64,000 nt of DNA. Origin: Streptomyces sp. MST-110588. GTDB taxonomy: Bacteria > Actinomycetota > Actinomycetes > Streptomycetales > Streptomycetaceae. Shown here piece by piece: positions 1 to 64,000 of this stretch. The notes beneath the pieces were generated by a model. That model was not told the DNA's origin and did no database searches. It saw only the letters and a program-made list of their open reading frames with translations. Position 1 is the stretch's first letter. The number at the start of each line of letters is the position of its first letter. Where the stretch lies: contig NZ_CP074380.1 in assembly GCF_022695595.1 (NCBI RefSeq), forward strand, positions 1,364,001-1,428,000, written 5' to 3'. The position numbers were made by a program, and so were the translations under genes.

Positions 1-973
1 AGGTCGCCGTCGCCTCGTTGAGGTTGAAGAGACTGTCCGCCTGCCCCTGCACCAGCAGGGTCGGCGTGGTGATCGCCTTCAGGTACGACACCGGCGACAC
101 GCCGCGGGTGTGGGCGAACATCTTGGCGGTACCGGCGGCCGGGAAGCGCCCGCTGCTCAGCAGCTTCTTGGTCTCGCAGGCCGGCGCGACGAAGTGCAGA
201 CAGCCGGCGCCACCGCCCCGGGACGGGTCCAGGCGCGGGTGGATCAGCCCCTGGGCCTCGCCGATGAGGAAGAAGCCGTTGGTCCACTGGTACTTGTACG
301 CGCCGGGCAGCCCCTCGGCCCTTCCGGACTCGCGTTCGGCGTTGTTGGGGGCCAGGGAGTACGCCAGGTCGTGCCAGGTGATCAGCGGCACCAGCGCGTC
401 CACCCGCCGGTCGATGGAGGCGGTGGCCATCTGGATCGCGCCGCCGTACGAGCCGCCGATCATCCCCACCCGGGGGTCGCCGTCGCCGTCCTTGGTGACG
501 AAGTCGATCCGGGTGCCGTCGTCCGCCGCCCGGGTACCGGCCAGGAAGTCCAGCAGTTGGGCGGCTGCCCGGCCGTCCACCCTCGGGTCGTCCAGGGAGA
601 TCGGGCATCCGGTCTTGCCGAAGCCCAGTCCCGAGTACGCCAGTACGACATAGCCACGGGAGGCGAACGCCTTGGCGAAGGCGTCGGTGGAGCCGTCCGC
701 CTTGCTGCCGCCGAAGCCGTTGGTGGTCACCACGGCGGGCGCGGGGTGGGCGGCGCCGGCCCCGGCCGGGCGGTAGAGGTCGGCATCCAGGACGCACCGG
801 CGGCCTCCGGCCCGTACGGTCACCTTCACAGCGGTGACCTTGTACGGGCCCTTGCGCGGACCGGAGGCCGTCGCGTCGCCGGGGGCGGCGAAGGCCAGCG
901 GTACGGCGAGGACGGCGCCGGCCGCGAAGGCCAGGGACATCCGCAGGACGGGGCGGGCGGCGGCCCTGGCCAT
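1..973 (-). CDS. S15/CocE-type alpha/beta hydrolase, secreted (3' end cut by window)
   Basis: Only the first ~324 residues lie in the window; the gene runs off the left edge. After a start at 973 the protein has an Arg-containing N-region and a hydrophobic stretch (residues 12-30) ending in Ala-rich sequence, which fits a signal peptide. The nucleophile elbow GGSYGG gives a probable catalytic Ser175, preceded by GLGFGKTG, as in Xaa-Pro dipeptidyl-peptidase (S15) and CocE/NonD hydrolases. The substrate is unknown: a dipeptidyl peptidase, acyl esterase or other hydrolase is possible. An internal ATG at 940 is an alternative start, and no strong ribosome site separates the two. It is the same strand as the peptidase operon to its right but 213 bp away, so probably separate. 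Confidence 0.85.
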   Translation of the reverse strand, partial: MARAAARPVLRMSLAFAAGAVLAVPLAFAAPGDATASGPRKGPYKVTAVKVTVRAGGRRCVLDADLYRPAGAGAAHPAPAVVTTNGFGGSKADGSTDAFAKAFASRGYVVLAYSGLGFGKTGCPISLDDPRVDGRAAAQLLDFLAGTRAADDGTRIDFVTKDGDGDPRVGMIGGSYGGAIQMATASIDRRVDALVPLITWHDLAYSLAPNNAERESGRAEGLPGAYKYQWTNGFFLIGEAQGLIHPRLDPSRGGGAGCLHFVAPACETKKLLSSGRFPAAGTAKMFAHTRGVSPVSYLKAITTPTLLVQGQADSLFNLNEATAT

Positions 974-1185
974 CCGGGACGTCAGGCGGACGGGGGTCGG
1001 CTCTGTCGGACGGGGCTCGTGTGACTCAGGGGATCGGGTGGGCACCAGGACCTCCACAACGACGCGTCGTACCGGCAACACGACGTGTCAACGCGCGGGC
1101 CCGAGGACAGGTTGTGTCCCCACCCGCCATGCGGCCGTCCCGCGTACCCCTCCCCCGGTTCTGTCCGGCCGGGCGGATCAGGCTC

Positions 1186-2136
1186 TCAAGGGGCCGGGCA
1201 CAGCGCCGGTACGTCGTAGGTCAGCGTGCCGGCGTCGGCGTCCAGCACCGCGGGGAGGCCGAGAGGGAGCGTCAGCGAGGAGTCGCCGTGGCCGAAGCCG
1301 AACTCCTCGACCACGGGGACCCCGAGCCCGCCCAGCCGGTCCAGCAGCACCGCCCGTACGGCCTCGTACGGGCCGCAGCCGGCCCAGGACCCCAGGACGA
1401 TCCCGGCGACGCCGTCCAGGTGGCCGCAGCGCAGCAACTGGGTGAGCGAGCGGTCCAGGCGGTACGGCGGCTCGCCCACGTCCTCCAGCAGGAGGATGCC
1501 GCCGGCGGCGTCGGGCCGGGCGTGCGGGGTGCCCAGGTCGGAGGCGAGCAGGGTAAGGCAGCCGCCGAGGGTGACGCCGGCCGCCCGCCCCGGTATCAGG
1601 GTCCGGGCAGTCGGCGGCGCCAGGGCGCGGACGGATTCGGGGGCGAAGAGCGTACGGCGCAGGTGCTCGCGGGTCGGCTCGTCCTTGAGGAAGACCTCTC
1701 CGGCGACGGCCGGGCCGTGCAGGGTGGCCACGCCCGCGCGGACCGCGAGCGCCTCGTGCAGCACCGTGATGTCGCTGAAGCCGACCAACGGCTTGGGGAC
1801 GGCCCGGCGGATGGCGTCCCAGTCCAGCAGGTCGACCATGCGCTGTGCCCCGTAGCCGCCGCGCGCGGCGAAGACCGCGGCGATCTCCGGGTCGCACCAC
1901 GCCTCCTGGAAGTCGCGGGCGCGCTCCTGGTCGGTTGCGGCCAGATGCCCGAGTGCGGGGTGTACGCCCCGTACGTGGGGCGCCGGGACGGGGTCGAGGT
2001 CCCAGCCGCGCAGCAGGTCCAGTCCGGCGTCCAGCCGCTCCGGCGCGATCGGGCCGCTCGGCGCCAGGACGCTCACCCGGTCGCCGGCCACCAGCCGCCG
2101 GGGCCGCAGGGCGTGGGCCCCGGCACGTACGGTCAT
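1186..2136 (-). CDS. LD-carboxypeptidase (S66 family)
   Basis: 316 residues, matching the S66 family length. These enzymes cut the L,D-bond before a terminal D-amino acid in muropeptides; the MccF branch detoxifies peptide-nucleotides. The expected triad is visible: Ser121 in GFSDIT, Glu218 in LLLEDVGEP and His283 in FGFGHG...LPLG, with the upstream ARGGYG motif. There is no signal peptide, so it is cytoplasmic and suited to murein-peptide recycling. Its ATG overlaps the stop of the upstream S9 peptidase gene by four bases (ATGA), so it is translationally coupled as the last gene of a four-peptidase operon. The exact substrate, tetrapeptide versus an antibiotic peptide, cannot be told. Confidence 0.93.
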   Translation of the reverse strand: MTVRAGAHALRPRRLVAGDRVSVLAPSGPIAPERLDAGLDLLRGWDLDPVPAPHVRGVHPALGHLAATDQERARDFQEAWCDPEIAAVFAARGGYGAQRMVDLLDWDAIRRAVPKPLVGFSDITVLHEALAVRAGVATLHGPAVAGEVFLKDEPTREHLRRTLFAPESVRALAPPTARTLIPGRAAGVTLGGCLTLLASDLGTPHARPDAAGGILLLEDVGEPPYRLDRSLTQLLRCGHLDGVAGIVLGSWAGCGPYEAVRAVLLDRLGGLGVPVVEEFGFGHGDSSLTLPLGLPAVLDADAGTLTYDVPALCPAP

Positions 2137-4133
2137 TTGCTCAGCTCCAGGGTGGGGACGTCCGTCCGGGGGACTCCGAATGTCTGTGCGTACAGGGACA
2201 GCTCGGCCTCGACGGCGCGCACGATGGTCTCCGCGCGGCGGAAGCCGTGCCCCTCGCCCTCGAAGGCCAGGTAGGCGTGGGGTATGCCGCGCCCGGCGAC
2301 CTCCGCGAGGAACCGCTCGCTCTGTGCGGGCGGGCAGACCACGTCCGCAAGGCCCTGGAGGAGCAGGAAGGGCGCGGTGATGCGGTCGGCGTGGTGCAGC
2401 GGAGAGCGGTCGCGGTAGCGGTCGGGCACCTCGGCCACCGGGCCGACCAGCGACTCCAGGTACCGCGACTCGAAGTCGTGGGTGCCATCGCTCACCCAGC
2501 CGAGCAGGTCCAGGACCGGGTAGCTGATGGTGCCGCAGGCGTACAGGCCGGTGGTGGTCAGGGACGCCGCGGTGGTCCAGCCGCCCGCGCTGCCGCCGCG
2601 GATCGCCAGCCGGGTGCGGTCGGCGGTGCCCTCGTCCGCCAGCGCCTCGGCCACCGCCGCGCAGTCCTCGACGTCCACCACGCCCCACTGCTCGCGCAGC
2701 CGCTCGCGGTAGTGGCGGCCGTAGCCGGTGGAGCCGCCGTAGTTGACGGCGGCCACGCCGATGCCGCGCGAGGTGAAGTAGGCGATCTCCAGGTCCAGGA
2801 CGAGCGGCGCGTAACTGGTGGGGCCGCCGTGTGCCCATACCACGTACGGGGGCAGTTCGCCGTCCGGGGCGGCGTGGTCGGGGTTGTGCGGCGGGTAGAT
2901 GTGGGCGTGGATGTCCCGGCTGTCGGGGCCGGTGAAGGTACGGATCTGCGGCTCGGGGTAGTACGCGGGGTCCAGCGCGTCGATGTGCCGGGCGGCGATC
3001 ACCCGGGCGCGGCCCGTACAGGTGTCCAGCTCGACGATCTCGAAGGAGCTGCGGGGGCTGGCGGCCACACCGACGACGCGGCTGCCCTGTACGGCCAGGT
3101 TGGGCGCCCATTCCGTCCAGGGGCCGGCCGCGTCCACCAGTTCGCCGGTGACCGGGTCGAGGATGCCCAGCGAGGTGGCGCCGCGGCCGTGGATCACCGC
3201 GATCGTCCCGTTCTCCAGCGGCAGGAACCAGCGCTGCCCGATCTTCCACAGCGGCCCGCCGAACTCCTCCTCGCGGCCCCGGCACAGGCCCGTGCCCACC
3301 GCCGCGCCGTCGCCGGCCGCGCCCGGGGCGATGCGGTGCAGCTCCCACCAGCCGCTGATGTCGGAGACGTACAGCAGCGTCCCGTCGGCGGCCCATTCGA
3401 TCTGTGCCACGGATTCCTGGTCGCCCCCGACCAGCGGCCGGACGGCGGTGAACGCGCCGTCCGCGGTGATGTCGGCGAGCATCACGACCGTGCCGTCCCA
3501 CGGCATCCGCGGGTGGTCCCAGGCGATCCAGGCGGCCTGCCGCCCGTCCGGGGAGATACGCGGCCCGGTGACGAAGCGGTGCCCGTCCCCGCTCAGTTCC
3601 CGTACGGCGGACCGGTCCCCGGCGGCGGAGCCGTCCAGGGGGACGGCGGCCACCACCCTGCGCAGATCGGTGGGAGCGGGGCCGGTGAACTCCTCCAGGA
3701 CGCACCACACCTCGCCGCGGTCCAGCCGCAGCACCGGGTCGGCCCAGCGCAGACCGAGGCCCACGGGTGAGAGCGGGGTCAGCGGCCGGGGCGGGGCGCC
3801 GGCGTCCGGCTCGTACGCGTACAGCCGCTGGTCGGCGAAGTCGCTGAAGACGATCAGCGGCCGGCCGTCGTCGGTGAGCGCTCCGGCCCAGGGCTGGCCG
3901 CCGTACTCGATGACCCGGGTGCGGACGTTCCACGGGGCGGGCAGCACCGATTCCTCGGCGCCGTCGGGCCGGCGCCGGATCAGCGCGCGCCGGCCGCCCT
4001 CGGCGGGGCGCGGCTCGGTCCACCACACCTCGTCGCCGACCGCTCCCACGTACTCGGGGCGGCCGTCGTGGACGGCGACCAGCCGGGCGTCTATCGGGGA
4101 CTGCCAGGCTCCGTAGGGGGCCGTGGTCACCAT
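2133..4133 (-). CDS. S9 prolyl-oligopeptidase family serine peptidase
   Basis: 666 residues: an N-terminal beta-propeller-like half followed by an alpha/beta-hydrolase domain from about residue 400. The triad is Ser515 (GGSAGG), Asp597 (GLADVV) and His629 (GEGHGF), the order and spacing of acylaminoacyl or dipeptidyl peptidases. It should cleave short peptides in the cytoplasm, since no signal sequence is seen. The start at 4133 is chosen because AAGGAGGAG lies just upstream; a longer reading to 4208 would overlap the M20 gene by 62 bases and has no such site. The ribosome site sits next to the stop of the M20 gene at 4147. The stop overlaps the next gene. Confidence 0.93.
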   Translation of the reverse strand: MVTTAPYGAWQSPIDARLVAVHDGRPEYVGAVGDEVWWTEPRPAEGGRRALIRRRPDGAEESVLPAPWNVRTRVIEYGGQPWAGALTDDGRPLIVFSDFADQRLYAYEPDAGAPPRPLTPLSPVGLGLRWADPVLRLDRGEVWCVLEEFTGPAPTDLRRVVAAVPLDGSAAGDRSAVRELSGDGHRFVTGPRISPDGRQAAWIAWDHPRMPWDGTVVMLADITADGAFTAVRPLVGGDQESVAQIEWAADGTLLYVSDISGWWELHRIAPGAAGDGAAVGTGLCRGREEEFGGPLWKIGQRWFLPLENGTIAVIHGRGATSLGILDPVTGELVDAAGPWTEWAPNLAVQGSRVVGVAASPRSSFEIVELDTCTGRARVIAARHIDALDPAYYPEPQIRTFTGPDSRDIHAHIYPPHNPDHAAPDGELPPYVVWAHGGPTSYAPLVLDLEIAYFTSRGIGVAAVNYGGSTGYGRHYRERLREQWGVVDVEDCAAVAEALADEGTADRTRLAIRGGSAGGWTTAASLTTTGLYACGTISYPVLDLLGWVSDGTHDFESRYLESLVGPVAEVPDRYRDRSPLHHADRITAPFLLLQGLADVVCPPAQSERFLAEVAGRGIPHAYLAFEGEGHGFRRAETIVRAVEAELSLYAQTFGVPRTDVPTLELSK

Positions 4134-4146
4134 GTGGTGCTCCTCC

Positions 4147-5562
4147 TTACGCGTGGGACCGCCCAGCCTTTCGTACGTACTGCGGCTGTTCAACCCGCCC
4201 GACACCACCGGCCACCGCCGGCCCGTCCGCGCGGCCCGTCAGGAAGTGGTCCAGCACCCGGACGCCGAAGTGCAGGGCCTCCACCGGAACCCGCTCGTCC
4301 ACGCCGTGGAACAGCGCCTGGTAGTTGAAGCCTTCGGGGAGCCGCAGCGGTGAGAAGCCGTAGCCGGTGATGCCCAGGCGGGCGAACTGCTTGGCGTCCG
4401 TGCCCCCGGACATGCAGTACGGGACCACATGGCCGTCCGGGTCGAAGCGTTCGAGCGCCGCCCGCATCGCCGCGTAGACCGGCCCGTCGACCGGTGCCTG
4501 CAGGGCGGATTCGCCGTGGTGGTAGTCCCAGGAGACATCCGGCCCGGTGAGGTGGTCCATGGTCCGGCGGAACTCGGCCTCGCCGCCGGGCACCACCCGC
4601 CCGTCCACATAGGCGACGGCGTTCCCCGGGATGACGTTGACCTTGTAACCGGCTTCCAGCATCGTCGGGTTGGCGCTGTTGCGCACCGTCGGCTCGACCA
4701 GGGCCGCGGAGGGCCCCAGTTTGCTCAGCAGGACGTCCACGTCGAAGTCCGGCGCGTCCAGGTCCGTCTCGATGGCGTGCAGCGCGGCGAGTTCCCTCAG
4801 CGCGGCCCGTACGGTCGGGGTGAGCCGGGCCGGCCAGCGGTACTCCCCGATGCGGGCCACCGCCGCGGCCAGCCGGCTGACCGCGTTGGAACGGTTGACC
4901 TTGGAGCCGTGTCCGGCCCTGCCCTGGGCGGTCAGTTTGAGCCAGGCCGTGCCGCGCTCCCCCGCCCCGATCGGGTACAGCCGCATCCCGCCGCCCGCGT
5001 GGAAGGTGAAGGCGCCCGATTCGCTGATGCCTTCCGTGCAGCCCTCGAAGAGGCCGGGGTGGTGATCGGCGAGGAAACCGGCGCCGTCGACGGCGCTGGC
5101 CTCCTCATCGGCGGTGAAGGCCAGGACGATGTCGCGCCGTGGCCGTACGCCCGAGCGGGCCCACCGCCGCACGACCGCCAGCACCATCGCGTCCATGTTC
5201 TTCATGTCGATCGCGCCGCGGCCCCACACCACCCCGTCCCGGACCTCCCCGGAGAAGGGGTGCACGCTCCAGTCGGCGGGCTCGGCGGGCACCACGTCCA
5301 GATGCCCGTGGACCAGCAGGGCGGGTGCCCCGGGGTCGGTGCCCTCGATGCGCGCGACGACGTTCGTACGGCCCGGGGTGCGCTCCAGCAGCGTCGGCTC
5401 GATGCCCGCGTCGGCAAGTTGCCGTGCGACGTACTCGGCCGCCGGGCGCTCCCGGCACTCCCCTCCCCCGCGGTTGGTGGTGTCGATGCGGATCAGGTCG
5501 GACGTCAGGCGCACGACCTCCATCAGGGCCTGCTCGTCGACCCCGTCGGCGTGGTCAGCCAT
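4147..5562 (-). CDS. M20/M28-type zinc dipeptidase or aminoacylase
   Basis: 471 residues. Di-zinc ligands are visible in family order: His87 and Asp89 (VHGHLDV), Asp119 (GRGAIDM), the Glu pair 153-154 (ADEE) and a C-terminal histidine region (YQALFHGVDE). The lid domain lies between about residues 200 and 330. M20 enzymes cut dipeptides or N-acyl amino acids. The start at 5562 follows GGAGG at a good distance and overlaps the D-aminopeptidase stop by eight bases. Position between a D-aminopeptidase and an S9 peptidase suggests release of free amino acids from short, possibly D-containing, peptides; that role is inferred. Confidence 0.93.
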   Translation of the reverse strand: MADHADGVDEQALMEVVRLTSDLIRIDTTNRGGGECRERPAAEYVARQLADAGIEPTLLERTPGRTNVVARIEGTDPGAPALLVHGHLDVVPAEPADWSVHPFSGEVRDGVVWGRGAIDMKNMDAMVLAVVRRWARSGVRPRRDIVLAFTADEEASAVDGAGFLADHHPGLFEGCTEGISESGAFTFHAGGGMRLYPIGAGERGTAWLKLTAQGRAGHGSKVNRSNAVSRLAAAVARIGEYRWPARLTPTVRAALRELAALHAIETDLDAPDFDVDVLLSKLGPSAALVEPTVRNSANPTMLEAGYKVNVIPGNAVAYVDGRVVPGGEAEFRRTMDHLTGPDVSWDYHHGESALQAPVDGPVYAAMRAALERFDPDGHVVPYCMSGGTDAKQFARLGITGYGFSPLRLPEGFNYQALFHGVDERVPVEALHFGVRVLDHFLTGRADGPAVAGGVGRVEQPQYVRKAGRSHA

Positions 5563-6388
5563 ATTGTTCCTCCACCGCCGAGGAGACGACGGTCGTGACG
5601 GCCTTGAAACAGCGGATGCCTTCGTACATGTCCGGACTGGTGTACGCCACTTTGCGTTCGCCCGTGCGCTCCACACCCGGCACGCAGGTCGCCGCGCCCA
5701 CCAGGTGCTCGGCGTCGAACTCCATCTCTATGGTGACCGGGCCGCGCCGTACGGGTTCGTGGCGCACGGCCGACGCCGCCGCTTCGCGCGCCGCTTGCCT
5801 GATGTCCGCGGCCGTCCGGGCCGGCGGCCGGCAGACCGCCGCGTACCGCGACACGTAGTCCTTGACGGCGACGGTCCGCGCCCGGGCGGCGTACCCCTTC
5901 GCGTCCTCGCACGTCCGGTCGTCACCGGTCACCAGCACCACGGGCACACCATATTCGGCCACCACCAGGGAGTTGAGGTATCCCTCGCTGGCGCGCGTGC
6001 CGTCCACCCAGACGCCGGTGAGGGTGTTGGCGAGGTAGGTGTGGGCCAGTACGCCTTCCGTACCGGCGCCGGTGTGATAACCGACGAAGGCGATGCCGTC
6101 CACGTCGCCGTGCTGGACGCCTTCGACCATGCTCAGTGACTTGTGCCGCCCGGTGAGCATCCGCGCCCGCTCGTCGAGCTGTTCCAGCAGGAGGTTGCGC
6201 ATCGACCAGTGCGCCTCGTTGACGAGCACCTCATCGGCCCCGCCGTCGAAGAACCCGGTGATCGCGGCGTTGACGTCCGAGGTGAACATATGCCGGCACC
6301 GCTCCCACTGCGGCGTGCCCGGCAGTACGTCGGCGGGCCAGGTCACGCCCGTGGCCCCCTCCATGTCCGCGGAGATGAGGATCTTCAC
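5555..6388 (-). CDS. M55 D-aminopeptidase (DppA-like)
   Basis: 277 residues, close to Bacillus subtilis DppA (about 274). The N-terminal zinc motif ISADMEG (Asp8, Glu10), VNEAHWSM, the SMVEG segment, GYHTGAG, VTGDDRTCEDAK and the later VAVKDYVSR segment are all in the expected order. The family removes N-terminal D-amino acids, for example from D-Ala-D-Ala or murein-derived peptides, as a self-compartmentalised decamer. The GTG at 6388 begins VKILISADMEG, which aligns with the family start; a longer reading to 6445 only adds an atypical leader. It is the first gene of the peptidase operon. Confidence 0.93.
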   Translation of the reverse strand: MKILISADMEGATGVTWPADVLPGTPQWERCRHMFTSDVNAAITGFFDGGADEVLVNEAHWSMRNLLLEQLDERARMLTGRHKSLSMVEGVQHGDVDGIAFVGYHTGAGTEGVLAHTYLANTLTGVWVDGTRASEGYLNSLVVAEYGVPVVLVTGDDRTCEDAKGYAARARTVAVKDYVSRYAAVCRPPARTAADIRQAAREAAASAVRHEPVRRGPVTIEMEFDAEHLVGAATCVPGVERTGERKVAYTSPDMYEGIRCFKAVTTVVSSAVEEQYG

Positions 6389-6714
6389 TGGCACCAGTCC
6401 CAACACAGCTAGGAGGCATGCGCCCGAAGCCGGCACCGCGGTCACGGCGCCGCCCCGGAAACGCCGGGCACGCTCCCCGCCCCGTTCCCCTGGCGGCGGA
6501 GATCTTCATGCCTCGTCACGGTACGCGTCGGCGCAGACCCGTACCAGGGCTGTGGATAACTGCCGGACGGGCTTGCGCCGGCGCCCCGACCGGTTATGGA
6601 GCGCTCCCCGAGCCACCGCCCGCGGGCCCCGTGGGACCACCGCCCGCAGCCCGCCGTGCCACCGTCCGCAGCATCACCAGCCGCCGGGCCGGCCGCACCG
6701 CCCGGCATCCGCCG
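6389..6714. other. Gap between peptidase operon and methyltransferase
   Basis: About 326 bases with no gene I can support. It must hold the promoter of the D-aminopeptidase operon and the 3' region of the methyltransferase gene. On the plus strand an AGGAGG precedes an ATG at 6418, but the frame it opens runs antisense through the methyltransferase and looks accidental. Confidence 0.5.
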
Positions 6715-7437
6715 TCAGCCGGCCGGCTCCGCCACCAGCCAGTTCGTCGGGATCTCGATCCGCGTGCCGTCCGGCCGGTACTCGGTGGTCATCAGCGGCA
6801 GTTGGCCGCCTCCGACCATCCGCAGCCCGTACGCGGCCAGCAGTTCGGGAATCACCGAGTCGGCCATCTCGGCGGGTGCGATGCCGTGCTCGAAGATCGC
6901 CTGCAGCTTGGCCGGCGGCCCGCCCGGGCTGTGCGCCAGCGCCATCATGACCTCCTTGGAGGCTTCGGCCGGCTCCACCGCGAAGATCCGGCCACGGCGC
7001 CCCAGCAGCCGGGCGATGTTCTCCACCACCCGCGCGCGGTCGGCGGTTTCGCACTGGTGCAGTACGCCCCGCATGTAGATGTTTGCGTCGCCCAGTTCGT
7101 CGTGCAGGGCACCGATCGCCTCCGGGTCCGCGGCGTCGAGCCGGCGGAATTCGGCCACGCCCGCGGGGTCGTCCGCCCGCGCGTGGCCGATCGCCGCCGC
7201 CGACAGGTCGATGCCGATCGCGCGGCCGTACCGGGATGCCAGGAAGCGCGTCTGCGTCCCGTTGCCGCAGCCCAGGTCCACCACCGGCAGCGCGGAATCG
7301 AAATGCGCCTCGAAAAGCGGCAGATGGATCTCGGCGGTCAGTGACGGATCGGAGTCCCAGAAGACCTCGCCCTCGCCTGCCGGCGCGTCGCGCCAGAAAT
7401 CTTCCCACGCCCGCAGATAGTGGCTCGATGCGCTCAT
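6715..7437 (-). CDS. Class I SAM-dependent methyltransferase
   Basis: 240 residues. SAM-binding motif I is clear as PVVDLGCGNG (51-60), followed by an acidic residue ending strand beta-2 (AIGIDLS) and a motif-II-like LDAAD. There is no domain that points to a substrate, so only the general methyltransferase role can be given. The ATG at 7437 is used; a TTG two codons upstream is possible, and neither has a strong ribosome site. It lies 53 bp downstream of the phosphatase gene on the same strand and may be co-transcribed with it. Confidence 0.85.
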   Translation of the reverse strand: MSASSHYLRAWEDFWRDAPAGEGEVFWDSDPSLTAEIHLPLFEAHFDSALPVVDLGCGNGTQTRFLASRYGRAIGIDLSAAAIGHARADDPAGVAEFRRLDAADPEAIGALHDELGDANIYMRGVLHQCETADRARVVENIARLLGRRGRIFAVEPAEASKEVMMALAHSPGGPPAKLQAIFEHGIAPAEMADSVIPELLAAYGLRMVGGGQLPLMTTEYRPDGTRIEIPTNWLVAEPAG

Positions 7438-7490
7438 GGCCAATTGCTACTGCTGCCGGGCGGCCCCCCGCAAGAGCGACGACACCTCTT

Positions 7491-9983
7491 TCACGCGATG
7501 TTCGAGCCCCGCGTACGCCCGGTCCGCGGCAGGGCCTGTTCGAACCAGACCGTCTTCCCGGAGGCCGTACGGCTGGTCCCCCATTCGCGGGCCAGCCGGC
7601 TGACCACCCGCAGCCCCCGCCCGAACTCGTCCTCGTCGGCCGCGTCCAGCAACTGCGGCAGCGCGTGGTCGTCGTCGGAGACCTCGCACAGCAGCGCCTG
7701 GGTCCGCACCAGCCGCAGCACCACATGATGGGTGTGCGCATGCCGCACCGCGTTGGTGACGATCTCGCTGACCAGCAGCTCGGCCGTCTCGGACGCCGCC
7801 CGCAGGCCCCAGTGCGCGAGCTGGTCGTGCACCAGCCGCCGGGCCCGGCCCACTTCCCGGGCCTCTATCGCCAGCCGCCATTCGGCGACGTCCTGCGGCG
7901 CGATCCCGTTGAGCCGCGCCATCAGCAGCGCCACGTCGTCCTTCCGGCCGCCGCGCACGTTCAGCGCCCGGATGATCGCGTCACAGGCGTCGTCCATGGA
8001 GGCCGCCGGATGGGCCGCGGACTCCGCGAGCGCCGCCAGCCCCACCCCGATGTCCTCGCCGCGCACCTCCACCAGGCCGTCCGTGCACAGCACGAGCCGG
8101 TCGCCCGCTTCGACCGGCAGGGTGACGGCCTCGAAGGGCACCCCGCCCACCCCGATGGGCGCGCCGGTCGGCAGCTCCAGCAGCTCGCTGCGGCCGTCCG
8201 CGGCCCGTACGAGAACCGGCGGGATGTGCCCGGCGTTGGCGATCGTCAGCTCCTGCCCGATCGGGTCGTACACGGCGTACAGACACGTCGCCAGGTAGGT
8301 GTCGCCCAGGCGCTGCGCCAGGTCGTCCAGGCTGCGCAGCAGTTGCGCGGGGTTCATGTCGATGGCCGCCATGGTCTGGACGGCCGTACGCAACTGGCCC
8401 ATCATCGCGGCGGAATTCAGGCCGTGCCCCATCACGTCGCCCACGACCAGCGCGGTCCGGGAGCCCGGCAGCTTGATGGTGTCGAACCAGTCGCCGCCGA
8501 CCCGCCCCAGGCGGGTGCCCGGCAGATAGCGGGTGGCGGTGTCGCAGCCGGCCATCTGCGGGGCGATGTGCGGCAGCATGCTGTCCTGGAGCGTCTCGGC
8601 GACGTTCTCCTGGTAGGTGTACATGCGGGCGTTGTCCAGGACCAGACCGGCCCGGGCGGCCAGTTCCGCGCCCGTGACCCGGTCCATGTCGTTGAATTCC
8701 GCACGCTCCGGGTGGCGCAGCAGGATCATGAAGCCCAGGACGACGTTGCGCGCCTTGAGGGGCACGACCAGTAAGGACCGCCCGTTGATGAGCGGGCTGA
8801 TGTCGCGCTTCTCGAACTGCGCGGCGATCGCGTTGCCCATCTGCTCGCTGATCCGCGGCACCAGCACCGGCTGACCGGTGGTCATGCACTGGAAGAACGG
8901 CGTGTGGACGGGGAAGGGCATCGACTCGCCGACCGGCACGACGTCGTCCCACCGCCCCGGCTCGTCGTTGTGCTCCACCGCGACGCGGTGCCACATCGTC
9001 GTCGCGTCCGGCGGCCCGTCGGGGAACCCCTCGCCCGCGATGACCTGCTCTCTCAGGTACGTGCCGGCCACGTCCGTGAAGCGCGGTACGACGGCCTCGC
9101 TGACCTCCTGGATCGTACGGGAGAGGTCCAGCGAGGAGCCGATCCGCCCGCTGACCTCGTTGAGGAACTCCAGCCGCTCGCGGACGGCGGCGTACTCCAG
9201 GTCCGACTCCAGTTCGGCCACGGCCGCGGCGGCGGCCCGCGGGTCGGTGTCCGCCGCGCGGGCGGCCCGCAGCAGCCGCGTACGCCGCTCCACCCGCCGG
9301 GGCACGCCCCAGTCCGGCGTGACCGGGAAGCGCTCCTGCTGGCTTATCTCCAGTACGGGATAGCCCAGTTCCAGCACCTGGGAGACGATCCGGGCGCTCT
9401 CCTGGGGGCTCATGCTCGGCAGTATCTGCGGGAGCTGACGAGCCAGTTCCGCCGAGCCGGGGAAGTCGGTGTGCAGGGCGAACCCGGGCGCGAACCGCTC
9501 GCGGTCCTCCCCGTCCTCCGCGCTCTCGCCGTGCAACTGGTCGGCGTCCGCGGCCAGCACGAGCATCCGCTCGGCACCCGGCCCCACCAGGGGATAGGCC
9601 CACCACAGGATGTCGACCGTACCGCGCGCCACATCGGCCATCCGTGCCCGCCCGGCGGTGGGATAGGAGGTCTCCCCGCCCAACGACGCCTCCAGATCGG
9701 GGCCGCGGCCCTCGACGGGTCCCTCCGCACGCGTGCCCCAGCCCCACTCCTCCTCGGCCAGCGCACCCGACACGGGCATCAGATCGACGGCCGGCACCCC
9801 CACCGCCTCCTCGCGCGAGGGGCCGAAGAGCCGCCGGGCGCCGGTACTCCAGTGGGAGACCAGGCCGTCGGCGTCCACCACCACGACGGCGAGCGGAATC
9901 CGTCCGGGCACGGTGTCCCGAGGCGCGGGCACCTGCGGCACCGCGCCCACCCTGTCGTCGCCGTGCGACGGGCCACGCTCCAT
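7491..9983 (-). CDS. PAS-GAF-PP2C/SpoIIE phosphatase with C-terminal HATPase domain
   Basis: 830 residues with four parts: PAS-like sensor (about 28-75), a spacer, GAF domain (about 270-455), PP2C/SpoIIE phosphatase (about 475-692) and an anti-sigma-type HATPase (about 700-815). Metal-binding Asp residues are present in GGDWFD, VGDVMGHG, CTDGLVE and RKDDVA. The ATPase shows SEIVTNAVRHA (N box) and FGRGLRVVSRL (G region). Such proteins dephosphorylate an anti-sigma-factor antagonist or act as its kinase, feeding SigB/SigF-type control. Start 9983 has AAGGAG upstream. No partner anti-sigma genes are adjacent; the SigF-type gene at 56953 is a conceivable but unproven target. Confidence 0.93.
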   Translation of the reverse strand: MERGPSHGDDRVGAVPQVPAPRDTVPGRIPLAVVVVDADGLVSHWSTGARRLFGPSREEAVGVPAVDLMPVSGALAEEEWGWGTRAEGPVEGRGPDLEASLGGETSYPTAGRARMADVARGTVDILWWAYPLVGPGAERMLVLAADADQLHGESAEDGEDRERFAPGFALHTDFPGSAELARQLPQILPSMSPQESARIVSQVLELGYPVLEISQQERFPVTPDWGVPRRVERRTRLLRAARAADTDPRAAAAAVAELESDLEYAAVRERLEFLNEVSGRIGSSLDLSRTIQEVSEAVVPRFTDVAGTYLREQVIAGEGFPDGPPDATTMWHRVAVEHNDEPGRWDDVVPVGESMPFPVHTPFFQCMTTGQPVLVPRISEQMGNAIAAQFEKRDISPLINGRSLLVVPLKARNVVLGFMILLRHPERAEFNDMDRVTGAELAARAGLVLDNARMYTYQENVAETLQDSMLPHIAPQMAGCDTATRYLPGTRLGRVGGDWFDTIKLPGSRTALVVGDVMGHGLNSAAMMGQLRTAVQTMAAIDMNPAQLLRSLDDLAQRLGDTYLATCLYAVYDPIGQELTIANAGHIPPVLVRAADGRSELLELPTGAPIGVGGVPFEAVTLPVEAGDRLVLCTDGLVEVRGEDIGVGLAALAESAAHPAASMDDACDAIIRALNVRGGRKDDVALLMARLNGIAPQDVAEWRLAIEAREVGRARRLVHDQLAHWGLRAASETAELLVSEIVTNAVRHAHTHHVVLRLVRTQALLCEVSDDDHALPQLLDAADEDEFGRGLRVVSRLAREWGTSRTASGKTVWFEQALPRTGRTRGSNIA

Positions 9984-10532
9984 GGGCGGTTGCTCCTTCG
10001 TACACCGATCTTGCACCACCGATACCACGGTACGGCGACGACGGGACGCCGCGTGCGGCATTCGGGGAATAGGTGGTGCGCCCCGCGTGAAGGTGCTCCG
10101 CGGGCGGTCCGCCTGTTGCGGCACTCCCACATCACCCGTATGGCGGTGCGGGCGCGCCGACGGTCTCTTGCGGGCACTCGTATGGTGAGGACGTGCCGAG
10201 ACGGACCGAAGTGCCGCGTCACTCAGGGCGTCCCGCCCTTTCCCGGCGTCCCCGGGGGCGCCCGAAGGGCTCGCCGGCCGAACGGCCTCCGGGCCGGCCG
10301 CTGGCCGGACCCGCGAGACCCGTGGGACCGGCGGGGCCGACCGGACCATCGGGGCCGGGTGGACCGGCGGGAGCGGCACGCCGTGCCGCGTAACGGGCGC
10401 GGCGCGGGGCCGGCACCGGACGTGTTCGTACCCCGCGGCGGCACCGATGAGGCGGGCAACCTCGCACCGGGGGACGGGGGGAGTGGGAGGGGCGCGAGCG
10501 CCAAGAGGTCCGAGAGGGCCGCCGTCGATGGA
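9984..10532. other. Divergent intergenic region, phosphatase / AraC regulator
   Basis: About 550 bases separate two divergent genes and must hold both promoters. From about 10250 to 10390 the DNA is a GC-rich low-complexity run that would read as collagen-like Gly-Pro-x in one frame. I see no supported gene. The real start of the AraC gene could lie up to ~110 bases further left, inside this gap. Confidence 0.5.
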
Positions 10533-11432
10533 GTGGACGATCCGGTGCCGCTGCACCGCCTGGACGTTCCCGCGCCGCACGTCCTGTCCTTCGCCGTCGG
10601 CTCGTTCGACACGATCGGCCCGCTCTCGCGCGCGAGCTTCCCGCACCGGCACACCTTCTACGAGATCGTGTACGTCACCGGGGGCGAGGGCACCCACGTC
10701 ATCGATCTCGCCCGCTGGCCCCTGTGCCCGCCGCACCTGTGCGTCATCGTGCCCGGTCAGGTCCACTACTGGGACGGCGTACGCGGTCTGTGCGGCCAGG
10801 TGGTCCTGTTCACCGAGGACTTCCTGGTGGCGCACCCGGCGGACCGGCACGCGCTGGCGACGCTCGCGGAGCGCCCGTGGCTGTGCCCGGGCCCGGCGGA
10901 GGCGGTACGGCTGTCGGCACTGATGGGCGAGATGGTACGGGAGTTCGCCGAGCGCGCCGAGGGACACGTGTCCGTACTTCAGGCGTATGCGCACATTCTC
11001 CTCACGTGTGCGCTGCGGCTGCCCGGCGCCCGCAGACCGCAGGTCCCCACCAGCCGGTCCGCTCTGGTGGCGCGGGAGTTCACCCGGCTGCTCGGGCGTC
11101 CGGCCGCGTTCGGCCGTACAGTGGGGTCCTACGCGGACGAACTGGGAGTTTCCCTCAGCTATTTGACCGAGGCCGTCAAGCGCGGCACCGGACGCACACC
11201 GGGCCAGATCATCCGGCACGCGCAGACGGTGGAGGCCAAGCGGCTGCTGACCGTCACACGGCTGACCGTGGCCCAGGTGGCGCGCCGGACGGGCTTCGGC
11301 GACCCCGCGTACTTCTGCCGCTTCTTCCGCCGTGAGACGGGGCTGAGCCCGGGTGATTTCCGCCGGAGGACCGGCGGAATTCACCACGACCCCGGTGGCG
11401 AGTCCATCGAAGACCGTGCGCGGCCCTCCTAA
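10533..11432 (+). CDS. AraC-family transcriptional regulator
   Basis: About 299 residues from the chosen GTG. The N-terminal cupin-like ligand domain includes FPHRHTFYEIVYVTGG and the typical PGQVHYW. The C-terminal double helix-turn-helix includes YADELGVSLSYLTEAVKRGT and VAQVARRTGFGDPAYFCRFF, followed by the conserved RRETGLSPGDFR. The start is uncertain: GTGs at 10533 and 10545 are in frame, and there may be another near 10419; none has a convincing ribosome site. The secreted dioxygenase gene begins 85 bp downstream on the same strand, so this may be its activator; that is inferred from position only. Confidence 0.88.
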   Translation: MDDPVPLHRLDVPAPHVLSFAVGSFDTIGPLSRASFPHRHTFYEIVYVTGGEGTHVIDLARWPLCPPHLCVIVPGQVHYWDGVRGLCGQVVLFTEDFLVAHPADRHALATLAERPWLCPGPAEAVRLSALMGEMVREFAERAEGHVSVLQAYAHILLTCALRLPGARRPQVPTSRSALVAREFTRLLGRPAAFGRTVGSYADELGVSLSYLTEAVKRGTGRTPGQIIRHAQTVEAKRLLTVTRLTVAQVARRTGFGDPAYFCRFFRRETGLSPGDFRRRTGGIHHDPGGESIEDRARPS

Positions 11433-11517
11433 CGTCGGGCAGCGCCGGCGCGAGGCAGGACGGTGGCCCCCGCGCCGGCCGCCAGGCAGGACCAGCCTCG
11501 CCCCCAAGGAGCACGCG

Positions 11518-12519
11518 ATGGATCGCGAGCACGACCACCGGCCCGGGCACGCGGGAAGAAACCGGCCCCGGGCGGGGTCCGTCCCGAGGAGTACGCAGGG
11601 CAACACCCCGGAGCCCACCCAGGACGGCACCCCTGAGAACGCCCCACAGTCCGCCCCACAGCCCGGTCCGCAGCCCGGCTCACGGCCCGGTCCGCAGCCC
11701 GGTCCGCAGTCCGGTCCCAAGGCCGGGATCAGCCGCAAGAACCTGCTCAAGGTGGCCGTCGCCGCCGTACCGCTGCCGATGCTGTTCGGCGGTGTCGCGC
11801 TGGCCCGTGACACGCGGGCCACCGACCGTCCGCTCGTCCCCACGCCCTACTGCGACGACGGGGACGACCCCACCCCGCCGCAGATCGAGGGCCCGTACTT
11901 CAAGCCGGACTCGCCGCTGCGCGCCTCTCTCATAGAGCCCGGTACGCAAGGCGTCCGGCTGACGGTGAGCGGCTATGTGTTCGGGCTGACCTGCCGGCCC
12001 ATACCCCACGCCCTACTGGACTTCTGGCAGGCGGACGCGGACGGCGCGTACGACAACACGGGGTTCCGTCTGCGCGGACACCAATTCACCGACGCGCGCG
12101 GGGCCTTCCGCCTCACCACGATCGTGCCGGGGCTGTACCCGGGCCGTACGCGGCATCTGCACGTCAAGGTGCAGGCGCCGAACGAGCCGGTGCTCACCAC
12201 TCAGTTGTACTTCCCGGGCGAGCCGCGCAACACCACGGACCCGCTCTTCAACTCCGCGCTGCTGATGAACGTACGGCCGGCCGGCCCCGCCAGGGAAGCC
12301 ACCTTCGACTTCGTCCTGCGGGTCGATCAGCGGCCCGGCCCCACCCCGACGCCCACCGGCACGCCGACCGGGCCGGGGGACACCTGGGCGGCGGGCACCG
12401 ATTACCGGCCGGGCGACCGGGTCACCTACGGCGGCGCTCCGTACGCGTGCCTCCAGGCGCACACCGCGCGCGCCGGGTGGGAGCCGCCGGCCGTCCCGGC
12501 GCTGTGGCAGCGCCTCTGA
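11518..12519 (+). CDS. Secreted intradiol (catechol-type) dioxygenase with carbohydrate-binding module
   Basis: 333 residues. AAGGAG precedes the ATG. Residues ~30-69 are a Pro/Gln/Gly tandem repeat, then a membrane-targeting helix ends in ALA (about 76-96). The intradiol core has the four iron ligands Tyr178, Tyr207, His213 and His215 in GAYD and GLYPGRTRHLH. A Pro/Thr linker leads to a C-terminal CBM5/12-like module (about 287-331) with WAAGTDYRPGDRVTYGG and a final ALW. This is the architecture of SACTE_2871 of Streptomyces sp. SirexAA-E (recalled), which opens catechols while bound to lignocellulose. A low-complexity stretch before the signal helix is unusual. Confidence 0.9.
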   Translation: MDREHDHRPGHAGRNRPRAGSVPRSTQGNTPEPTQDGTPENAPQSAPQPGPQPGSRPGPQPGPQSGPKAGISRKNLLKVAVAAVPLPMLFGGVALARDTRATDRPLVPTPYCDDGDDPTPPQIEGPYFKPDSPLRASLIEPGTQGVRLTVSGYVFGLTCRPIPHALLDFWQADADGAYDNTGFRLRGHQFTDARGAFRLTTIVPGLYPGRTRHLHVKVQAPNEPVLTTQLYFPGEPRNTTDPLFNSALLMNVRPAGPAREATFDFVLRVDQRPGPTPTPTGTPTGPGDTWAAGTDYRPGDRVTYGGAPYACLQAHTARAGWEPPAVPALWQRL

Positions 12520-12651
12520 GAGGGCGTCCTGTCGCCATGCCCCCATCACCGGGGCGGACCGGCCCGCAAGGCACAGGGCGGATCGGCCCCCGGTACCGCA
12601 AGGCCGCCCGGCCCTCTCAGCCCTCTCAGTCTCTCAGTCCTCTCCGTCCTC

Positions 12652-15210
12652 TCAGTCCTCGTAGCCGAGCTGGAGGTCCCTTTCGGTACGGCCGCCACCG
12701 GCGATCTGGAGCACCGTGGCGACCGGCGGATAGCCGGAGGCGATGACGGTGTACTCGCCGGCCGAGAGGTCCACGAAGCGGAAGCGGCCGTCGGCCCCGG
12801 TCGTCGCGGTGTCCACGACGTTGCCCGCGGCGTCCAGGAGGGTGACCCGGGCGTCCTCCACCGTACGGCCGCCGGTGGCCCGTACGGTCCCGCGCAGTAC
12901 CGCGCCGCCCGCCAGCTCGATGTCCTGGCGGGTCTCGCGGGACGCCTGGACCGTCACGGGCAGGGCGGCGGGCCTGAAGGCCGGGGCGCTGGAGGCGAGG
13001 GTGTACTCGCCGGCCACCAGCTCCGCGATGACATAGCCGCCCTCGCGCCCACTGCGGGTGGTCGCCACGACCTCGCCGCGGACGTCGGTGAGCGTGACGA
13101 TCGCATCGCGCACCGGCGTGCCGTCCGCGGTGGTCACCGTCCCCGCCAGCCGGCCCGCGCCGCCCAGCACCACGTCCAGTTCGACCGGGCGCTCGCCGAC
13201 CGTGACGCTGACCGCCTGCGGCTGGTGTCCGCCCGCGGACGCGATCAGTACGTAGGACCCGGTGCCGGGTGTGCTCAGCGCGTAGCGGCCGTCCTCGCCC
13301 GTCGCGCCACGGCCGATCTGCCGTCCGGTGACGTCGATCAGGGTGAGCGCGGCGCGCGGCACGATGGTCCCGTCGTGGTGCTGGACGGTGCCGCACACCG
13401 GGACTCCCGGGACGAGCCCGCCGTACGGCGCCCCGGGGGGGGGCACGGGCGGCCCGGCCTCGGGCGTGGTGCGGGCGTAGGGGACGCCGGGGTCCTGTGG
13501 AGGGGCGTACGCGGCGCCGGTGTCCGGCCGGCCGGCGTACGAAGGCTGCGGCACCTCGGCGGCCGGGGGGACCTGGTGGGGGGCGTGGGGGGCGTGGGAC
13601 ACCAGTGGTTTCTCTTTCAGGAAGACGGCGAGCACGAAGCCCAGGACGAGCACCGGCGCGAGGTGGAAGAACATGCGGGGCACGGCGTGCGCGTACGCCG
13701 CGGCGATGCCGTCCCGCAGGGCGGCGGGCAGCGCCTGGACCAGGCCCGCGGTGAGCGACTCGGGATGCGGCAGGCGGGTGGGGCCCGGCAGTTCACGGGT
13801 GAGCTGATCGCCCAGGCGGCGGGCGAAGAGCGTGCCGAAGGCCGCCGCGCAGGCACTGCCGCCGATCTGCCGGAGGTAGAGGTGGGCGCCGGTGACGGTG
13901 CCCACGTCGGCAGGGGCCACGGCGTTATGTACGGCCAGGACCAGGACGGGCAGCACACAGCCGATGGCGGCGCCGAGGATGCCCGTCCAGATGCTGAAGA
14001 CCGGGCGGGGGGTGTCCGCGTCCAGGTGCGAGAGCAGCCACATCGCCACGGACGCCACCGCACAGCCCATGAGCGGGAAGACCGTGTAGCGGCCGGTACG
14101 GCTGACGAGCAGGCCGCACAGCAGGGAGGTGAGGGCGACGCCGCCCATCAGGGGCAGCATCAGGACGACGGTCCTGGTGACCGAGGAGCCGTCCACCATC
14201 TGGAAGAAGGCCGGCAGACAGGTGGCGGCGCCGAAGAACGCGACGCCGCTGACCGCGCCGAGGAGCGTGGTCACCACGAAGACCGGGTCGCGGAAGAGGC
14301 GGAGCGGGATCAGCGGTTCGGCCGCGAAGTACTCGGCGGTGACGAAGAGCATGCCGGTGCCCAGCGCCCCCGCGGCGAGCCCCAGCACGATCCGCGAGTC
14401 CCACGCGTACCGCAGCCCGCCCCAGTTGACCATCAGCACCACGAAGGTGGAGAACGCTCCGAGGAGCAGCGCGCCGGTCACGTCCAGGCCCGGACGGCCG
14501 GAGGGCCGGGGCCGTGGCGTGGTGAGCGCGAACAGGACGATCAGCAGCGCCGCCAGGCCGACGGGCAGGTTGGCGTAGAAGCACCAGCGCCAGGAGACGT
14601 GATCGGTGACCAGGGAGCCCAGCAGCGGCCCGGCCACCGCCATGCTCCCGAAGACCGCGGCGATCAGGCCCATGAAGCGACCGCGGGCGCGCGAGGGCAC
14701 GAGGTCGGCGACGACGGCGTGGACACCGACCAGCAGGCCGCCGGCCCCGGCGCCCTGGACGGCCCGGAAGACGACCAGCTCGTCCATCGTGCCGGCCCGG
14801 CCGGCCAGCGCCGAACCGGTCAGGAAGACCAGGACCGCGAAGAGGAGTACGGGCTTGCGGCCGACGAGGTCGCCCAGTTTCCCGTAGACGGGCAGCAGGA
14901 CGGTCGAGGCCAGGAGGTGGGCCGTCACCACCCAGGGCGCCCGGTCCGCGCCGCGCAGCTCGCCGACGATGCCGGGCAGCGCGGCGGCCACGGTCGTCTG
15001 GTCCAGTACGGCCAGCGCCGTCAGCAGGAGCAGGCCCAGGAAGACGATCCGTACGCGGCCGGGGCCCGGCGGCAGGGGATCGTCGGTGGCCGCCTCATGG
15101 GCGGCCGGTTCCACGGCCGGTCCAGGAGGCGGGTACAGGGCCGGATCGGGGGCGGGCGGCACCGCCCACCCGTCCTCCTCGTCCCGCTCCGTCAGGATGG
15201 ACCCGCCCAC
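12652..15210 (-). CDS. DHA2-type MFS transporter with three C-terminal carboxypeptidase-regulatory-like repeats
   Basis: 852 residues. The first ~530 are an EmrB/QacA-like drug exporter with many hydrophobic helices, the motif-A region YGKLGDLVGRK and the motif-C region GPLLGSLVTDHVSWRW. A Pro/His-rich linker (about 530-605) follows, then three related ~80-residue beta-sandwich repeats, each with a G.V....G..V..A.VTL.D..G core and a DGRY/GGY..-GEYTL turn, as in CarboxypepD_reg or MSCRAMM-type domains. GTG at 15210 is preferred because GAGGGGAG precedes it; 15240 is an alternative. Predicted topology would put the repeats in the cytoplasm, which is odd for such domains. Substrate unknown. Confidence 0.9.
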   Translation of the reverse strand: MGGSILTERDEEDGWAVPPAPDPALYPPPGPAVEPAAHEAATDDPLPPGPGRVRIVFLGLLLLTALAVLDQTTVAAALPGIVGELRGADRAPWVVTAHLLASTVLLPVYGKLGDLVGRKPVLLFAVLVFLTGSALAGRAGTMDELVVFRAVQGAGAGGLLVGVHAVVADLVPSRARGRFMGLIAAVFGSMAVAGPLLGSLVTDHVSWRWCFYANLPVGLAALLIVLFALTTPRPRPSGRPGLDVTGALLLGAFSTFVVLMVNWGGLRYAWDSRIVLGLAAGALGTGMLFVTAEYFAAEPLIPLRLFRDPVFVVTTLLGAVSGVAFFGAATCLPAFFQMVDGSSVTRTVVLMLPLMGGVALTSLLCGLLVSRTGRYTVFPLMGCAVASVAMWLLSHLDADTPRPVFSIWTGILGAAIGCVLPVLVLAVHNAVAPADVGTVTGAHLYLRQIGGSACAAAFGTLFARRLGDQLTRELPGPTRLPHPESLTAGLVQALPAALRDGIAAAYAHAVPRMFFHLAPVLVLGFVLAVFLKEKPLVSHAPHAPHQVPPAAEVPQPSYAGRPDTGAAYAPPQDPGVPYARTTPEAGPPVPPPGAPYGGLVPGVPVCGTVQHHDGTIVPRAALTLIDVTGRQIGRGATGEDGRYALSTPGTGSYVLIASAGGHQPQAVSVTVGERPVELDVVLGGAGRLAGTVTTADGTPVRDAIVTLTDVRGEVVATTRSGREGGYVIAELVAGEYTLASSAPAFRPAALPVTVQASRETRQDIELAGGAVLRGTVRATGGRTVEDARVTLLDAAGNVVDTATTGADGRFRFVDLSAGEYTVIASGYPPVATVLQIAGGGRTERDLQLGYED

Positions 15211-15474
15211 GTACCGCTCCCCTCGTCCCGCCTGCGCCACCGCCCATTTCTCGCACCGGGCGACACAGCGATCAAGCGCCGCGAAAGGGGGCGCGCGGGG
15301 CGCGAAGGGCCCATAACTGGCGCCTTTACGCCCCCCGTTGGGCCCTCATCAGGGCTTTCTGTGCGGATACGGTACGGAAGGGACGCCGGCGGACGGTCCC
15401 GAAGACCACCCGAAACGGTGAGCGCACCTATACGGCCCTTCCCGGCACGGCCGATGCCGGCCGACGCCAGCCGG

Positions 15475-15930
15475 TTACGCCTTCTCCTGCTTCTCCGTCT
15501 CGGCGGCGAGGCGGGCGAGGATCTGGTCGTAGATCCGCCCCAGGCCCTTGGGGGCGAAGGTCCGCTCGAAGAAGCCGCCGACGCCGCCCGCGCCCTGCCA
15601 GGTCGTGGTGACGGTGACCAGCGCGCGGCCCTCGCCCGCCGGGGTGACCACCCAGGTGGTCACCATGGAGGAGGTGCGGTCCTTCTCCACGAGCTGCCCG
15701 TCGGTCGGCTCGTCGACCTCCATCAGGCAGTCCCGCACCCGCTTGCTCGTGGCCTGGAGCTTCCAGTGCACGAGGGTGCCCTTGCCGTCGCCGCCGGCCC
15801 GGACCTCGTACTCGCTGAAGTGCTCGGGAAGCAGCCGCCGGCGGACGCCGCTGTAGTCGGCGAGCGCGTCGAACACGTCCTCCGGATCCGCCGCGATCTC
15901 GCGCTGCGTCGTGGCCTCGACCTGCCCCAT
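15475..15930 (-). CDS. SRPBCC/polyketide-cyclase-like protein
   Basis: 151 residues with the START/Bet v1-like pattern: an N-terminal strand (VEATTQREIAADPEDVFDALADY), a central basic/acidic sheet and a long C-terminal helix (LGRIYDQILARLAAETEK). Members bind hydrophobic ligands or act as cyclases or toxins. No polyketide genes are nearby, so this is probably a general lipid- or ligand-binding protein. GGAGGA precedes the ATG. The gene stands alone between the exporter gene and a divergent RidA gene. Confidence 0.85.
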   Translation of the reverse strand: MGQVEATTQREIAADPEDVFDALADYSGVRRRLLPEHFSEYEVRAGGDGKGTLVHWKLQATSKRVRDCLMEVDEPTDGQLVEKDRTSSMVTTWVVTPAGEGRALVTVTTTWQGAGGVGGFFERTFAPKGLGRIYDQILARLAAETEKQEKA

Positions 15931-16348
15931 GCGTCTTCCTCCATCACTCGGCGGCCGGTCCTGTCCGTCCCGCCCGGTCCCGCCCGGCTCCTCGCGGTGC
16001 GCGCGGACCGGTGCTGTGGCGCTCAGCCAACCACTCCGGCGCTCGGCGCCCAAAATCCGGCGCGGCACGGAGCGGCTGCACCGGCCCCGGGCACCGGAAG
16101 GCGGTGGCCCCATGACATGGCCACCGGCCGCAGCGTGCCCGTCCCCCGGACCGATGACCCCGAAGCGTGGAAGCAACACCGGCCGTGGCGGCGGCCCGTC
16201 CCGAGCACGGTTTCGTGTGCCCGGGAGAGGGCCGTCACCGTCCCCCACGGCCCGCCGACGCTCGGCCCCGTACGATCTTCGTGAAACCGCTCAGTTGACG
16301 TCGCTGTGAACGGCCCGGCCCGCGCACGGCGCAGATGAGGAGTTGACC
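15931..16348. other. Divergent gap with 8-bp hairpin
   Basis: 418 bases between divergent SRPBCC and RidA genes. No gene is supported. A hairpin with arms CGGTGGCC (16102-16109) and GGCCACCG (16119-16126) and a 9-base loop lies in the middle; it is not followed by a T run, so it could be an operator or chance. Confidence 0.45.
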
Positions 16349-16759
16349 ATGTCGTCTTCTTCGCTCAGCCATGTGACCGCTCCGGACGGTGTCGCCCCGG
16401 GGAACGGCTACAGCCATGTCGTCCACGGCACCGGGCGCTGTGTCGCCGTGTCCGGGCAGATGCCGCTGGACGCGCAGGGCGAACTGGTCGGCGCGGGGGA
16501 CCCGCTCGCGCAGGCGCGGCAGGTCTTCACCAACATCGGCCGCTGTCTGACAGCCGCCGGGGCCGGCTTCGGGGACGTGGCGAAGCTGACGTATTACGTC
16601 ACCGACATTGCCGTCATCCCGGCGCTGCGCACCGCCCGCGACGAGGTCATCGACACCGCACGCCCGCCGGCGAGCACCGCGGTCCAGGTGGCGGCGCTCG
16701 TCCGCCCGGACATTCTCATGGAGGTAGAGGCGCTCGCGATCGTGCCGGAGGGTGCCTGA
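16349..16759 (+). CDS. RidA/YjgF-family protein
   Basis: 136 residues, a normal RidA length. Shows ATG after GAGGAG, the FTNIGRCLTAAGAGFGDV core, the YYVTDIAVIPALR segment and the C-terminal signature RPPASTAVQVAALV with a conserved Glu-rich end (MEVEALAIV). RidA proteins hydrolyse reactive enamine/imine intermediates from PLP enzymes; many paralogues have other or unknown roles. It converges with the MerR gene, and the two 3' ends overlap by 44 bases. Confidence 0.9.
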   Translation: MSSSSLSHVTAPDGVAPGNGYSHVVHGTGRCVAVSGQMPLDAQGELVGAGDPLAQARQVFTNIGRCLTAAGAGFGDVAKLTYYVTDIAVIPALRTARDEVIDTARPPASTAVQVAALVRPDILMEVEALAIVPEGA

Positions 16760-17174
16760 CCGCCGTACCTGCCATGACCGCCGTACCTGCCGTGACCGCC
16801 GTACCGGGTACGTCTGCCGTGTTCGCCGCGTCCGCCGTACGGAGGGCGCGGGCGAGCCGGTTCCTGGCCTCGGTCTGGGCGGCTATGCGTGCGTCGATGA
16901 CGGCCAGTCGCTCACGGGCGATGCGCAGGCCCTGGGGCGACGGCGGGGCGGAGGTCATGTCGCCGTCCAGGCAGCCCGTGAAGCACGCCACGTCGGCGAG
17001 GGTGAGTCCGGACTCCAGGAGGTGGCGTATGTTGCGCACCCGTACGGCCGCGCGCTCGTCGTACAGCCGGTAGCCGTTGTCCGCCCGTTCCGAGCCGATC
17101 AGGCCCGCCCTCTCGTAATGCCGCAGGGCCCTGGGGGACGCCCCCGTCACCGCGGCCAGCTCGCCGATCCGCAC
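16716..17174 (-). CDS. MerR-family transcriptional regulator
   Basis: 152 residues. The N-terminal winged helix is clear (MRIGELAAVTGASPRALRHY, then NGYRLYDE), followed by the wing helix LLESGLTLADV and a coiled coil. There are no metal-binding cysteines in the usual places, so a small-molecule sensor is more likely. The last ~40 residues come from an imperfect tandem repeat rich in Thr, Ala and Val (around 16765-16812) and look like a recent extension that runs into the RidA gene. GTG start after GGAGG. It lies 64 bp downstream of the SDR gene on the same strand, so it may control that gene. Confidence 0.88.
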   Translation of the reverse strand: MRIGELAAVTGASPRALRHYERAGLIGSERADNGYRLYDERAAVRVRNIRHLLESGLTLADVACFTGCLDGDMTSAPPSPQGLRIARERLAVIDARIAAQTEARNRLARALRTADAANTADVPGTAVTAGTAVMAGTAVRHPPARSRAPLPP

Positions 17175-17238
17175 CGGTCCTCACCTCCGGGACCGTTCTA
17201 TCAGGCGGCACCGACAACGGCCCCGGCAGCGGTTCCGG

Positions 17239-18012
17239 TCAGGCGATCACCGCGCCGCCGTCCACGGGAAGGACCACCCCGGTCACGAAGGACGCTTCGG
17301 GAGAGGCGAGCTGCGCGACCGCCCAGGCGACTTCTTCGGGGCGGCCCACACGCCCCAGGGGCGTGTGGGCGATCTGCCACTGCCGTAGGGCCGTCAGCCG
17401 TTCCTGGTCATACCCGGCGTGCTCGCCGATCGGGGTGTCGACCGCGCCCGGCGCCACAGCCACCACGCGGATGCCGCGCGGCGCCAGTTCCACCGCCCAG
17501 CTCCGGGTCAGCAGCTCCAGGGCCGTCTTGGTCGCCGCGTAGAAGGAGTTGCCGGGCCAGGCCCGCTGCCCCACGGAGGTGGTGACGTTGACGATCACCC
17601 CGCCGCTGCCCTCCAGGGCGTCCAGGGCCGCCCTGGACAGCAGGACCGGGGCGAGGAGGTTGGTGTCGAGCTGCGGCACCATCCGCTCGCGGCCGAGCGT
17701 GGCCAGCGGCTCGCCGCGGGCGATCCCGGCGTTGTTGACCAGCACGTCCAGCCGTCCGTACCGGTGCGCCACGTGGCGGACGATCTCTTCCGGAGCCCCG
17801 TCGGCGGTGATGTCGGCGGCGTACGGCTCGATCGTCCCGTACCCGTCGGCGGTCTCGGCCAGCGGCCCGGGACGGCGCCCGACCGCGACCACCCGCGCGC
17901 CCTCTTCCGCGAACCGGCGCGCTGTCGCCCGCCCGATGCCCGTGCCCGCGCCGGTCACGATGACGACGCGGTCATGTTCCTGCTGTGGCCCTTGCGGCTG
18001 TTGCGTGTTCAT
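17239..18012 (-). CDS. Short-chain dehydrogenase/reductase (classical SDR)
   Basis: 257 residues. Cofactor motif TGAGTGIG (about 20-27), NNAG, and the catalytic YAATK (Tyr/Lys) with upstream Ser in TTSVGQ are all present, with a C-terminal VLPVDGG as in FabG-like enzymes. An Arg pair after strand 2 (VGRRPG) suggests NADPH preference. Substrate unknown. It is divergent from the GNAT gene by 58 bp and followed by a MerR regulator, a common SDR-MerR arrangement. Confidence 0.9.
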   Translation of the reverse strand: MNTQQPQGPQQEHDRVVIVTGAGTGIGRATARRFAEEGARVVAVGRRPGPLAETADGYGTIEPYAADITADGAPEEIVRHVAHRYGRLDVLVNNAGIARGEPLATLGRERMVPQLDTNLLAPVLLSRAALDALEGSGGVIVNVTTSVGQRAWPGNSFYAATKTALELLTRSWAVELAPRGIRVVAVAPGAVDTPIGEHAGYDQERLTALRQWQIAHTPLGRVGRPEEVAWAVAQLASPEASFVTGVVLPVDGGAVIA

Positions 18013-18070
18013 GTGGCGCAGTGTGAAACGTTGTCGCCGGTGTCAGGGTCAAACACCTAGTGTCGCGCTC

Positions 18071-18703
18071 ATGGTGGAGCGCTTACGGATACGGAACATG
18101 ACGCAGGACGACATCGACGCGGTGGCGGACATCCGGGTGCGCGGCTGGCAGGCCGCCTACGTGGGGCTGGTACCGCAGGCGTACCTGGACGGGATGAGTG
18201 CCGCCGAGGAGGCCGCCCATCGGCGCGCGTTCTTCGCCGCGCCACCGCCCGGGGTGGTCGCTCTCGTGGCGGAGCGGGACGGCGAACTCGTCGGCTTCGC
18301 CGGCTTCGGGCCCGTCCATACCTCCGACGAGGACACGTCAGGGCCGCCGGCGTCCGCAGAAGAGCCGTACGAAGGAGGGTCGTCCGAAGGAGAGCTGTAC
18401 ACCCTCTACCTCCTGCCCGAGTGCATCGGTACGGGGGTCGGGCGCGCCCTGTTGGACGCCTGCCTGGAGGGGGCCGCGCGGAACGGTTTCCGCACACTGC
18501 GCCTGTGGGTGCTCAAGGGCAACGCGCATGCCCGGCGTTTCTATGAGAAGGCCGGTTTCCGGGCCGACGGGGCCGAGCAGACGTTCGAGGTGGCGGGCGT
18601 TGTCGTACCCGAGGTGCGCTACCGGCGCCCCCTCCCGACAACCGGAAACAGTACGGATGGCCCGGATGACCCGGATGACGCGGACGGCCTCAACGCCCCG
18701 TAG
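18071..18703 (+). CDS. GNAT-family N-acetyltransferase
   Basis: 210 residues. The acetyl-CoA loop is seen in LYLLPECIGTGVGRALLDAC, followed by the beta-5 motif LRLWVLKGNAHARRFYEKAGF that is typical of GNATs. The acidic segment between strands (SEEPYEGGSSEGE region) and the Asp-rich C-terminal tail, encoded by a short repeat near 18655-18690, are unusual. The start codon at 18071 has no ribosome site close by; 18098 is another ATG. The acceptor substrate cannot be inferred. Confidence 0.87.
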   Translation: MVERLRIRNMTQDDIDAVADIRVRGWQAAYVGLVPQAYLDGMSAAEEAAHRRAFFAAPPPGVVALVAERDGELVGFAGFGPVHTSDEDTSGPPASAEEPYEGGSSEGELYTLYLLPECIGTGVGRALLDACLEGAARNGFRTLRLWVLKGNAHARRFYEKAGFRADGAEQTFEVAGVVVPEVRYRRPLPTTGNSTDGPDDPDDADGLNAP

Positions 18704-18754
18704 ACCCCGTACACCCCTGACACCCCTGACACCCCCGACGGCCCCCGGCCCCAC

Positions 18755-19378
18755 TCAGGGCGCCCGCTCCTCCGGCTCCTCCTGAACACCCAGGCGCGCC
18801 AGGGATGCTGCCGCCGCGGCGGCCAGGCGGGGGTGGTCGCGGGCCGCCGTGAGGACGGGCACCGCGCGCCGGTCCCCCAGCGCGCCCAGCCCCTCCACAC
18901 AGGCCAGCGCCACCCGCCAGTAGGGGTTGTGCGGGGTGAGCAGCCGGTCCAGGGTGGCGATCAGGGCCGGTACGGACTCGGGGGCGCGCAGTTCGGCCAG
19001 CAGCCGTACGGGGTGCAGCGCGTAGGCCGTACGCAGCGGATTGGTGGCCAGCGCCGCGGCGGCGCGGGCGGTGCGCGGGTCGCCGAGGCGGCCCAGGGCG
19101 TGCGCGGCGGTGGCGCAGCGCACCGGGTCGCGGTAGTTCAGGAGCAGGACGAGCGTCTCGAAGGCCCGGCTGTCGCCCGCGCGGCCCAGGACGAATGCGG
19201 CGATCTCCCGGGCCCATAAGGGGCGCTCGTGAGCGGTGAGCACCCGGGCCAGTTCCTCGCGGCTGGCGGGGGTGTCCTTGCGGGCGAGCCCGAGCAGCCG
19301 CTCGTAGGCGACCAGGTCCTGTGGGGAGCGGAGTTCGGCACGCACCCGGTCGGTCAACTCATGGAACTCGTCTTCCAT
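18755..19378 (-). CDS. HEAT-repeat protein
   Basis: 207 residues, mostly alpha-helical, made of HEAT-type repeats (for example WAREIAAFVLGRAGDSRAFE, then CATAAHALGRLGDPRTA and LACVEGLGALGDRRAV). Each has the A..LG..GD....P pattern. Such proteins are scaffolds or phycobilin-lyase-like adaptors. No catalytic motif. GGAGGGGAG lies before the ATG. It is divergent from the 3-hydroxybutyryl-CoA dehydrogenase gene, with 365 bp between. Confidence 0.82.
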   Translation of the reverse strand: MEDEFHELTDRVRAELRSPQDLVAYERLLGLARKDTPASREELARVLTAHERPLWAREIAAFVLGRAGDSRAFETLVLLLNYRDPVRCATAAHALGRLGDPRTARAAAALATNPLRTAYALHPVRLLAELRAPESVPALIATLDRLLTPHNPYWRVALACVEGLGALGDRRAVPVLTAARDHPRLAAAAAASLARLGVQEEPEERAP

Positions 19379-19743
19379 TTGCCGCTCCCCTCCGGCGGAC
19401 CGCCACGGCAGTGTGACGTGGCCCGCGCCACAGCCTAATTCCCCGCGCCACCCCTGGCGCTCATGGTTACCGGCGAGTTAATGTGCTGGAACGAGCAGCA
19501 CCCCAGCTCGGGCGGCCTGGTGACGCAGCCGCCGCGCAGTGAAGTCGGTTCGGCATCGAACACGGCGTTCCCCCGGCCGCCGCCGGGCGGGGCGTCCGGG
19601 CACGGCCCCGGGACAGGGCCCGCCACCTCTCACGCTCACCTCCCGCTCCCCGTACGCCTGTTGTGCGCAGGCCGGCGGACGCGGGCACTCCTCAGTCGTC
19701 ACTTCTCCCCTGCTCCCAGGGGAACACCCTCTGGAGTCTCGCG
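19379..19743. other. Divergent promoter region, HEAT protein / 3-hydroxybutyryl-CoA dehydrogenase
   Basis: 365 bases, no gene supported. A sequence GGTTACCGGCGAGTTAATG (19465-19483) has TTAC and TTAA half-sites separated by seven bases. It loosely resembles the GTTAA-N6-TTAAC operator I recall for a Streptomyces acyl-CoA regulator (AccR), but the spacing is one base longer and one half differs. Treat as a weak candidate only. Confidence 0.35.
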
Positions 19744-21600
19744 ATGGACCGTAAGTCCACCCCTGATCTCTCGACCTCCCTGTCCCCCGCCTCCCCCTCC
19801 GCCGCGTCCTCCCTTTCCCCGCCCGCGCTGTCCACGATCGCCGTCGTGGGCCTGGGCACGATGGGCACCGGTATCGCCGAGGTCCTCACCCGCGCCGGCC
19901 GCGAGGTCATCGGCATCGACATCGACGACGCGGCGGCTCTCAAGGCCGTCACCGCGCTGGACGCGGCCACCGCCCGCGCGGTGCGCCGCGGACGCATCAG
20001 CGAGCGCGAGCGGCAGGACGCGCTCGCCCGCTTCCGTACCTTCCGCGACCTCCAGGCCGCCGCCGACGCCGATCTCGTCATCGAGGTCGTGCCGGAGGAC
20101 TACGAGCTCAAGCGCCAGGTGTTCGCCGCCCTGGACGGCATCGTGCGCCCGGGCACCATCTTGGCCACCGGCACCAACGCGCTGTCCGTGACCCGGCTGG
20201 CGGCCGACTCCCGCCGCCCCGAACGCGTCCTGGGTCTGCACTTCTTCAACCCGGCGCCCGCGATGAAGCTGGTCGAGGTGGTCTCCTCGGTGCTCACCGC
20301 GCCGACCGCCGTGGCGGCCGTCACCGCGCTCGCCCGCGAGCTGGGCAAGGACCCGATCGCGGTCGGCGACCGGCCCGGTTTCGTCGCCGACGGCCTGCTG
20401 TTCGGCTATCTCAACCAGGCCGCCGCGATGTACGAGTCGAAGTACGCCACCCGCGAGGACATCGACGCGGCCATGCGGCTCGGCTGCGGCCTGCCGATGG
20501 GGCCGCTGGCGCTGCTGGACCTGATCGGCGTGGACACCGCCCGTACGGTCCTGGAGGCGATGTACGCCGCCTCCCACGACCGGCTGCACGCGCCCGCGCC
20601 CGTCCTGGGCCAGCTCGCCGAGGCCGGGCTGACCGGCCGCAAGGCGGGCCGCGGCTTCTACACGTACGAGAGTCCCGGCAGCGCCACGGTCGTGCCGGAC
20701 GACGCGACCCCCGCGGTCACCGGCGAGGTGCCCGCCGGCGCCCGCCCGGTGCGCAGCGTGGGCGTGGCCGGGTCGGGCACGATGGCCGGCGGCATCGCGG
20801 AGGTCTTCGCCAAGGCGGGTTTCCAGGTCGTGCTGGCCGCCCGCGGGCTGGAGAAGGCGGAGGCCGCCAAGGCCCGGATCGCCAAGTCCCTGGCCCGGTC
20901 GGTGGACAAGGGGCGGCTGACCGCCGAGGCCCGGGACGCGGCGCTGGCGGCCGTCACCCCGGCCGGCTCGCTGGAGTCCTTCGCCGAGGTGGACCTGGCG
21001 GTCGAGGCGGTCGCGGAGGACCTGGAGATCAAGCAGCAGCTCTTCGCCGCCCTGGACAAGGTGTGCAAGCCGGGCGCCGTCCTGGCCACGACCACCTCGT
21101 CGCTGCCCGTGGTGGCCTGTGCGCGGGCCACCGCGCGCCCCCAGGACGTCATCGGGATGCACTTCTTCAACCCGGCGCCGGCGATGAAGCTGGTGGAGGT
21201 CGTCCGTACGGTGCTGACCGCCGACGACGTCCACGCCACCGTGCGCGCGGTGTGCGCGAAGATCCGCAAGCACCCGGTCGACTGCGGCGACCGGGCCGGG
21301 TTCATCGTCAACGCCCTGCTGTTCCCGTACCTGAACAACGCGATCAAGATGGTGCAGGAGCACTACGCGTCGCTGGACGACATCGACGCCGCGATGAAAC
21401 TGGGCGGCGGCTATCCCATGGGGCCGTTCGAACTGCTGGACGTCGTCGGGCTGGATGTGTCCCTGGCCATCGAGAAGGTGCTGCACGCCGAGTTCCGCGA
21501 TCCGGGCCTGGCCCCGGCGCCGCTGCTGGAGCACCTGGTGGCCGCGGGCTGCCTCGGCCGCAAGACCGGCCGCGGCTTCCGTGAGTACGCCCGGCGCTGA
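19744..21600 (+). CDS. Duplicated 3-hydroxybutyryl-CoA dehydrogenase (two full dehydrogenase units)
   Basis: 618 residues containing two complete 3-hydroxyacyl-CoA dehydrogenase units, about 30-325 and 336-618. Each has its own Rossmann motif (VVGLGTMGTG near 35-44; VAGSGTMAGG near 341-350), HFFNPAPAMKLVEVV, and a C-terminal dimerisation domain with GR.GRGF. It interconverts acetoacetyl-CoA and 3-hydroxybutyryl-CoA, feeding crotonyl-CoA to Ccr of the ethylmalonyl-CoA pathway encoded downstream. The Ser/Pro-rich first 30 residues look dispensable. TGGAG precedes the ATG. From memory the same gene order exists in S. coelicolor around SCO6467-SCO6475. Confidence 0.92.
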   Translation: MDRKSTPDLSTSLSPASPSAASSLSPPALSTIAVVGLGTMGTGIAEVLTRAGREVIGIDIDDAAALKAVTALDAATARAVRRGRISERERQDALARFRTFRDLQAAADADLVIEVVPEDYELKRQVFAALDGIVRPGTILATGTNALSVTRLAADSRRPERVLGLHFFNPAPAMKLVEVVSSVLTAPTAVAAVTALARELGKDPIAVGDRPGFVADGLLFGYLNQAAAMYESKYATREDIDAAMRLGCGLPMGPLALLDLIGVDTARTVLEAMYAASHDRLHAPAPVLGQLAEAGLTGRKAGRGFYTYESPGSATVVPDDATPAVTGEVPAGARPVRSVGVAGSGTMAGGIAEVFAKAGFQVVLAARGLEKAEAAKARIAKSLARSVDKGRLTAEARDAALAAVTPAGSLESFAEVDLAVEAVAEDLEIKQQLFAALDKVCKPGAVLATTTSSLPVVACARATARPQDVIGMHFFNPAPAMKLVEVVRTVLTADDVHATVRAVCAKIRKHPVDCGDRAGFIVNALLFPYLNNAIKMVQEHYASLDDIDAAMKLGGGYPMGPFELLDVVGLDVSLAIEKVLHAEFRDPGLAPAPLLEHLVAAGCLGRKTGRGFREYARR

Positions 21601-21757
21601 CGCCTGGGGCGACCCCCGGCCACCGGCCGGATCCGGGTGGGGCGGACTGCTGGAACCTTCCGGCGGCCCGCCCCCGGCCCCGGGAGCTTCCCCGGCCTGC
21701 GGGGGTCCCTCGGCACCTCATGCCACGGCCCGCAGGAATATGCAGTACCGTCCCCAC

Positions 21758-22597
21758 ATGTCCCAGCCCGCCCGTACGCAGTCCTCCGACGGCCAAGACG
21801 CCACCACCCCCGGCACCCGCCGCGCCGCCGCCCAACGGCTCAAGATGCGCCGTGAACTGGCCGCGGCGGCCATGGAGCTGTTCGCGGCCAAGGGCTACGA
21901 AGCGACCACGGTCGATGAGATCGCCGCAGCCGCCGGGGTCGCCCGCCGGACGTTCTTCCGGCACTTCCGCTCCAAGGAAGAGGCGATCTTCCCCGACCAC
22001 GACGACACCCTCGTACGGGCCCAGGCCGTCCTGGAGGCCGCCCCCGCGCACGAGCACCCGCTCGACACGGTCTGCCGCGGCATCAAGGAGGTCATGCGGA
22101 TGTACGCGGCCTCCCCGGCCGTGTCCGTGGCCCGCTACCGCCTGACCCGGGAGGTCCCCACGCTGCGCGAGGCGGAGATCGCCTCGGTGGCCCGCTACGA
22201 GCGGCTGTTCACCCGTTATCTGCTGGGCCACTTCGACGAGGGCGCCCACCGGGAGGGCGATGACGACCCGCTGCTGGCGGAGGTCGCGGCGTCCGCGGTG
22301 GTCACCGCGCACAACCACGTGCTGCGGCGCTGGCTGCGGGCGGGCGCCGAGGGGGATGTCGAAGCGCAGCTCGACCACGCCTTCGGGATCGTACGGGAGA
22401 CCTTCGGCACCGGCATAGGCGCGGGCCGGTCGGTCAACGGCGCGGTGCCCGGCACCGGTGGCTCCGGCGGCGCCAGGAGCGTACGGCAGGGTGAGGTGCT
22501 GGTGACGGTGGCCCGTACGGACGCGCCGTTGGACGAAGTGATGCGCACGATCGAGCGGGCGCTGAAGAACGAGCGGAATCCACGCGAGAACCCCTGA
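21758..22597 (+). CDS. TetR-family regulator of the ethylmalonyl-CoA locus
   Basis: 279 residues. N-terminal helix-turn-helix VDEIAAAAGVARRTFFRHFR is typical of TetR repressors, with a longer-than-usual C-terminal part ending in a basic helix. Two ATGs are possible (21740 and 21758); 21758 is used, and neither has a good ribosome site. Its place between the dehydrogenase and ccr genes makes it the likely local regulator, perhaps acting on the repeats at 22716-22751. The ligand is probably an acyl-CoA, by analogy with other TetR proteins in such loci; this is inference. Confidence 0.88.
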   Translation: MSQPARTQSSDGQDATTPGTRRAAAQRLKMRRELAAAAMELFAAKGYEATTVDEIAAAAGVARRTFFRHFRSKEEAIFPDHDDTLVRAQAVLEAAPAHEHPLDTVCRGIKEVMRMYAASPAVSVARYRLTREVPTLREAEIASVARYERLFTRYLLGHFDEGAHREGDDDPLLAEVAASAVVTAHNHVLRRWLRAGAEGDVEAQLDHAFGIVRETFGTGIGAGRSVNGAVPGTGGSGGARSVRQGEVLVTVARTDAPLDEVMRTIERALKNERNPRENP

Positions 22598-22642
22598 TAC
22601 CGCGAGATCATCACGTTTCTGTAGTCATAACCCCACACAACG

Positions 22643-22673
22643 CGACGGCCGCCCCTCATTTGGGCGGCCGTCG
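22643..22673 (+). terminator. Hairpin terminator after TetR gene
   Basis: A perfect 12-bp stem (CGACGGCCGCCC, loop CTCATTT, then the complement) starts 46 bases after the TetR stop and ends just before the ccr promoter region. The stem is followed by TTGCTC rather than a long T run, as is usual in Streptomyces. Confidence 0.8.
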
Positions 22674-22715
22674 TTGCTCATGCGTGCCACCCGGATGACA
22701 TCTGAGAGAAATTCT

Positions 22716-22758
22716 TGGCACTCAGTGTCTTGTCGCCTGGCACGCGGTGTCATACCTT
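22716..22758 (+). promoter_or_regulatory. ccr promoter with tandem operator-like repeat
   Basis: Two copies of TGGCAC(T/G)C(A/G)GTGTC, 12 of 14 bases identical, lie at 22716-22729 and 22738-22751, start-to-start 22 bp, i.e. two helical turns. A promoter-like pair TTGTCG (22730-22735) and TACCTT (22753-22758) has a 17-bp spacer that contains the second copy, and the first copy abuts the -35 box. This is a good layout for a repressor site controlling the ccr-ecm-mcl-mch-mcd operon. The binding protein is not known; the adjacent TetR is the first candidate. Confidence 0.55.
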
Positions 22759-22763
22759 GAAGT

Positions 22764-22840
22764 CGTCCGGGCGGCCGGCGGGCGGTGCAACCCCACCCGC
22801 CGGCTGTCCCCGCAACCCTTTGCGGCTGCGCGCCCGGACG
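22764..22840 (+). ncRNA. Predicted three-way-junction leader RNA of ccr
   Basis: The 77 bases fold on paper into a closing helix of 10 perfect pairs (CGTCCGGGCG at 22764-22773 with 22831-22840), a first hairpin with a 9-bp stem (22774-22782 with 22796-22804; 13-base loop containing GGTGCAACCCC) and a second with a 6-bp stem (22810-22815 with 22820-22825; loop CCCT). It would start at about the predicted transcription start and ends ~135 bases before the ccr start codon. It could be a metabolite- or protein-responsive leader. High GC makes chance helices easier, so this stays a candidate. Confidence 0.45.
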
Positions 22841-22975
22841 CCTGCGTCACAGGCACCTCACCGCGCTCACCAGCGCTGCCGGAACACCCCTCAGCCGAAC
22901 CGACGGCACCGCCTCTGCACCACCCCCGACGTCCCCTCAAGCCGTTTCCCTCGACAGGCTTCGCCGGAGGCAACC

Positions 22976-24313
22976 GTGAACCAGATACTTGACGCGATCC
23001 TCGCGCCGGAGAGCACCGGCGAGGACTTCGCCGCTCTGCCCATCCCCGAGTCCTACCGCGCGGTGACCGTGCACAAGGACGAGGCCGACATGTTCGACGG
23101 CCTGTCCACCAAAGAGAAGGACCCCCGCAAATCCCTGCACGTGGAGGAGGTGCCGGTGCCCGAACTCGGGCCCGGTGAGGCCCTGGTGGCCGTCATGGCC
23201 TCCTCGGTGAACTACAACTCCGTGTGGACCTCCATCTTCGAGCCGATGTCGACCTTCGGCTTCCTGGAGCGCTACGGCAAGCTCTCCCCGCTCACCAAGC
23301 GGCACGACCTGCCGTACCACGTCATCGGCTCCGACCTGGCGGGCGTCGTCCTGCGTACGGGACCGGGCGTGAACGCCTGGAAGCCGGGCGACGAGGTCGT
23401 GGCGCACTGTCTGTCCGTGGAGCTGGAGAGCGCCGACGGGCACAACGACACGATGCTCGACCCCGAGCAGCGCATCTGGGGTTTCGAGACCAACTTCGGC
23501 GGCCTCGCCGAGATCGCGCTGGTGAAGTCCAACCAGCTCATGCCCAAACCCGGGCACCTGAGCTGGGAGGAGGCGGCGGCGCCGGGCCTGGTCAACTCCA
23601 CCGCGTACCGGCAACTGGTCTCCCGCAACGGCGCCGGCATGAAGCAGGGCGACAACGTCCTGATCTGGGGCGCCAGCGGCGGACTGGGCTCGTACGCCAC
23701 GCAGTTCGCGCTGGCCGGCGGCGCCAACCCCATCTGTGTGGTCTCCAGCGACCAGAAGGCGGAGATCTGCCGCAAGATGGGCGCCGAGGCGATCATCGAC
23801 CGCAACGCCGAGGGCTACAGGTTCTGGAAGGACGAGCACCACCAGGACCCGCGCGAATGGAAGCGGTTCGGCAAGCGCATTCGCGAACTGACCGGCGGCG
23901 AGGACGTGGACATCGTCTTCGAGCACCCCGGGCGCGAGACGTTCGGCGCGAGCGTGTACGTCACGCGCAAGGGCGGCACGATCGTCACCTGCGCCTCGAC
24001 CTCCGGCTACACCCACGAGTACGACAACCGCTACCTGTGGATGTCGCTCAAGCGCATCGTGGGCTCGCACTTCGCCAACTACCGCGAGGCGTGGGAGGCC
24101 AACCGCCTGATCGCCAAGGGGAAGATCCACCCGACGCTGTCCAAGACGTACACGCTGGAGGAGACCGGGCAGGCGGCGTACGACGTGCACCGCAACCTCC
24201 ACCAGGGCAAAGTCGGCGTGCTCGCGCTCGCCCCGCACGAGGGCATGGGCGTACGCGACCCGGAGATGCGCGCCAAGCACCTGGACGCCATCAACCGCTT
24301 CCGGAACGTGTGA
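22976..24313 (+). CDS. ccr: Crotonyl-CoA carboxylase/reductase
   Basis: 445 residues. Reductively carboxylates crotonyl-CoA to (2S)-ethylmalonyl-CoA with NADPH and CO2, the key step of the ethylmalonyl-CoA pathway and a source of polyketide extender units. The MDR fold shows the NADPH loop WGASGGLGSY (231-240). Using the GTG at 22976 (after GGAGG), the residues known to hold CO2 in the Kitasatospora setae enzyme fall at exactly the published numbers: Asn81, Phe170, Glu171 and His365. This supports both the start and the carboxylase activity. First gene of a tight five-gene operon. Confidence 0.97.
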   Translation: MNQILDAILAPESTGEDFAALPIPESYRAVTVHKDEADMFDGLSTKEKDPRKSLHVEEVPVPELGPGEALVAVMASSVNYNSVWTSIFEPMSTFGFLERYGKLSPLTKRHDLPYHVIGSDLAGVVLRTGPGVNAWKPGDEVVAHCLSVELESADGHNDTMLDPEQRIWGFETNFGGLAEIALVKSNQLMPKPGHLSWEEAAAPGLVNSTAYRQLVSRNGAGMKQGDNVLIWGASGGLGSYATQFALAGGANPICVVSSDQKAEICRKMGAEAIIDRNAEGYRFWKDEHHQDPREWKRFGKRIRELTGGEDVDIVFEHPGRETFGASVYVTRKGGTIVTCASTSGYTHEYDNRYLWMSLKRIVGSHFANYREAWEANRLIAKGKIHPTLSKTYTLEETGQAAYDVHRNLHQGKVGVLALAPHEGMGVRDPEMRAKHLDAINRFRNV

Positions 24314-24322
24314 GCCACCGGC

Positions 24323-26335
24323 ATGACCGAGCGTCACAAGGACCGTCCGTGGCTGATGCGGACCTACGCCGGGCACTCCACCGCCGAGGCGTCCAACGAG
24401 CTGTACCGGCGCAACCTGGCCAAGGGCCAGACCGGGCTGTCGGTCGCCTTCGACCTGCCGACGCAGACCGGTTACGACCCCGACCACGTCCTCGCCCGCG
24501 GTGAGGTCGGCCGGGTCGGGGTCCCGGTCTCCCACCTGGGAGACATGCGCCGGCTGTTCCAGGACATCCCCCTGGAGCAGATGAACACCTCGATGACCAT
24601 CAACGCCACCGCCATGTGGCTGCTGGCGCTGTACCAGGTGGTGGCCGAGGAGCAGGGCGCGGACATCACCAAGCTGTCGGGCACCACGCAGAACGACATC
24701 GTCAAGGAGTACCTCTCCCGCGGCACCCATGTCTTTCCGCCGGGTCCGAGCCTGCGGCTGACCACCGACATGATCACGTACACGGTGGCCCACATCCCCA
24801 AGTGGAACCCGATCAACATCTGCAGCTACCACCTCCAGGAGGCGGGCGCCACGCCCGTCCAGGAGATCGCGTACGCCATGAGCACGGCCATCGCCGTCCT
24901 GGACGCCGTACGGGAGTCCGGTCAGGTGCCGGCGGAGAAGTTCGGGGACGTCGTCGCCCGGATCTCCTTCTTCGTCAACGCCGGGGTCCGCTTCATCGAG
25001 GAGATGTGCAAGATGCGGGCGTTCGGCCGCATCTGGGAGCAGGTCACCCGTGAGCGGTACGGCGTCCAGGACCCCAAGCAGCGCCGCTTCCGCTACGGCG
25101 TCCAGGTCAACTCCCTGGGCCTGACCGAGGCCCAGCCGGAGAACAACGTCCAGCGGATCGTGCTGGAGATGCTGGCGGTCACCCTGTCCAAGGACGCGCG
25201 CGCCCGCGCCGTACAGCTCCCGGCCTGGAACGAGGCGCTGGGGCTGCCGCGGCCCTGGGACCAGCAGTGGTCGCTGCGCATCCAGCAGGTGCTCGCCCAC
25301 GAGAGCGACCTGCTGGAGTACGAGGACATCTTCGCCGGCTCGCACGTCATCGAGGCCAAGGTGGAGGCGCTGGTCACCGACTGCCTGGCCGAGATCGAAC
25401 GGATCCAGGAGATGGGCGGGGCGATGGCCGCCGTCGAGTCCGGCTACCTCAAGGCGCAGCTCGTCGCCTCGCACGCCGAGCGCCGGGCGCGGATCGAGTC
25501 CGGCCAGGAGAAGATCGTCGGCGTCAACTGCTACGAGTCCACCGAGCCCAACCCGCTCACCGCGGACCTGGACACGGCCATCATGACCGTCGACCCGGCG
25601 AACGAGGCACGGGTCGTACGGTCCCTGCACCGGTGGCGGGACGACCGCGACGAGGGCCGGGCCCAGGAGTCGCTGTCGGCGCTGAAGAAGGCCGCGGCGG
25701 GAGACACCAACCTCTTCGCGGCGACCCTGGAATGCGCCCGCGCAGGCGTGACGACCGGCGAGTGGGCCTGGGCCCTGCGGGACGTCTTCGGGGAGTTCCG
25801 GGCGCCCACGGGCGTCGCGGGCGCGCCCCTGGCCGTCACCGCCGAGGCGGGCACACCGCTGGCGGCCGTACGGGAGAAGGTCGAGCGGACCGCCGCCGAC
25901 CTGGGCGGCGGCCGGCTGCGCCTGCTGGTGGGCAAGCCCGGTCTGGACGGGCACAGCAACGGTGCCGAGCAGATCGCCGTACGGGCCAGGGACGCCGGCT
26001 TCGAAGTGGTCTACCAGGGCATCCGGCTGACCCCGGAACAGATCGTCTCGGCGGCCGTGGCCGAGGACGTGCACTGTGTGGGCCTGTCGATCCTCTCCGG
26101 CTCGCACGCCGAGCTGGTGCCGGACGTACTGGCCCGGCTGCGGCGGTCCGGTGCCGGCGACATTCCCGTCATCGTGGGCGGAATCATTCCCTCCGCCGAT
26201 GCCGCCGCGCTCCGCGAAGCCGGGGTGGCGGCCGTCTTCACCCCCAAGGACTTCGGTATCACGGAGATCATCGGCCGTATCGTCGACGAGATCCGTACAG
26301 CGAACCAGCTCGACCCTCTGGAGGTCCCCGCATGA
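24323..26335 (+). CDS. ecm: Ethylmalonyl-CoA mutase (adenosylcobalamin-dependent)
   Basis: 670 residues in one chain: a TIM-barrel mutase domain (about 1-500) and a cobalamin-binding domain with DGHSNG, where His544 would be the lower axial ligand. It converts ethylmalonyl-CoA to methylsuccinyl-CoA. Context between ccr and mcl, together with the YAGHSTAEASNELYRRNL start typical of MeaA proteins, separates it from methylmalonyl-CoA mutase. It begins 9 bp after ccr, and its stop overlaps the next start by four bases. Confidence 0.95.
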   Translation: MTERHKDRPWLMRTYAGHSTAEASNELYRRNLAKGQTGLSVAFDLPTQTGYDPDHVLARGEVGRVGVPVSHLGDMRRLFQDIPLEQMNTSMTINATAMWLLALYQVVAEEQGADITKLSGTTQNDIVKEYLSRGTHVFPPGPSLRLTTDMITYTVAHIPKWNPINICSYHLQEAGATPVQEIAYAMSTAIAVLDAVRESGQVPAEKFGDVVARISFFVNAGVRFIEEMCKMRAFGRIWEQVTRERYGVQDPKQRRFRYGVQVNSLGLTEAQPENNVQRIVLEMLAVTLSKDARARAVQLPAWNEALGLPRPWDQQWSLRIQQVLAHESDLLEYEDIFAGSHVIEAKVEALVTDCLAEIERIQEMGGAMAAVESGYLKAQLVASHAERRARIESGQEKIVGVNCYESTEPNPLTADLDTAIMTVDPANEARVVRSLHRWRDDRDEGRAQESLSALKKAAAGDTNLFAATLECARAGVTTGEWAWALRDVFGEFRAPTGVAGAPLAVTAEAGTPLAAVREKVERTAADLGGGRLRLLVGKPGLDGHSNGAEQIAVRARDAGFEVVYQGIRLTPEQIVSAAVAEDVHCVGLSILSGSHAELVPDVLARLRRSGAGDIPVIVGGIIPSADAAALREAGVAAVFTPKDFGITEIIGRIVDEIRTANQLDPLEVPA

Positions 26336-27351
26336 CCGCGACCGCCGCCGGCACCACCACCGGCTCCACCGGCACCGCAGATGCCGCCGCCGGACCCGTC
26401 AACCGGCTGCGCCCGCGCCGCTCCTGCCTGGCCGTGCCCGGCAGCAACCCGCGCTTCCTGGAGAAGGCCCAGGGCCTGCCCGCCGACCAGGTCTTCCTGG
26501 ACCTGGAGGACGCCTGCGCGCCGCTCGCCAAGGAAGGCGCCCGGCACACCATCGTGGACGCCCTGAACAACGGCGACTGGACCGGCAAGACGCGGGTCGT
26601 ACGGGTCAACGACTGGACCACCCACTGGACCTACCGGGACGTCATCACCGTCGTGGAGGGCGCGGGCCCCAACCTGGACTGCATCATGCTGCCCAAGGTG
26701 CAGGACGCCCAGCAGGTCGTGGCCCTGGACCTGCTGCTGACGCAGATCGAGAAGACGATGGGCTTCGAGGTCGGCCGGATCGGCATCGAGGCGCAGATCG
26801 AGAACGCCAAGGGCCTGGTGAACGTCGACGCCATCGCCGGCGCCTCGCCGCGCCTGGAGACCATCATCTTCGGCCCGGCCGACTTCATGGCGTCCATCAA
26901 CATGAAGTCCCTGGTCGTGGGTGAGCAGCCGCCGGGTTACGGGGCGGACGCCTACCACTACATCCTGATGCGCATCCTGATGGCTGCCCGTACCTACGAT
27001 CTCCAGGCCATCGACGGCCCGTACCTTCAGATCCGTAACGTCGAGGGCTACAAGGAGGTCGCGCGGCGGGCCGCGGCCCTGGGGTTCGACGGCAAGTGGG
27101 TGCTGCACCCCGGTCAGGTCGAGGCGGCCAACGAGGTCTTCTCGCCCTCGCAGGAGGACTACGACCACGCCGAGCTGATCCTGGACGCCTATGAGTGGCA
27201 CACCTCGGAGGCGGGCGGGGCCAAGGGATCGGCGATGCTCGGCGACGAGATGATCGACGAGGCCAGCCGCAAGATGGCGCTGGTCATCGCCGGAAAGGGC
27301 CGGGCCGCCGGCATGACCCGTACGTCCAAGTTCCAGGCCCCGGAGGCGTAG
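26332..27351 (+). CDS. mcl: beta-Methylmalyl-CoA / L-malyl-CoA lyase
   Basis: 339 residues of the HpcH/HpaI-CitE fold. Seen: CLAVPGSNPRFLEKA near the start, DLEDA (acidic, Mg-binding), IGIEAQIENAKG and FGPADFMASIN. It splits beta-methylmalyl-CoA into glyoxylate and propionyl-CoA, and malyl-CoA into glyoxylate and acetyl-CoA. The first ~25 residues are a Thr/Gly/Ala-rich tail absent from the core. TGGAGG precedes the ATG, which overlaps the ecm stop (ATGA). Confidence 0.94.
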   Translation: MTATAAGTTTGSTGTADAAAGPVNRLRPRRSCLAVPGSNPRFLEKAQGLPADQVFLDLEDACAPLAKEGARHTIVDALNNGDWTGKTRVVRVNDWTTHWTYRDVITVVEGAGPNLDCIMLPKVQDAQQVVALDLLLTQIEKTMGFEVGRIGIEAQIENAKGLVNVDAIAGASPRLETIIFGPADFMASINMKSLVVGEQPPGYGADAYHYILMRILMAARTYDLQAIDGPYLQIRNVEGYKEVARRAAALGFDGKWVLHPGQVEAANEVFSPSQEDYDHAELILDAYEWHTSEAGGAKGSAMLGDEMIDEASRKMALVIAGKGRAAGMTRTSKFQAPEA

Positions 27352-27355
27352 CGCG

Positions 27356-27880
27356 ATGCAGTTCGGCCGGATCTACGAAGAGTTCACCGTCGGCGACGTC
27401 TACAAGCACTGGCCCGGAAAGACGGTCACGGAATACGACGACCATCTTTTCTGTCTGCTCACGATGAATCACCACCCGCTGCACATGGACAGCAACTACG
27501 CGGAACAGACCACGGACTTCAAGAGAAATGTCGTCGTGGGCAACTACGTCTATTCGCTGCTGCTGGGCATGTCGGTCCCGGACGTCTCGGGCAAGGCCAT
27601 CGCCAATCTGGAGATCGAGTCGCTGCGGCACATCGCACCGACCTTCCACGGCGACACCCTGTACGGCGAGACGACCGTACTGGAGAAGATTCCCTCCAAG
27701 TCCCGCAGCGACCGCGGGATCGTCCATGTGGAAACCAAGGGATACAAGCAGGACGGCACCGTGGTGTGTGTCTTCCGGCGCAAGGTGATGGTTCCCACGG
27801 CCGCGTACGTCCAGGAGCGCGGCGGCGAACAGCCGGGCCGCCCGGAACCGGTGGCCCCGCCGGCCAAGAAGGAGAAGTGA
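27356..27880 (+). CDS. mch: Mesaconyl-C1-CoA hydratase (MaoC family)
   Basis: 174 residues, a single hot-dog domain. The hydratase motif is visible as NHHPLHMDSNYAEQ, with the Asp/His pair, and VVVGNYVYSL follows. In this operon it should hydrate mesaconyl-CoA to beta-methylmalyl-CoA. This single-domain form is shorter than the double hot-dog proteobacterial enzyme; the assignment rests on context. The C-terminal Pro/Lys tail is low-complexity. Four bases separate it from mcl. Confidence 0.88.
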   Translation: MQFGRIYEEFTVGDVYKHWPGKTVTEYDDHLFCLLTMNHHPLHMDSNYAEQTTDFKRNVVVGNYVYSLLLGMSVPDVSGKAIANLEIESLRHIAPTFHGDTLYGETTVLEKIPSKSRSDRGIVHVETKGYKQDGTVVCVFRRKVMVPTAAYVQERGGEQPGRPEPVAPPAKKEK

Positions 27881-27881
27881 C

Positions 27882-29090
27882 ATGAGCGGCCGTCTCGCGC
27901 AGACCGAGGGTCTGACCGACATCCAGCGGGAAATCCTGGCCACGGTCCGTGACTTCGTCGACAAGGAGATCCTGCCGGTCGCCACCGAGCTGGAACACCG
28001 CGACGAGTACCCGACGCGGATAGTCGAGGGCCTGAAGGAACTGGGCGTCTTCGGCCTGATGATTCCCGAGGAGTACGGCGGGCTCGGCGAGTCGCTGCTG
28101 ACGTACGCGCTGACCGTGGAGGAGATCGCCCGCGGCTGGATGAGCGTCTCGGGCATCATCAACACCCATTTCATCGTGGCGTACATGCTCAAGCAGCACG
28201 GCACGCAGGAGCAGAAGGACTATTTCCTGCCGAAGATGGCGGCCGGTGAGGTCCGCGGCGCCTTCTCGATGTCCGAGCCGGCTCTGGGTTCGGATGTGTC
28301 GGCCATCACCTCCAAGGGCGTGCGGGACGGCGACGAATACGTCCTGACCGGCCAGAAGATGTGGCTGACCAACGGCGGTTCCTCGACGCTGGTCGCGGTG
28401 TTGTGCCGTACGGACGAGGGGCATCCGGAAGGAACTGCTCCGCACAAGTCCATGACGACTTTCCTGGTCGAGAAGGAGCCCGGATTCGGGACCGTACGGC
28501 CCGGGCTGACCATCCCCGGGAAAATCGACAAGATGGGCTACAAGGGGGTCGACACCACCGAATTGATCATGGATGGGCTGCGGATTCCGGCCGACCGGGT
28601 TCTCGGCGGAAAAACCGGGCGTGGTTTCTATCACATGATGGACGGCGTCGAGGTCGGCCGGGTCAATGTCGCCGCGCGCGGCTGCGGTGTGGCCCAGCGC
28701 GCCTTCGAGCTGGGCATTTCCTACGCGCAGCAGCGGCAGACGTTCGGAAAGCCGATCGCCCAGCACCAGGCGATCCAGTTCAAACTGGCCGAAATGGCGA
28801 CAAAGGTCGAAGCGGCCCATGCGATGATGGTCAATGCCGCCCGCAAAAAGGACTCCGGTCAGCGAAACGACCTGGAGGCGGGCATGGCCAAGTACCTGGC
28901 TTCCGAGTACTGCAAGGAAGTGGTGGAGGACGCGTTCCGCATCCACGGCGGTTACGGCTTCTCCAAGGAGTACGAGATCGAGCGCCTCTACCGGGAGGCC
29001 CCGATGCTGCTGATCGGCGAGGGAACCGCCGAGATCCAGAAAATGATCATTGGCCGACGACTGCTGGAGGAGTACCGGATCCAGGGGTGA
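27882..29090 (+). CDS. mcd: (2S)-Methylsuccinyl-CoA dehydrogenase
   Basis: 402 residues of the acyl-CoA dehydrogenase family. Seen: FAD/substrate segments FSMSEPALGSD and MWLTNGG, the RQTFGKPIAQHQAIQFKLA helix, RIHGGYGFSKEYEIER, and GEGTAEIQ, where the Glu is at the usual catalytic-base position. Context makes it the flavin-dependent oxidation of methylsuccinyl-CoA to mesaconyl-CoA. It is shorter than the Rhodobacter enzyme, so another short branched acyl-CoA cannot be excluded. The ATG is 1 bp after the mch stop. Last gene of the operon. Confidence 0.9.
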   Translation: MSGRLAQTEGLTDIQREILATVRDFVDKEILPVATELEHRDEYPTRIVEGLKELGVFGLMIPEEYGGLGESLLTYALTVEEIARGWMSVSGIINTHFIVAYMLKQHGTQEQKDYFLPKMAAGEVRGAFSMSEPALGSDVSAITSKGVRDGDEYVLTGQKMWLTNGGSSTLVAVLCRTDEGHPEGTAPHKSMTTFLVEKEPGFGTVRPGLTIPGKIDKMGYKGVDTTELIMDGLRIPADRVLGGKTGRGFYHMMDGVEVGRVNVAARGCGVAQRAFELGISYAQQRQTFGKPIAQHQAIQFKLAEMATKVEAAHAMMVNAARKKDSGQRNDLEAGMAKYLASEYCKEVVEDAFRIHGGYGFSKEYEIERLYREAPMLLIGEGTAEIQKMIIGRRLLEEYRIQG

Positions 29091-29259
29091 ACGCACCTTT
29101 TGTTCCGATTTCCCCTAGACGAAGATCACACCCCGTCATCGCACTTCGGCCACGGATTGGCGCTGGCTCTTGGCCAGTTGCCGCCCGCAACCGATAGCAT
29201 CCACGGAAAGCCGCCGTCCCCCATCGCATATGCGGCATCCTCCGCTACGAAGGTCATCC

Positions 29260-29907
29260 ATGCCCCACAGCCAATCCTCTGCACAACGCGGTCGCGTCCG
29301 CCTCGCGCGCGGAGCGTCGCCGTGGCTTCTGCCGACCGTCGCGACGGCAGCGGTCAGCCTCGCCCGTTCCCGTCGCTCGGGACGCTGGGCCGCCGTCGCC
29401 GTGCCCACCACCGCCCTGGCGGCGGGCATGCTGTGGTTCTTCCGCGACCCCGAGCGAGAGATCGCTCAGGGCCGCGTCATCTCTCCGGCCGACGGCGTGG
29501 TGCAGAGCATCATGCCGTGGAAGGACGGGCGCACCCGCGTCGCGATCTTCATGAGCCCGCTGAACGTCCACGTCAACCGCGCGCCGCTGGCCGGCACGGT
29601 GACGTCCGTGGAGCACATCCCCGGCGGGTACGTTCCGGCGTTCAACAAGGAGAGCGAGAACAACGAGCGGGTCGTCTGGCACTTCGACACCGAACTCGGC
29701 GACATCGAGATGGTGCAGATCGCCGGCGCGGTCGCCCGCCGCATCGTCCCGTACGTGCCCCAGGGCACCAAGGTCGAGCAGGGCGAGCGCATCGGCCTGA
29801 TCCGCTTCGGCTCACGCGTCGACGTCTACCTCCCGGAAGGCGTCGAGGCCGCGGTCGAGGTCGGGCAGGCCACCACAGCGGGGGTGACTCGCCTTGACCG
29901 TGATTGA
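29260..29907 (+). CDS. psd: Phosphatidylserine decarboxylase proenzyme
   Basis: 215 residues, the short class. Makes phosphatidylethanolamine from phosphatidylserine at the membrane using a pyruvoyl group formed by self-cleavage. The cleavage site is the Gly184-Ser185 pair in IRFGSRVD, leaving a 31-residue alpha chain. The N-terminal hydrophobic helix (about 35-60) anchors it, and FFRDPERE plus PLNVHVNRAP match the family. It starts 169 bp after mcd; the gap holds its promoter. Confidence 0.93.
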   Translation: MPHSQSSAQRGRVRLARGASPWLLPTVATAAVSLARSRRSGRWAAVAVPTTALAAGMLWFFRDPEREIAQGRVISPADGVVQSIMPWKDGRTRVAIFMSPLNVHVNRAPLAGTVTSVEHIPGGYVPAFNKESENNERVVWHFDTELGDIEMVQIAGAVARRIVPYVPQGTKVEQGERIGLIRFGSRVDVYLPEGVEAAVEVGQATTAGVTRLDRD

Positions 29908-30739
29908 TCCCGAAACACAGGCGGGGTGGGCCCCCGAGGCCGACGACGAGGACGACATGCCGCTGTCCATGCGGCTGTCAATAGCGGACACCCTGACGCT
30001 GGGCAACGCGATCTGCGGCTTCATGGCCGTGTACTTCACGACCACCGGCGTCCTGATCCCGCACCTGACGGGCAACGAGGACGGCGGCATGGCCCGGCAC
30101 AGCGCCGCCATGGCCGTGATCCTGATGCTCCTGGCGTCGGTCTTCGACCTCTTCGACGGACTGGTCGCCCGCAAGCTGCGCAGCTCCGCGATGGGCGCCG
30201 AACTGGACAACCTCTCGGACCTGATCAGCTTCGGCCTCGCGCCGGCGTACTTCGTCGTCACCTGGGGCATGGTCGCCCAGGACGCCCACCAGCGGGTCTC
30301 GGTGGTCGCGGCGGTGGTGGTGCTGCTGGCGGTGGTGCTGCGGCTGGCCCGGTTCTCCTGCGTCACGCTGCGTGACGGCATCTTCCAGGGCATGCCGAGC
30401 CCCTTCGGCGCCCTGACCGTCGTCGCCATCGTGCTGCTGGAGCTGCCGTTCGTGCCCACGCTGCTGGCGATCATCGGGGTGGCCTGGCTGATGGTGAGCC
30501 GGGTCGAGTACCCCAAGCCGCGGGGCCGGCTCGCGGTGGCGATGCTGAGCTGGATCGTCCTGAGCATGGGCATGCTGGCGGCCTGGGCGCTGGACGCCCC
30601 CGGCGGCCAGCTCCTCCTTCAGACCGGCTGCTCGCTCCAGGTGGTCCTGGGCGCGATGATCCCGCTGTTCGCCACGGCCCGCCGCGTCAACACCTTCCGC
30701 GACAACCGCCGCGAGGCCCGCGCCGCACAGCTCCCGTAA
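29894..30739 (+). CDS. pssA: CDP-diacylglycerol-serine O-phosphatidyltransferase
   Basis: 281 residues, integral membrane protein with about 7-8 hydrophobic helices. The CDP-alcohol phosphotransferase motif DG..AR........G...D...D is complete from about residue 88 (DGLVARKLRSSAMGAELDNL). Makes phosphatidylserine for the decarboxylase encoded just upstream. The TTG at 29894 overlaps psd by 14 bases and follows a GGGGGTGA site; GTG at 29900 is an alternative. Confidence 0.93.
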   Translation: MTVIDPETQAGWAPEADDEDDMPLSMRLSIADTLTLGNAICGFMAVYFTTTGVLIPHLTGNEDGGMARHSAAMAVILMLLASVFDLFDGLVARKLRSSAMGAELDNLSDLISFGLAPAYFVVTWGMVAQDAHQRVSVVAAVVVLLAVVLRLARFSCVTLRDGIFQGMPSPFGALTVVAIVLLELPFVPTLLAIIGVAWLMVSRVEYPKPRGRLAVAMLSWIVLSMGMLAAWALDAPGGQLLLQTGCSLQVVLGAMIPLFATARRVNTFRDNRREARAAQLP

Positions 30740-30817
30740 CCGATAGGGACGGCGGGCGGGTGGCGTAAGGCTTCCGAAGCGGCGGCACAGGCAGACCAGG
30801 CACATAACGAGAGCCAA

Positions 30818-30854
30818 CGAGAGCCCCGGACGATTTGATCGTCCGGGGCTCTCG
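30818..30854 (+). terminator. Strong terminator after pssA
   Basis: A perfect 17-bp stem with a 3-base loop (left arm 30818-30834, right arm 30838-30854), 79 bases after the pssA stop. Among the longest perfect hairpins in the window. A G/T-rich stretch follows. Confidence 0.88.
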
Positions 30855-31097
30855 GGTGTTGCGGTGGGCTTTGCTGGGTTTGGATCGGCTCGGTTCCGTT
30901 CGGTTTGGTTCTGGGGCGGGCCTGAAGGGAGCTGACGGCCGGGGCGGCGCCTTGGACGACCCAGGAGGCGAGGGCTCGTCGCCGTCGGGCGGGGCCGGTG
31001 GTCGGCCCGGGCAGGGGCTCGGACGGCCCGGGCGAGGACAGACGATCCTGACCAGGCTGGGCGGCCCCGGCAGAAAGACGCCGACCGACCGACCCGG

Positions 31098-31174
31098 CCG
31101 CCCTACAGGGCAAATCGAACGCACCTTTCCCCCCGACTGGGGGTTACCCACAGGCGCGGGGCGAGAACCCTGGG
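31098..31174 (+). repeat. 77-bp dispersed element, copy A
   Basis: Aligns end to end without gaps with copies at 35748-35824 and 35901-35977. Invariant blocks are CCTAC, AAATCGAACGC, CTGGGGGTTACCC and AGAACCCT. A small hairpin with a CCCCC...GGGGG stem sits in the middle. It lies outside any real gene. Function unknown: it may be a structured RNA on either strand, a protein-binding site or a mobile fragment. Confidence 0.8.
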
Positions 31175-31343
31175 CCGGGAGTGAGGCGGGGCGGCGAGCG
31201 GGCGCCCCGCGGGCGTCGGGTGGGGGTGGGGTGGAATGGGGACGGAGCGGTGAACCGGCGCCCCGCGCGGTGAGGTGGGCTTCTCGGGGGCGGCGGGAAG
31301 AGTCGTGCGCCCGGGCCCCATGTGGCTGGTGGCCGGGAGCCGA

Positions 31344-31447
31344 GCTCGTACGGACAGTGGCTGGGGGCGGACGGCCGGGCTTGTACGGAGAGTGGCTGGG
31401 GCGGGCAGCCCGGCTCGTACGGACAGTGGCTGGGGGCGGGCAGCCGG
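31344..31447 (+). repeat. ~35-bp tandem repeat, three units
   Basis: Units at 31344-31378, 31379-31412 and 31413-31447 share GCTCGTACGGACAGTGGCTG and a GC-rich tail with few changes. Non-coding, just after the 3' end of the minus-strand glycerate kinase gene. Confidence 0.8.
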
Positions 31448-31482
31448 CGGCTCCGTACGAGCGCGGGTGCCCGCGCCGGGCG

Positions 31483-32661
31483 TCAGTGGGTCAGGAAGTC
31501 GCGGGCCAGGGACTCCGCCGCGCGTTCCAGGAGGGGCCCCGCCTGGGCCATGCAGCGGGCCGGGTCGGGCTCCAGGTCCGTCAGGGCGTAGGCACGCCGG
31601 ATGCCCGCCCTCTCCAGGGCCTGCGGCGGCAGCGCCAGCCGCCCGCAGACCGCGGCCACCTCCAGCCCGGCGGCGCGGGCGGCGGCGGCCACGCCCGCGG
31701 GCGCCTTGCCGTGCAGCGTCTGCTCGTCCAGCGAGCCCTCGCCGGTGACGACGAGCGTGGCCCGCGCCAGGGCCGGCGCGAAGCTCAGGACCTCCAGCAT
31801 GACCTCGATCCCCGGGCGGAAGGCCGCGTCCAGCCCGACCAGCGCGCCGTACCCGACGCCGCCCGCCGCGCCCGCCCCGGGCGCCATCGCGCACCCGGCG
31901 GCCTTCGGGCCGACCGCGGCCTCCATGACCTCGGCGTAGTGTGCCAGGGCGGTGTCCAGCGCCGCGACGTCCGCCGCGCTCGCGCCCTTTTGCGGCCCGT
32001 AGACCGCCGCCGCGCCCTTCGGCCCGGTCAGCGGGTTGTCGACGTCGCCGGCCAGTACCACGTCCGTACGGGCCAGGCGCGGATCCAGGCCCGAGAGATC
32101 GGCCGTGGCCAGCGCCGCGAGCGGGCCGCCGCCGGGCGCGACCGGCTCGCCGGAAGCGTCCAGGAAGCGGGCCCCCAGCGCGGCGAGCATGCCCGCGCCG
32201 CCGTCGGTCGTGGCGCTGCCGCCGACCCCGAGGACGACCGAGGTGGCGCCCGCGTCCAGGGCGGCGCGCAGCAGTTCCCCGGTCCCGTACGTAGTGGCGG
32301 TCATCGGCGCGAAGACGCCCTCGGGGAGGTGCCGGAGGCCGGATGCCTCGGCCATCTCCACCACGGCTGTCCCCCGGTCCGACAGCGCGAACGTGGCCGT
32401 CACCGGGTCGCCGAGCGGACCGGTGACCTTGGCCCGGTGCCGTACGAAGCCGGCGGCCAGCGCCGCCGCGACCGTACCGTCACCGCCGTCCGCCACCGGA
32501 AGCGCCTCCACCGAAAGGCCCGGGACGACGCGGCGCAGACCGGCCGCGACATGCCCGGCGACCTCGGCGGCCGTGAGGGAGCCCTTGAATTTGTCCGCGG
32601 CGATCAGCACGTGGACGTTATTAGCGCTATTCGTCCGTGCTGTGTCCGCTGCGTCCGCCAT
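31483..32661 (-). CDS. Glycerate kinase (GlxK/GarK type)
   Basis: 392 residues of the type-1 glycerate kinase family. Seen: the start IAADKFKGSLTAAEVA, VADGGDGTV, GVGGSATTDGGAGMLAALG, and VVTGEGSLDEQTLHGKAP with the catalytic-region Asp/Glu. Phosphorylates D-glycerate, linking glyoxylate or glycerate use to glycolysis. Start 32661 follows AGGGGA; a longer reading to 32748 is unlikely. The gene stands alone; the first ~15 residues are Ala/Thr-rich. Confidence 0.92.
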   Translation of the reverse strand: MADAADTARTNSANNVHVLIAADKFKGSLTAAEVAGHVAAGLRRVVPGLSVEALPVADGGDGTVAAALAAGFVRHRAKVTGPLGDPVTATFALSDRGTAVVEMAEASGLRHLPEGVFAPMTATTYGTGELLRAALDAGATSVVLGVGGSATTDGGAGMLAALGARFLDASGEPVAPGGGPLAALATADLSGLDPRLARTDVVLAGDVDNPLTGPKGAAAVYGPQKGASAADVAALDTALAHYAEVMEAAVGPKAAGCAMAPGAGAAGGVGYGALVGLDAAFRPGIEVMLEVLSFAPALARATLVVTGEGSLDEQTLHGKAPAGVAAAARAAGLEVAAVCGRLALPPQALERAGIRRAYALTDLEPDPARCMAQAGPLLERAAESLARDFLTH

Positions 32662-32840
32662 ATCTTTTTCCCCTTGCTTTCGAAGTGGCAGTCGCGCCGC
32701 TGTGACCTTATCCGGCACGGACCCCGGCGAATAGAGAGCGGTATTCACGAAAAGCGCGACGGTCGGCCGTCAGGGGATGCGAACGGTCATGGCGGGGCCT
32801 TGGGCGTGCCGCTTTCCCCTCCGGGCCCGGCCGTACGACC

Positions 32841-33060
32841 ATGGGCCACGCCACGTACATCGCCGTGCTGCCGCGCGTGCTCGCGGGCGCCGGTGTCGTC
32901 TTCCGTGGGCCGAGGAGCGCGTCCTGCTGGTCGAGTCCCACTGCCGCGGCTTACCGCGACACCTGGTTCCTGCCGGGCGGAACGGTCGGGTCCGTCACGC
33001 GGGCTCCCCGGATGGCGCTCCTGACGTTGTCCGCCTGTTGTCGCGAGGGCCGGCACTTGA
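32841..33060 (+). pseudogene. Decayed Nudix hydrolase
   Basis: One frame gives MGHATYIAVLPRVLAGAGVV, the next frame gives EERVLLVESHCR, and the first frame resumes with YRDTWFLPGGTVGS. Placed together these read like the N-terminal half of a Streptomyces Nudix protein, but two frame changes are needed and the Nudix box (REx2EE) that should follow is missing. It is a broken remnant next to an IS fragment. Confidence 0.65.
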
Positions 33061-33084
33061 TGGTCGTCACCGGACGCCGCAGTC

Positions 33085-33260
33085 ATGGATGTTCCGCCCG
33101 GCGGTGATCCGAGGGCTGAGCGGCGGGCGTTTCGCGAGCGTATCCGGATGGATGCGGCCGGGATGTTCGCCGCCGGGCAGGTCAACGGCGTGATCACACA
33201 GTATCTGCGGGTCAGCTCCTGCTCGGTGCAGCGGTGGTGCCGGGTTCGGGAAGGCGGCTT
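33085..33260 (+). mobile_element. IS630-type transposase N-terminal fragment
   Basis: The reading MDVPPGGDPRAERRAFRERI, then RMDAAGMFAAGQVNGVI and LRVSSCSVQRWCR, matches the N-terminal helix-turn-helix of IS630-family transposases common in Streptomyces. The DDE catalytic part is absent and the frame soon runs into the 3' end of the TetR gene. A remnant, not an active element; no terminal repeats were found. Confidence 0.65.
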
Positions 33261-33895
33261 GTCGTACCGGTTCCGCGTTTCGCCCCCGGGCGATGCTCTT
33301 CTTGGATGAACAGCCGGTCCAGGTACCGGTCGACAGAGGTGAGGACCTCTTGAGGGTCGAGCACATTCAGTTCGATCAGGGGGGTGAAGCCGGTCAGGGC
33401 GAGAAGCAGGTTGGTCTCGGTCACCGGGTCGCGGTCGGGGCTGATGTGTCCGTCGGCGATGGCCTGGCGGACCAGCCGCTCCACGGCGGCGCGCCCTTGG
33501 AGCATCCCGTCGCGCGCCCGTGCGTGAACGCTCTCGTCGTGCAGCGCCTCCAGGACGTAGGCCGCGCTCATCCGGCTGGTCGCACGGGCGTCGGCATGCA
33601 AAGGGAGCATTTCGGTGAGCATCAGCCGGAGCACGGCGCGGGGGTGCGGCCGGTCGCCGAGTTCTTGGACGCCCCGGCCGACGCGCAGTGCGGTCTGTTC
33701 GGCCGCGAAGTCCATCGCGAAGGTGAGCATCGCCTCGCGGGAGGTGAAGTAGTGCTGCACCGCCCCGTGGGAGAGGCCGGCCTCCTGTGCGACCTCGCGC
33801 ATCGTCAGGTGCACCGCGCCGCGCCGCTCGACCACTCGCCACAGCGCCCGGGCGATCGTCTCGCGGCGTTCGCGGTGGTCCACCTGCTTCGGCAT
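33212..33895 (-). CDS. TetR-family transcriptional regulator
   Basis: 227 residues. Helix-turn-helix LTMREVAQEAGLSHGAVQHYF with the typical TetR recognition helix; ligand domain unremarkable. Divergent from the carboxylesterase gene, 159 bp apart, with a direct repeat in the gap that could be its operator. Most likely a repressor of that esterase. The C-terminal tail past about residue 200 is Thr/Arg/Pro-rich and may have been altered by the adjoining IS630 fragment. Confidence 0.9.
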   Translation of the reverse strand: MPKQVDHRERRETIARALWRVVERRGAVHLTMREVAQEAGLSHGAVQHYFTSREAMLTFAMDFAAEQTALRVGRGVQELGDRPHPRAVLRLMLTEMLPLHADARATSRMSAAYVLEALHDESVHARARDGMLQGRAAVERLVRQAIADGHISPDRDPVTETNLLLALTGFTPLIELNVLDPQEVLTSVDRYLDRLFIQEEHRPGAKRGTGTTSRLPEPGTTAAPSRS

Positions 33896-33949
33896 GGTCG
33901 GCCTCTCTGTGGCTGGTCGTCTCGGTGCCCGCGGTCCGCCCGCGTTCCC

Positions 33950-33983
33950 ATACAGTTGACATAATACAGTTGGCCGATAACGC
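33950..33983 (+). promoter_or_regulatory. Esterase promoter with direct-repeat operator candidate
   Basis: ATACAGTTG occurs twice, at 33950-33958 and 33964-33972, spaced by 14 bp. The first copy overlaps a consensus -35 box TTGACA (33956-33961); a plausible -10 TAACGC follows after 16 bp. A short tandem of GACGACGTG lies downstream (about 34000-34030) in the leader. Confidence 0.55.
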
Positions 33984-34054
33984 TGGGGCCCTTCGACGTG
34001 ACGACCTGACGACGTGACGACGTGACGACCGGCCGACCGGAGAGGGGCAGCACC

Positions 34055-36031
34055 ATGTCTGAGCAGCCAAGAGTGCGTACGACGGAGGGCGTACTGGAGG
34101 GCCGCCGGCGAGGCGGGCACGTGATCTTCCGCGGCATCCCTTATGCCCAGCCGCCCGTGGGCCGGCTCCGGTTCGCCGCACCGGCCCCGCCCCGGCCTTG
34201 GGAGGGGACACGGCAGGCGGCGCAGTTCGGGCCCCTGGGGCCGCAGTCCACGCCGCTGCACGTACCCCCAGCGAAAGGCACCGACTGGCTGACGCTCAAC
34301 GTCTGTACTCCGGACCCGTCAGCGGCGGGGCTGCCGGTGCTGGTGTGGTTTCCCGGCGGCGGCTACATGACGGCAGACTCCAGCGACCCGATGTACGACC
34401 CGACGGCACTGGCCGAAGCCGGACTCGTCGTGATCAGCGTCAACTACCGGGTGGGCGCGGAGGGCTTCGCCCTGCTCGACGGCGCCCCGCCCAACCGCGG
34501 CTTCCTCGACCAGATCGCGGCGCTGCACTGGGTACAGCGCAACATCGCCCGCTTCGGAGGAGACCCTGACCTGGTCACCGTTGCCGGACAGTCCGCCGGG
34601 GCAGGATCGGTCGCCGCCTTGCTGACGATGAAATCGGCGCGCCCCCTGTTCCGCCGGGCCATCACCCACTCGGTGCCGGGCTTCCACTGCAACCCCGCGC
34701 TTGCCCAACAGGTCGCCGCCGCGCTCGCGGACCGGCTCGGCACCGCGCCCACCGCCGCGGCCCTCAGCGACATCGCCCCGCAACGCCTGGCCGACGAGGT
34801 CACCTCCCTGGGCGCCGACCTCCCCCGCTACCAGCAGAGCTGGGGGCGGCTCGCCCACGTCGGTATCGCCGTGTGCCCCGTGGTCGACGGCGAAGTCCTG
34901 CGCGAAACGCCCTGGACCGCATTGTCCGGTGGCCGTGCGAGCGGCATCGAACTCCTCGCCGGCCATACCCGCGATGAGTTCCGGCTGTTCAGCGTCATGA
35001 CCGGACGGCTGGGCACGTTCACCGACGAGGACGCCCGCACCGCCTTGGACCTGCTCGCCCCGGCACCGGGCGGCCCGGACGCCTACCGTGCCGCCCACCC
35101 GCGCGCCACCCCGGAAGAACTACTGGAAACAGTGTTCTCCGATGCCACCTTCCGGATGCCGTCGCTGCTGCTGGCCGAGGCGAACGCGGCAGCCGGCGGC
35201 AGCTCGTACCTGTTCGAGCTGGGTCTCGCCTCCCCGGCACTGGGAGGCAACCTGGGTGCCTGCCACAGCCTCGACGTGCCCCTGGCGTTCGGCACGATGG
35301 ACAGCCCTACCGGCAAGCAGCTCCTCGGTGACCAGCCGACCCCCGAGGCCGTCGCGGTATCCCAAGAACTCCGGCAGGCGTGGGTCCGGTTCGTCGCCAC
35401 CGGTGACCCCGGATGGCCCGCTTACCACCCTGACCAGCAGCTCACCCGCATCCTGGCCGCCGAATCGCAAACCGTTCCCTACCCCGAGCACACCTCGCGC
35501 CGGATCTGGGCGGGCCATCCCCCGCTCCCTTCGACCTCACCACGGGAAGCTGACCGACGCCAACACGCCTGCCGGTCGGCTACTGACGTTGTCGGTGCGT
35601 TGTTTTGTATGAGGCAGTCCGGTTGCAGCGAGGCAACTGTCGATGACGTCGCTGCGGTACTGAAGCTGGCGCAGACCGCGACGAGGGCATGCATGAGGTC
35701 GTCGGGGTCGTGTGGGAGGGCCGGGCCGGGTTGGAGGGGCCAACCGGGGCGCCTACGGGGCAAATCGAACGCGCGCTTACCCCCGACTGGGGGTTACCCG
35801 GCGGGGCGGGAGGAGAACCCTCGGGCGGCGCAGGGCGGGGCGGGCGGCATAGGGCGGGGTAGGGGGCGAGCGGGGGATGGGGGTGGGCGGGGGCTACCTG
35901 GGCACCTACGGGGTAAATCGAACGCACGTGTCCCCCTGGCTGGGGGTTACCCAAAGGGGCAGGGAAAGAACCCTGAGTGGGGCGGAGACGAGCGGCCTGG
36001 GGTAGGGCCGAGCGGTCAGGGGCGGAGTTGA
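34055..36031 (+). CDS. Type-B carboxylesterase with probable frameshift at its 3' end
   Basis: A carboxylesterase/lipase domain fills the first ~490 residues: Ser180 in GQSAGAGS, acidic partner in GHTRDEFRLF, His in LGACHSLDVPLAFG, plus NYRVGAEGFALL. Hydrolyses carboxylic esters; no signal peptide. After WAGHPPLP (about 35520) the frame runs on for ~165 residues of low complexity through two copies of the 77-bp element. One base away another frame gives a natural-looking end, FDLTTGS-stop at 35555, so a single-base change near 35520-35530 (real or a sequence error) probably removed the true stop. Start 34055 follows GGAGAGGGG. Confidence 0.8.
   Translation: MSEQPRVRTTEGVLEGRRRGGHVIFRGIPYAQPPVGRLRFAAPAPPRPWEGTRQAAQFGPLGPQSTPLHVPPAKGTDWLTLNVCTPDPSAAGLPVLVWFPGGGYMTADSSDPMYDPTALAEAGLVVISVNYRVGAEGFALLDGAPPNRGFLDQIAALHWVQRNIARFGGDPDLVTVAGQSAGAGSVAALLTMKSARPLFRRAITHSVPGFHCNPALAQQVAAALADRLGTAPTAAALSDIAPQRLADEVTSLGADLPRYQQSWGRLAHVGIAVCPVVDGEVLRETPWTALSGGRASGIELLAGHTRDEFRLFSVMTGRLGTFTDEDARTALDLLAPAPGGPDAYRAAHPRATPEELLETVFSDATFRMPSLLLAEANAAAGGSSYLFELGLASPALGGNLGACHSLDVPLAFGTMDSPTGKQLLGDQPTPEAVAVSQELRQAWVRFVATGDPGWPAYHPDQQLTRILAAESQTVPYPEHTSRRIWAGHPPLPSTSPREADRRQHACRSATDVVGALFCMRQSGCSEATVDDVAAVLKLAQTATRACMRSSGSCGRAGPGWRGQPGRLRGKSNARLPPTGGYPAGREENPRAAQGGAGGIGRGRGRAGDGGGRGLPGHLRGKSNARVPLAGGYPKGQGKNPEWGGDERPGVGPSGQGRS
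35748..35824 (+). repeat. 77-bp dispersed element, copy B
   Basis: Same orientation as copy A, ungapped alignment. Lies in the probably out-of-frame tail of the esterase reading frame, starting 153 bp before copy C. Confidence 0.8.
35901..35977 (+). repeat. 77-bp dispersed element, copy C
   Basis: Third copy. The loop side of the central hairpin changes (GACT to TGGCT) while the C-run/G-run arms stay paired, and the block GGGGT could pair with ACCCT at the far end. Confidence 0.8.
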
Positions 36032-36311
36032 GCGGCACGCGGCGCCCGGGGAGGGGAGCTGAGGCGCCCCGGGGGGAGCTGAGTCGCCAGGGGCGCCCCC
36101 GGTAGAGCCGAGCGGTCTGGGGTGCGGGCGAGCGGCGCAGGGCGCCCGGGGTGGTACGGAGGCTGGAGTGAAGCGGGGTGTACGGGCGCATGTGGGGTGA
36201 GGTGTACGGGCGTATGTGGGGCGGGGTGTACGGGCGTATGTGGGTGGGTGTGCTGGGTGTATGGGGCGTGCCGGGGTGGGCAGGGGGCTGGGGTGTGCGT
36301 GTCTTTGGTGG
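36032..36311. other. Repeat-rich gap before ogt
   Basis: About 280 bases of G-rich low-complexity DNA, with degenerate GAGCGG/GGCGCCC phrases (36040-36150) and then the 24-bp tandem repeat listed separately. No gene is supported. Confidence 0.5.
36177..36248 (+). repeat. 24-bp tandem repeat, three units
   Basis: Units at 36177-36200, 36201-36224 and 36225-36248 each begin GGTGTACGGGCG and continue (C/T)ATGTGGG with small changes at the end. Non-coding, just 3' of ogt. Confidence 0.85.
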
Positions 36312-36944
36312 TCACCAGATCGGTTGTTGGGTGCCGGACCGTTCGAAGTCCAGCAGGAGGCGCTTGCGGGCCAGCCCGCCCCCGTACCCCGTGAGGCTGC
36401 CCGTCGAGCCGACGACGCGGTGGCAGGGGACGACGATGCCCAGCGGGTTCTTGCCGTTGGCCAGGCCCACCGCGCGGGACGCCGTCGGGCTGCCGATGCG
36501 GTCGGCGAGTTGTCCGTAGGAGATGGTCTCGCCGTACGGGATGTCGCGCAGGGCCGTCCAGACGCGCTGCTGGAAGGGCGTGCCGTGGAAGGTCAGCGGG
36601 AGGTCGAAGACGGTCAGCTCGCCGTCGAAGTAGGCGCGGAGCTGGCGGATGGCGGCGGCGAAGGGGGCGGCCCGGGGGTCTTCCGGGTGGCCGAAGGTCT
36701 CCTGCGGCGGGCGGTGGCGCTGGTCGGTCATGTAGACGCCGCTGAGGGCCTCGCCCCGGGCCACGAGGGTCAGGGCGCCGACCGGGGTGTCGTTCATGAG
36801 GGTGTGCACGACAGGCTCGGGGCGGGTCACGGATGTGGGGTGGGTCTCGGGCCTGGGGTGGGCCACGGGCCTGGGCTGGGTGGCGGGCTTCGGGTGAGTT
36901 ACTGAGGGGATCGAGGGTGGTGTGACAGGTGTCGAGGGTGGCAT
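36312..36944 (-). CDS. ogt: Methylated-DNA-protein cysteine methyltransferase
   Basis: 210 residues. Removes alkyl groups from O6 of guanine in DNA by suicide transfer. The active-site motif PCHRVVG, the upstream FQQRVWTALRDIPYGET and the helix-turn-helix Arg region SRAVGLANGKNPL are intact. The first ~45 residues are an unusual Pro/Thr/His-rich repeat (HPKPATQPRPVAHPRP and similar); the core begins at MNDTPVG. ATG at 36944 follows GAGG and lies 8 bp after the AlkA stop, so the two repair genes form an operon. Confidence 0.92.
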   Translation of the reverse strand: MPPSTPVTPPSIPSVTHPKPATQPRPVAHPRPETHPTSVTRPEPVVHTLMNDTPVGALTLVARGEALSGVYMTDQRHRPPQETFGHPEDPRAAPFAAAIRQLRAYFDGELTVFDLPLTFHGTPFQQRVWTALRDIPYGETISYGQLADRIGSPTASRAVGLANGKNPLGIVVPCHRVVGSTGSLTGYGGGLARKRLLLDFERSGTQQPIW

Positions 36945-36951
36945 GGGGGCC

Positions 36952-38423
36952 TCAGTTCGTGGGGAGGTGGTTGATGGGGTGGTCGTCGGTGGCCCAGAGG
37001 TACTGCACGGCGTACGCGCGCCAGGGACTCCAGCGCGCGGAGTGGCGTACGAGCGCCGCGGGCGTGGCGGGCAGTCCCAGACCGGCGGCGGCCCGGCGCA
37101 GGCCGAGGTCGGTGGCGGTGAAGGCGTCCGGGTCGCCGAGGGCGCGCATGGCGATGCACTCGACGGTCCAGGGGCCGACGCCGGGCAGTGCGGCGAGCTG
37201 TGCGCGGGCCCGCTCGCGGTCGCTGCCGACGCCGAGTTGGAGCTGTCCCCGGCGAGGGCGGCGATCAGTCCGGTGAGCGTGGCGCGACGGGTGCGCGGCA
37301 TCGCCAGGGTCTGCGGGTCCAGTTCCGCCAGCGCGGCGGGTGGCGGGAAGAGGTGGGTGAGGCCGCCCTCGGGGTCCTCGATCCGCTGTCCGTGGGCGGT
37401 GACCAGGCGTCCGGCGTGGGTACGGGCCGCGGCGGTGGAGACCTGCTGTCCCAGTACGGCCCGTACGGCGAACTCCTCCGCGTCGACGGTCCGCGGAACC
37501 CGGCGGCCGGGGGCCTTGGCGACGAGCGGGGCCAGCAGCGGGTCGTCCGCGAGCAAGGCGTCGACGGCTTCAGGGTCGGCGTCCAGGTCCAGCAGGGCGC
37601 GGCAGCGGGCGATGGCGCCCGCCAGATCGCGCAGGTCGGTCAGGGAGAGCCGGCACAGGACGTGGTCGGGGCGCGGGGCCAGGGCGACGATGCCGGGACC
37701 GTAGGGGAGGTCGAGCGTGCGGCGGTAGGCGCCGTCGCGCCACTCCTCCACGCCGGGCACCGCCGTGGCGGCGAGGTGCCCGAAGAGGTTGTCGGGGCAC
37801 AGCGGCTGCCGGAAGGGCAGCCGGAGGGTGAGAACGCCGGGATGCCCGGCACCGGGCGCGGGGCGGGCGCGTTCGCGCAGTTGGGTGGGGGTGAGGGCGA
37901 AGACCTCGCGTACGGTCTCGTTGAAGGCCCGGATGCTGGCGAACCCGGCCGCGAACGCCACCTCCGCCATGGGCAGGCCGCTGGTCTCGATCAGCAGCCG
38001 GGCGGTCTGGGCGCGTTGGGCGCGGGCCAGCGCCAGTGGTCCGGCGCCGAGTTCGGCGAGCAACTGGCGTTCGACCTGGCGGGTGCTGTAGCCGAGCCTG
38101 GCTGCCAGGCCCGGCACGCCCTCGCGGTCGACGACGCCGTCACCGATCAGCCGCATGGCGCGGGCGACGAGGTCGGCCCGTTCGTTCCACCGGGGCGAGC
38201 CGGGCGCCGCGTCGGGCCGGCACCGTTTGCACGCCCGGAAGCCCGCCTGCTGCGCGGCGGCGGCGCTCGGGTAGAAGGACATGTTCTCGGGCTTGGGCGG
38301 CACGACCGGGCAGCTCGGGCGGCAGTAGATGCGGGTGGTGAGCACGGCGGTGAAGAACCACCCGTCGAAGCGGGCGTCCTTGGACTGCACGGCACGTATG
38401 CAGCGCTCGGTTTCGGTGTGCAT
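36952..38423 (-). pseudogene. Ada-AlkA DNA repair protein with a single-base frameshift
   Basis: N-terminal Ada-type zinc domain (Cys residues in RIYCRPSCP and ACKRCRP), an AraC helix-turn-helix (about 85-190), then the AlkA glycosylase domain. The frame is lost at a run of four G on the coding strand (37247-37250). Adding one G restores AGGQLQLGVGSDRER and continues into the HhH-GPD motif LPGVGPWTVECIA, the catalytic-Asp region FTATDLGLRR and the natural stop at 36952. Without it the frame reads through ~100 nonsense residues into ogt. Either a homopolymer sequence error or a true knockout. The role would be removal of 3-methyladenine and induction of the adaptive response. Confidence 0.85.
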
Positions 38424-39241
38424 GGCTCAAGGATTCAGTACGGGCCCGGGCACTGGCTGGCGAATTTCCGACATCGACGTCGTGCTGCCTGCGCGTCCGC
38501 CCTCTCCGTCTCAGGTCGTTCCTGTCCGCCTGCAGGGCCGCGGCCGGCCGTCTCCGTCGTTCGCGCTCGCGCCGCCACAGGCCGGGGACATGGCGGTTTA
38601 AGCCCCGTCTTCTCTTCCTTGCCCACCGGTCCCCTGTGGCCACACGATGGTTGGGAGCGCGGCCGGTCCGCGCTCGGCCGTCGGCGGGCGCGCGGGGGCG
38701 CTCGACGGCGGGGCACGGCAGGACGGTGGGACCGTACGACAGCAGGACCGTACGACAGCAGGGCAGCACGACAGTACGAACGGCGCGGCGGCAGGAGAGC
38801 AACGCGCCGGACCGGGCACGGTGCGCGCCATCGCCACCGGTGCCCGCCCGCGGACTTCGCTCACGCGGGGCCGTGTCCGGCGTCGCGGGGGGCTCTCCTG
38901 TACGGCACCGTCGGCACTGCTGGTCGCTGCTGGGCACGCGTGCCGTCGGCCTGCCGGGCCTCCCACAGGGCCGCGCACGCCGTACGGATACGTGCGGCGT
39001 GCGCGGTCGGCCCGGGTCTCCCCGTACGGGTCGGGCACCGGGCCGCCCCGGGGGCTTTCGTGCGGGTCACCTCGGAGGCTTTCGTACGGGTTGCCTCGGA
39101 GGCTTTCGTACGGGTCGTCTGCGCTGTCGTACGGGGCACCCCGGGCCTGTGAACAGGCCGTCCCGACTCCCGTACGGTCGGCCACAGGCCCCGTACGGCC
39201 GTCTCGTGGCGGCGGCCACCGGTGGCCGTACGCGGCGCGGT
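38424..39241. other. Gene-free stretch with tandem repeats
   Basis: About 820 bases between the AlkA start and the 3' end of the ArsR-type gene. Several long open frames exist, but all are low in complexity (Arg/Pro/Gly or repeated Tyr-Glu-Ser phrases) and none has a good start. Holds the AlkA promoter and a 24-bp repeat. Confidence 0.55.
39050..39121 (+). repeat. 24-bp tandem repeat, three units
   Basis: Units at 39050-39073, 39074-39097 and 39098-39121 share GGAGGCTTTCGTACGGGT. In one frame this gives a repeated GGFRTG-type peptide, but no gene context supports translation. Confidence 0.8.
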
Positions 39242-40234
39242 TCAGCCGGAGTTTCCGCCCGGTACGCACCGCAGCAGGGCCCGGCCCTCGGCCGTGGCGA
39301 CGTGGAGGGCACGGCCGGCCTGCCGGACGGTCATCAGCAGCCCGGCCTCGCGCAGTACGGCGACGTGCTGGCTGACGGCGGGTGCCGTCACGCCCAGTTG
39401 GCGGGCCAGTTCGCTGGTGGAGCAGCCGTGTACGGCGGTTCTGAGGACGGCGGCGCGGGTGTTCCCCAGCAGCGCGCCCAGTGGGTGGGGACGCTCATAG
39501 GGCGGCGCGGGGCCACGGGCCATGTCCAGGTCGTGCGGGACGGGATAGACCAGGACGGGCATCAGGTCGGCGTCGGCGAGCGAGACGGGGGCGGGCCAGC
39601 AGAAGAAGGACGGCTGTAGGAGGAGGCCCCGCCCCTCAAGGCGCAGGACCTTCTCGACGGGGTAGTCGACCTCCAGCACCGGCGGTTTCCAGCGGAAGTG
39701 CGGGCCGAGTCCGGCCAGCAGCCCCTCGACGCCCCCGGTGAGCAGGGAGCGCATGCGCAGCATGCGGTCGGCGTCGATGTGGGCGTGGATGGTGTTCCAC
39801 AGCGGGGCGATGGCCTGCGCGTGGTACGTACGGATGGCCTCGCCCAGCCGGTTCAGGGTCTCGGTGTCCCCCTCCGCCAGGTCCGAGGTCCACCGGGGCA
39901 GCGGGCGGGTGGCGTCCAGACGGGCCAGGTCGGTGCGCAGCCGAGAGCGCGGGGTACTCAGGAGCGTGTCGAGTGCCGTGTCCAGGGACGCGGGGGTGTC
40001 CTGGGAGGGGGTGAGGAAGTCCGGCGAGTAGCCGCGCGGCGGCAGCAGGACGGACAGCAGTGGGCGGGTGCCTGTCAGCCGGGCTCTGGCCCAGCCCCGC
40101 CAGGTGCCGAACACCGGGGCGCCGTCCCGCCGTTGCAGGGTCTGGACACTGTTCGCGATCTCCCACAGGTAGTCCGGTTCGGGCGCGACGCGCACCCGGG
40201 CCAGGTCTTCGGGGGTGAAGTGGATCCGCAGCAT
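39242..40234 (-). CDS. ArsR-type winged-helix regulator with large N-terminal domain
   Basis: 330 residues. The last ~80 form a winged helix-turn-helix (CSTSELARQLGVTAPAVSQH, VAVLREAGLLMTVRQAGRAL) typical of ArsR/SmtB proteins. The first ~220 residues are the long domain, beginning MLRIHFTPEDLARVRVA, found in many actinobacterial ArsR-like proteins; its ligand is unknown. No metal-binding Cys pairs. The gene stands alone, so targets cannot be guessed. Confidence 0.88.
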   Translation of the reverse strand: MLRIHFTPEDLARVRVAPEPDYLWEIANSVQTLQRRDGAPVFGTWRGWARARLTGTRPLLSVLLPPRGYSPDFLTPSQDTPASLDTALDTLLSTPRSRLRTDLARLDATRPLPRWTSDLAEGDTETLNRLGEAIRTYHAQAIAPLWNTIHAHIDADRMLRMRSLLTGGVEGLLAGLGPHFRWKPPVLEVDYPVEKVLRLEGRGLLLQPSFFCWPAPVSLADADLMPVLVYPVPHDLDMARGPAPPYERPHPLGALLGNTRAAVLRTAVHGCSTSELARQLGVTAPAVSQHVAVLREAGLLMTVRQAGRALHVATAEGRALLRCVPGGNSG

Positions 40235-40582
40235 GCCTTCCCTCGTCCGCCGCCGTCGCCGTACCGCCGCCTCGCGCCTTACCGGAGAGCTACCCGTTGC
40301 CCGGGCCGCCCCTTCGCGCCGTCGCCGTCGTCGTCACCGGGCTGTCGCCCTCACCGCACTGTCGCCGTCATCGTCACCGCGTCGGCGCCGTCACCCCGCT
40401 GTCTTTATCACCGCGCTGTTTTCGTCACCGCGCTGTTGCCTTCCGACCTTGCTCGTACGGACGGCCGGTGACCAGCGGACTTCAGGCCCACCTGCACCGC
40501 CTTGCGCCGACAGCCACAGTGGCGCACACTGCGCCGCCCGGCACCCGGCACCCGGCACCCGGCACCCGGCACAGTGCCCCGC
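40235..40582. other. Gap with simple repeats
   Basis: 348 bases with no gene seen. Contains degenerate copies of GTCACCGCGCTGTT (about 40330-40440) and a perfect GGCACCC run (about 40550-40571) just after the macro-domain gene. Confidence 0.5.
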
Positions 40583-41128
40583 TCAGCGCGCCCGTGCGGC
40601 GGCGAAGGCGGCGTACGCCCGGTCGTCGAAGAGGACGAAGCGCACCTCTTCGACGGCGGTGTCCGTATGGCGGACCGTCTCGACGGCGATGCGGGCGGCG
40701 TCTTCCAGGGGCCAGCGGTAGACGCCGGTGGAAATGGCCGGGAACGCGACGGTGCGGGCGCCGAGTTCGTCGGCGACGTGCAGCGAGGCGCGGTAGCAGG
40801 AAGCGAGCAGATCGGAGCGGTCCTCCTCCTGGGACCAGACGGGGCCCACGGTGTGGATCACCCAGCGGGCGGGGAGGCGGCCGGCCGTGGTGGCCACGGC
40901 CTGGCCGGTGCCCAGACCGCGGCCGTAGTGGGAGGCGCGCAGGTCGCGGCAGGCGGCGAGGATCTCGGGGCCGCCGCGGCGGTGGATGGCGCCGTCGACT
41001 CCGCCGCCGCCCAGCAGGGAGGAGTTGGCGGCGTTGACGACGGCGTCCACCGTCTGTTCGGTGATGTCACCGCGTAGGAGGGTCAGGCTGGTCTCAGAGG
41101 CGTTGGTGCCGTTCCCGGAGGAGTTCAT
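40583..41128 (-). CDS. Macro-domain ADP-ribose-binding protein
   Basis: 181 residues, a stand-alone macro domain. Seen: [20 protein letters not shown] with the binding Asp/Asn, [14 protein letters not shown], and the phosphate loop [14 protein letters not shown]. Expected to bind or hydrolyse O-acetyl-ADP-ribose or remove ADP-ribose from targets. The ATG at 41128 has AACTCCTC-type weak signal; upstream frame readings to 41266 only add a repeat-encoded leader. Possibly the second gene after the FAD oxidoreductase (95 bp). Confidence 0.92.
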
Positions 41129-41180
41129 GGCGGTCCATGGGTGTTCGTGCCGGTCCCTGTGGGTCCCGGGACCGGGGCGG

Positions 41181-41220
41181 GGTCGTGCCGGATCGTGCCG
41201 GATCGTGCCGGATCGTGCCG
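41181..41220 (+). repeat. 10-bp tandem repeat, four units
   Basis: Four units of G(G/A)TCGTGCCG between the FAD oxidoreductase stop and the macro-domain start, i.e. in the untranslated leader of the latter. A length-variable spacer is possible. Confidence 0.85.
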
Positions 41221-41222
41221 GG

Positions 41223-42641
41223 TCATCGCGCGGCGCGCAGGCGGCGCCAGACGAACTTGGCGGCATGGTGGCCGGACATGCCGTGGACGCCGGGGCCGGG
41301 CGGGGTGGCCTGGGAGCACAGGAAGACGGCGGGGTGGGCGGTGGTGTACGGGACGCGGGCGAGCTTGGGGCGGATGATCAGCCTGAGCCCGGCGGCGGAG
41401 CCGGTGCCGATGTCACCGCCGACGTAGTTGGCGTTGCGCCTGGCCAGTTGGGGCGGGCCGGCCACGGCGCGGGCCAGGACCAGATCGCGGAAGCCGGGGG
41501 CGAAGCGCTCCAACTGCCGCTCCATGACGTCGGTGGCGTCGCCCTCCCAGCCGTGGGGGACGTGTCCGTACGCCCAGAACGTGTGCTTGCCCTGGGGCGC
41601 GCGGCTCGGGTCGGTCAGGGTGGGCTGAGAAGTGATCAGGAACGGTACGGAGGGGTCGCGGCCGTCCACGGCGGCGCGCAGTGCGGTGTGGATCTCGCCG
41701 CTGGTGGGGCCGATGTGGACGGTGCCGGCCCGGCGGGCCTGCGGCGAGGTCCACGGGACCGGCCCGGACAGCGCGTAATCGATCTTGAAGACGCCGGCGC
41801 CGTACCGCACGTTCCGGTAGGCGTTGCCGAGCCCCGCGATCCGGGCGAGGTCGGTCGGCGAGGTGTCGAAGACGTACGCGCGGGCCGGCGGGAGGTCGTC
41901 CAGCCGCTTGACCTCGAAGTCGGTGTGCACCACGCCGCCGTGGGCGCGCAGCAGTCCGGTCAGCGCGTCGGGAATGGCCTGGGAGCCGCCGCGCGGGACG
42001 GGCCAGCCGTTCGCGTGCGCGGCGAGGGCGAACAGCAGGGCCGCGCCGCCCGTACCGAGGCTGGTGGTCGGCGCGATGACGTGCGCGGCGAGCCCGGCGA
42101 ACAGGCCGCGCGCCTTCTCGTCCCGGAAGCGGCGGTTGAGCAGTGCGACGGGCTGGGCGGCGGTCAGGCCGAAGCGGGCGAAGCCGACCGGGTCGCGGGG
42201 CAGGCCGTCCCACTGCGTGCGCAGGAAGTCGGCGGCGATGGCGTTCCACTTGCCGAGGAAGGGCGTCACCAGCCGGCGGTAGGCGCCCGCGTCGCGGGGG
42301 CCGAAGGACATCGCGGTCTCGCCGACGGAGCGCGAGAGCACCGCGGCGCTGCCGTCGGGGAAGGGGTGGGCGAGCGGGAGGTCGGGGTGCAGCCACTGGA
42401 GGCCGTACCGCTCCAGGGGCATGGCGGCGAAGGCGGGTGAGCCGACGGCGAGCGGGTGCACCGCCGAACAGGGGTCGTGCCGGAAGCCGGGCAGGGTCAG
42501 CTCTTCGGTACGGGCGCCGCCGCCGACCGTGCCGTGGGCCTCGAAGACCTCGACGGACAGGCCCCGGCGGGCCAGTTCGACGGCCGCGGTCAGCCCGTTG
42601 GGCCCCGCTCCGATCACCACGGCGTCCAGCATCCCGGGCAC
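41223..42641 (-). CDS. FAD-dependent phytoene-desaturase-like oxidoreductase
   Basis: 472 residues. N-terminal FAD motif [20 protein letters not shown], the GG doublet in [12 protein letters not shown], and a C-terminal FAD-contact region ([11 protein letters not shown]) place it in the amine-oxidase/CrtI-like family. No carotenoid genes are nearby, so the substrate is open. GTG 42641 is preferred because GGGGAG lies 8 bases upstream; ATG 42632 begins the core. It lies 44 bp after the inositol-phosphatase-like gene on the same strand and may share its transcript. Confidence 0.87.
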
Positions 42642-42684
42642 CTGCGCCACTCCCCTCACGTCCGGTCCTCGTCCCTGATGAGGA

Positions 42685-43629
42685 TCAGTTGGCGGCTGCC
42701 AGCAGTCCGAGGATACGCCGCGCGGTGGCGGCATCCCGCGCCGCGGCGAAGGGCAGCGCGTTGCCGCCCGCTATACGGAACGGCTCGCCGGCGACCGTCC
42801 CGCCGGCACCGCCCGCTTCCTGTACGAGGAGCAGCCCGGCCGCATGGTCCCAGGCGTTCTCCCAACTGAAGGCGAGCCCGTCGATGGCGCCCTGCGCGAC
42901 GTGCAGGTACTCCAGTCCCGCCGAGCCGCAGGGGCGGGTGGCGACACCGCCGGCGTCCAGGGCGGCCAGCACCCGCTTCTGCTCGTCGGTGGTGAAGTCG
43001 TAGTGGGATATCGCCACCCGCAGGGCCTGGCCGGGCTCCGGGGAGCCGGCTTGCAGCGGGGAGCCGTTGAGCCTGGCGCCACCGCCGCGGCGGGCGACCG
43101 CCATCAGGCCCAGCGCCGGGGCGTACGTCCAGGAAGCCAGCAGCTCGCCGTGGAGGGCGAGGGTGACCAGCGTGGCGAAGCCGGGGTCGCCGTGGACGAA
43201 CTGGCGGGTGCCGTCGACGGGGTCGACGATCCACACCGGGTCCGGGCCGCTGAGCGCGCCCAGCACGGAGGGGTCGGCGTGCACCGCTTCCTCGCCGACG
43301 ACCATGGAGCCGGGCAGCAGGGACGTCAGGGCGGCGGTGAGGTGTTCCTCGGCGAGCCGGTCGGCGGTGGTGACGAGGTCGTGCGGCCCGTTCTTCTCCG
43401 CTATCTCCTCGGCCGCGAGCTGCCGGAAGCGCGGCGTGATCTCGGCCGCCGCCGCGGCCCGGACGGCGGCCTCGACCGCCGCCCCGTCCACCGCCCGCAG
43501 CACCTCGGCCGCGGCGCGCTCCGCCGCCGCCGTGCCCGCTGTCGCGTCCGCCGTGTTCGCCGCCGGGTTCGCCGCGTTCGCCCGGTTCGCTGTCGTTCCT
43601 GCCGCATCCGTACGCATAGCCTCGATCAT
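42685..43629 (-). CDS. Inositol monophosphatase family protein
   Basis: 314 residues. Metal ligands appear in [22 protein letters not shown] and NAWDHAAG, the standard IMPase set. Substrates of the family include inositol phosphate, fructose-1,6-bisphosphate, histidinol phosphate and PAP. The first ~65 residues are an Ala/Asn/Thr repeat ([12 protein letters not shown]) that is not part of the fold. The 43629 start is one of two close ATGs. Confidence 0.88.
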
Positions 43630-43735
43630 GCTTCCATCGAACCACGCCCCACTGACACCGGGCCTGGATTCCGGGTGAACTCCCGGCGCGGAGCGCGCGG
43701 CGCCCACCCGGTGCGGCGCTCACCCGGTGCGGCGC

Positions 43736-44125
43736 TCACCTGGTGGTGTGGGACGGCCCTTTCAGGAAGGGCCTGACGTAACTGTCGAGCATGGGCCCGA
43801 TGATCGGCGCGCCCAGGATGGTGTCGTTGCCGGGTTGCAGATTGGGCACCAGGTCGGCGCCGCCGCACTGGTTGAGGGCGCTGGCGAACGGCATGGTGGT
43901 CAAGTTGTTGCTGCCCGGTCCGTCGTTCAGTACCGCACCTCCATAGGCGTGGCCGTCCGTCGTGGGGTTGGCGCACTCCGTACCGATCGCGGGCGACAGG
44001 AAGGACCCGATCCCGCCGGCGGAGGCGGGCGTGGCACAGATGAGCACCGCCGCCAGTCCCGCCGTGCCGACCAGTGGGGTGACCGCTGTGGCGACCGCAT
44101 GACGAACCGCATTGAGCATGATCAT
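43736..44125 (-). CDS. Small secreted protein of unknown function
   Basis: 129 residues. A clear signal peptide (hydrophobic core about 13-35, cleavage after ATPASA) and a ~90-residue mature part with two Cys (TECANP, NQCGGAD), Gly/Asn-rich sequence and a hydrophobic end (APIIGPMLDSYVRPFL). I do not recognise a family. It is not a chaplin or rodlin by motif. ATGs at 44125 and 44119 both fit. It stands alone, divergent from the lipoate ligase gene. Confidence 0.7.
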   Translation of the reverse strand: MIMLNAVRHAVATAVTPLVGTAGLAAVLICATPASAGGIGSFLSPAIGTECANPTTDGHAYGGAVLNDGPGSNNLTTMPFASALNQCGGADLVPNLQPGNDTILGAPIIGPMLDSYVRPFLKGPSHTTR

Positions 44126-44260
44126 GACTGTTGAACGACGCGTCGGCCCCCAGGTCACCGATGATCACCCGTCCCGCCGTCACCGCGGCGATGGCGTTAC
44201 GGTGGAGACGGCTGCCGGCCGCCTGGGCCGTGCGCAGGTTCGGGTGAAGGAGAGACCGCC

Positions 44261-45328
44261 GTGCAGGGCGAGTACCACGGTGAGTACAAGGTGCCGGGCG
44301 GCAAGCTCGTCGTCGTCGACCTCGGCGTGAGCGACGGGGTGCTGTGTGACGTACGCGTCGCCGGTGACTTCTTCCTTGAACCGGACGAGGCGCTCGACGC
44401 CATCAACCAGGCGCTGGAGGGCGCCCCTGCCGACACCGACGCCCGGGGCCTGGCGGCCCGTATCGAGGCGGCGCTGCCGGCCGGCGCGGTGCTGTTCGGC
44501 TTCACCGCGGAGTCGGTGGGCGTCGCGGTGCGCCGGGCGGTCGCCCAGGCCACCGACTGGAACGACTACGACTGGCAGATCATCCACGAGGGTCCCCAGC
44601 CGCCCGCCCTGCACATGGCACTGGACGAGGTGCTGACCACCGAGGTCGCGGCCGGGCGGCGGCCCCCGACGCTGCGCGTGTGGGAGTGGGACCGCCCCGC
44701 GGTGATCATCGGCAGCTTCCAGTCGCTGCGCAACGAGGTCGATCCCGCGGGCGCCGAGAAGCACGGCGTGACGGTCGTACGGCGCATCAGCGGCGGTGGG
44801 GCGATGTTCGCGGAGCCGGGAAACACCATCACGTACTCCCTGTGCGTACCGGCCTCGCTCGTCCAGGGCCTGACCTTCGCCGAGAGCTACGCCTATCTGG
44901 ACGACTGGGTGCTGGCCGCCCTGGGCGACATGGGCATCAACGCCTGGTACAAGCCGCTCAACGACATCGCGACCGACGCCGGGAAGATCGCGGGCGCCGC
45001 CCAGAAGCGCGTGGTCGCCGGGGACGGCGCCGTGCTGCACCACGTGACGATGTCCTACGACATCGATGCGGACAAGATGGTCGAGGTGCTCCGCATCGGC
45101 AAGGAGAAGCTCTCCGACAAGGGCACCCGCAGCGCCAAGAAGCGGGTCGACCCGCTGCGCCGCCAGACTGGTCTGCCCCGCGCCGAGGTCATCGACCGCA
45201 TGATCGCCTCCTTCCGCGCCCGCTACGGCGGCACGGACGGCACGGTCACGGACGAGGAGCTGGCCCGGGCACGGCAACTGGCCGGCGGCAAGTTCAGCTC
45301 CCGGGAGTGGCTCACCCGCGTGCCGTAA
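44261..45328 (+). CDS. Lipoate-protein ligase with fused N-terminal accessory domain
   Basis: 355 residues. The first ~95 resemble the LplB-type or C-terminal accessory domain (KLVVVDLGVSDGVLCDV...DFFLEPDEAL). The rest is the LplA catalytic domain: RISGGGAMFAEPGNTITYSL, DIATDAGKIAGAAQKR with the probable catalytic Lys, and MSYDIDADKM. Attaches scavenged lipoate to E2/H proteins. The accessory domain is at the N-terminus, unlike E. coli LplA where it follows the catalytic domain. GTG start after AAGGAG. Confidence 0.92.
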   Translation: MQGEYHGEYKVPGGKLVVVDLGVSDGVLCDVRVAGDFFLEPDEALDAINQALEGAPADTDARGLAARIEAALPAGAVLFGFTAESVGVAVRRAVAQATDWNDYDWQIIHEGPQPPALHMALDEVLTTEVAAGRRPPTLRVWEWDRPAVIIGSFQSLRNEVDPAGAEKHGVTVVRRISGGGAMFAEPGNTITYSLCVPASLVQGLTFAESYAYLDDWVLAALGDMGINAWYKPLNDIATDAGKIAGAAQKRVVAGDGAVLHHVTMSYDIDADKMVEVLRIGKEKLSDKGTRSAKKRVDPLRRQTGLPRAEVIDRMIASFRARYGGTDGTVTDEELARARQLAGGKFSSREWLTRVP

Positions 45329-45360
45329 CGGATGACCGATCGATGTATTCGAACTGGCTT

Positions 45361-45969
45361 CTACGTGGCTAGGTTCTCGATCGTGGTCGGCAGGGCGTTT
45401 TCCAGGAGGGTCTTTGCCGCTGTCCGTGCGTGCCGGCCGTAGTTCGACTCGCCCAGCACCATGGCGCGGCTGGCGGCGCCGTCCGCGAGGGTCACGAGTT
45501 GCTCGGCGAGGACGGCGGGCTCCCGGCAGCCCAGTTCCGCTACCAGGTCGGTCACCAGCCGCACCATCAGCAGTTTCTGTTCGCGGGCGTAGGAGTGGAC
45601 CGCGTTCTGGGGGTCGGGGAACTCCGCGGCGGCGTCGATGAACGGGCATCCGCGCACGGGATCCGTGCCGGTCGGGGGCGGGTCGAACAGTGCGAGGATG
45701 CGCTCCTTGGCGGGGATGTCCTCGCGTGCCAGCACGCCCTCCAGGGTGCGTCCCGTCGAGGAGAGATCCTTGAGATGGGCGAGGACCAGCTCGTCTTTGG
45801 TCCTGAAGTGCGCGTAGAGGGTGCGCTTGGACACCGGAGCCCGCTCCGCGATCTGCTCCATGCCGGTCGCGTTGATCCCCTGGGCCGCGAACAGTCCGGC
45901 CGCGGCGGCCAGGATGCGCTCCCGCCCTCCGCGCCCCGGCCGTCGAGACGCCGTCGTCATCGTGGTCAT
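45361..45969 (-). CDS. TetR-family repressor of the nitroreductase gene
   Basis: 202 residues. HTH MEQIAERAPVSKRTLYAHFR. Divergent from the nitroreductase gene by 103 bp, with two well-matched 22-bp palindromes in that gap (listed separately), so control of both genes is likely. The ligand domain (PVRGCPFIDAAAEFPDP) has the CPF signature seen in many oxidoreductase-linked TetR proteins. Confidence 0.92.
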   Translation of the reverse strand: MTTMTTASRRPGRGGRERILAAAAGLFAAQGINATGMEQIAERAPVSKRTLYAHFRTKDELVLAHLKDLSSTGRTLEGVLAREDIPAKERILALFDPPPTGTDPVRGCPFIDAAAEFPDPQNAVHSYAREQKLLMVRLVTDLVAELGCREPAVLAEQLVTLADGAASRAMVLGESNYGRHARTAAKTLLENALPTTIENLAT

Positions 45970-45974
45970 GACGT

Positions 45975-45996
45975 AAGTATACGTTCCCGTTTACTT
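45975..45996. promoter_or_regulatory. TetR operator site 1
   Basis: 22-bp palindrome with arms AAGTATACG and CGTTTACTT (one mismatch). Its right arm contains the -35 box (TTTACT) of the nitroreductase promoter and it starts 5 bp upstream of the TetR start codon, so it could block both promoters. Confidence 0.8.
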
Positions 45997-46019
45997 CGGA
46001 GGGGATGGCTGGCTATAGT
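45991..46019 (+). promoter_or_regulatory. Nitroreductase promoter
   Basis: -35 TTTACT (45991-45996), 17-bp spacer, -10 TATAGT (46014-46019). Flanked by operator sites 1 and 2. Confidence 0.7.
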
Positions 46020-46027
46020 GCCACTTC

Positions 46028-46049
46028 AAGTAAACGGTTACGTTTACTT
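46028..46049. promoter_or_regulatory. TetR operator site 2
   Basis: Perfect palindrome with arms AAGTAAACG and CGTTTACTT around GTTA, placed just after the predicted transcription start. Start-to-start distance to site 1 is 53 bp. Confidence 0.8.
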
Positions 46050-46072
46050 TGGTGAATCCTGAGGAGAGTTCC

Positions 46073-46813
46073 ATGAGCGGACCGGTCTTCACCCGGACGC
46101 GCACGAGCGAGGCGCCCACCGGCCGGACACAGCCGGGCGGGACGCAAATGTCGGAATACGCCGAGCAGTTGATCCGCGGGCGCCGCGCGACCCGCGCATT
46201 CCGTCCCGACCCGGTACCCGAGGACACTCTGCGCAAGGTCTTCTCCCTGGCCGGCACCGCGCCGTCCAATTCCAACGCGCAGCCGTGGCGGGTCGAGGTG
46301 GTCGGTGGCGCAAGGCGGGACCGTCTGGCCGACGCCCTGCGAACGGCCCACGCCGAGCGACGCGTCACGGCCGACTACCCGTACTCCGAGGACATGTACG
46401 CACCCGTCCACCAGGAACGACGGGCCGCCTTCGGTGCCGGTCTGTACGGAGCGCTGGGCATCGGCCCCGACGACCACCCGGCTCGCGCGGCCTACGACGC
46501 GGAAAGTCTGGGCTTCTACGGGGCGCCCCATGCCGCGTTCCTGTTCGTCACCGGCGACGGCGGGCCGCGACTGGCCGCCGACGCCGGCGCTTACCTGCAG
46601 ACGCTGCTGCTGGCCATGGCCGGCTACGGCGTGGCCAGTTGCCCGCAGGGCCTGCTCAGCTTCTACGCCGACACCGTCCGCGATCAACTCGGAGTCGGAG
46701 AGGGGAAGCTGCTCGTGGGTATCTCCTTCGGCTACGCCGACGAGAACGCGCCGGTGAACCGGGTCGCGACCGGCCGGGCGGCCCTGGAGGCAACCACCAC
46801 ATTCCACACCTAG
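46073..46813 (+). CDS. Nitroreductase-family flavoenzyme
   Basis: 246 residues. FMN-contact regions: RRATRAFRPDPVPEDTLR, APSNSNAQPW and the C-terminal GYGVASCPQG, all typical of nitroreductases. Reduces nitroaromatics or quinones, or acts on an unknown substrate, with NAD(P)H. GAGGAG precedes the ATG. The stop codon lies immediately before the end-like sequence of an IS5 remnant, so the last few residues could have been altered by insertion. Confidence 0.92.
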   Translation: MSGPVFTRTRTSEAPTGRTQPGGTQMSEYAEQLIRGRRATRAFRPDPVPEDTLRKVFSLAGTAPSNSNAQPWRVEVVGGARRDRLADALRTAHAERRVTADYPYSEDMYAPVHQERRAAFGAGLYGALGIGPDDHPARAAYDAESLGFYGAPHAAFLFVTGDGGPRLAADAGAYLQTLLLAMAGYGVASCPQGLLSFYADTVRDQLGVGEGKLLVGISFGYADENAPVNRVATGRAALEATTTFHT

Positions 46814-47034
46814 AGTCGGTCCCGAAAGCGCTGGTCACAGCCACTCGTTGAGGGCTGCGACCAGCACGGTCGCCTCATATCGGACGGCGAGTTCGGTTGC
46901 GTACCTGGTCGGCCTTCTCCGGGATGGTGCATCCGATCCTGTGTCTGCGCAGGTAGAAGCGGTTCGCCCGGGATCCGTAGGCTTTGTCGGCACGGACCCT
47001 GTCCGTCAGGTCCCCTCGCGCCGCGCCATGACCG
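46814..47034 (-). mobile_element. IS5-family transposase remnant with internal deletion
   Basis: Minus-strand reading gives ADKAYGSRANRFYLRRHRIG then CTIPEKADQVRNR, the DDE-region text of IS5-type transposases common in Streptomyces. In another frame the C-terminal end follows directly (ELAVRYEATVLVAALNEWL-stop at 46835). The ~35 residues that should lie between are deleted. The left edge GAGTCGGTCCCGAAAG resembles an IS terminus. Non-functional; it has cut into the small ORF to its right. Confidence 0.8.
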
Positions 47035-47172
47035 TTACAGTTCAAGATCCACTCTCGCAACAGACCCTAGTTCGGCCCGGGTGTTCTTCTGGTCTTCAAC
47101 GGCCCGGCGGTCTTTGGCGACGATGGCGCCACGGGGGTTGCGCTTGGGCAGGTTGCATGGGCAGTCAGGCAT
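47035..47172 (-). CDS. Small Cys-containing ORF truncated by IS5 remnant
   Basis: 45 residues; the first ~35 (MPDCPCNLPKRNPRGAIVAK...) look natural, the last ten come from IS-derived sequence. It follows the 64-residue gene, overlapping its stop region by eight bases. Function unknown. Confidence 0.5.
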   Translation of the reverse strand: MPDCPCNLPKRNPRGAIVAKDRRAVEDQKNTRAELGSVARVDLEL

Positions 47173-47359
47173 GGTCGTCCTCTTTCAGCAGTTGGAGGCA
47201 TGCTTCGCAGTTGACGGCGCGACGCCATTCGGTGGTCTCCTCGTCGGCCTTTCCGGCGCCGCAGTGCGGGCGGAGAGTGCCCCCGGCCAGGAGGGGCTTG
47301 TGGGTGGTCAGAAGGTCGTCTCCGACGGTGACGGCCCTCTCCACCTGCTTGGGGGTCAC
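47165..47359 (-). CDS. Small conserved-type protein with Cys pairs
   Basis: 64 residues with one Cys in PHCGAGK and another in VNCEACLQLL. GTG overlaps the upstream stop (GTGA). Part of a run of four small genes found next to XRE-DUF397 pairs in Streptomyces. No function assigned. Confidence 0.6.
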   Translation of the reverse strand: MTPKQVERAVTVGDDLLTTHKPLLAGGTLRPHCGAGKADEETTEWRRAVNCEACLQLLKEDDHA

Positions 47360-47514
47360 CGCTGTGCCTTGCTCGTCTTGGGTGCGGGGACCGGAGGCTC
47401 GTGGTCGGGGTGCCGGCCGATGAGGATTCGGCAGTCCGCGGCCTTGGATTGATCGCCTTCGGCCACGGCGGCTTTCAGGTCGCGGGTCAGCTTCTGGCAG
47501 CGTGCGCACGTCAT
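47356..47514 (-). CDS. Small protein, CxxC N-terminus
   Basis: 52 residues starting MTCARCQKLTRDLKAAVAEG, possibly a zinc-binding peptide. A start at 47547 is possible. Coupled to the following gene. Function unknown. Confidence 0.6.
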   Translation of the reverse strand: MTCARCQKLTRDLKAAVAEGDQSKAADCRILIGRHPDHEPPVPAPKTSKAQR

Positions 47515-47563
47515 GGGGGTTCCCGGGGTTCGGGTCGGCGGGTTCATTGGGGAAGCGGCCCTT

Positions 47564-47830
47564 TTATGTGGGCGCTGACTGTCGCCGTCCGTCAGTGGTG
47601 TTCTTGGCGGGAACGGTCACGGGCTCCGACCAGCACCGGTCGTACGTGCCGTGCCCGGTCTCGTCTGCGTGCGCGCGCATCCATGCGTTGGGCCGCAAGG
47701 GGTTGTCCCACAGGGACGACCGCGCACCGCACACGTTTCCGTCGGTCTCGGTGGTGCACTCCGCGAAGTGCTTCCGGACGCCGTTGATCTCGATCACTCG
47801 GCGGTCGCGGGAGGGGGCGGGGGTGGCCAT
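47564..47830 (-). CDS. Small hypothetical protein (DUF7848-like)
   Basis: 88 residues with spaced Cys residues (HFAECTTETDGNVCGA), an RPNAWMRAHADETGH helix and YDRCW. Resembles small actinobacterial proteins annotated DUF7848, encoded beside XRE-DUF397 regulators; recalled, not searched. First of the small-gene set. ATG at 47830; longer readings are doubtful. Confidence 0.6.
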   Translation of the reverse strand: MATPAPSRDRRVIEINGVRKHFAECTTETDGNVCGARSSLWDNPLRPNAWMRAHADETGHGTYDRCWSEPVTVPAKNTTDGRRQSAPT

Positions 47831-48039
47831 GGGCGTACCTTCGGGTCGGTGGGTGGGGAGGGTTGCGTCACTGTTGGCGTGCGGGTGGGAGGCGATGGTC
47901 CGGTTCCGGCCTGCCGTGGTCTCCTGGGGCACTTTCGTTCCTCTCCGTGGCGGTTTCGCTACCGAGGGGGTTCAGCGTGGCCTAGTGTTGAGCCACCCAT
48001 CAACCTGCCGATTCCGCACGAAAGGGTTGGTGACTGCCC

Positions 48040-48876
48040 ATGAACCGACGCGAGTTGCACCCGGATAGCAGCCCCCAAGCGGCCTACGGGGCACGCGTAC
48101 GGAGATTGAGGGATGCGCGCGGCTGGACGCAGGATGAGCTGGCCGAACGCATGGGGTACTCAAGCGTCCACATCTCAGCAGTCGAAGTTGGTCGCAAGCC
48201 TCCAACTCTCCGCTTCTCGCGTAGTGCTGACGTCGCCTTTGGCCTCGTGGGGACAACCGAGACGTTCGAGCGGGAGTTCCGCGAGATCCGGCAGGGCTCG
48301 CTTCTTGAAGGCTTCCCGGAGTTCGTGGAGCACGAAGGGCGCGCGGCAGAGATCAGGCTGTACGAAGTCGGCGTGATCCCAGGACTGCTACAGACGGCGG
48401 AGTACGCGTCCGCCCTTGCGGAGAGCGCTGTTAGACGGGGGATGATCACGAAGGAGCAGGCAGACGAACGGGTCGCACTCGTCGCCGAGCGACAGGCGGC
48501 GTTACTCCGGACTCCCCCGCCACTGGTGTTGGCGGTGTTGGACGAGAGCTGTCTACGGCGCCCCGTTGGCGAGCCGGGTGTGATGGCTGCTCAGTTGGAG
48601 CGGCTGACCGACTTCGCCACACTTCCCACCACCATCCTTCAGGTGGCTCCGTTCACCATGGGAACGGATAGGCCGTTCAGCCTGCCCATCACGATTCTGA
48701 CGATGGCGAACCGCTTGCTGGTGTCGTACGCGGAGTCTGCTCAAGCCGGGCACCTTGAACGCGAATCCACCTCCGTGGTGCCCCTGCTGACGGCCTACCA
48801 TCAGTTGCAGGCCGGAGCCCTCTCTCAGTCGGCTTCCGTAGCCATGATCGAACAGCTCAGAAAGGGCACTCCGTGA
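48040..48876 (+). CDS. XRE-family regulator with DUF5753 domain
   Basis: 278 residues. N-terminal helix-turn-helix (WTQDELAERMGYSSVHISAV) and a long DUF5753 effector domain (EVGVIPGLLQTAEYA, LAVLDESCLRRPVG). These form regulator pairs with DUF397 proteins, often affecting development or antibiotic production. Stop overlaps the DUF397 start (GTGA). GAAAGGG lies upstream of the ATG. Confidence 0.94.
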   Translation: MNRRELHPDSSPQAAYGARVRRLRDARGWTQDELAERMGYSSVHISAVEVGRKPPTLRFSRSADVAFGLVGTTETFEREFREIRQGSLLEGFPEFVEHEGRAAEIRLYEVGVIPGLLQTAEYASALAESAVRRGMITKEQADERVALVAERQAALLRTPPPLVLAVLDESCLRRPVGEPGVMAAQLERLTDFATLPTTILQVAPFTMGTDRPFSLPITILTMANRLLVSYAESAQAGHLERESTSVVPLLTAYHQLQAGALSQSASVAMIEQLRKGTP

Positions 48877-49079
48877 CCACCGAATCCCTGAAATGGTTCA
48901 AGTCTTCGTACAGTGAGAACGGCGGCCAGTGCATAGAGGTCCGTGGTGACCTCGCCGTTACCCATGCCGTGGTCCCCATCCGCGACAGCAAGGACCCGGA
49001 CGGCCACGTCCTGACCATCCCCTCCGGTTCGTTCGCCGACTTCATCTCCGGTGTGAAGGCGGGCGCGTTCTCCGCCTGA
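48873..49079 (+). CDS. DUF397 protein, partner of XRE regulator
   Basis: 68 residues. Has the diagnostic WFKSSYSENGGQCIEV and VPIRDSKDPDG motifs of DUF397. GTG start, four-base overlap with the XRE gene. Proposed to act as antagonist or partner of the XRE protein; known only for a few homologues. Confidence 0.94.
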   Translation: MTTESLKWFKSSYSENGGQCIEVRGDLAVTHAVVPIRDSKDPDGHVLTIPSGSFADFISGVKAGAFSA

Positions 49080-49120
49080 TCACGGAGCGCTCCCGCCGGC
49101 CCAGCGCTGTGTGGGTGGCC

Positions 49121-49158
49121 GAGCGGCCCCCTTCGTCGTGCGATGAAGAGGGCCGCTC
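49121..49158 (+). terminator. Terminator after XRE-DUF397 pair
   Basis: Hairpin with outer arms GAGCGGCCC and GGGCCGCTC and a partly paired CTTCGTC/GATGAAG inner stem, 41 bases after the DUF397 stop. Also lies beyond the 3' end of the minus-strand LLM gene, so may serve both. Confidence 0.8.
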
Positions 49159-49197
49159 TCGTGCCGTAGGGCCGTGGACGGTCAGAGCGTCAGCGGC

Positions 49198-50199
49198 TCA
49201 GCCGGTCAGTGCCGGGATGACGTGCTGCCCGTAGGCGTCGATCGTGGCTTCCTTCGCGTCGTGCATCGCGTACAGCGCGAACTGGTCCACGCCCAGGTCC
49301 CTCAGCGCCCGCAGTTTCTCGATCTGGGCGGCGGGCGGGCCCAGCAGGCAGAAGCGGTCCACGATCTCGTCGGGGACGAAGGCGGTGTCCGGGTTCCCGG
49401 TGCGGCCGTGGTGGGCGTAGTCATACCCCTGACGTGCCTTGATGTACGAGGTCAGGGCCTCGGGCACCAGGCCGGAGTGCTCGCCGTACCGGCTCACCAG
49501 GTCCGCGACGTGGTTGCCGACCATGCCGCCGAACCACCGGCACTGCTCCCGCGCACGGTCCAGGTCCTCGCCGACGTAGGCGGGCGCGGCGACGCAGATC
49601 GTGACCGTGCCGGGGTCGCGGCCCGCCTCGGCCGCCGCCGTCCGTACGGCCTTGATCATCCATTCGGTGAGAAAAGGGTCGGCGAGCTGGAGGATGAACC
49701 CGTCCGCCAGCCGGCCGGCCATCGCCAGCGCCCTGGGCCCGTACGCGGCCATCCACACCGGCAGCCGGCCGTCCCGTACCCAGGGGATGCGCAGCCTGCG
49801 GCCGTCCACGTCGGCCTCGCGGCCCTCGGCGAGGTCCCGGATGACGCCGATGGCCTCCCCCAGGCGCGCGAGGGTGTCGGGTTTGCGGCCCGCCACGCGC
49901 ATCGCGGAGTCGCCGCGGCCGATGCCGCAGACCGTCCTGTTGCCGTACATCTCGTTGAGCGTGGCGAAGGTGGAGGCGGTGACTTCGGGGGTACGGGTGG
50001 AGGGGTTGGTGACCATCGGGCCGACGATCATGCGTTCGGTGTGTTCCAGGACGCGGCTGTAGATGACGAACGGCTCCTGCCACAGTACGGAGGAGTCGAA
50101 GGTCCAGCCGTAGCGGAACCCCTGCCGTTCGGCGCGGCGCATCAGGGCGACGACCGCCGAGCCGGGAGGGTCGGTCTGAAGGACGACTCCGAAGTCCAC
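49198..50199 (-). CDS. LLM-class F420-dependent oxidoreductase
   Basis: 333 residues, luciferase-like fold. Seen: MDFGVVLQTDPPGSAVV start, PMVTNPSTRTPEVTAS, GIGRGDSAMRVAGRKP and WMAAYGPRALAMAGRLADG. Members use reduced F420 or FMN. Downstream of dihydropyrimidinase, it probably takes part in pyrimidine or hydantoin breakdown; the exact step is unknown. GTG start; 116 bp separate it from the dihydropyrimidinase stop, with a tandem repeat between. Confidence 0.92.
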   Translation of the reverse strand: MDFGVVLQTDPPGSAVVALMRRAERQGFRYGWTFDSSVLWQEPFVIYSRVLEHTERMIVGPMVTNPSTRTPEVTASTFATLNEMYGNRTVCGIGRGDSAMRVAGRKPDTLARLGEAIGVIRDLAEGREADVDGRRLRIPWVRDGRLPVWMAAYGPRALAMAGRLADGFILQLADPFLTEWMIKAVRTAAAEAGRDPGTVTICVAAPAYVGEDLDRAREQCRWFGGMVGNHVADLVSRYGEHSGLVPEALTSYIKARQGYDYAHHGRTGNPDTAFVPDEIVDRFCLLGPPAAQIEKLRALRDLGVDQFALYAMHDAKEATIDAYGQHVIPALTG

Positions 50200-50273
50200 A
50201 GCGACGCTCCTTGAGTTGCTCGGGTTGCTGGGTTGCTGGCCTGTTTCTCTTCCCTGCTCGGGCTCCTCGGGCC

Positions 50274-50321
50274 TCTCGGCCTCTCGGGCTCTCAGGCTCT
50301 CGGCCTCTCGGGCTCTCAGGC
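50274..50321 (+). repeat. 24-bp tandem repeat, two units
   Basis: Two identical units of TCTCGGCCTCTCGGGCTCTCAGGC, the second overlapping the last codons and stop of the dihydropyrimidinase gene. Further degenerate CTCGGGC phrases extend left to about 50255. Confidence 0.8.
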
Positions 50322-51722
50322 GAGGTACTGGCAGGTGCCGCGCGGAACGTACTGGCCGTGCCCCGCGCGCCCGGTGAACCGACGCTCCTCGACGACGGGT
50401 TCGCCGCGGGAGAGCACGGTCCGGACGCGTCCGGTGATCTTCTTTCCCTCGTACGCCGAATAGTCGACGTTCATGTGGTGGGTCCCGGCGGAGATGACCT
50501 GTTCAACGCCGGGGTCGTACAGGACGATGTCGGCGTCCGAACCCGGGGCGATGGTGCCCTTCTTCGGGTAGAGGCCGAACATCCGCGCAGGGGTGGCGCA
50601 GGCGATCTCGATCCAGCGGCGGCGGCTTATGCGTCCCTCGACGACCGCCTGGTGGAGCAGGTCCATGCGGTGCTCGACGCCCGGCAGGCCGTTGGGGATC
50701 TTGGAGAAGTCACCGCGTCCCAGCTCCTTCTGCCCGCGGAAGCAGAAGGGGCAGTGGTCGGTGGAGACCACCTGGAGGTCGTTGGTGCGCAGGCCGCGCC
50801 ACAGGGCCGCCTGGTGTTCACGCGGACGCAGTGGCGTGCTGCACACGTACTTCGCGCCCTCGAAGTCCGGTTCGGCGAGGTTGTCGGTGGACAGGAACAG
50901 ATACTGGGGGCAGGTCTCGCCGAAGACGTTGTGACCCGCGTCCCGGGCCTGCGCCAGCTCGGCGACGGCCTCCTGGGCGGAGACGTGCACGACGTACAGG
51001 GGGGCGCCGGCGACCCGGGCGAGCTGGATCGTACGGTGGGTGGCCTCGGCCTCCAGGAGGGCGTGCCGGACCTCGCCGTGGTGGCGGGGGTCGGTCTTCC
51101 CCGCGGCGAGTGCCTGTTCGATCAGTACGTCGATGGCCGGGCCGTTCTCGGCGTGCATCATCACCAGCCCGCCGTTGCCCGCAGCCCGTTGCATGGCGCG
51201 CAGGATCTGCCCGTCGTCGCTGTAGAAGACGCCGGGGTAGGCGGTGAACAGTTTGAAGGAGGTCACGCCCTCCTCGACCAGCAGGTCCATCTCCTTGAGC
51301 GCGTGCTCGTCGACGTCGGAGAGGATCATGTGGAAGGCGTAGTCGACCGCGCACCGGGCGTCGGACTTGGCGTGCCAGCGGTCCAGGCCCTCGCGCAGCG
51401 TCCGGCCGCGCGACTGGACGGCGAAGTCCACGACGGTGGTGGTGCCGCCCCAGGCGGCGGCGCGGGTGCCGGTCTCGAAGGTGTCGCTGGAGGAGGTCCC
51501 GCCGAAGGGGAAGTCCATGTGGGTGTGGGCGTCCACGCCGCCCGGGATCACGTACGTGCCGGTGGCGTCGATCGTACGGTCCGCGGCGGCGGGCCAGTCC
51601 TCGGCCAGGGAACTGCCGTGCGCGGCCAGGGCGGTGACGCGGCCGTCCTCGACCAGGACGTCGGCGTGGATCTCGTCGGCAGCGGTGATCACCAGTCCGC
51701 CGCGGATGACAGTACGGCTCAT
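50316..51722 (-). CDS. Dihydropyrimidinase / D-hydantoinase
   Basis: 468 residues of the amidohydrolase family. Metal ligands: His66 and His68 (DAHTHMD), carboxylated Lys157 (TSFKLF), His in MMHAENG and in VVHVSAQ, and Asp in STDHCPF. Opens dihydrouracil, dihydrothymine or hydantoins. AGGA lies before the ATG at 51722. The partner enzymes (beta-ureidopropionase and aminotransferase) are encoded ~6 kb away at 57870-60148 rather than adjacent. Confidence 0.94.
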   Translation of the reverse strand: MSRTVIRGGLVITAADEIHADVLVEDGRVTALAAHGSSLAEDWPAAADRTIDATGTYVIPGGVDAHTHMDFPFGGTSSSDTFETGTRAAAWGGTTTVVDFAVQSRGRTLREGLDRWHAKSDARCAVDYAFHMILSDVDEHALKEMDLLVEEGVTSFKLFTAYPGVFYSDDGQILRAMQRAAGNGGLVMMHAENGPAIDVLIEQALAAGKTDPRHHGEVRHALLEAEATHRTIQLARVAGAPLYVVHVSAQEAVAELAQARDAGHNVFGETCPQYLFLSTDNLAEPDFEGAKYVCSTPLRPREHQAALWRGLRTNDLQVVSTDHCPFCFRGQKELGRGDFSKIPNGLPGVEHRMDLLHQAVVEGRISRRRWIEIACATPARMFGLYPKKGTIAPGSDADIVLYDPGVEQVISAGTHHMNVDYSAYEGKKITGRVRTVLSRGEPVVEERRFTGRAGHGQYVPRGTCQYLA

Positions 51723-51982
51723 GCTTCCTGCTCCCTTCCGCACCGGTGACGCTCGGCGGTGTCGGGGAGCGGAAGCGGGTGCGGGCCGTCGCCGGTCCTC
51801 ACCCCTGTACCTGACGCCGCGTCACGACCGGTCTACACCCGTAGAGCCGGGCCGTGCAGGAGACCGTAGAAGCATGTCACCGGGAGGGGCAAGAGGCCCG
51901 ACGGCGGGATGCGGCTTCCTTGGCTTCTTCCTCGGCTTTATTAGTTCCTTCCTTGGCTTCTTTCCTGCTTCCTCGCCGCCCT

Positions 51983-52207
51983 TCAGCCGTTTCCGGTCCT
52001 GCCCTCGCCCTTCCCCGTGTCCGGGTCGTCCTCCGTGATCTCCTCGGCGGATTTCTGCCCCTGGTGGCTGGGGGTGTGGGGGTAGCCGGCCTTCCCGTAG
52101 CCCTCGCTGGGCCGCCCGGGGTTCGTCACATCGCGTGTCTCGGCTTCCTCCACCTCTTTGAGGACTTCGTCGAGCGCGCTGTCGGTCTTCTTGCGCTGGG
52201 GAGTCAC
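51983..52207 (-). CDS. Small acidic protein
   Basis: 74 residues, very hydrophilic, rich in Glu/Asp/Gly (TDSALDEVLKEVEEAETRDV, ITEDDPDTGKGEG), probably disordered. GTG start with GGAGG upstream. Such proteins accompany stress genes in Streptomyces. A CT-rich repeat (about 51915-51980) lies just after it. Function unknown. Confidence 0.65.
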   Translation of the reverse strand: MTPQRKKTDSALDEVLKEVEEAETRDVTNPGRPSEGYGKAGYPHTPSHQGQKSAEEITEDDPDTGKGEGRTGNG

Positions 52208-52351
52208 GGGGCCCTCCTGCTTCCTGGGTCTGCTCCGGCATCACCGGTATTCATGGCATCTCCGGCATCCCCAGTACCCGTGACGACGCCGCGCAACCCC
52301 ACGGTCGGTGTCACACGTTCCAGCGAGGGTGAGGGCCGCACGGCCGGTGGG

Positions 52352-52744
52352 TCAGTTTCCCCGCCGCGTCAGCTCCGCCCGGCGCGTCCGGCGGTGCGCG
52401 GTGCCGCCGATGGCGGTGGCCCCGTGGAACTGCGCGAGGGTGAGCGGTGGGACGGCCGGCGGGGTGGGCCGTACGGTTCTGCCGACCGTGCCGCGTCGCC
52501 GGGGCGAGAGGTCGCGCAGGTCGCGGCCCTGTCGTACGCAGCGCTGCCCCGGCCCGCGTACGTACGGTTCGGTGCCCAGGTGCGTGGGGCGGCGGCCCGG
52601 GCGGCGGTGCCGGCCTCCGTGCCGTGCGCCGGGTCCGTTGCCGCCGGCTGTACGGCGGGGCCGGAGCATCGCTTCTTCGTACCGGCCCAGAGCGATGAGA
52701 AGTGCGAACATCGCCAAGGGCACCAGCGCGGCGAGGGCTGGCAT
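52352..52744 (-). CDS. Small single-pass membrane protein
   Basis: 130 residues. Starts MPALAALVPLAMFALLIALG, a single N-terminal membrane helix, followed by a basic, Arg/Pro/Gly-rich cytoplasmic tail with a final segment LTLAQFHGATAIGGTAHRR. AAGGGA upstream. Resembles small actinobacterial membrane proteins (DUF6479-like). Function unknown; the low-complexity tail lowers confidence. Confidence 0.55.
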   Translation of the reverse strand: MPALAALVPLAMFALLIALGRYEEAMLRPRRTAGGNGPGARHGGRHRRPGRRPTHLGTEPYVRGPGQRCVRQGRDLRDLSPRRRGTVGRTVRPTPPAVPPLTLAQFHGATAIGGTAHRRTRRAELTRRGN

Positions 52745-52996
52745 GGGCGTGTCCCTTCGCTGGGGAAACCGCGCACGCTCCGAGGGAGCGCGACGGCTCA
52801 CTCTTCGGGTCACCCGGCACCGGGACGACAAACCTGCCGGGGCACACGGGTTCCGTTCCGCCCGCCGCGCCCGCCCCGGGACGGCTGTTCACACGGCCGG
52901 AGCACGTTTCCGGACGGATTTCCGGGCGGGTTTCCGGCCGTCGGCGGCGGGCACCCGGCTCCTCGCAACCTGGCACCTTCCGGAGGTTCTTTCCCC

Positions 52997-53881
52997 ATGG
53001 ACAGCCGCGAACAGCGCAATCCCGCCGAACAGTACCCCCGCCCGGAATTCCCGCAGCAGGACCAGCCCCACCCCGGCCGCACCGACGCGATGGAGCCCCG
53101 CCCCGACCACGGCGAGGACTCCTATCGCGGCAGCGGACTGCTGCGGGACCGGCGCACCCTGATCACCGGCGGGGACTCGGGCATCGGACGCGCTGTGGCC
53201 CTGGCCTTCGCCCGCGAGGGCGCCGACGTGATGTTCACCTATCTGGAGGAGGAGAAGGACGAGGCGCGGGAAACCGCACGGCTCGTGGAGGAGGCGGGCC
53301 GCCGCGCGGAGGCCGTCTCCTGCGACATCCGTGAGGAGTCCGAATGCCGGCGGCTGGTGGAGCACGCGGTCCAGGAGTTCGGCCGGATCGATGTGCTGGT
53401 GAACAACGCGGCGTATCAGATGGCCCAGTCGGACGGCATCGAGGGCATCACCACCGAGCAGTTCGACCGGGTCCTGCGGACGAATCTGTACGGGATGTTC
53501 TGGCTGTGCAAGATGGCGCTCCCGCACATTCCCGAAGGCGGCAGCATCATCAACACCGCCTCCGTGCAGGCGTACAAGCCCTCCCCGCACCTGCTGGACT
53601 ACGCCACCACCAAGGGCGGCATCGTGACCTTCACCCAAGGTCTGGCGCAGAGCCTCGCCGAGCGCGGCATCCGCGTCAACGCGGTGGCGCCCGGACCGGT
53701 GTGGACCCCGCTCATCCCGTCCACGCTGCCCGACACCAGCGAGTTCGGGGCGCAGAGTCCGCTGGGGCGTGCGGCGCAGCCGGCGGAGATGGCGCCTGCC
53801 TATGTCTTCCTGGCGTCCCAGCACGCCAGCTACATCACCGCGGAGATCGTCAACGCGACAGGAGGCACGCCGCTGCCGTAG
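52997..53881 (+). CDS. Stress-type SDR oxidoreductase (GSP39-like)
   Basis: 294 residues. After ~45 disordered Pro/Gln/His-rich residues come TGGDSGIGRAVALAFAREGA (cofactor), NNAA and the catalytic YATTKGG. The long N-terminus and GDSGIG are typical of general-stress SDRs such as Bacillus YdaD/YhdF. CGGAGG precedes the ATG. Neighbour of other stress-type genes and a SigB/SigF-like factor, so probably part of that response. Confidence 0.9.
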   Translation: MDSREQRNPAEQYPRPEFPQQDQPHPGRTDAMEPRPDHGEDSYRGSGLLRDRRTLITGGDSGIGRAVALAFAREGADVMFTYLEEEKDEARETARLVEEAGRRAEAVSCDIREESECRRLVEHAVQEFGRIDVLVNNAAYQMAQSDGIEGITTEQFDRVLRTNLYGMFWLCKMALPHIPEGGSIINTASVQAYKPSPHLLDYATTKGGIVTFTQGLAQSLAERGIRVNAVAPGPVWTPLIPSTLPDTSEFGAQSPLGRAAQPAEMAPAYVFLASQHASYITAEIVNATGGTPLP

Positions 53882-54038
53882 GAGCCGCTGCCCGTACGGG
53901 GACGGAGCGCCCGTACCCGTACGGGTACCCGTAGCCGTGCGCAGGGTCCGCAGCCGTACGCATGGCCCGTACCCGCCGTCCGTACCGCCCCGCCGTCCAT
54001 ACCGTCCCGCCGACCGTCCGAGACCAGGGGACCGTTCC

Positions 54039-55616
54039 ATGGCCGATTCCCGTTCCGATGCCCATGCCGGTGCCGGTGCCGCCGGCCCGCCCGCCGACGC
54101 CGAGTCCTACTGGATGGCGACCGCCCCCGCCGCCGCCCCCTACCCCGCGCTCACCGCGTCCCTGGACGTGGACGTGGCGGTGGTCGGCGGCGGTGTCGCG
54201 GGCCTGAGCACCGCCTGGGAGCTGGCCCGCACCGGCCGCTCGGTGGCGCTGCTCGAAGCCGGCCGGATCGCCGCGCAGGTCACCGGGCACACCACCGCCA
54301 AGGTGTCCTCGCTGCACACCCTGGTGTACGACAAGCTGCGCCGTACGCGGGGCCCGGAAGGGGCGCGTCTGTACGCGCGTTCCCAGCAGGAGGCCATCGA
54401 GCACGTCGCCGAGGTCGCGGCGGAGCTGGGCGTCGACTGCGAACTGGAACGGCTGCCCGCCTTCACGTACGTCACCGAGCCGGCGTCCTGCGCGGAGCTG
54501 CGGGCGGAGGCGGAGGCGGCGCGTGAGGCCGGGCTGCCGGCGTCCTTCGTACGCGAGACCGGGCTGCCGTTCCCGGTGGCGGGCGCGGTCCGGGTGGAGG
54601 ACCAGGCCCAGTTCCACCCGCGCAAATATCTGCTGGCGCTGGCCGAGGACCTGGTGGCGCGCGGCGGCGCGGTGCACGAGCACACGCGGGTCACGGGCCT
54701 GAGCGAGGGCTCGCCGTGCCGGCTGACCACGGAGTCCGGGGCCACCGTGACCGCCCGGGACGTCGTGGTGGCCACCCACTACCCCGTCTTCGACCGGGCG
54801 CTGCTCTTTGCGCGCCTGGTGCCGCGCCGGGAGCTGGTGGTGGCCGGGCCGGTCCCCGCCGACCAGGACCCCGGCGGGATGTTCATCACCGAGGAGCAGG
54901 GCAAGCGGTCGGTGCGCACCGCTCCGTACGAGGACGGCCGGCGGCTGCTCATCGTCACCGGGGAGAACTTCAAGCCGGGGACGCGGGACAGCGCCGAGGG
55001 GTACGCGCGCCTGGACGCCTGGGCCCGCGAGCACTTCCCCGGCGTACGGATGGCCTATCGCTGGGCCGCCCAGGACACCGACCCCACCGACACCGTTCCG
55101 CTGGTCGGCCCCTTCCATCAGGCCGCCCGGCACACCTACGTCGCCACCGGCTTCGGCGGCTGGGGGATGAGCGGCGGCGTCATGGCGGGGCGGCTGCTGA
55201 CCGATCTGATCGCGGGCAAGGAGCCGCCGTGGGCGGGCCTGTACGACCCGCGGCGGCTGCGCAGCGCGCTGCGCGAGGCCCCGGCCTTCCTCAAGCACCA
55301 GGCGGAGGTGGCGCAGCACTTCGTGGGCGACCGGCTGTCCGGTACGCATGTCGGCTCCGTACGGGACATCGCCCCGGGCAGCGGTGCGCTGGTCCGGGTC
55401 GGCGGCAGGAGCTGCGCGGTCCACCGCGACGAGGACGGTACGCTGCACGGCCTGTCGGCACGCTGTACGCATCTGGGGTGCCTGGTGGCCTTCAACCAGG
55501 GCGAGCGGGCGTGGGAGTGCCCGTGCCACGGCTCGCGCTTCGGTACGGACGGCACGGTGCTCCAGGGGCCCGCCAACCGTCCGCTTGAGGAGCGGCAGGT
55601 GCCCGACGAGGCGTGA
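54039..55616 (+). CDS. DAO-type FAD oxidoreductase with C-terminal Rieske domain
   Basis: 525 residues. FAD motif VAVVGGGVAGLSTAWELART (about 47-66), the AQVTGHTTAKVSSLH segment, and GGWGMSGGVMAGRLL. A Rieske [2Fe-2S] domain follows with CTHLGC and CPCHGSRF. Such fusions are found in stress or sugar-acid loci; substrate unknown. The gap before it holds a GTACCCGTACGGGTAC palindrome (53913-53928). Probably in one transcript with the SDR. Confidence 0.92.
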   Translation: MADSRSDAHAGAGAAGPPADAESYWMATAPAAAPYPALTASLDVDVAVVGGGVAGLSTAWELARTGRSVALLEAGRIAAQVTGHTTAKVSSLHTLVYDKLRRTRGPEGARLYARSQQEAIEHVAEVAAELGVDCELERLPAFTYVTEPASCAELRAEAEAAREAGLPASFVRETGLPFPVAGAVRVEDQAQFHPRKYLLALAEDLVARGGAVHEHTRVTGLSEGSPCRLTTESGATVTARDVVVATHYPVFDRALLFARLVPRRELVVAGPVPADQDPGGMFITEEQGKRSVRTAPYEDGRRLLIVTGENFKPGTRDSAEGYARLDAWAREHFPGVRMAYRWAAQDTDPTDTVPLVGPFHQAARHTYVATGFGGWGMSGGVMAGRLLTDLIAGKEPPWAGLYDPRRLRSALREAPAFLKHQAEVAQHFVGDRLSGTHVGSVRDIAPGSGALVRVGGRSCAVHRDEDGTLHGLSARCTHLGCLVAFNQGERAWECPCHGSRFGTDGTVLQGPANRPLEERQVPDEA

Positions 55617-55669
55617 GCCCGGGGTGTGCCGGGGCACCGGCCCGCTCCCCGTACAGGGCACCGGCCCGC

Positions 55670-55882
55670 TCAGGGAAGGGCGGAGCCGGACTCCCTCCCC
55701 AGCACGCCGGAGCGCGGGCGTGGCTCCCCGTCGCGCTCGGGGTGCAGGTCGAGCATGTCGAGGAGCTCGGCGAGGTCCTCGGCGTCACGGGCGTGCTGGG
55801 CCAGTGCCAGGCGGGCCCGGCGCCGCTCGTGGTCACGGCCGGCGGTGCCCCGCCCTGCGGCGGGATCGCGTTCGTCGTTCAC
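55670..55882 (-). CDS. Small hypothetical protein
   Basis: 70 residues with an Arg-rich N-terminus and a helical segment RLALAQHARDAEDLAELLDM that looks conserved in Streptomyces. GTG start, weak ribosome site. Function unknown. Confidence 0.55.
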   Translation of the reverse strand: MNDERDPAAGRGTAGRDHERRRARLALAQHARDAEDLAELLDMLDLHPERDGEPRPRSGVLGRESGSALP

Positions 55883-56020
55883 CCTGGCATTCTGCGGCGC
55901 CCCGCGCCGACCTCGCCTGTCCTCCGCCCGGCCAGAGGACCAAACGGGGCCGGCCGGGGCGGGTCGGCGGCATCACCGGGGGCTCACCGGTGAGACCTGG
56001 TAAGACGTCACCGGACGGCC

Positions 56021-56113
56021 TCAGAGAACGTCACCCAAGGCGTCGCCCAGGACGTCACTCATGACATCGCCCAAGACGTCATCGAGAGGCGGCTGCGCAG
56101 GGCCCCGGGACAC
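56021..56113 (-). CDS. Possible 30-residue repeat peptide
   Basis: GTG one base after the stop of the 123-residue gene; encodes a peptide whose last 20 residues are a four-residue repeat of the form (L/M)(G/S)D(V/A) ending in Leu, from a 12-bp DNA repeat (56029-56089). Regular acidic/hydrophobic alternation suggests an amphipathic helix. No strong ribosome site, so it may not be translated. Confidence 0.3.
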   Translation of the reverse strand: MSRGPAQPPLDDVLGDVMSDVLGDALGDVL

Positions 56114-56114
56114 C

Positions 56115-56486
56115 TCAGCGGGAGCGCAGCAGCAGGTCCAGCTCCTTCTCCTGGTCCCCCGCCGAGGCGCCCTCGGTCTCCACGACGAAGACCTCCCCCA
56201 GCGCCCGCGCCAGCCGGTCGACCGCCCGGTTGCCGCCCTGCAACTGCGCCTGCACGGAGCCGCCCAGCGAGGCGGGCACCGGTTCCCCCTGCCCGTCCGA
56301 GACGTCGAAGACCGCGTTCCAGACCGTGGGGTGGTCGCCCGGTGCGTCCCTGGGCCGGTCCCCGGCCTCGCGGTCGGAGGCGAACGCGCCGCCCAGCGCG
56401 CGGAAGACGGCCTCGGCGTCCTCGTGCGCGCAGTCGCTGAGCTGCACGGTCACATGGGCTTCGGACCGCTGGGAGCTGATGGGCAT
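56115..56486 (-). CDS. Hypothetical protein
   Basis: 123 residues: MPISSQRSEAHVTVQLSDCA, an AFRALGGAFAS helix, TVWNAVFDVSDG, and an RAVDRLARALGEVFVVE helix. AAGGAGAAGG precedes the ATG, so expression is likely. No family recognised. Divergent from the sigma-factor gene. Confidence 0.68.
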   Translation of the reverse strand: MPISSQRSEAHVTVQLSDCAHEDAEAVFRALGGAFASDREAGDRPRDAPGDHPTVWNAVFDVSDGQGEPVPASLGGSVQAQLQGGNRAVDRLARALGEVFVVETEGASAGDQEKELDLLLRSR

Positions 56487-56952
56487 GACCCTTCTCCTTC
56501 ATCGTCTTTCGTCGGCCATCGTCGTTCGCCGGCCTCGACCGGCCTTCGCGCCTGCTCATGGGGCCGGTGGATCACACAGGTACCCGGTGCGGGCCGCGGT
56601 ATCCGCGCGCACGGCTGCCCGCGGCCTGTGGGCCCCTCGGCTCACTCCTTCGGCCCATAGGGACGGTGAGGGCGCCTGGCCTCCTACGGGGTACCCGGGC
56701 GTCCGGTACGTACGCGGTACGTACCGGACGCCGGGCATGCGATATCCGCCCGCACGTACGCCCCGGTATGCACCCGTATGCCACGGCGGAAAAGGCGTCC
56801 GGTCCCCGGCCGATACCCGGCCGACTTCCGGATGCCGGGCGAATGCGGCGACCTTAATGTGGGCCCAGAACGCGTGGGAAAAGCGCTTCTCCCGTGTCGT
56901 GGGCAATGGACGGGCCACGCGCTTCCGTGCACCGTTGGGAGAGCGAAACGCC
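56487..56952. other. Divergent region upstream of sigma-factor gene
   Basis: 466 bases, no gene supported. Contains the 35-bp palindrome listed separately and a hairpin in the sigma leader (GGGAAAAGCGC / CTTCTCCC, about 56876-56893). Must hold two promoters. Confidence 0.5.
56698..56732. repeat. Perfect 16-bp inverted repeat
   Basis: GGCGTCCGGTACGTAC, a GCG centre, then the exact complement. The centre of each arm repeats GTAC. No T run follows. Candidate operator or cruciform upstream of the sigma-factor gene, about 220 bp from its start. Confidence 0.85.
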
Positions 56953-57780
56953 ATGACCAGCAAAGCTGCTCCGAACACCGCCCGCCGCCGGGTCCATTAC
57001 GACGCCCCGGACACCGCCGAGGCATTCCTGCGGATGGCGAGTCTGCCCGACGGCCCGGAAAAGCAGCGCCTGCGCGAGCAGGTGACCTGCGCCTGGCTCC
57101 CGATGGCGCAACGGCTCGCGCTGCGCTTCCGTGACCGCGGGGAATCCCTGGAAGACCTCAAACAGGTGGCGGCGCTCGGCCTGGTCAAAGCCGTCGACCA
57201 TTTCGACCCCGGGCGCGGTGACGCCTTCGCCAGTTATGCCGTGCCCACCGTCGTCGGTGAGATAAAGCGGCATTTCCGCGACCATACCTGGGGTGTCCAT
57301 GTTCCGCGCCGGGTACAGGAATTGCGGGCCAAGGTCCGTACGGCCGTACGGGAGCTGTCCGCCACCGCCGACGACCGCTCCCCCTCGGTCGCCGCGATCG
57401 CCGCGCACACCCAGCTCTCCGAGGGCGACGTCCTGCTCGGCATGGAGGCGCTGCAGAGCTACAAGTCGCTGTCCCTGGAGGCCGAACGCCCCGGCGCGGA
57501 CGACGGGTTGAGCCTGCACGGCAGCCTGGGCCTGACCGAGCCCGCCTACGAGCTGGTCACCGACCGGGAGGCGGTCAAGACCTATGTGCGGCGGCTGCCC
57601 GAACGTGAGCGGCGCATCCTGTACCTGCGGTTCTTCTGCGACATGACGCAGAGCCGCATAGGTGAGGAACTCGGGCTCTCCCAGATGCATGTGTGCCGGA
57701 TCATCCGGCGCACCTGCGCGACCCTGCGCGAACAGGTCGAGACGCAGACGCAGGGGGAAACGGTTCTGTCGGGGCCCTGA
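56953..57780 (+). CDS. SigB/SigF/SigG-family RNA polymerase sigma factor
   Basis: 275 residues. Region 2 (QVAALGLVKAVDHFDPGRGD, then FASYAVPTVVGEIKRHFRDH), region 3 and a region 4 helix-turn-helix (MTQSRIGEELGLSQMHVCRI) are intact. This class is controlled by anti-sigma kinases and PP2C phosphatases and drives stress or sporulation genes. No anti-sigma gene is adjacent. GGGAGA upstream of the ATG. The SDR and DAO-Rieske genes nearby may be among its targets. Confidence 0.95.
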   Translation: MTSKAAPNTARRRVHYDAPDTAEAFLRMASLPDGPEKQRLREQVTCAWLPMAQRLALRFRDRGESLEDLKQVAALGLVKAVDHFDPGRGDAFASYAVPTVVGEIKRHFRDHTWGVHVPRRVQELRAKVRTAVRELSATADDRSPSVAAIAAHTQLSEGDVLLGMEALQSYKSLSLEAERPGADDGLSLHGSLGLTEPAYELVTDREAVKTYVRRLPERERRILYLRFFCDMTQSRIGEELGLSQMHVCRIIRRTCATLREQVETQTQGETVLSGP

Positions 57781-57792
57781 GCGTACGCGTCC

Positions 57793-57832
57793 GGGGCCCT
57801 GAGCGTACGCACATGCATGCGCTCAGGGCCCC
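57793..57832. terminator. Bidirectional terminator, sigma factor / aminotransferase
   Basis: 13-bp perfect stem (GGGGCCCTGAGCG with its complement, 57793-57805 and 57820-57832) between converging genes. GGGGCCCTGAGCGTACGC is also directly repeated at about 57770. Confidence 0.85.
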
Positions 57833-57869
57833 GTGCGCCCTGCCCCGTACCCGTATCACCTGTGGCGGC

Positions 57870-59309
57870 TCAAGACCGCCGGCCCGTCATGTGGTCCTGC
57901 GCCGCGTGCAGGGCCTGCCCGAGGAGTTCCGCGCCCTCCTCCGCCTCGGCGACGGTCAGCGACAGCGGCGGCGCGATACGCAGCGCGACGCCGCCCGTCC
58001 CGCCCCTGCCGATCAGCAGGCCGCGCTCGCGGGCCGCCTCCAGGACGAGCCCCGCGGCCTCGGGCGAGGGCTCGTCCGTACCGGGCCGCACCAGTTCGAC
58101 GCCGATCATCAGGCCGCGGCCCCGCACCTCCCGTACGAGGCCGAGCCCGGCGGTGACGGCCCGCAGGCGCTCGGCGAGCAGCCCGCCCACGCGCCGGGCG
58201 TTGCCCTGGAGGTCGTGTTCGAGCAGATGGGTGAGGTTGGCGAGGGCGGCGGTCATGGTGACGGGGCTGCCGCCGAAGGTGGAGACGGAGTGGGCCGTCA
58301 GGCAGTTCATCACCTCGGCGCGGGCCACCACGCCGCCGACGGACATGCCGTTGCCGATGCCCTTGGCGAACGTCAGCAGGTCCGGCGGGCCGTTGCCGGC
58401 GTGCGCCTGCCAGCCCCAGAAGTGCTCGCCGGTACGGCCCCAGCCGGTCTGCACCTCGTCGCTGATCCACAGGATGCCGTGCCGGTCCAGGACCTCGCGG
58501 AACGCCGCGTACAGGCCGTCCGGCGGCATGGTGAAGCCGCCGACGCCCTGCACCGGCTCGGCGATCAGCGCGGCCACGCCGCCCGCCGTCTGCCCGAGCA
58601 TGTCCTCCAGGTCGGCGACGCAGGCCGCGATGTACTCGGCGTCGCCGAGGTGGGCGTACGGTCCCCGGCCGCGTACGCCGCCGTGTACGTACAGCGTCTG
58701 CACGGGCGAGAGGCTGGTCGGCGACCAGGCGCTGTTGCCGGTGATGCCGACCGAGGAGAAGGACCGGCCGTGGTAGCTGTTGCGCATGGCCAGGACCTGG
58801 TTGGAACGGCGGTACTGCGTGGCCAGGAGGAGGGCGGTGTCGTTGGCCTCGGTCCCGGAGGTGGTGAAGAAGACCCGGGCGTCCGGGATGCCGGAGAGCC
58901 CGGCGATCCGCTCCGCCAGTTCCACCATGGGGCGGGAGAGGTAGAGGGTGGAGGTGTGCAGGATGCGGCCGGCCTGCTCGCCGATCGCCTTGGTCACCTC
59001 GGGCAGGGCGTGCGCGGTCATGGTGGTGAGGATGCCGCCGAAGAAGTCCAGGTAGCGGTTGCCCTCGGCGTCCCAGACGTGCCGGCCCTCGCCGTGGGTG
59101 AGCTCGATGGGCTGCTCGTAGTACAGGCTCAGCCAGTCGGGCATGACGGCGGCGTGCCGGGTGCGCAGGTTCCGGGTCTGCTGGTTCGCGCTCCGGCGGT
59201 TCGCGCCCTGGTCGTTGCCGCTGTGGCCGTTCACGCTCTGCTCGTTGCCGCTGTGGCCGTTCACGCTCTGGTGGTTCGCGCCCTGGTCGTTCGCGCTTTC
59301 GGGGGTCAT
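57870..59309 (-). CDS. Class III aminotransferase (beta-alanine/AGXT2-like)
   Basis: 479 residues. PLP-lysine region FAKGIGNGMSVGG, cofactor-binding SGTEAND, and DEVQTGWGRTG before it. With beta-ureidopropionase (overlapping by ATGA) and dihydropyrimidinase nearby, its likely substrate is beta-alanine or beta-aminoisobutyrate. Residues ~5-45 are an Asn/Gln/Gly/His repeat (GANHQSVNGHSGNEQSVNGH) from a 30-bp DNA repeat and are absent from the fold. Confidence 0.93.
   Translation of the reverse strand: MTPESANDQGANHQSVNGHSGNEQSVNGHSGNDQGANRRSANQQTRNLRTRHAAVMPDWLSLYYEQPIELTHGEGRHVWDAEGNRYLDFFGGILTTMTAHALPEVTKAIGEQAGRILHTSTLYLSRPMVELAERIAGLSGIPDARVFFTTSGTEANDTALLLATQYRRSNQVLAMRNSYHGRSFSSVGITGNSAWSPTSLSPVQTLYVHGGVRGRGPYAHLGDAEYIAACVADLEDMLGQTAGGVAALIAEPVQGVGGFTMPPDGLYAAFREVLDRHGILWISDEVQTGWGRTGEHFWGWQAHAGNGPPDLLTFAKGIGNGMSVGGVVARAEVMNCLTAHSVSTFGGSPVTMTAALANLTHLLEHDLQGNARRVGGLLAERLRAVTAGLGLVREVRGRGLMIGVELVRPGTDEPSPEAAGLVLEAARERGLLIGRGGTGGVALRIAPPLSLTVAEAEEGAELLGQALHAAQDHMTGRRS
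59211..59270 (+). repeat. 30-bp tandem repeat inside aminotransferase gene
   Basis: Two units differing at one base (59211-59240, 59241-59270), flanked by two copies of GGTTCGCGCCCTGGTCGTT. Being a multiple of three, it adds ten residues per unit to the N-terminal tail and could vary in copy number. Confidence 0.8.
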
Positions 59310-60148
59310 GGCCGGACCAGCCCCTCGTACGCGTCCGGGCGCCGGTCCCGGTAGAAGGCCCATTGCGTACGGACCTCCTCGATGAGGCCGAAGTCCAGGT
59401 CCCGTACCACCAGTTCCTCCTTGGTGTCACTGGCGGGGGCCCCGACGAACTGCCCGCGCGGATCGACGAAGTAGCTGGTGCCGTAGAAGTCGTTGTCGCC
59501 GTACTCCTCCACCCCGACCCGGTTGATCGCGGCGACGAAGTACTCGTTCGCCACCGCGGCGGCGGGCTGTTCCAGCTTCCACAGATGGGCCGACAGGCCG
59601 CGCGAGGTGGCGGAGGGGTTGTAGACGAGCTGGGCGCCGTTCAGGCCCAGTTGGCGCCACCCCTCGGGGAAGTGCCGGTCGTAGCAGATGTAGACGCCGA
59701 CCCTGCCCACGGCGGTCTCGAAGACCGGCCAGCCCACGTTGCCGGGCCGGAAGTAGTACTTCTCCCAGAAGCCCTTGACCTGCGGGATGTGGTGCTTGCG
59801 GTAGGTGCCGAGCACGGTGCCGTCGGCGTCGATGACGGCGGCGGAGTTGTAGTAGAAGCCGGACCGCTCGATCTCGAAGACGGGGACGACGATCACCATG
59901 CCGGTCTCCCGGGCGAGCGCCCGCATACGGCGGACGGTCGGCCCGTCGGGGACGGGCTCGGCCCAGCGGTAGTGCTCCGGCTCCTGCACCTGGCAGAAGT
60001 ACGGCGCGTTGAAGACCTCTTGGAACCCGATCACCTTCGCGCCTTGCGTGGCCGCCGCCCGGGCGTGCTCCTCGTGCTTCGCGATCATCGATTCGGTGTC
60101 GCCGGTCCAGGTCGCCTGGACCAGTGCGGCACGGACAACATCGGCCAT
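59306..60148 (-). CDS. beta-Ureidopropionase / N-carbamoyl amide hydrolase (nitrilase family)
   Basis: 280 residues. Catalytic triad Glu44 (FQEVFN), Lys118 (YRKHHIP) and Cys155 (ICYDRHFPE). Releases beta-alanine, CO2 and ammonia from N-carbamoyl-beta-alanine, the step after dihydropyrimidinase. AAGGAG precedes the ATG; coupled to the aminotransferase. Confidence 0.94.
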   Translation of the reverse strand: MADVVRAALVQATWTGDTESMIAKHEEHARAAATQGAKVIGFQEVFNAPYFCQVQEPEHYRWAEPVPDGPTVRRMRALARETGMVIVVPVFEIERSGFYYNSAAVIDADGTVLGTYRKHHIPQVKGFWEKYYFRPGNVGWPVFETAVGRVGVYICYDRHFPEGWRQLGLNGAQLVYNPSATSRGLSAHLWKLEQPAAAVANEYFVAAINRVGVEEYGDNDFYGTSYFVDPRGQFVGAPASDTKEELVVRDLDFGLIEEVRTQWAFYRDRRPDAYEGLVRP

Positions 60149-60288
60149 GAGCTGCTCCTTTGTCGGGGCGTCAGCCGTGTGCCACGCGGTCTACGCGTGT
60201 GGAGGTGACCGTAGGCCCCCGACAGGCGCCAGGCAAGACCATCACCGCCGCGGCGGCAGGTGCGGACCACGGCGGGAGCGATCCGCAA

Positions 60289-60310
60289 TTGACAGAAAAA
60301 CTTGCAAGTT
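60289..60310 (+). promoter_or_regulatory. MarR-operon promoter and palindromic operator
   Basis: -35 TTGACA (60289-60294) followed by the perfect 12-bp palindrome AACTTGCAAGTT (60299-60310), 28 bases before the MarR start codon. Typical autoregulatory MarR site layout. Confidence 0.7.
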
Positions 60311-60337
60311 AACCTGTCGACTCTCTACGCTCACCCC

Positions 60338-60769
60338 ATGCCCGACAAGGAACAAGAACGTCTCGCCACCGATCTGAGCGCCACCGTCTCCCTGCTCATG
60401 CGGCATCTGAGAGTCGCGTCCCCCGAGGGCGAGCTGACACCCACCCAGCGGGCGGTCCTCGGCCGGATCACCAACGAGGGCCCCACGACCACCGCGGCAC
60501 TCGCCCGCGCCGAACTGGTCCGCCCGCAGTCGATGCGGATCACCCTCGCCGCCTTGGAGGAACGCGGCCTGGTCGCCCGCAGCCCGCATCCGACCGACGG
60601 CCGGCAGGTGGTCTTCGCCCTCACCGAAGAGGGTCACCGGCTGGTGGGCTCCGTACGGCAGGCCAAGCAGAACTGGCTCGCCGTCGCCATCGCCGAGCAA
60701 CTGGACGAGGCCGAACAGCGCCTCCTGGCCGAGGCGAACGAGCTGATGAAGCGGCTGATGCGGGCATGA
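60338..60769 (+). CDS. MarR-family regulator
   Basis: 143 residues with a winged helix (TTAALARAELVRPQSMRITL, RSPHPTDGRQVVFALTEEG). Probably represses its own operon with the following MFS and isochorismatase-like genes. Stop overlaps the MFS start (ATGA). Confidence 0.93.
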   Translation: MPDKEQERLATDLSATVSLLMRHLRVASPEGELTPTQRAVLGRITNEGPTTTAALARAELVRPQSMRITLAALEERGLVARSPHPTDGRQVVFALTEEGHRLVGSVRQAKQNWLAVAIAEQLDEAEQRLLAEANELMKRLMRA

Positions 60770-62214
60770 GCCCGAAGCGGCCCGGTACGGAGGCTCCGGC
60801 ACCGGGAAACGGCCTGTCGGCCGGCGGCCCGGCCCCGCACCCGCGCAGGCAACGGCCTCCGTTCGGCGCCTGGCTCATGACGCCGCTCCTCCTGGGCTCC
60901 CTCCTCAACCCCTTGAACTCCACGATGATCGCCACCGCGCTGGTGGCCATCGGCCGGGACTTCCACACCGGCGCCGCCGACACCGCCTGGCTGATCTCGG
61001 CGATGTATCTCGCCAGCGCCGTCGGCCAGCCCGCCATGGGACGGCTCGCCGACCGCCTCGGCCCGCGCCGGGTGTTCACCGGCGGCCTGGTGACGGTCTG
61101 CGCCGCGGGCCTGATCGGTGCCCTGGCCCCCACCTTCACCCTGCTGATCGTCTCCCGCGTCGTCCTGGGCGTGGGCACCTCGGCCGCCTACCCGGCCGCG
61201 ATGGCGATGCTGCGCGCCGAGTCCCGGCGCACCGGCCGGGCCGCGCCCCGGTCCGTCCTGGGCCGGCTCTCCCTCGCCGCACTGGGCAGCGCGGCCGTGG
61301 GTCCCGCACTGGGCGGGCTGCTGGCGGCCACGGTCGGCTGGCGCGCGGTCTTCGCCGTGAACCTGCCGTTCGCGCTGGTCGCACTGGGGTGCGCGGTCGC
61401 CTGGCTGCCCGCGGACGGCCGGGGCGGCAGCGGTACGCAGGAGGCCAGGCACTCCCTCGACCCGCTGGGCATCGCCCTGTTCGCCGCCACCCTGGCCATC
61501 ACCATGTTCTTCCTGCTGGACCTGGCCGACCCGCGCTGGTTGCTGCTGCCGCCCGCCGCCGTGCTCGCGGCCGTACTGGTGTGGTGGCAGTTGCGCCACC
61601 CCGAGCCCTTCCTCGACCTGCGGATGCTCGCGCGCAACGGCGCCCTGACGCTCACCTACCTCCGGCACGGTCTGACGTACCTGGTCATCTACTGCGTCCT
61701 GTACGGATACAGCCAGTGGCTGGAGGAGGCGCACGGCTACTCCTCCTTCCACTCCGGGCTTCTCCTGCTGCCGATGTCCGCGACCGCCGCCCTCTGTTCC
61801 CTCGTGGGCGCCCGGACCAAGGGCATCCGCGCGCCGCTGTCGGTCGCGGCGGTCTGTCTGGCCGCGGGCGGCGCGGTCCTGTTCCTGCTGGACGGGGGTA
61901 CGCCCATGGCCGCGCTGCTCCTGGCCGGTGCCCTGTTCGGCATTCCCCAGGGCCTGGCCGCCACCGGCAACCAGGCCGCCGTCTACGCGCAGGCCCCGGC
62001 CGACGGCGTGGGCGCCGCCGCCGGTCTCCAGCGCACCTCCCAGTACCTCGGGGCGATCACCGCCGCCGGCCTGATCGCGCTGCTGTACGGCCACCGGGCC
62101 ACGGACGCCGGGCTGCACGAGATCGCCGTGCTCGGCACCGTACTCGGCGTCCTGCTGCTGGCCCTGACCGTCGCGGACCGCACCCTGCGCCGGCCCGCCC
62201 CGGCCACCCCGTGA
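60766..62214 (+). CDS. MFS transporter (DHA2-like)
   Basis: 482 residues with many hydrophobic helices, motif A MGRLADRLGPRRVF, motif-C-like GPALGGLLAATVGWR. Likely exporter of a small toxic compound sensed by the MarR protein. The first ~30 residues are Pro/Gly-rich. Confidence 0.92.
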   Translation: MSPKRPGTEAPAPGNGLSAGGPAPHPRRQRPPFGAWLMTPLLLGSLLNPLNSTMIATALVAIGRDFHTGAADTAWLISAMYLASAVGQPAMGRLADRLGPRRVFTGGLVTVCAAGLIGALAPTFTLLIVSRVVLGVGTSAAYPAAMAMLRAESRRTGRAAPRSVLGRLSLAALGSAAVGPALGGLLAATVGWRAVFAVNLPFALVALGCAVAWLPADGRGGSGTQEARHSLDPLGIALFAATLAITMFFLLDLADPRWLLLPPAAVLAAVLVWWQLRHPEPFLDLRMLARNGALTLTYLRHGLTYLVIYCVLYGYSQWLEEAHGYSSFHSGLLLLPMSATAALCSLVGARTKGIRAPLSVAAVCLAAGGAVLFLLDGGTPMAALLLAGALFGIPQGLAATGNQAAVYAQAPADGVGAAAGLQRTSQYLGAITAAGLIALLYGHRATDAGLHEIAVLGTVLGVLLLALTVADRTLRRPAPATP

Positions 62215-62260
62215 ACCACTCCCCCAACGCCCGCGAAACCACCTCCACTTGGAGCCCCGT

Positions 62261-62830
62261 ATGCCTGCCACCGCACTCGACACCACCACCGCACTGGTCC
62301 TGATCGACTTCCAGAAGGGCATCACCGCCCTGCCCTGCGTCCACCCCACCGACGAGATCGTCGCGCGCGCCGCCCGTCTGGCCGCCGCCTTCCGGGCCCG
62401 CGATCTGCCGGTGGTGCTGGTCAACGTCACCGGCGCGGCCCCGGGCCGTACGCAGATCGCCCGGCCCGCCGGCACACCGCCCGCCGACTGGGCCGAACTG
62501 GTCCCGGGACTTGGCCGGCGGCCGGGTGACATCCTCATCAGCAAGCGGCGCTGGGGCGCGTTCCACGGCACCGGCCTGGACGAGGAGCTGCGCCGCCGCG
62601 GTGTCACCCAGGTCGTGCTCGGCGGCATCGCGACCAGCATGGGCGTGGAGTCCACGGCGCGGGCCGCGCACGAGCACGGCTACCACGTCACCGTCGCCAC
62701 GGACGCGGTGACCGACCCGGACGCCGAGGCGCACCACCGCGCCGTCGAGAAGATCTTTCCCCGGCTCGGCGAGACCGGCTCCGTGGACGCGATCATCGCC
62801 CTGCTGGAACAGGGCGGAGCGCGCGGGTAG
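62261..62830 (+). CDS. Isochorismatase-fold hydrolase lacking the catalytic Cys
   Basis: 189 residues. Asp16 (LIDFQKG) and Lys95 (ISKRR) are at the family positions, but the usual Cys in the GIATS.CVE motif is Gly128 (ATSMGVESTAR). Members without the Cys, such as the isochorismatases, cannot form a thioester and act on ether or other bonds. Substrate unknown; co-transcribed with MarR and MFS, 46 bp after the latter. TTGGAG before the ATG. Confidence 0.88.
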   Translation: MPATALDTTTALVLIDFQKGITALPCVHPTDEIVARAARLAAAFRARDLPVVLVNVTGAAPGRTQIARPAGTPPADWAELVPGLGRRPGDILISKRRWGAFHGTGLDEELRRRGVTQVVLGGIATSMGVESTARAAHEHGYHVTVATDAVTDPDAEAHHRAVEKIFPRLGETGSVDAIIALLEQGGARG

Positions 62831-62892
62831 TTCGCGCGGCGGCATGGAGATTCCGTACCGCCCGCCACAACAGCATGAAGCAGGCCGGAACA

Positions 62893-62926
62893 GGGCGGGC
62901 GCCGGGGAAGATCCGGGCGCCCGCCC
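62893..62926. terminator. Bidirectional terminator
   Basis: 11-bp stem GGGCGGGCGCC (62893-62903) with its complement (62916-62926), between the converging isochorismatase-like and TetR genes. Confidence 0.85.
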
Positions 62927-62927
62927 G

Positions 62928-63575
62928 TCAGTCCCCCTCCGCCGTCGCCCCCTGGGCGAGGTACAGCAGGGTGTCGACCAGATCCTCGGTCGAGGCGCCG
63001 GTGGCCAGGCGGCGCAGTTGCTGCCCCAGGACCAGGGCCACGACGAGGCCGCCCAGCCGGTCCGCCTCCGGCACTCCCAGCGCGGTCAGGGTGCGGGCGG
63101 CAAGCCGGTCGTACGCGGCGAAGCACTGATCCGCCGCGGCGCGCAGCCGCTCGTCCCGCCCCGCCTGGACGTACAGTTCGAACGGCGCGATGTGCTCGCT
63201 GTCGAACGCGGTACTCCCGGCGACCTGGCCGACCAGCGCCGCGGCCTCGGCCGGCCCGATGCCGTCGGCGTGGCGCGCCTCGGCGAGTTCGGTGAAGCGG
63301 CGGGTCTCCTCGCCCACGAACTCCAGCAGCGCCTCGCGCAGCAGGTCATGCTGGGTGGCGAAGTGGTAGGTGACCGAACCGAGGGAAACGCCCGCCTCCT
63401 TGGCGATGCGCCGGTTGGTGACCGCGGCCACGCCGTCCCGGCCGATGATGCGCAGGACGGCGCCGACGATGCTCCGGCGGGTCCCCGCCGCACCACCGCC
63501 GCCCGTTCCCCCCACCGCACCGCGGCCCGCTCCGGCTGCCGCCCCGTTCCCGACGGCCGCCTCCGCGCCCGTCAC
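62928..63575 (-). CDS. TetR-family regulator coupled to amidase gene
   Basis: 215 residues. After ~35 Gly/Ala-rich residues comes the HTH (NRRIAKEAGVSLGSVTYHFA). GTG start overlaps the amidase stop (GTGA), so both are made from one message; this TetR likely controls that amidase. Longer readings to 63722 overlap the amidase. Confidence 0.9.
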   Translation of the reverse strand: MTGAEAAVGNGAAAGAGRGAVGGTGGGGAAGTRRSIVGAVLRIIGRDGVAAVTNRRIAKEAGVSLGSVTYHFATQHDLLREALLEFVGEETRRFTELAEARHADGIGPAEAAALVGQVAGSTAFDSEHIAPFELYVQAGRDERLRAAADQCFAAYDRLAARTLTALGVPEADRLGGLVVALVLGQQLRRLATGASTEDLVDTLLYLAQGATAEGD

Positions 63576-64000
63576 CCCCGCACGCCTCCGTCTCGTACCC
63601 GCTCCTGCCCCGGCCTGCGCTCCCTGTCCTGCCCCTGCCTGTGTTCCTGCTCCTGCTCCCAGCGGGAGGCGTCCCGTGCCCCGCTGCCCGGCCGCGCCGC
63701 GGGGGGCCACCGCTCGTACCACCGCAGGTCGTCCTCCAACTGTGCGGCCAGCGAGATCAGCAGCGGTTCACTGTCCGCGGGCCCCAGGAGCTGGGCACCC
63801 AACGGCAGTCCGCCGGAGCTGAATCCGGCCGGGACGCTCACCCCCGGCCAGCCGAGCACGTTCCACGGCCAGGCGTACGGGCAGGCGGCGATCATCGCCT
63901 GGTCCGTCCGCCAGCCGCTCAGCTTCGCCAGCGCGCCGACACGCAGCGGCGGGGTGGCGGTGGTCGGTGTCAGCAGGACGTCGTACGCCCCGAACAGCGC
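63572..64000 (-). CDS. Amidase (amidase-signature family), 5' part outside window
   Basis: Only the C-terminal ~142 residues are present: DVLLTPTTATPPLRVG, the WPWNVLGWPGVSVPAGFSS region and GAQLLGPADSEPLLISLAAQ, all conserved at the end of GatA-like amidases. The last ~35 residues are a Gln/Arg/Glu repeat tail. Catalytic Ser-Ser-Lys residues lie beyond the right edge. Confidence 0.92.
   Translation of the reverse strand, partial: ALFGAYDVLLTPTTATPPLRVGALAKLSGWRTDQAMIAACPYAWPWNVLGWPGVSVPAGFSSGGLPLGAQLLGPADSEPLLISLAAQLEDDLRWYERWPPAARPGSGARDASRWEQEQEHRQGQDRERRPGQERVRDGGVRG

Follow-up and report, generated by a model that had tools for sequence, protein, structure and literature searches.

The question raised by this locus is what kind of element occurs in three copies in the window (the whole stretch of 64,000 nucleotides of Streptomyces DNA that was analysed) and how it came to stand there. 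Three ungapped copies had been described in an earlier note, and they are real; a repeat search of the window found them again as family D1 (31078-31171, 35728-35821, and 35881-35974), ungapped and with spacings of 4650 and 153; compared with the middle copy, the two others are 72% and 79% identical. The invariant blocks claimed for them, AAATCGAACGC, CTGGGGGTTACCC, and AGAACCCT, are present in all three copies, which share one orientation and are all intergenic, as had been stated. The proposed length of 77 bp was upheld in part: the element is conserved, but the conserved part measures about 72 bp and has a core of 42 bp, and conservation is weak over the final 20 bp or so.

The element and its enlarged spacers

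All three copies are on the plus strand. Copy 1 (31101..31175) matched the R1 model with 76.2 bits and an E value of 1.1e-20; its TCGAAC is at 31115-31120 and its TACCC at 31145-31149, and the exact two-block pattern falls at position 1395112 of the genome. Copy 2 (35749..35825, 74.5 bits) and copy 3 (35902..35977, 69.1 bits), which begins 153 bp after copy 2, carry the exact pattern at 35762-35799 and 35915-35952 of the window. In the whole genome, a sequence-only model made from 17 of its copies gave 21 matches of 39-76 bits spread over 11 spacers, with the next match at 14 bits, and the exact pattern was found at 4 places while its reversed control gave 0. Considering the clean score gap and the empty reversed control, the window copies are not due to chance.

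The core consensus is cTAC-n-GGGC-RAATCGAAC-N9-CCCCC-n3to5-GGGGG-nTACCC, with 24 bp from TCGAAC to TACCC. Over the 59 copies aligned (63 model matches minus 4 partial ones of 13-15 bits), TCGAAC is invariant, the gap of 24 is kept in 51, and the hairpin loop has 3 bases in 22, 4 in 28, and 5 in 5. Within a cluster all copies share one direction. Gene calls in the scripted counts came from a codon-score caller made for this analysis, by which 4 of the 59 copies, all in other species, overlap called genes. In three other species the element is inside a coding frame, in a coding linker, a position that a pure spacer operator does not predict. Matches to the 3′ part alone were considered as 5′-truncated copies left by reverse transcription, but most of them turned out to belong to a second subtype that has a different 5′ part. 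The flanks were not consistently G-rich on the strand of the element (skew positive in 31/49 upstream and 20/47 downstream stretches).

Copy 1 lies between pssA, as the CDP-alcohol phosphatidyltransferase gene is named here, and a glycerate kinase gene, a convergent pair whose spacer (30740..31482) measures 743 bp here versus 92-282 bp in 19 relatives, 0/19 of which have an element match there. The same spacer contains private tandem-like repeats on the plus strand (31331..31447, family D2, 3 units about 35 bp apart) and, after pssA, an intact inverted repeat (30818..30854, an opposite-strand self match) that is likely the putative pssA terminator. The short spacers of the relatives contain, as judged by eye, an inverted repeat that resembles it. 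Copies 2 and 3 lie between a carboxylesterase gene and an Ada/AlkA gene, also convergent, in a spacer of 745 bp (35567..36311) whose bound at the carboxylesterase gene was set by hand and then confirmed; private local repeats on the plus strand (36001..36244, families D4 and D5, with unit spacings of about 100 bp and 24 bp) adjoin them. Elsewhere in the genome, the rpiB-nei spacer has 403 bp versus 30-160 bp in 9 relatives. The spacer between the M50 peptidase gene and trmI has 45-173 bp in 15 element-free genomes and 135-609 bp in 9 carriers, ranges that overlap by two carriers (153 and 135 bp) and one element-free genome (173 bp). The empty sites thus show a gain of 0.2–0.6 kb, more than 77 bp alone. 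Since the flanks do not align with the empty sites and the gain is much larger than 72 bp, no target-site duplication or exact insertion boundary is readable.

Distribution and the M50-trmI site

The profile search of Streptomyces genomes that had been proposed with the first description found further copies, with a total of 21 in the own genome, but the supposition that the element may be common in Streptomyces was wrong: strong matches occur in 10/392 genomes, all close relatives (confirmed by a second run), and the nine other carriers are all among the 19 closest genomes when ranked by the pssA region. When 84,980 species genomes were scanned for the exact pattern, 30 stretches came up, all in Streptomyces; a stricter pattern with the window's own CTGGGGGTTACCC block gave 0 matches in the same genomes and was too strict. 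Six carriers are expanded, that is, multi-copy (G000, the own genome, G052, G064, G353, G102, and G279), and four are single-copy. The family is restricted to Streptomyces rimosus and its relatives, in one branch of which it multiplied. In the open-access literature searched, including passages of PMC9045324, no account of an element like this was found.

The four genomes with exactly one copy all have it at the same orthologous place, the M50-trmI spacer, which points to this spacer as the probable founder site; it is also occupied in five multi-copy genomes. Of the own genome's ten other element spacers, none has the same neighbouring genes as an element-bearing site in any other genome. In a tree that left out G064 (contig edge) and in which several nodes are weakly supported, all the expanded genomes included fall in one clade, and 9/13 genomes of the sister clade are without the element, so any selected function is dispensable. 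By parsimony, one gain with three losses costs the same as three gains with one loss; we prefer the former because place and orientation at M50-trmI are identical. The element probably arose at this site; its spread would then have taken place in the clade of the window, and other lineages would have lost it. As to copying, a 287-bp block (two elements plus the DNA separating them) recurs with 82% identity in two spacers that have different neighbours, one at 348 kb and the other at 1.293 Mb, and the two copies in the own M50-trmI spacer are 88.6% identical over 114 bp of element and some flank. With lineage-specific sites, empty sites in relatives, and one probable founder site, the idea of a short element that has recently spread holds as regards the spread. 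The family is thus a placeable case, with a probable founder site in common, a burst confined to one clade, and stasis or absence in its sister.

The conservation of the core was compared over 28 orthologous pairs, from which the own genome's second M50-trmI copy was omitted, as was the second copy in each of two other clusters. Taking the best identity over small shifts for core and flanks alike, the 42-bp core was 77% identical and the flanks 49 and 46%, versus 44% for unrelated flanks. The slow change of the core in multi-copy genomes could reflect recent homogenisation. In single-copy genomes the core was still 71% identical versus 46 and 46% for the flanks, and copying from other copies cannot explain this. 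The comparison of sequences supports selection on a short core at orthologous sites.

Candidate identities of the element

The earlier note pointed to a central hairpin whose C-run and G-run are kept while the loop changes, and one reading is that a small structured RNA or a transcription terminator has spread, with the C5/G5 hairpin working in the transcript. The observation itself stands (93.9% of cells are paired, and the loop varies), and both window spacers sit between convergent genes. But the stem hardly varies, and for this reason the changes in the loop do not speak for selection on an RNA hairpin: there is one both-side change, and 85/500 shuffles were as good. Folding is no more stable than in dinucleotide shuffles (over 59 copies, z averaged −0.25 on one strand and −0.08 on the other), and Rfam gave 0 matches at gathering in the window and, for five loci at E ≤ 1, a single unrelated match (E 0.42). 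An RNA with an outer stem was convincing by eye and was ruled out by permutation, where own partners paired no better than those of other copies (2577/5000); neither the hairpin nor the outer GGG/CCC helix had support from covariation. Among 52 copies classified against their neighbours, 25 had both genes opposite, 15 both in the same direction, 8 converging, and 4 diverging, and the two window copies beside the carboxylesterase gene, which the caller had overlooked, move from both-opposite to converging when it is included. Upstream of copy 1, the inverted repeat that follows pssA is still in place. The proposed selected RNA is thus unsupported, and we consider a transcribed structure unlikely.

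The fixed spacing of the blocks and their conservation at orthologous places resemble protein recognition, as would be seen in the ordinary operator of a clade-specific regulator, multiplied along with its spacer. Nevertheless, the neighbours are without evident common function. Near the copies are genes for an SBF transporter, a molybdopterin oxidoreductase, trmI, an M50 peptidase, Asp23, BrkB, rpiB, a nei-type glycosylase, a PLP enzyme, dnaG, whiA, an amidohydrolase, a luciferase-like protein, a protease, glycerate kinase, carboxylesterase, and Ada/AlkA. A regulon of shared function was looked for by Pfam in 20 genes at or near eight own-genome loci plus the five window genes, and none was found. 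Moreover, some copies are only a few bases away from a gene and others well over a thousand, and the probable founder site is empty in many relatives. Such an operator appears very improbable. The actinobacterial LexA/SOS box is TCGAAC-N4-GTTCGA; the element has the TCGAAC half-site in common with it, but GTTCGA at four bases was not seen in the 59 aligned copies.

The dispersed, mostly intergenic, and lineage-specific distribution could also be that of decayed ends or relics of a known transposon, a MITE, or a REP/RAYT system. In REP sequences, which form clusters, one strand has a GC-rich inverted repeat with GTAG/GTAA on its 5′ side. The minus strand of the element similarly shows GTAG/GTAA followed by the C5/G5 inverted repeat, and copies are clustered, though the possible hairpin is unsupported by covariation. 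However, the Y1 (TnpA_REP) transposase family PF01797, the one covered by the search, was present in 3/21 genomes and in 0/6 expanded genomes, on which ground REP/RAYT was rejected. MITEs are likewise short, non-autonomous, lineage-specific insertions; here, by contrast, terminal inverted repeats are absent (in a permutation, own ends paired no better than ends of different copies, without excess of complementarity beyond chance), no target-site duplication is seen in flanks that do not align with empty sites, and clusters run in one direction. Copy 2 had no blastn match in phages or plasmids, and the exact pattern had none in viral contigs. A relic of this kind is, in our opinion, not likely.

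Taking into account the family, its distribution, the common M50-trmI site, the empty sites, and the conservation of the core at orthologous sites, all observed directly, we think it rather probable that the copies belong to a dispersed DNA element, non-autonomous and restricted to one clade, which measures about 72 bp, lies mostly between genes, is putatively recognised by a protein, and is of the ERIC/BOX kind. ERIC of enterobacteria and BOX of pneumococcus are short, dispersed, mostly intergenic, noncoding repeats that are patchy among relatives, and we know of no mover for either type. The likeness is one of description: this element too is short, dispersed, mostly intergenic, noncoding, and patchy among relatives, with many copies at non-orthologous sites (21 in 11 spacers), mostly lineage-private. 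It differs in its near-fixed core spacing, its traceable probable founder site, and the private local duplications in its host spacers.

According to this ERIC/BOX-like explanation, the copies would most likely descend from one in the M50-trmI spacer of the ancestor that the two sister clades share. Within the clade of the window, made up of S. rimosus and its relatives, other spacers would have received copies, on one occasion or more as a two-element block with intervening DNA; in the sister clade the element would stay single or absent. We infer that a protein recognises the core, with its blocks 24 bp apart, as double-stranded DNA, and that a trans-acting factor of the expanding clade may copy the element. 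A gene common to the six expanded genomes but missing from the single-copy genomes would be a concrete mover candidate. The clusters of one direction may come from local tandem duplication or block copying of element-bearing spacer DNA.

Local duplications in the element spacers

The conserved repeat sits in abnormally enlarged, locally duplicated gene gaps. With elements masked and in spacers of at least 250 bp, private direct repeats covered 25% of the length outside the element in element spacers of the own genome (n=11) versus 5% in element-free spacers (n=55), and 28% (n=20) versus 3% (n=55) in other genomes, element spacers being longer than the controls, which were unmatched for length or neighbours. 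In controls of at least 400 bp the coverage was 2% (26, own) and 5% (18, others), and in element spacers with a single copy it was 16% (own) and 26% (others). For these calculations two gene calls were supplied by hand, namely the carboxylesterase gene (34055-35566) and, in L039, the approximate start of dnaG. Repeats restricted to one side of the element were considered and rejected, as they were found on both sides.

The relationship is correlational, and it is possible that the element causes the local duplications. We put forward as a tentative reading that the element is active in recombination or replication, provoking repeated local tandem duplication that would enlarge and scramble its spacer and also multiply and spread the element; its site would then be nicked, or folded, perhaps at the C5/G5 repeat. 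The tie to enlarged, locally duplicated spacers would give a handle on the growth of Streptomyces intergenic DNA. One species carries three additional head-to-tail repeats of the element's own 3′ half.

Copies in the window and in its genome

The three copies claimed by the earlier note were found as described, both by repeat search and by sequence comparison (31101..31175, 35749..35825, and 35902..35977, plus strand). They all face one way and are outside coding sequence, as had also been said, in two spacers between convergent genes. Pfam domains agree with the names given to the genes in the window. The further copies sought by genome searches do exist: with one copy as query, blast matched 20 places in G000, the genome of the window (7.9 Mb in one contig), and R1, a sequence-only model built from 17 of these places, gave 21 matches of 39-76 bits, the next-best match having 14 bits. 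The copies are spread over 11 spacers, single or in groups of 2-4, with the same orientation within each group.

No copy fell between 1.400 and 5.497 Mb of the contig (C1), a region around dnaA (3.884 Mb) that makes up the central 52% of the chromosome; with 11 random sites a gap of that size has a chance of about 0.004, in a test made after the gap was seen. Counted by site, 9 of the 11 are oriented towards dnaA (p 0.065). Next to window copies 2 and 3, 36312-38423 is a single frame of 703 residues with Ada metal-binding, HTH_18, AlkA N-terminal, and 6-O-methylguanine methyltransferase domains and a low-complexity stretch in its middle; it is either a fusion or a frameshifted gene.

Distribution and probable founder site

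Among 392 Streptomyces genomes, R1 matched 23 at E<=0.01 and 10 strongly (E<1e-7), G000 included. A second model, R2, was made from 59 copies and run on G000 and the 30 genomes nearest to it by pssA-region ranking (pssA being the CDP-alcohol phosphatidyltransferase gene); 10 were carriers and 21 had no match at E<=0.01. Counting partial matches, there were 21 in G000, 12 in G279, 10 each in G353 and G102, 9 in G064, and 8 in G052 (the expanded genomes), and exactly one in each of G382, G207, G191, and G106. An exact-pattern scan of the species-genome collection, from which the window's genome and records close to it may be missing, returned 30 stretches in Streptomyces only (S. monomycini, rimosus, violens, niger, ochraceiscleroticus, piniterrae, and two other strains). 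Copy 2 had no blastn match at E 0.01 in phages and plasmids, and the exact pattern was absent from viral contigs.

In all four single-copy genomes the copy sits at an orthologous place, between an M50-peptidase gene and trmI, antisense to the neighbouring genes and with proteasome ATPase and Pup-ligase genes nearby. This spacer, the probable founder site, is also occupied in five multi-copy genomes; it measures 45-173 bp in the 15 genomes examined that lack the element versus 135-609 bp in nine readable carriers, with overlapping ranges. In a midpoint-rooted tree built for 24 genomes from their trmI, M50, and glycerate kinase sequences (several nodes with support below 90, the lowest 47), the expanded genomes formed one clade, its sister clade comprised 13 others including the four single-copy carriers, and six element-free genomes branched outside both. 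On this tree one gain with three losses costs the same as three gains with one loss; we favour the former because the copies have identical place and orientation at the M50-trmI site. Of the 46 sites compared, those other than M50-trmI were private or common only within G052, G064, and G353 or within G102 and G279, except for one further grouping with G353 that is based on a single gene match of 67-70%.

A second subtype was seen in the same clade, in which the TCGAAC part gives way to CTAC-TGG-(T/C)GCAG-CCCCRCA or variants; the C5/G5 repeat after it is unchanged and leads into TTACCC-AGGGG (loci L310, L312, and L314-L318 in G102 and G279; L307, L308, L311, and L313 in G064 and G052). Its model matched most strongly in G102, G279, G052, and G064, the best match outside the clade being weak (G170, E 4e-5). 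In G052, G064, and G353 (L116 5312, L132 3212, and L142 2984) an element falls inside a reading frame, that of a dipeptide-transporter fusion protein, between its two ABC-ATPase domains; the open frame is read through in two of the three.

Constraint on the core

In 28 pairs at orthologous sites the 42-bp core was 77% identical and the flanks 49% and 46%, with 44% for unrelated flanks; in single-copy genomes the values were 71% in the core versus 46% in the flanks. The contrast is not clean in the L120/L127 pair, whose upstream flank was 98% identical. TCGAAC and TACCC are separated by 24 bases in 51 of the 59 copies and by 22-25 in the remainder, while the loop of the C-run/G-run is 3, 4, or 5 in 55 of 59. 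Considering that the gap is nearly fixed while the loop varies, the data suggest that what is recognised is spaced blocks in duplex DNA rather than a fixed hairpin. The copies showed neither covariation nor an excess of folding stability, and no pairing between the element ends and no match to Rfam families were found; a stem that never varies could escape these tests.

The element would be non-autonomous, with its core probably recognised by a protein. It differs from REP/RAYT, no Y1 transposase being present in the expanded genomes, and from MITEs, whose inverted repeats were not found in it. The ERIC/BOX-type dispersed intergenic repeats work alike, a likeness of kind. No description of such an element was found in the literature searched, passages of PMC9045324 included.

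Spacer growth and local repeats

The spacer between pssA and the glycerate kinase gene, which holds window copy 1, has 743 bp in G000 versus short spacers in 19 relatives, and that between rpiB and nei has 403 bp versus 30-160 bp in nine relatives. Taking into account these short spacers, the gain was about 0.2-0.6 kb, more than the element alone. The pssA-glycerate kinase spacer of G106, one of the 19 relatives, contains the string GTGGGGCTTACCC, not reported by either model. Copying can take in more than a single element, since a 287-bp block, made up of two elements with the intervening stretch, is shared by the spacer at 348 kb and the one at 1.293 Mb (82% identity).

Over G000, the median spacer length was 979 bp with the element (n=11) versus 181 bp (n=137; one-sided Mann-Whitney p=3.6e-7). 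With elements masked, and comparison spacers of at least 250 bp, private direct repeats covered on average 25% of element spacers versus 5% of the others in G000 (11 versus 55, p=5e-6), and 28% versus 3% in other carriers (20 versus 55, p=2e-6). These repeats lie on both sides of the element; they are missing from 2 of 11 element spacers in G000 and 8 of 20 elsewhere, including three sister-clade single-copy spacers. The masked G000 spacers had only short pieces in common with each other. On a bolder view, local duplication may be provoked by the element; the link is correlational, and spacers that are large and under weak constraint may just be tolerant of both. At L137 5474-5657 (G353) there are three additional copies of the element's 3' half, arranged head to tail at a period of about 36 bp.
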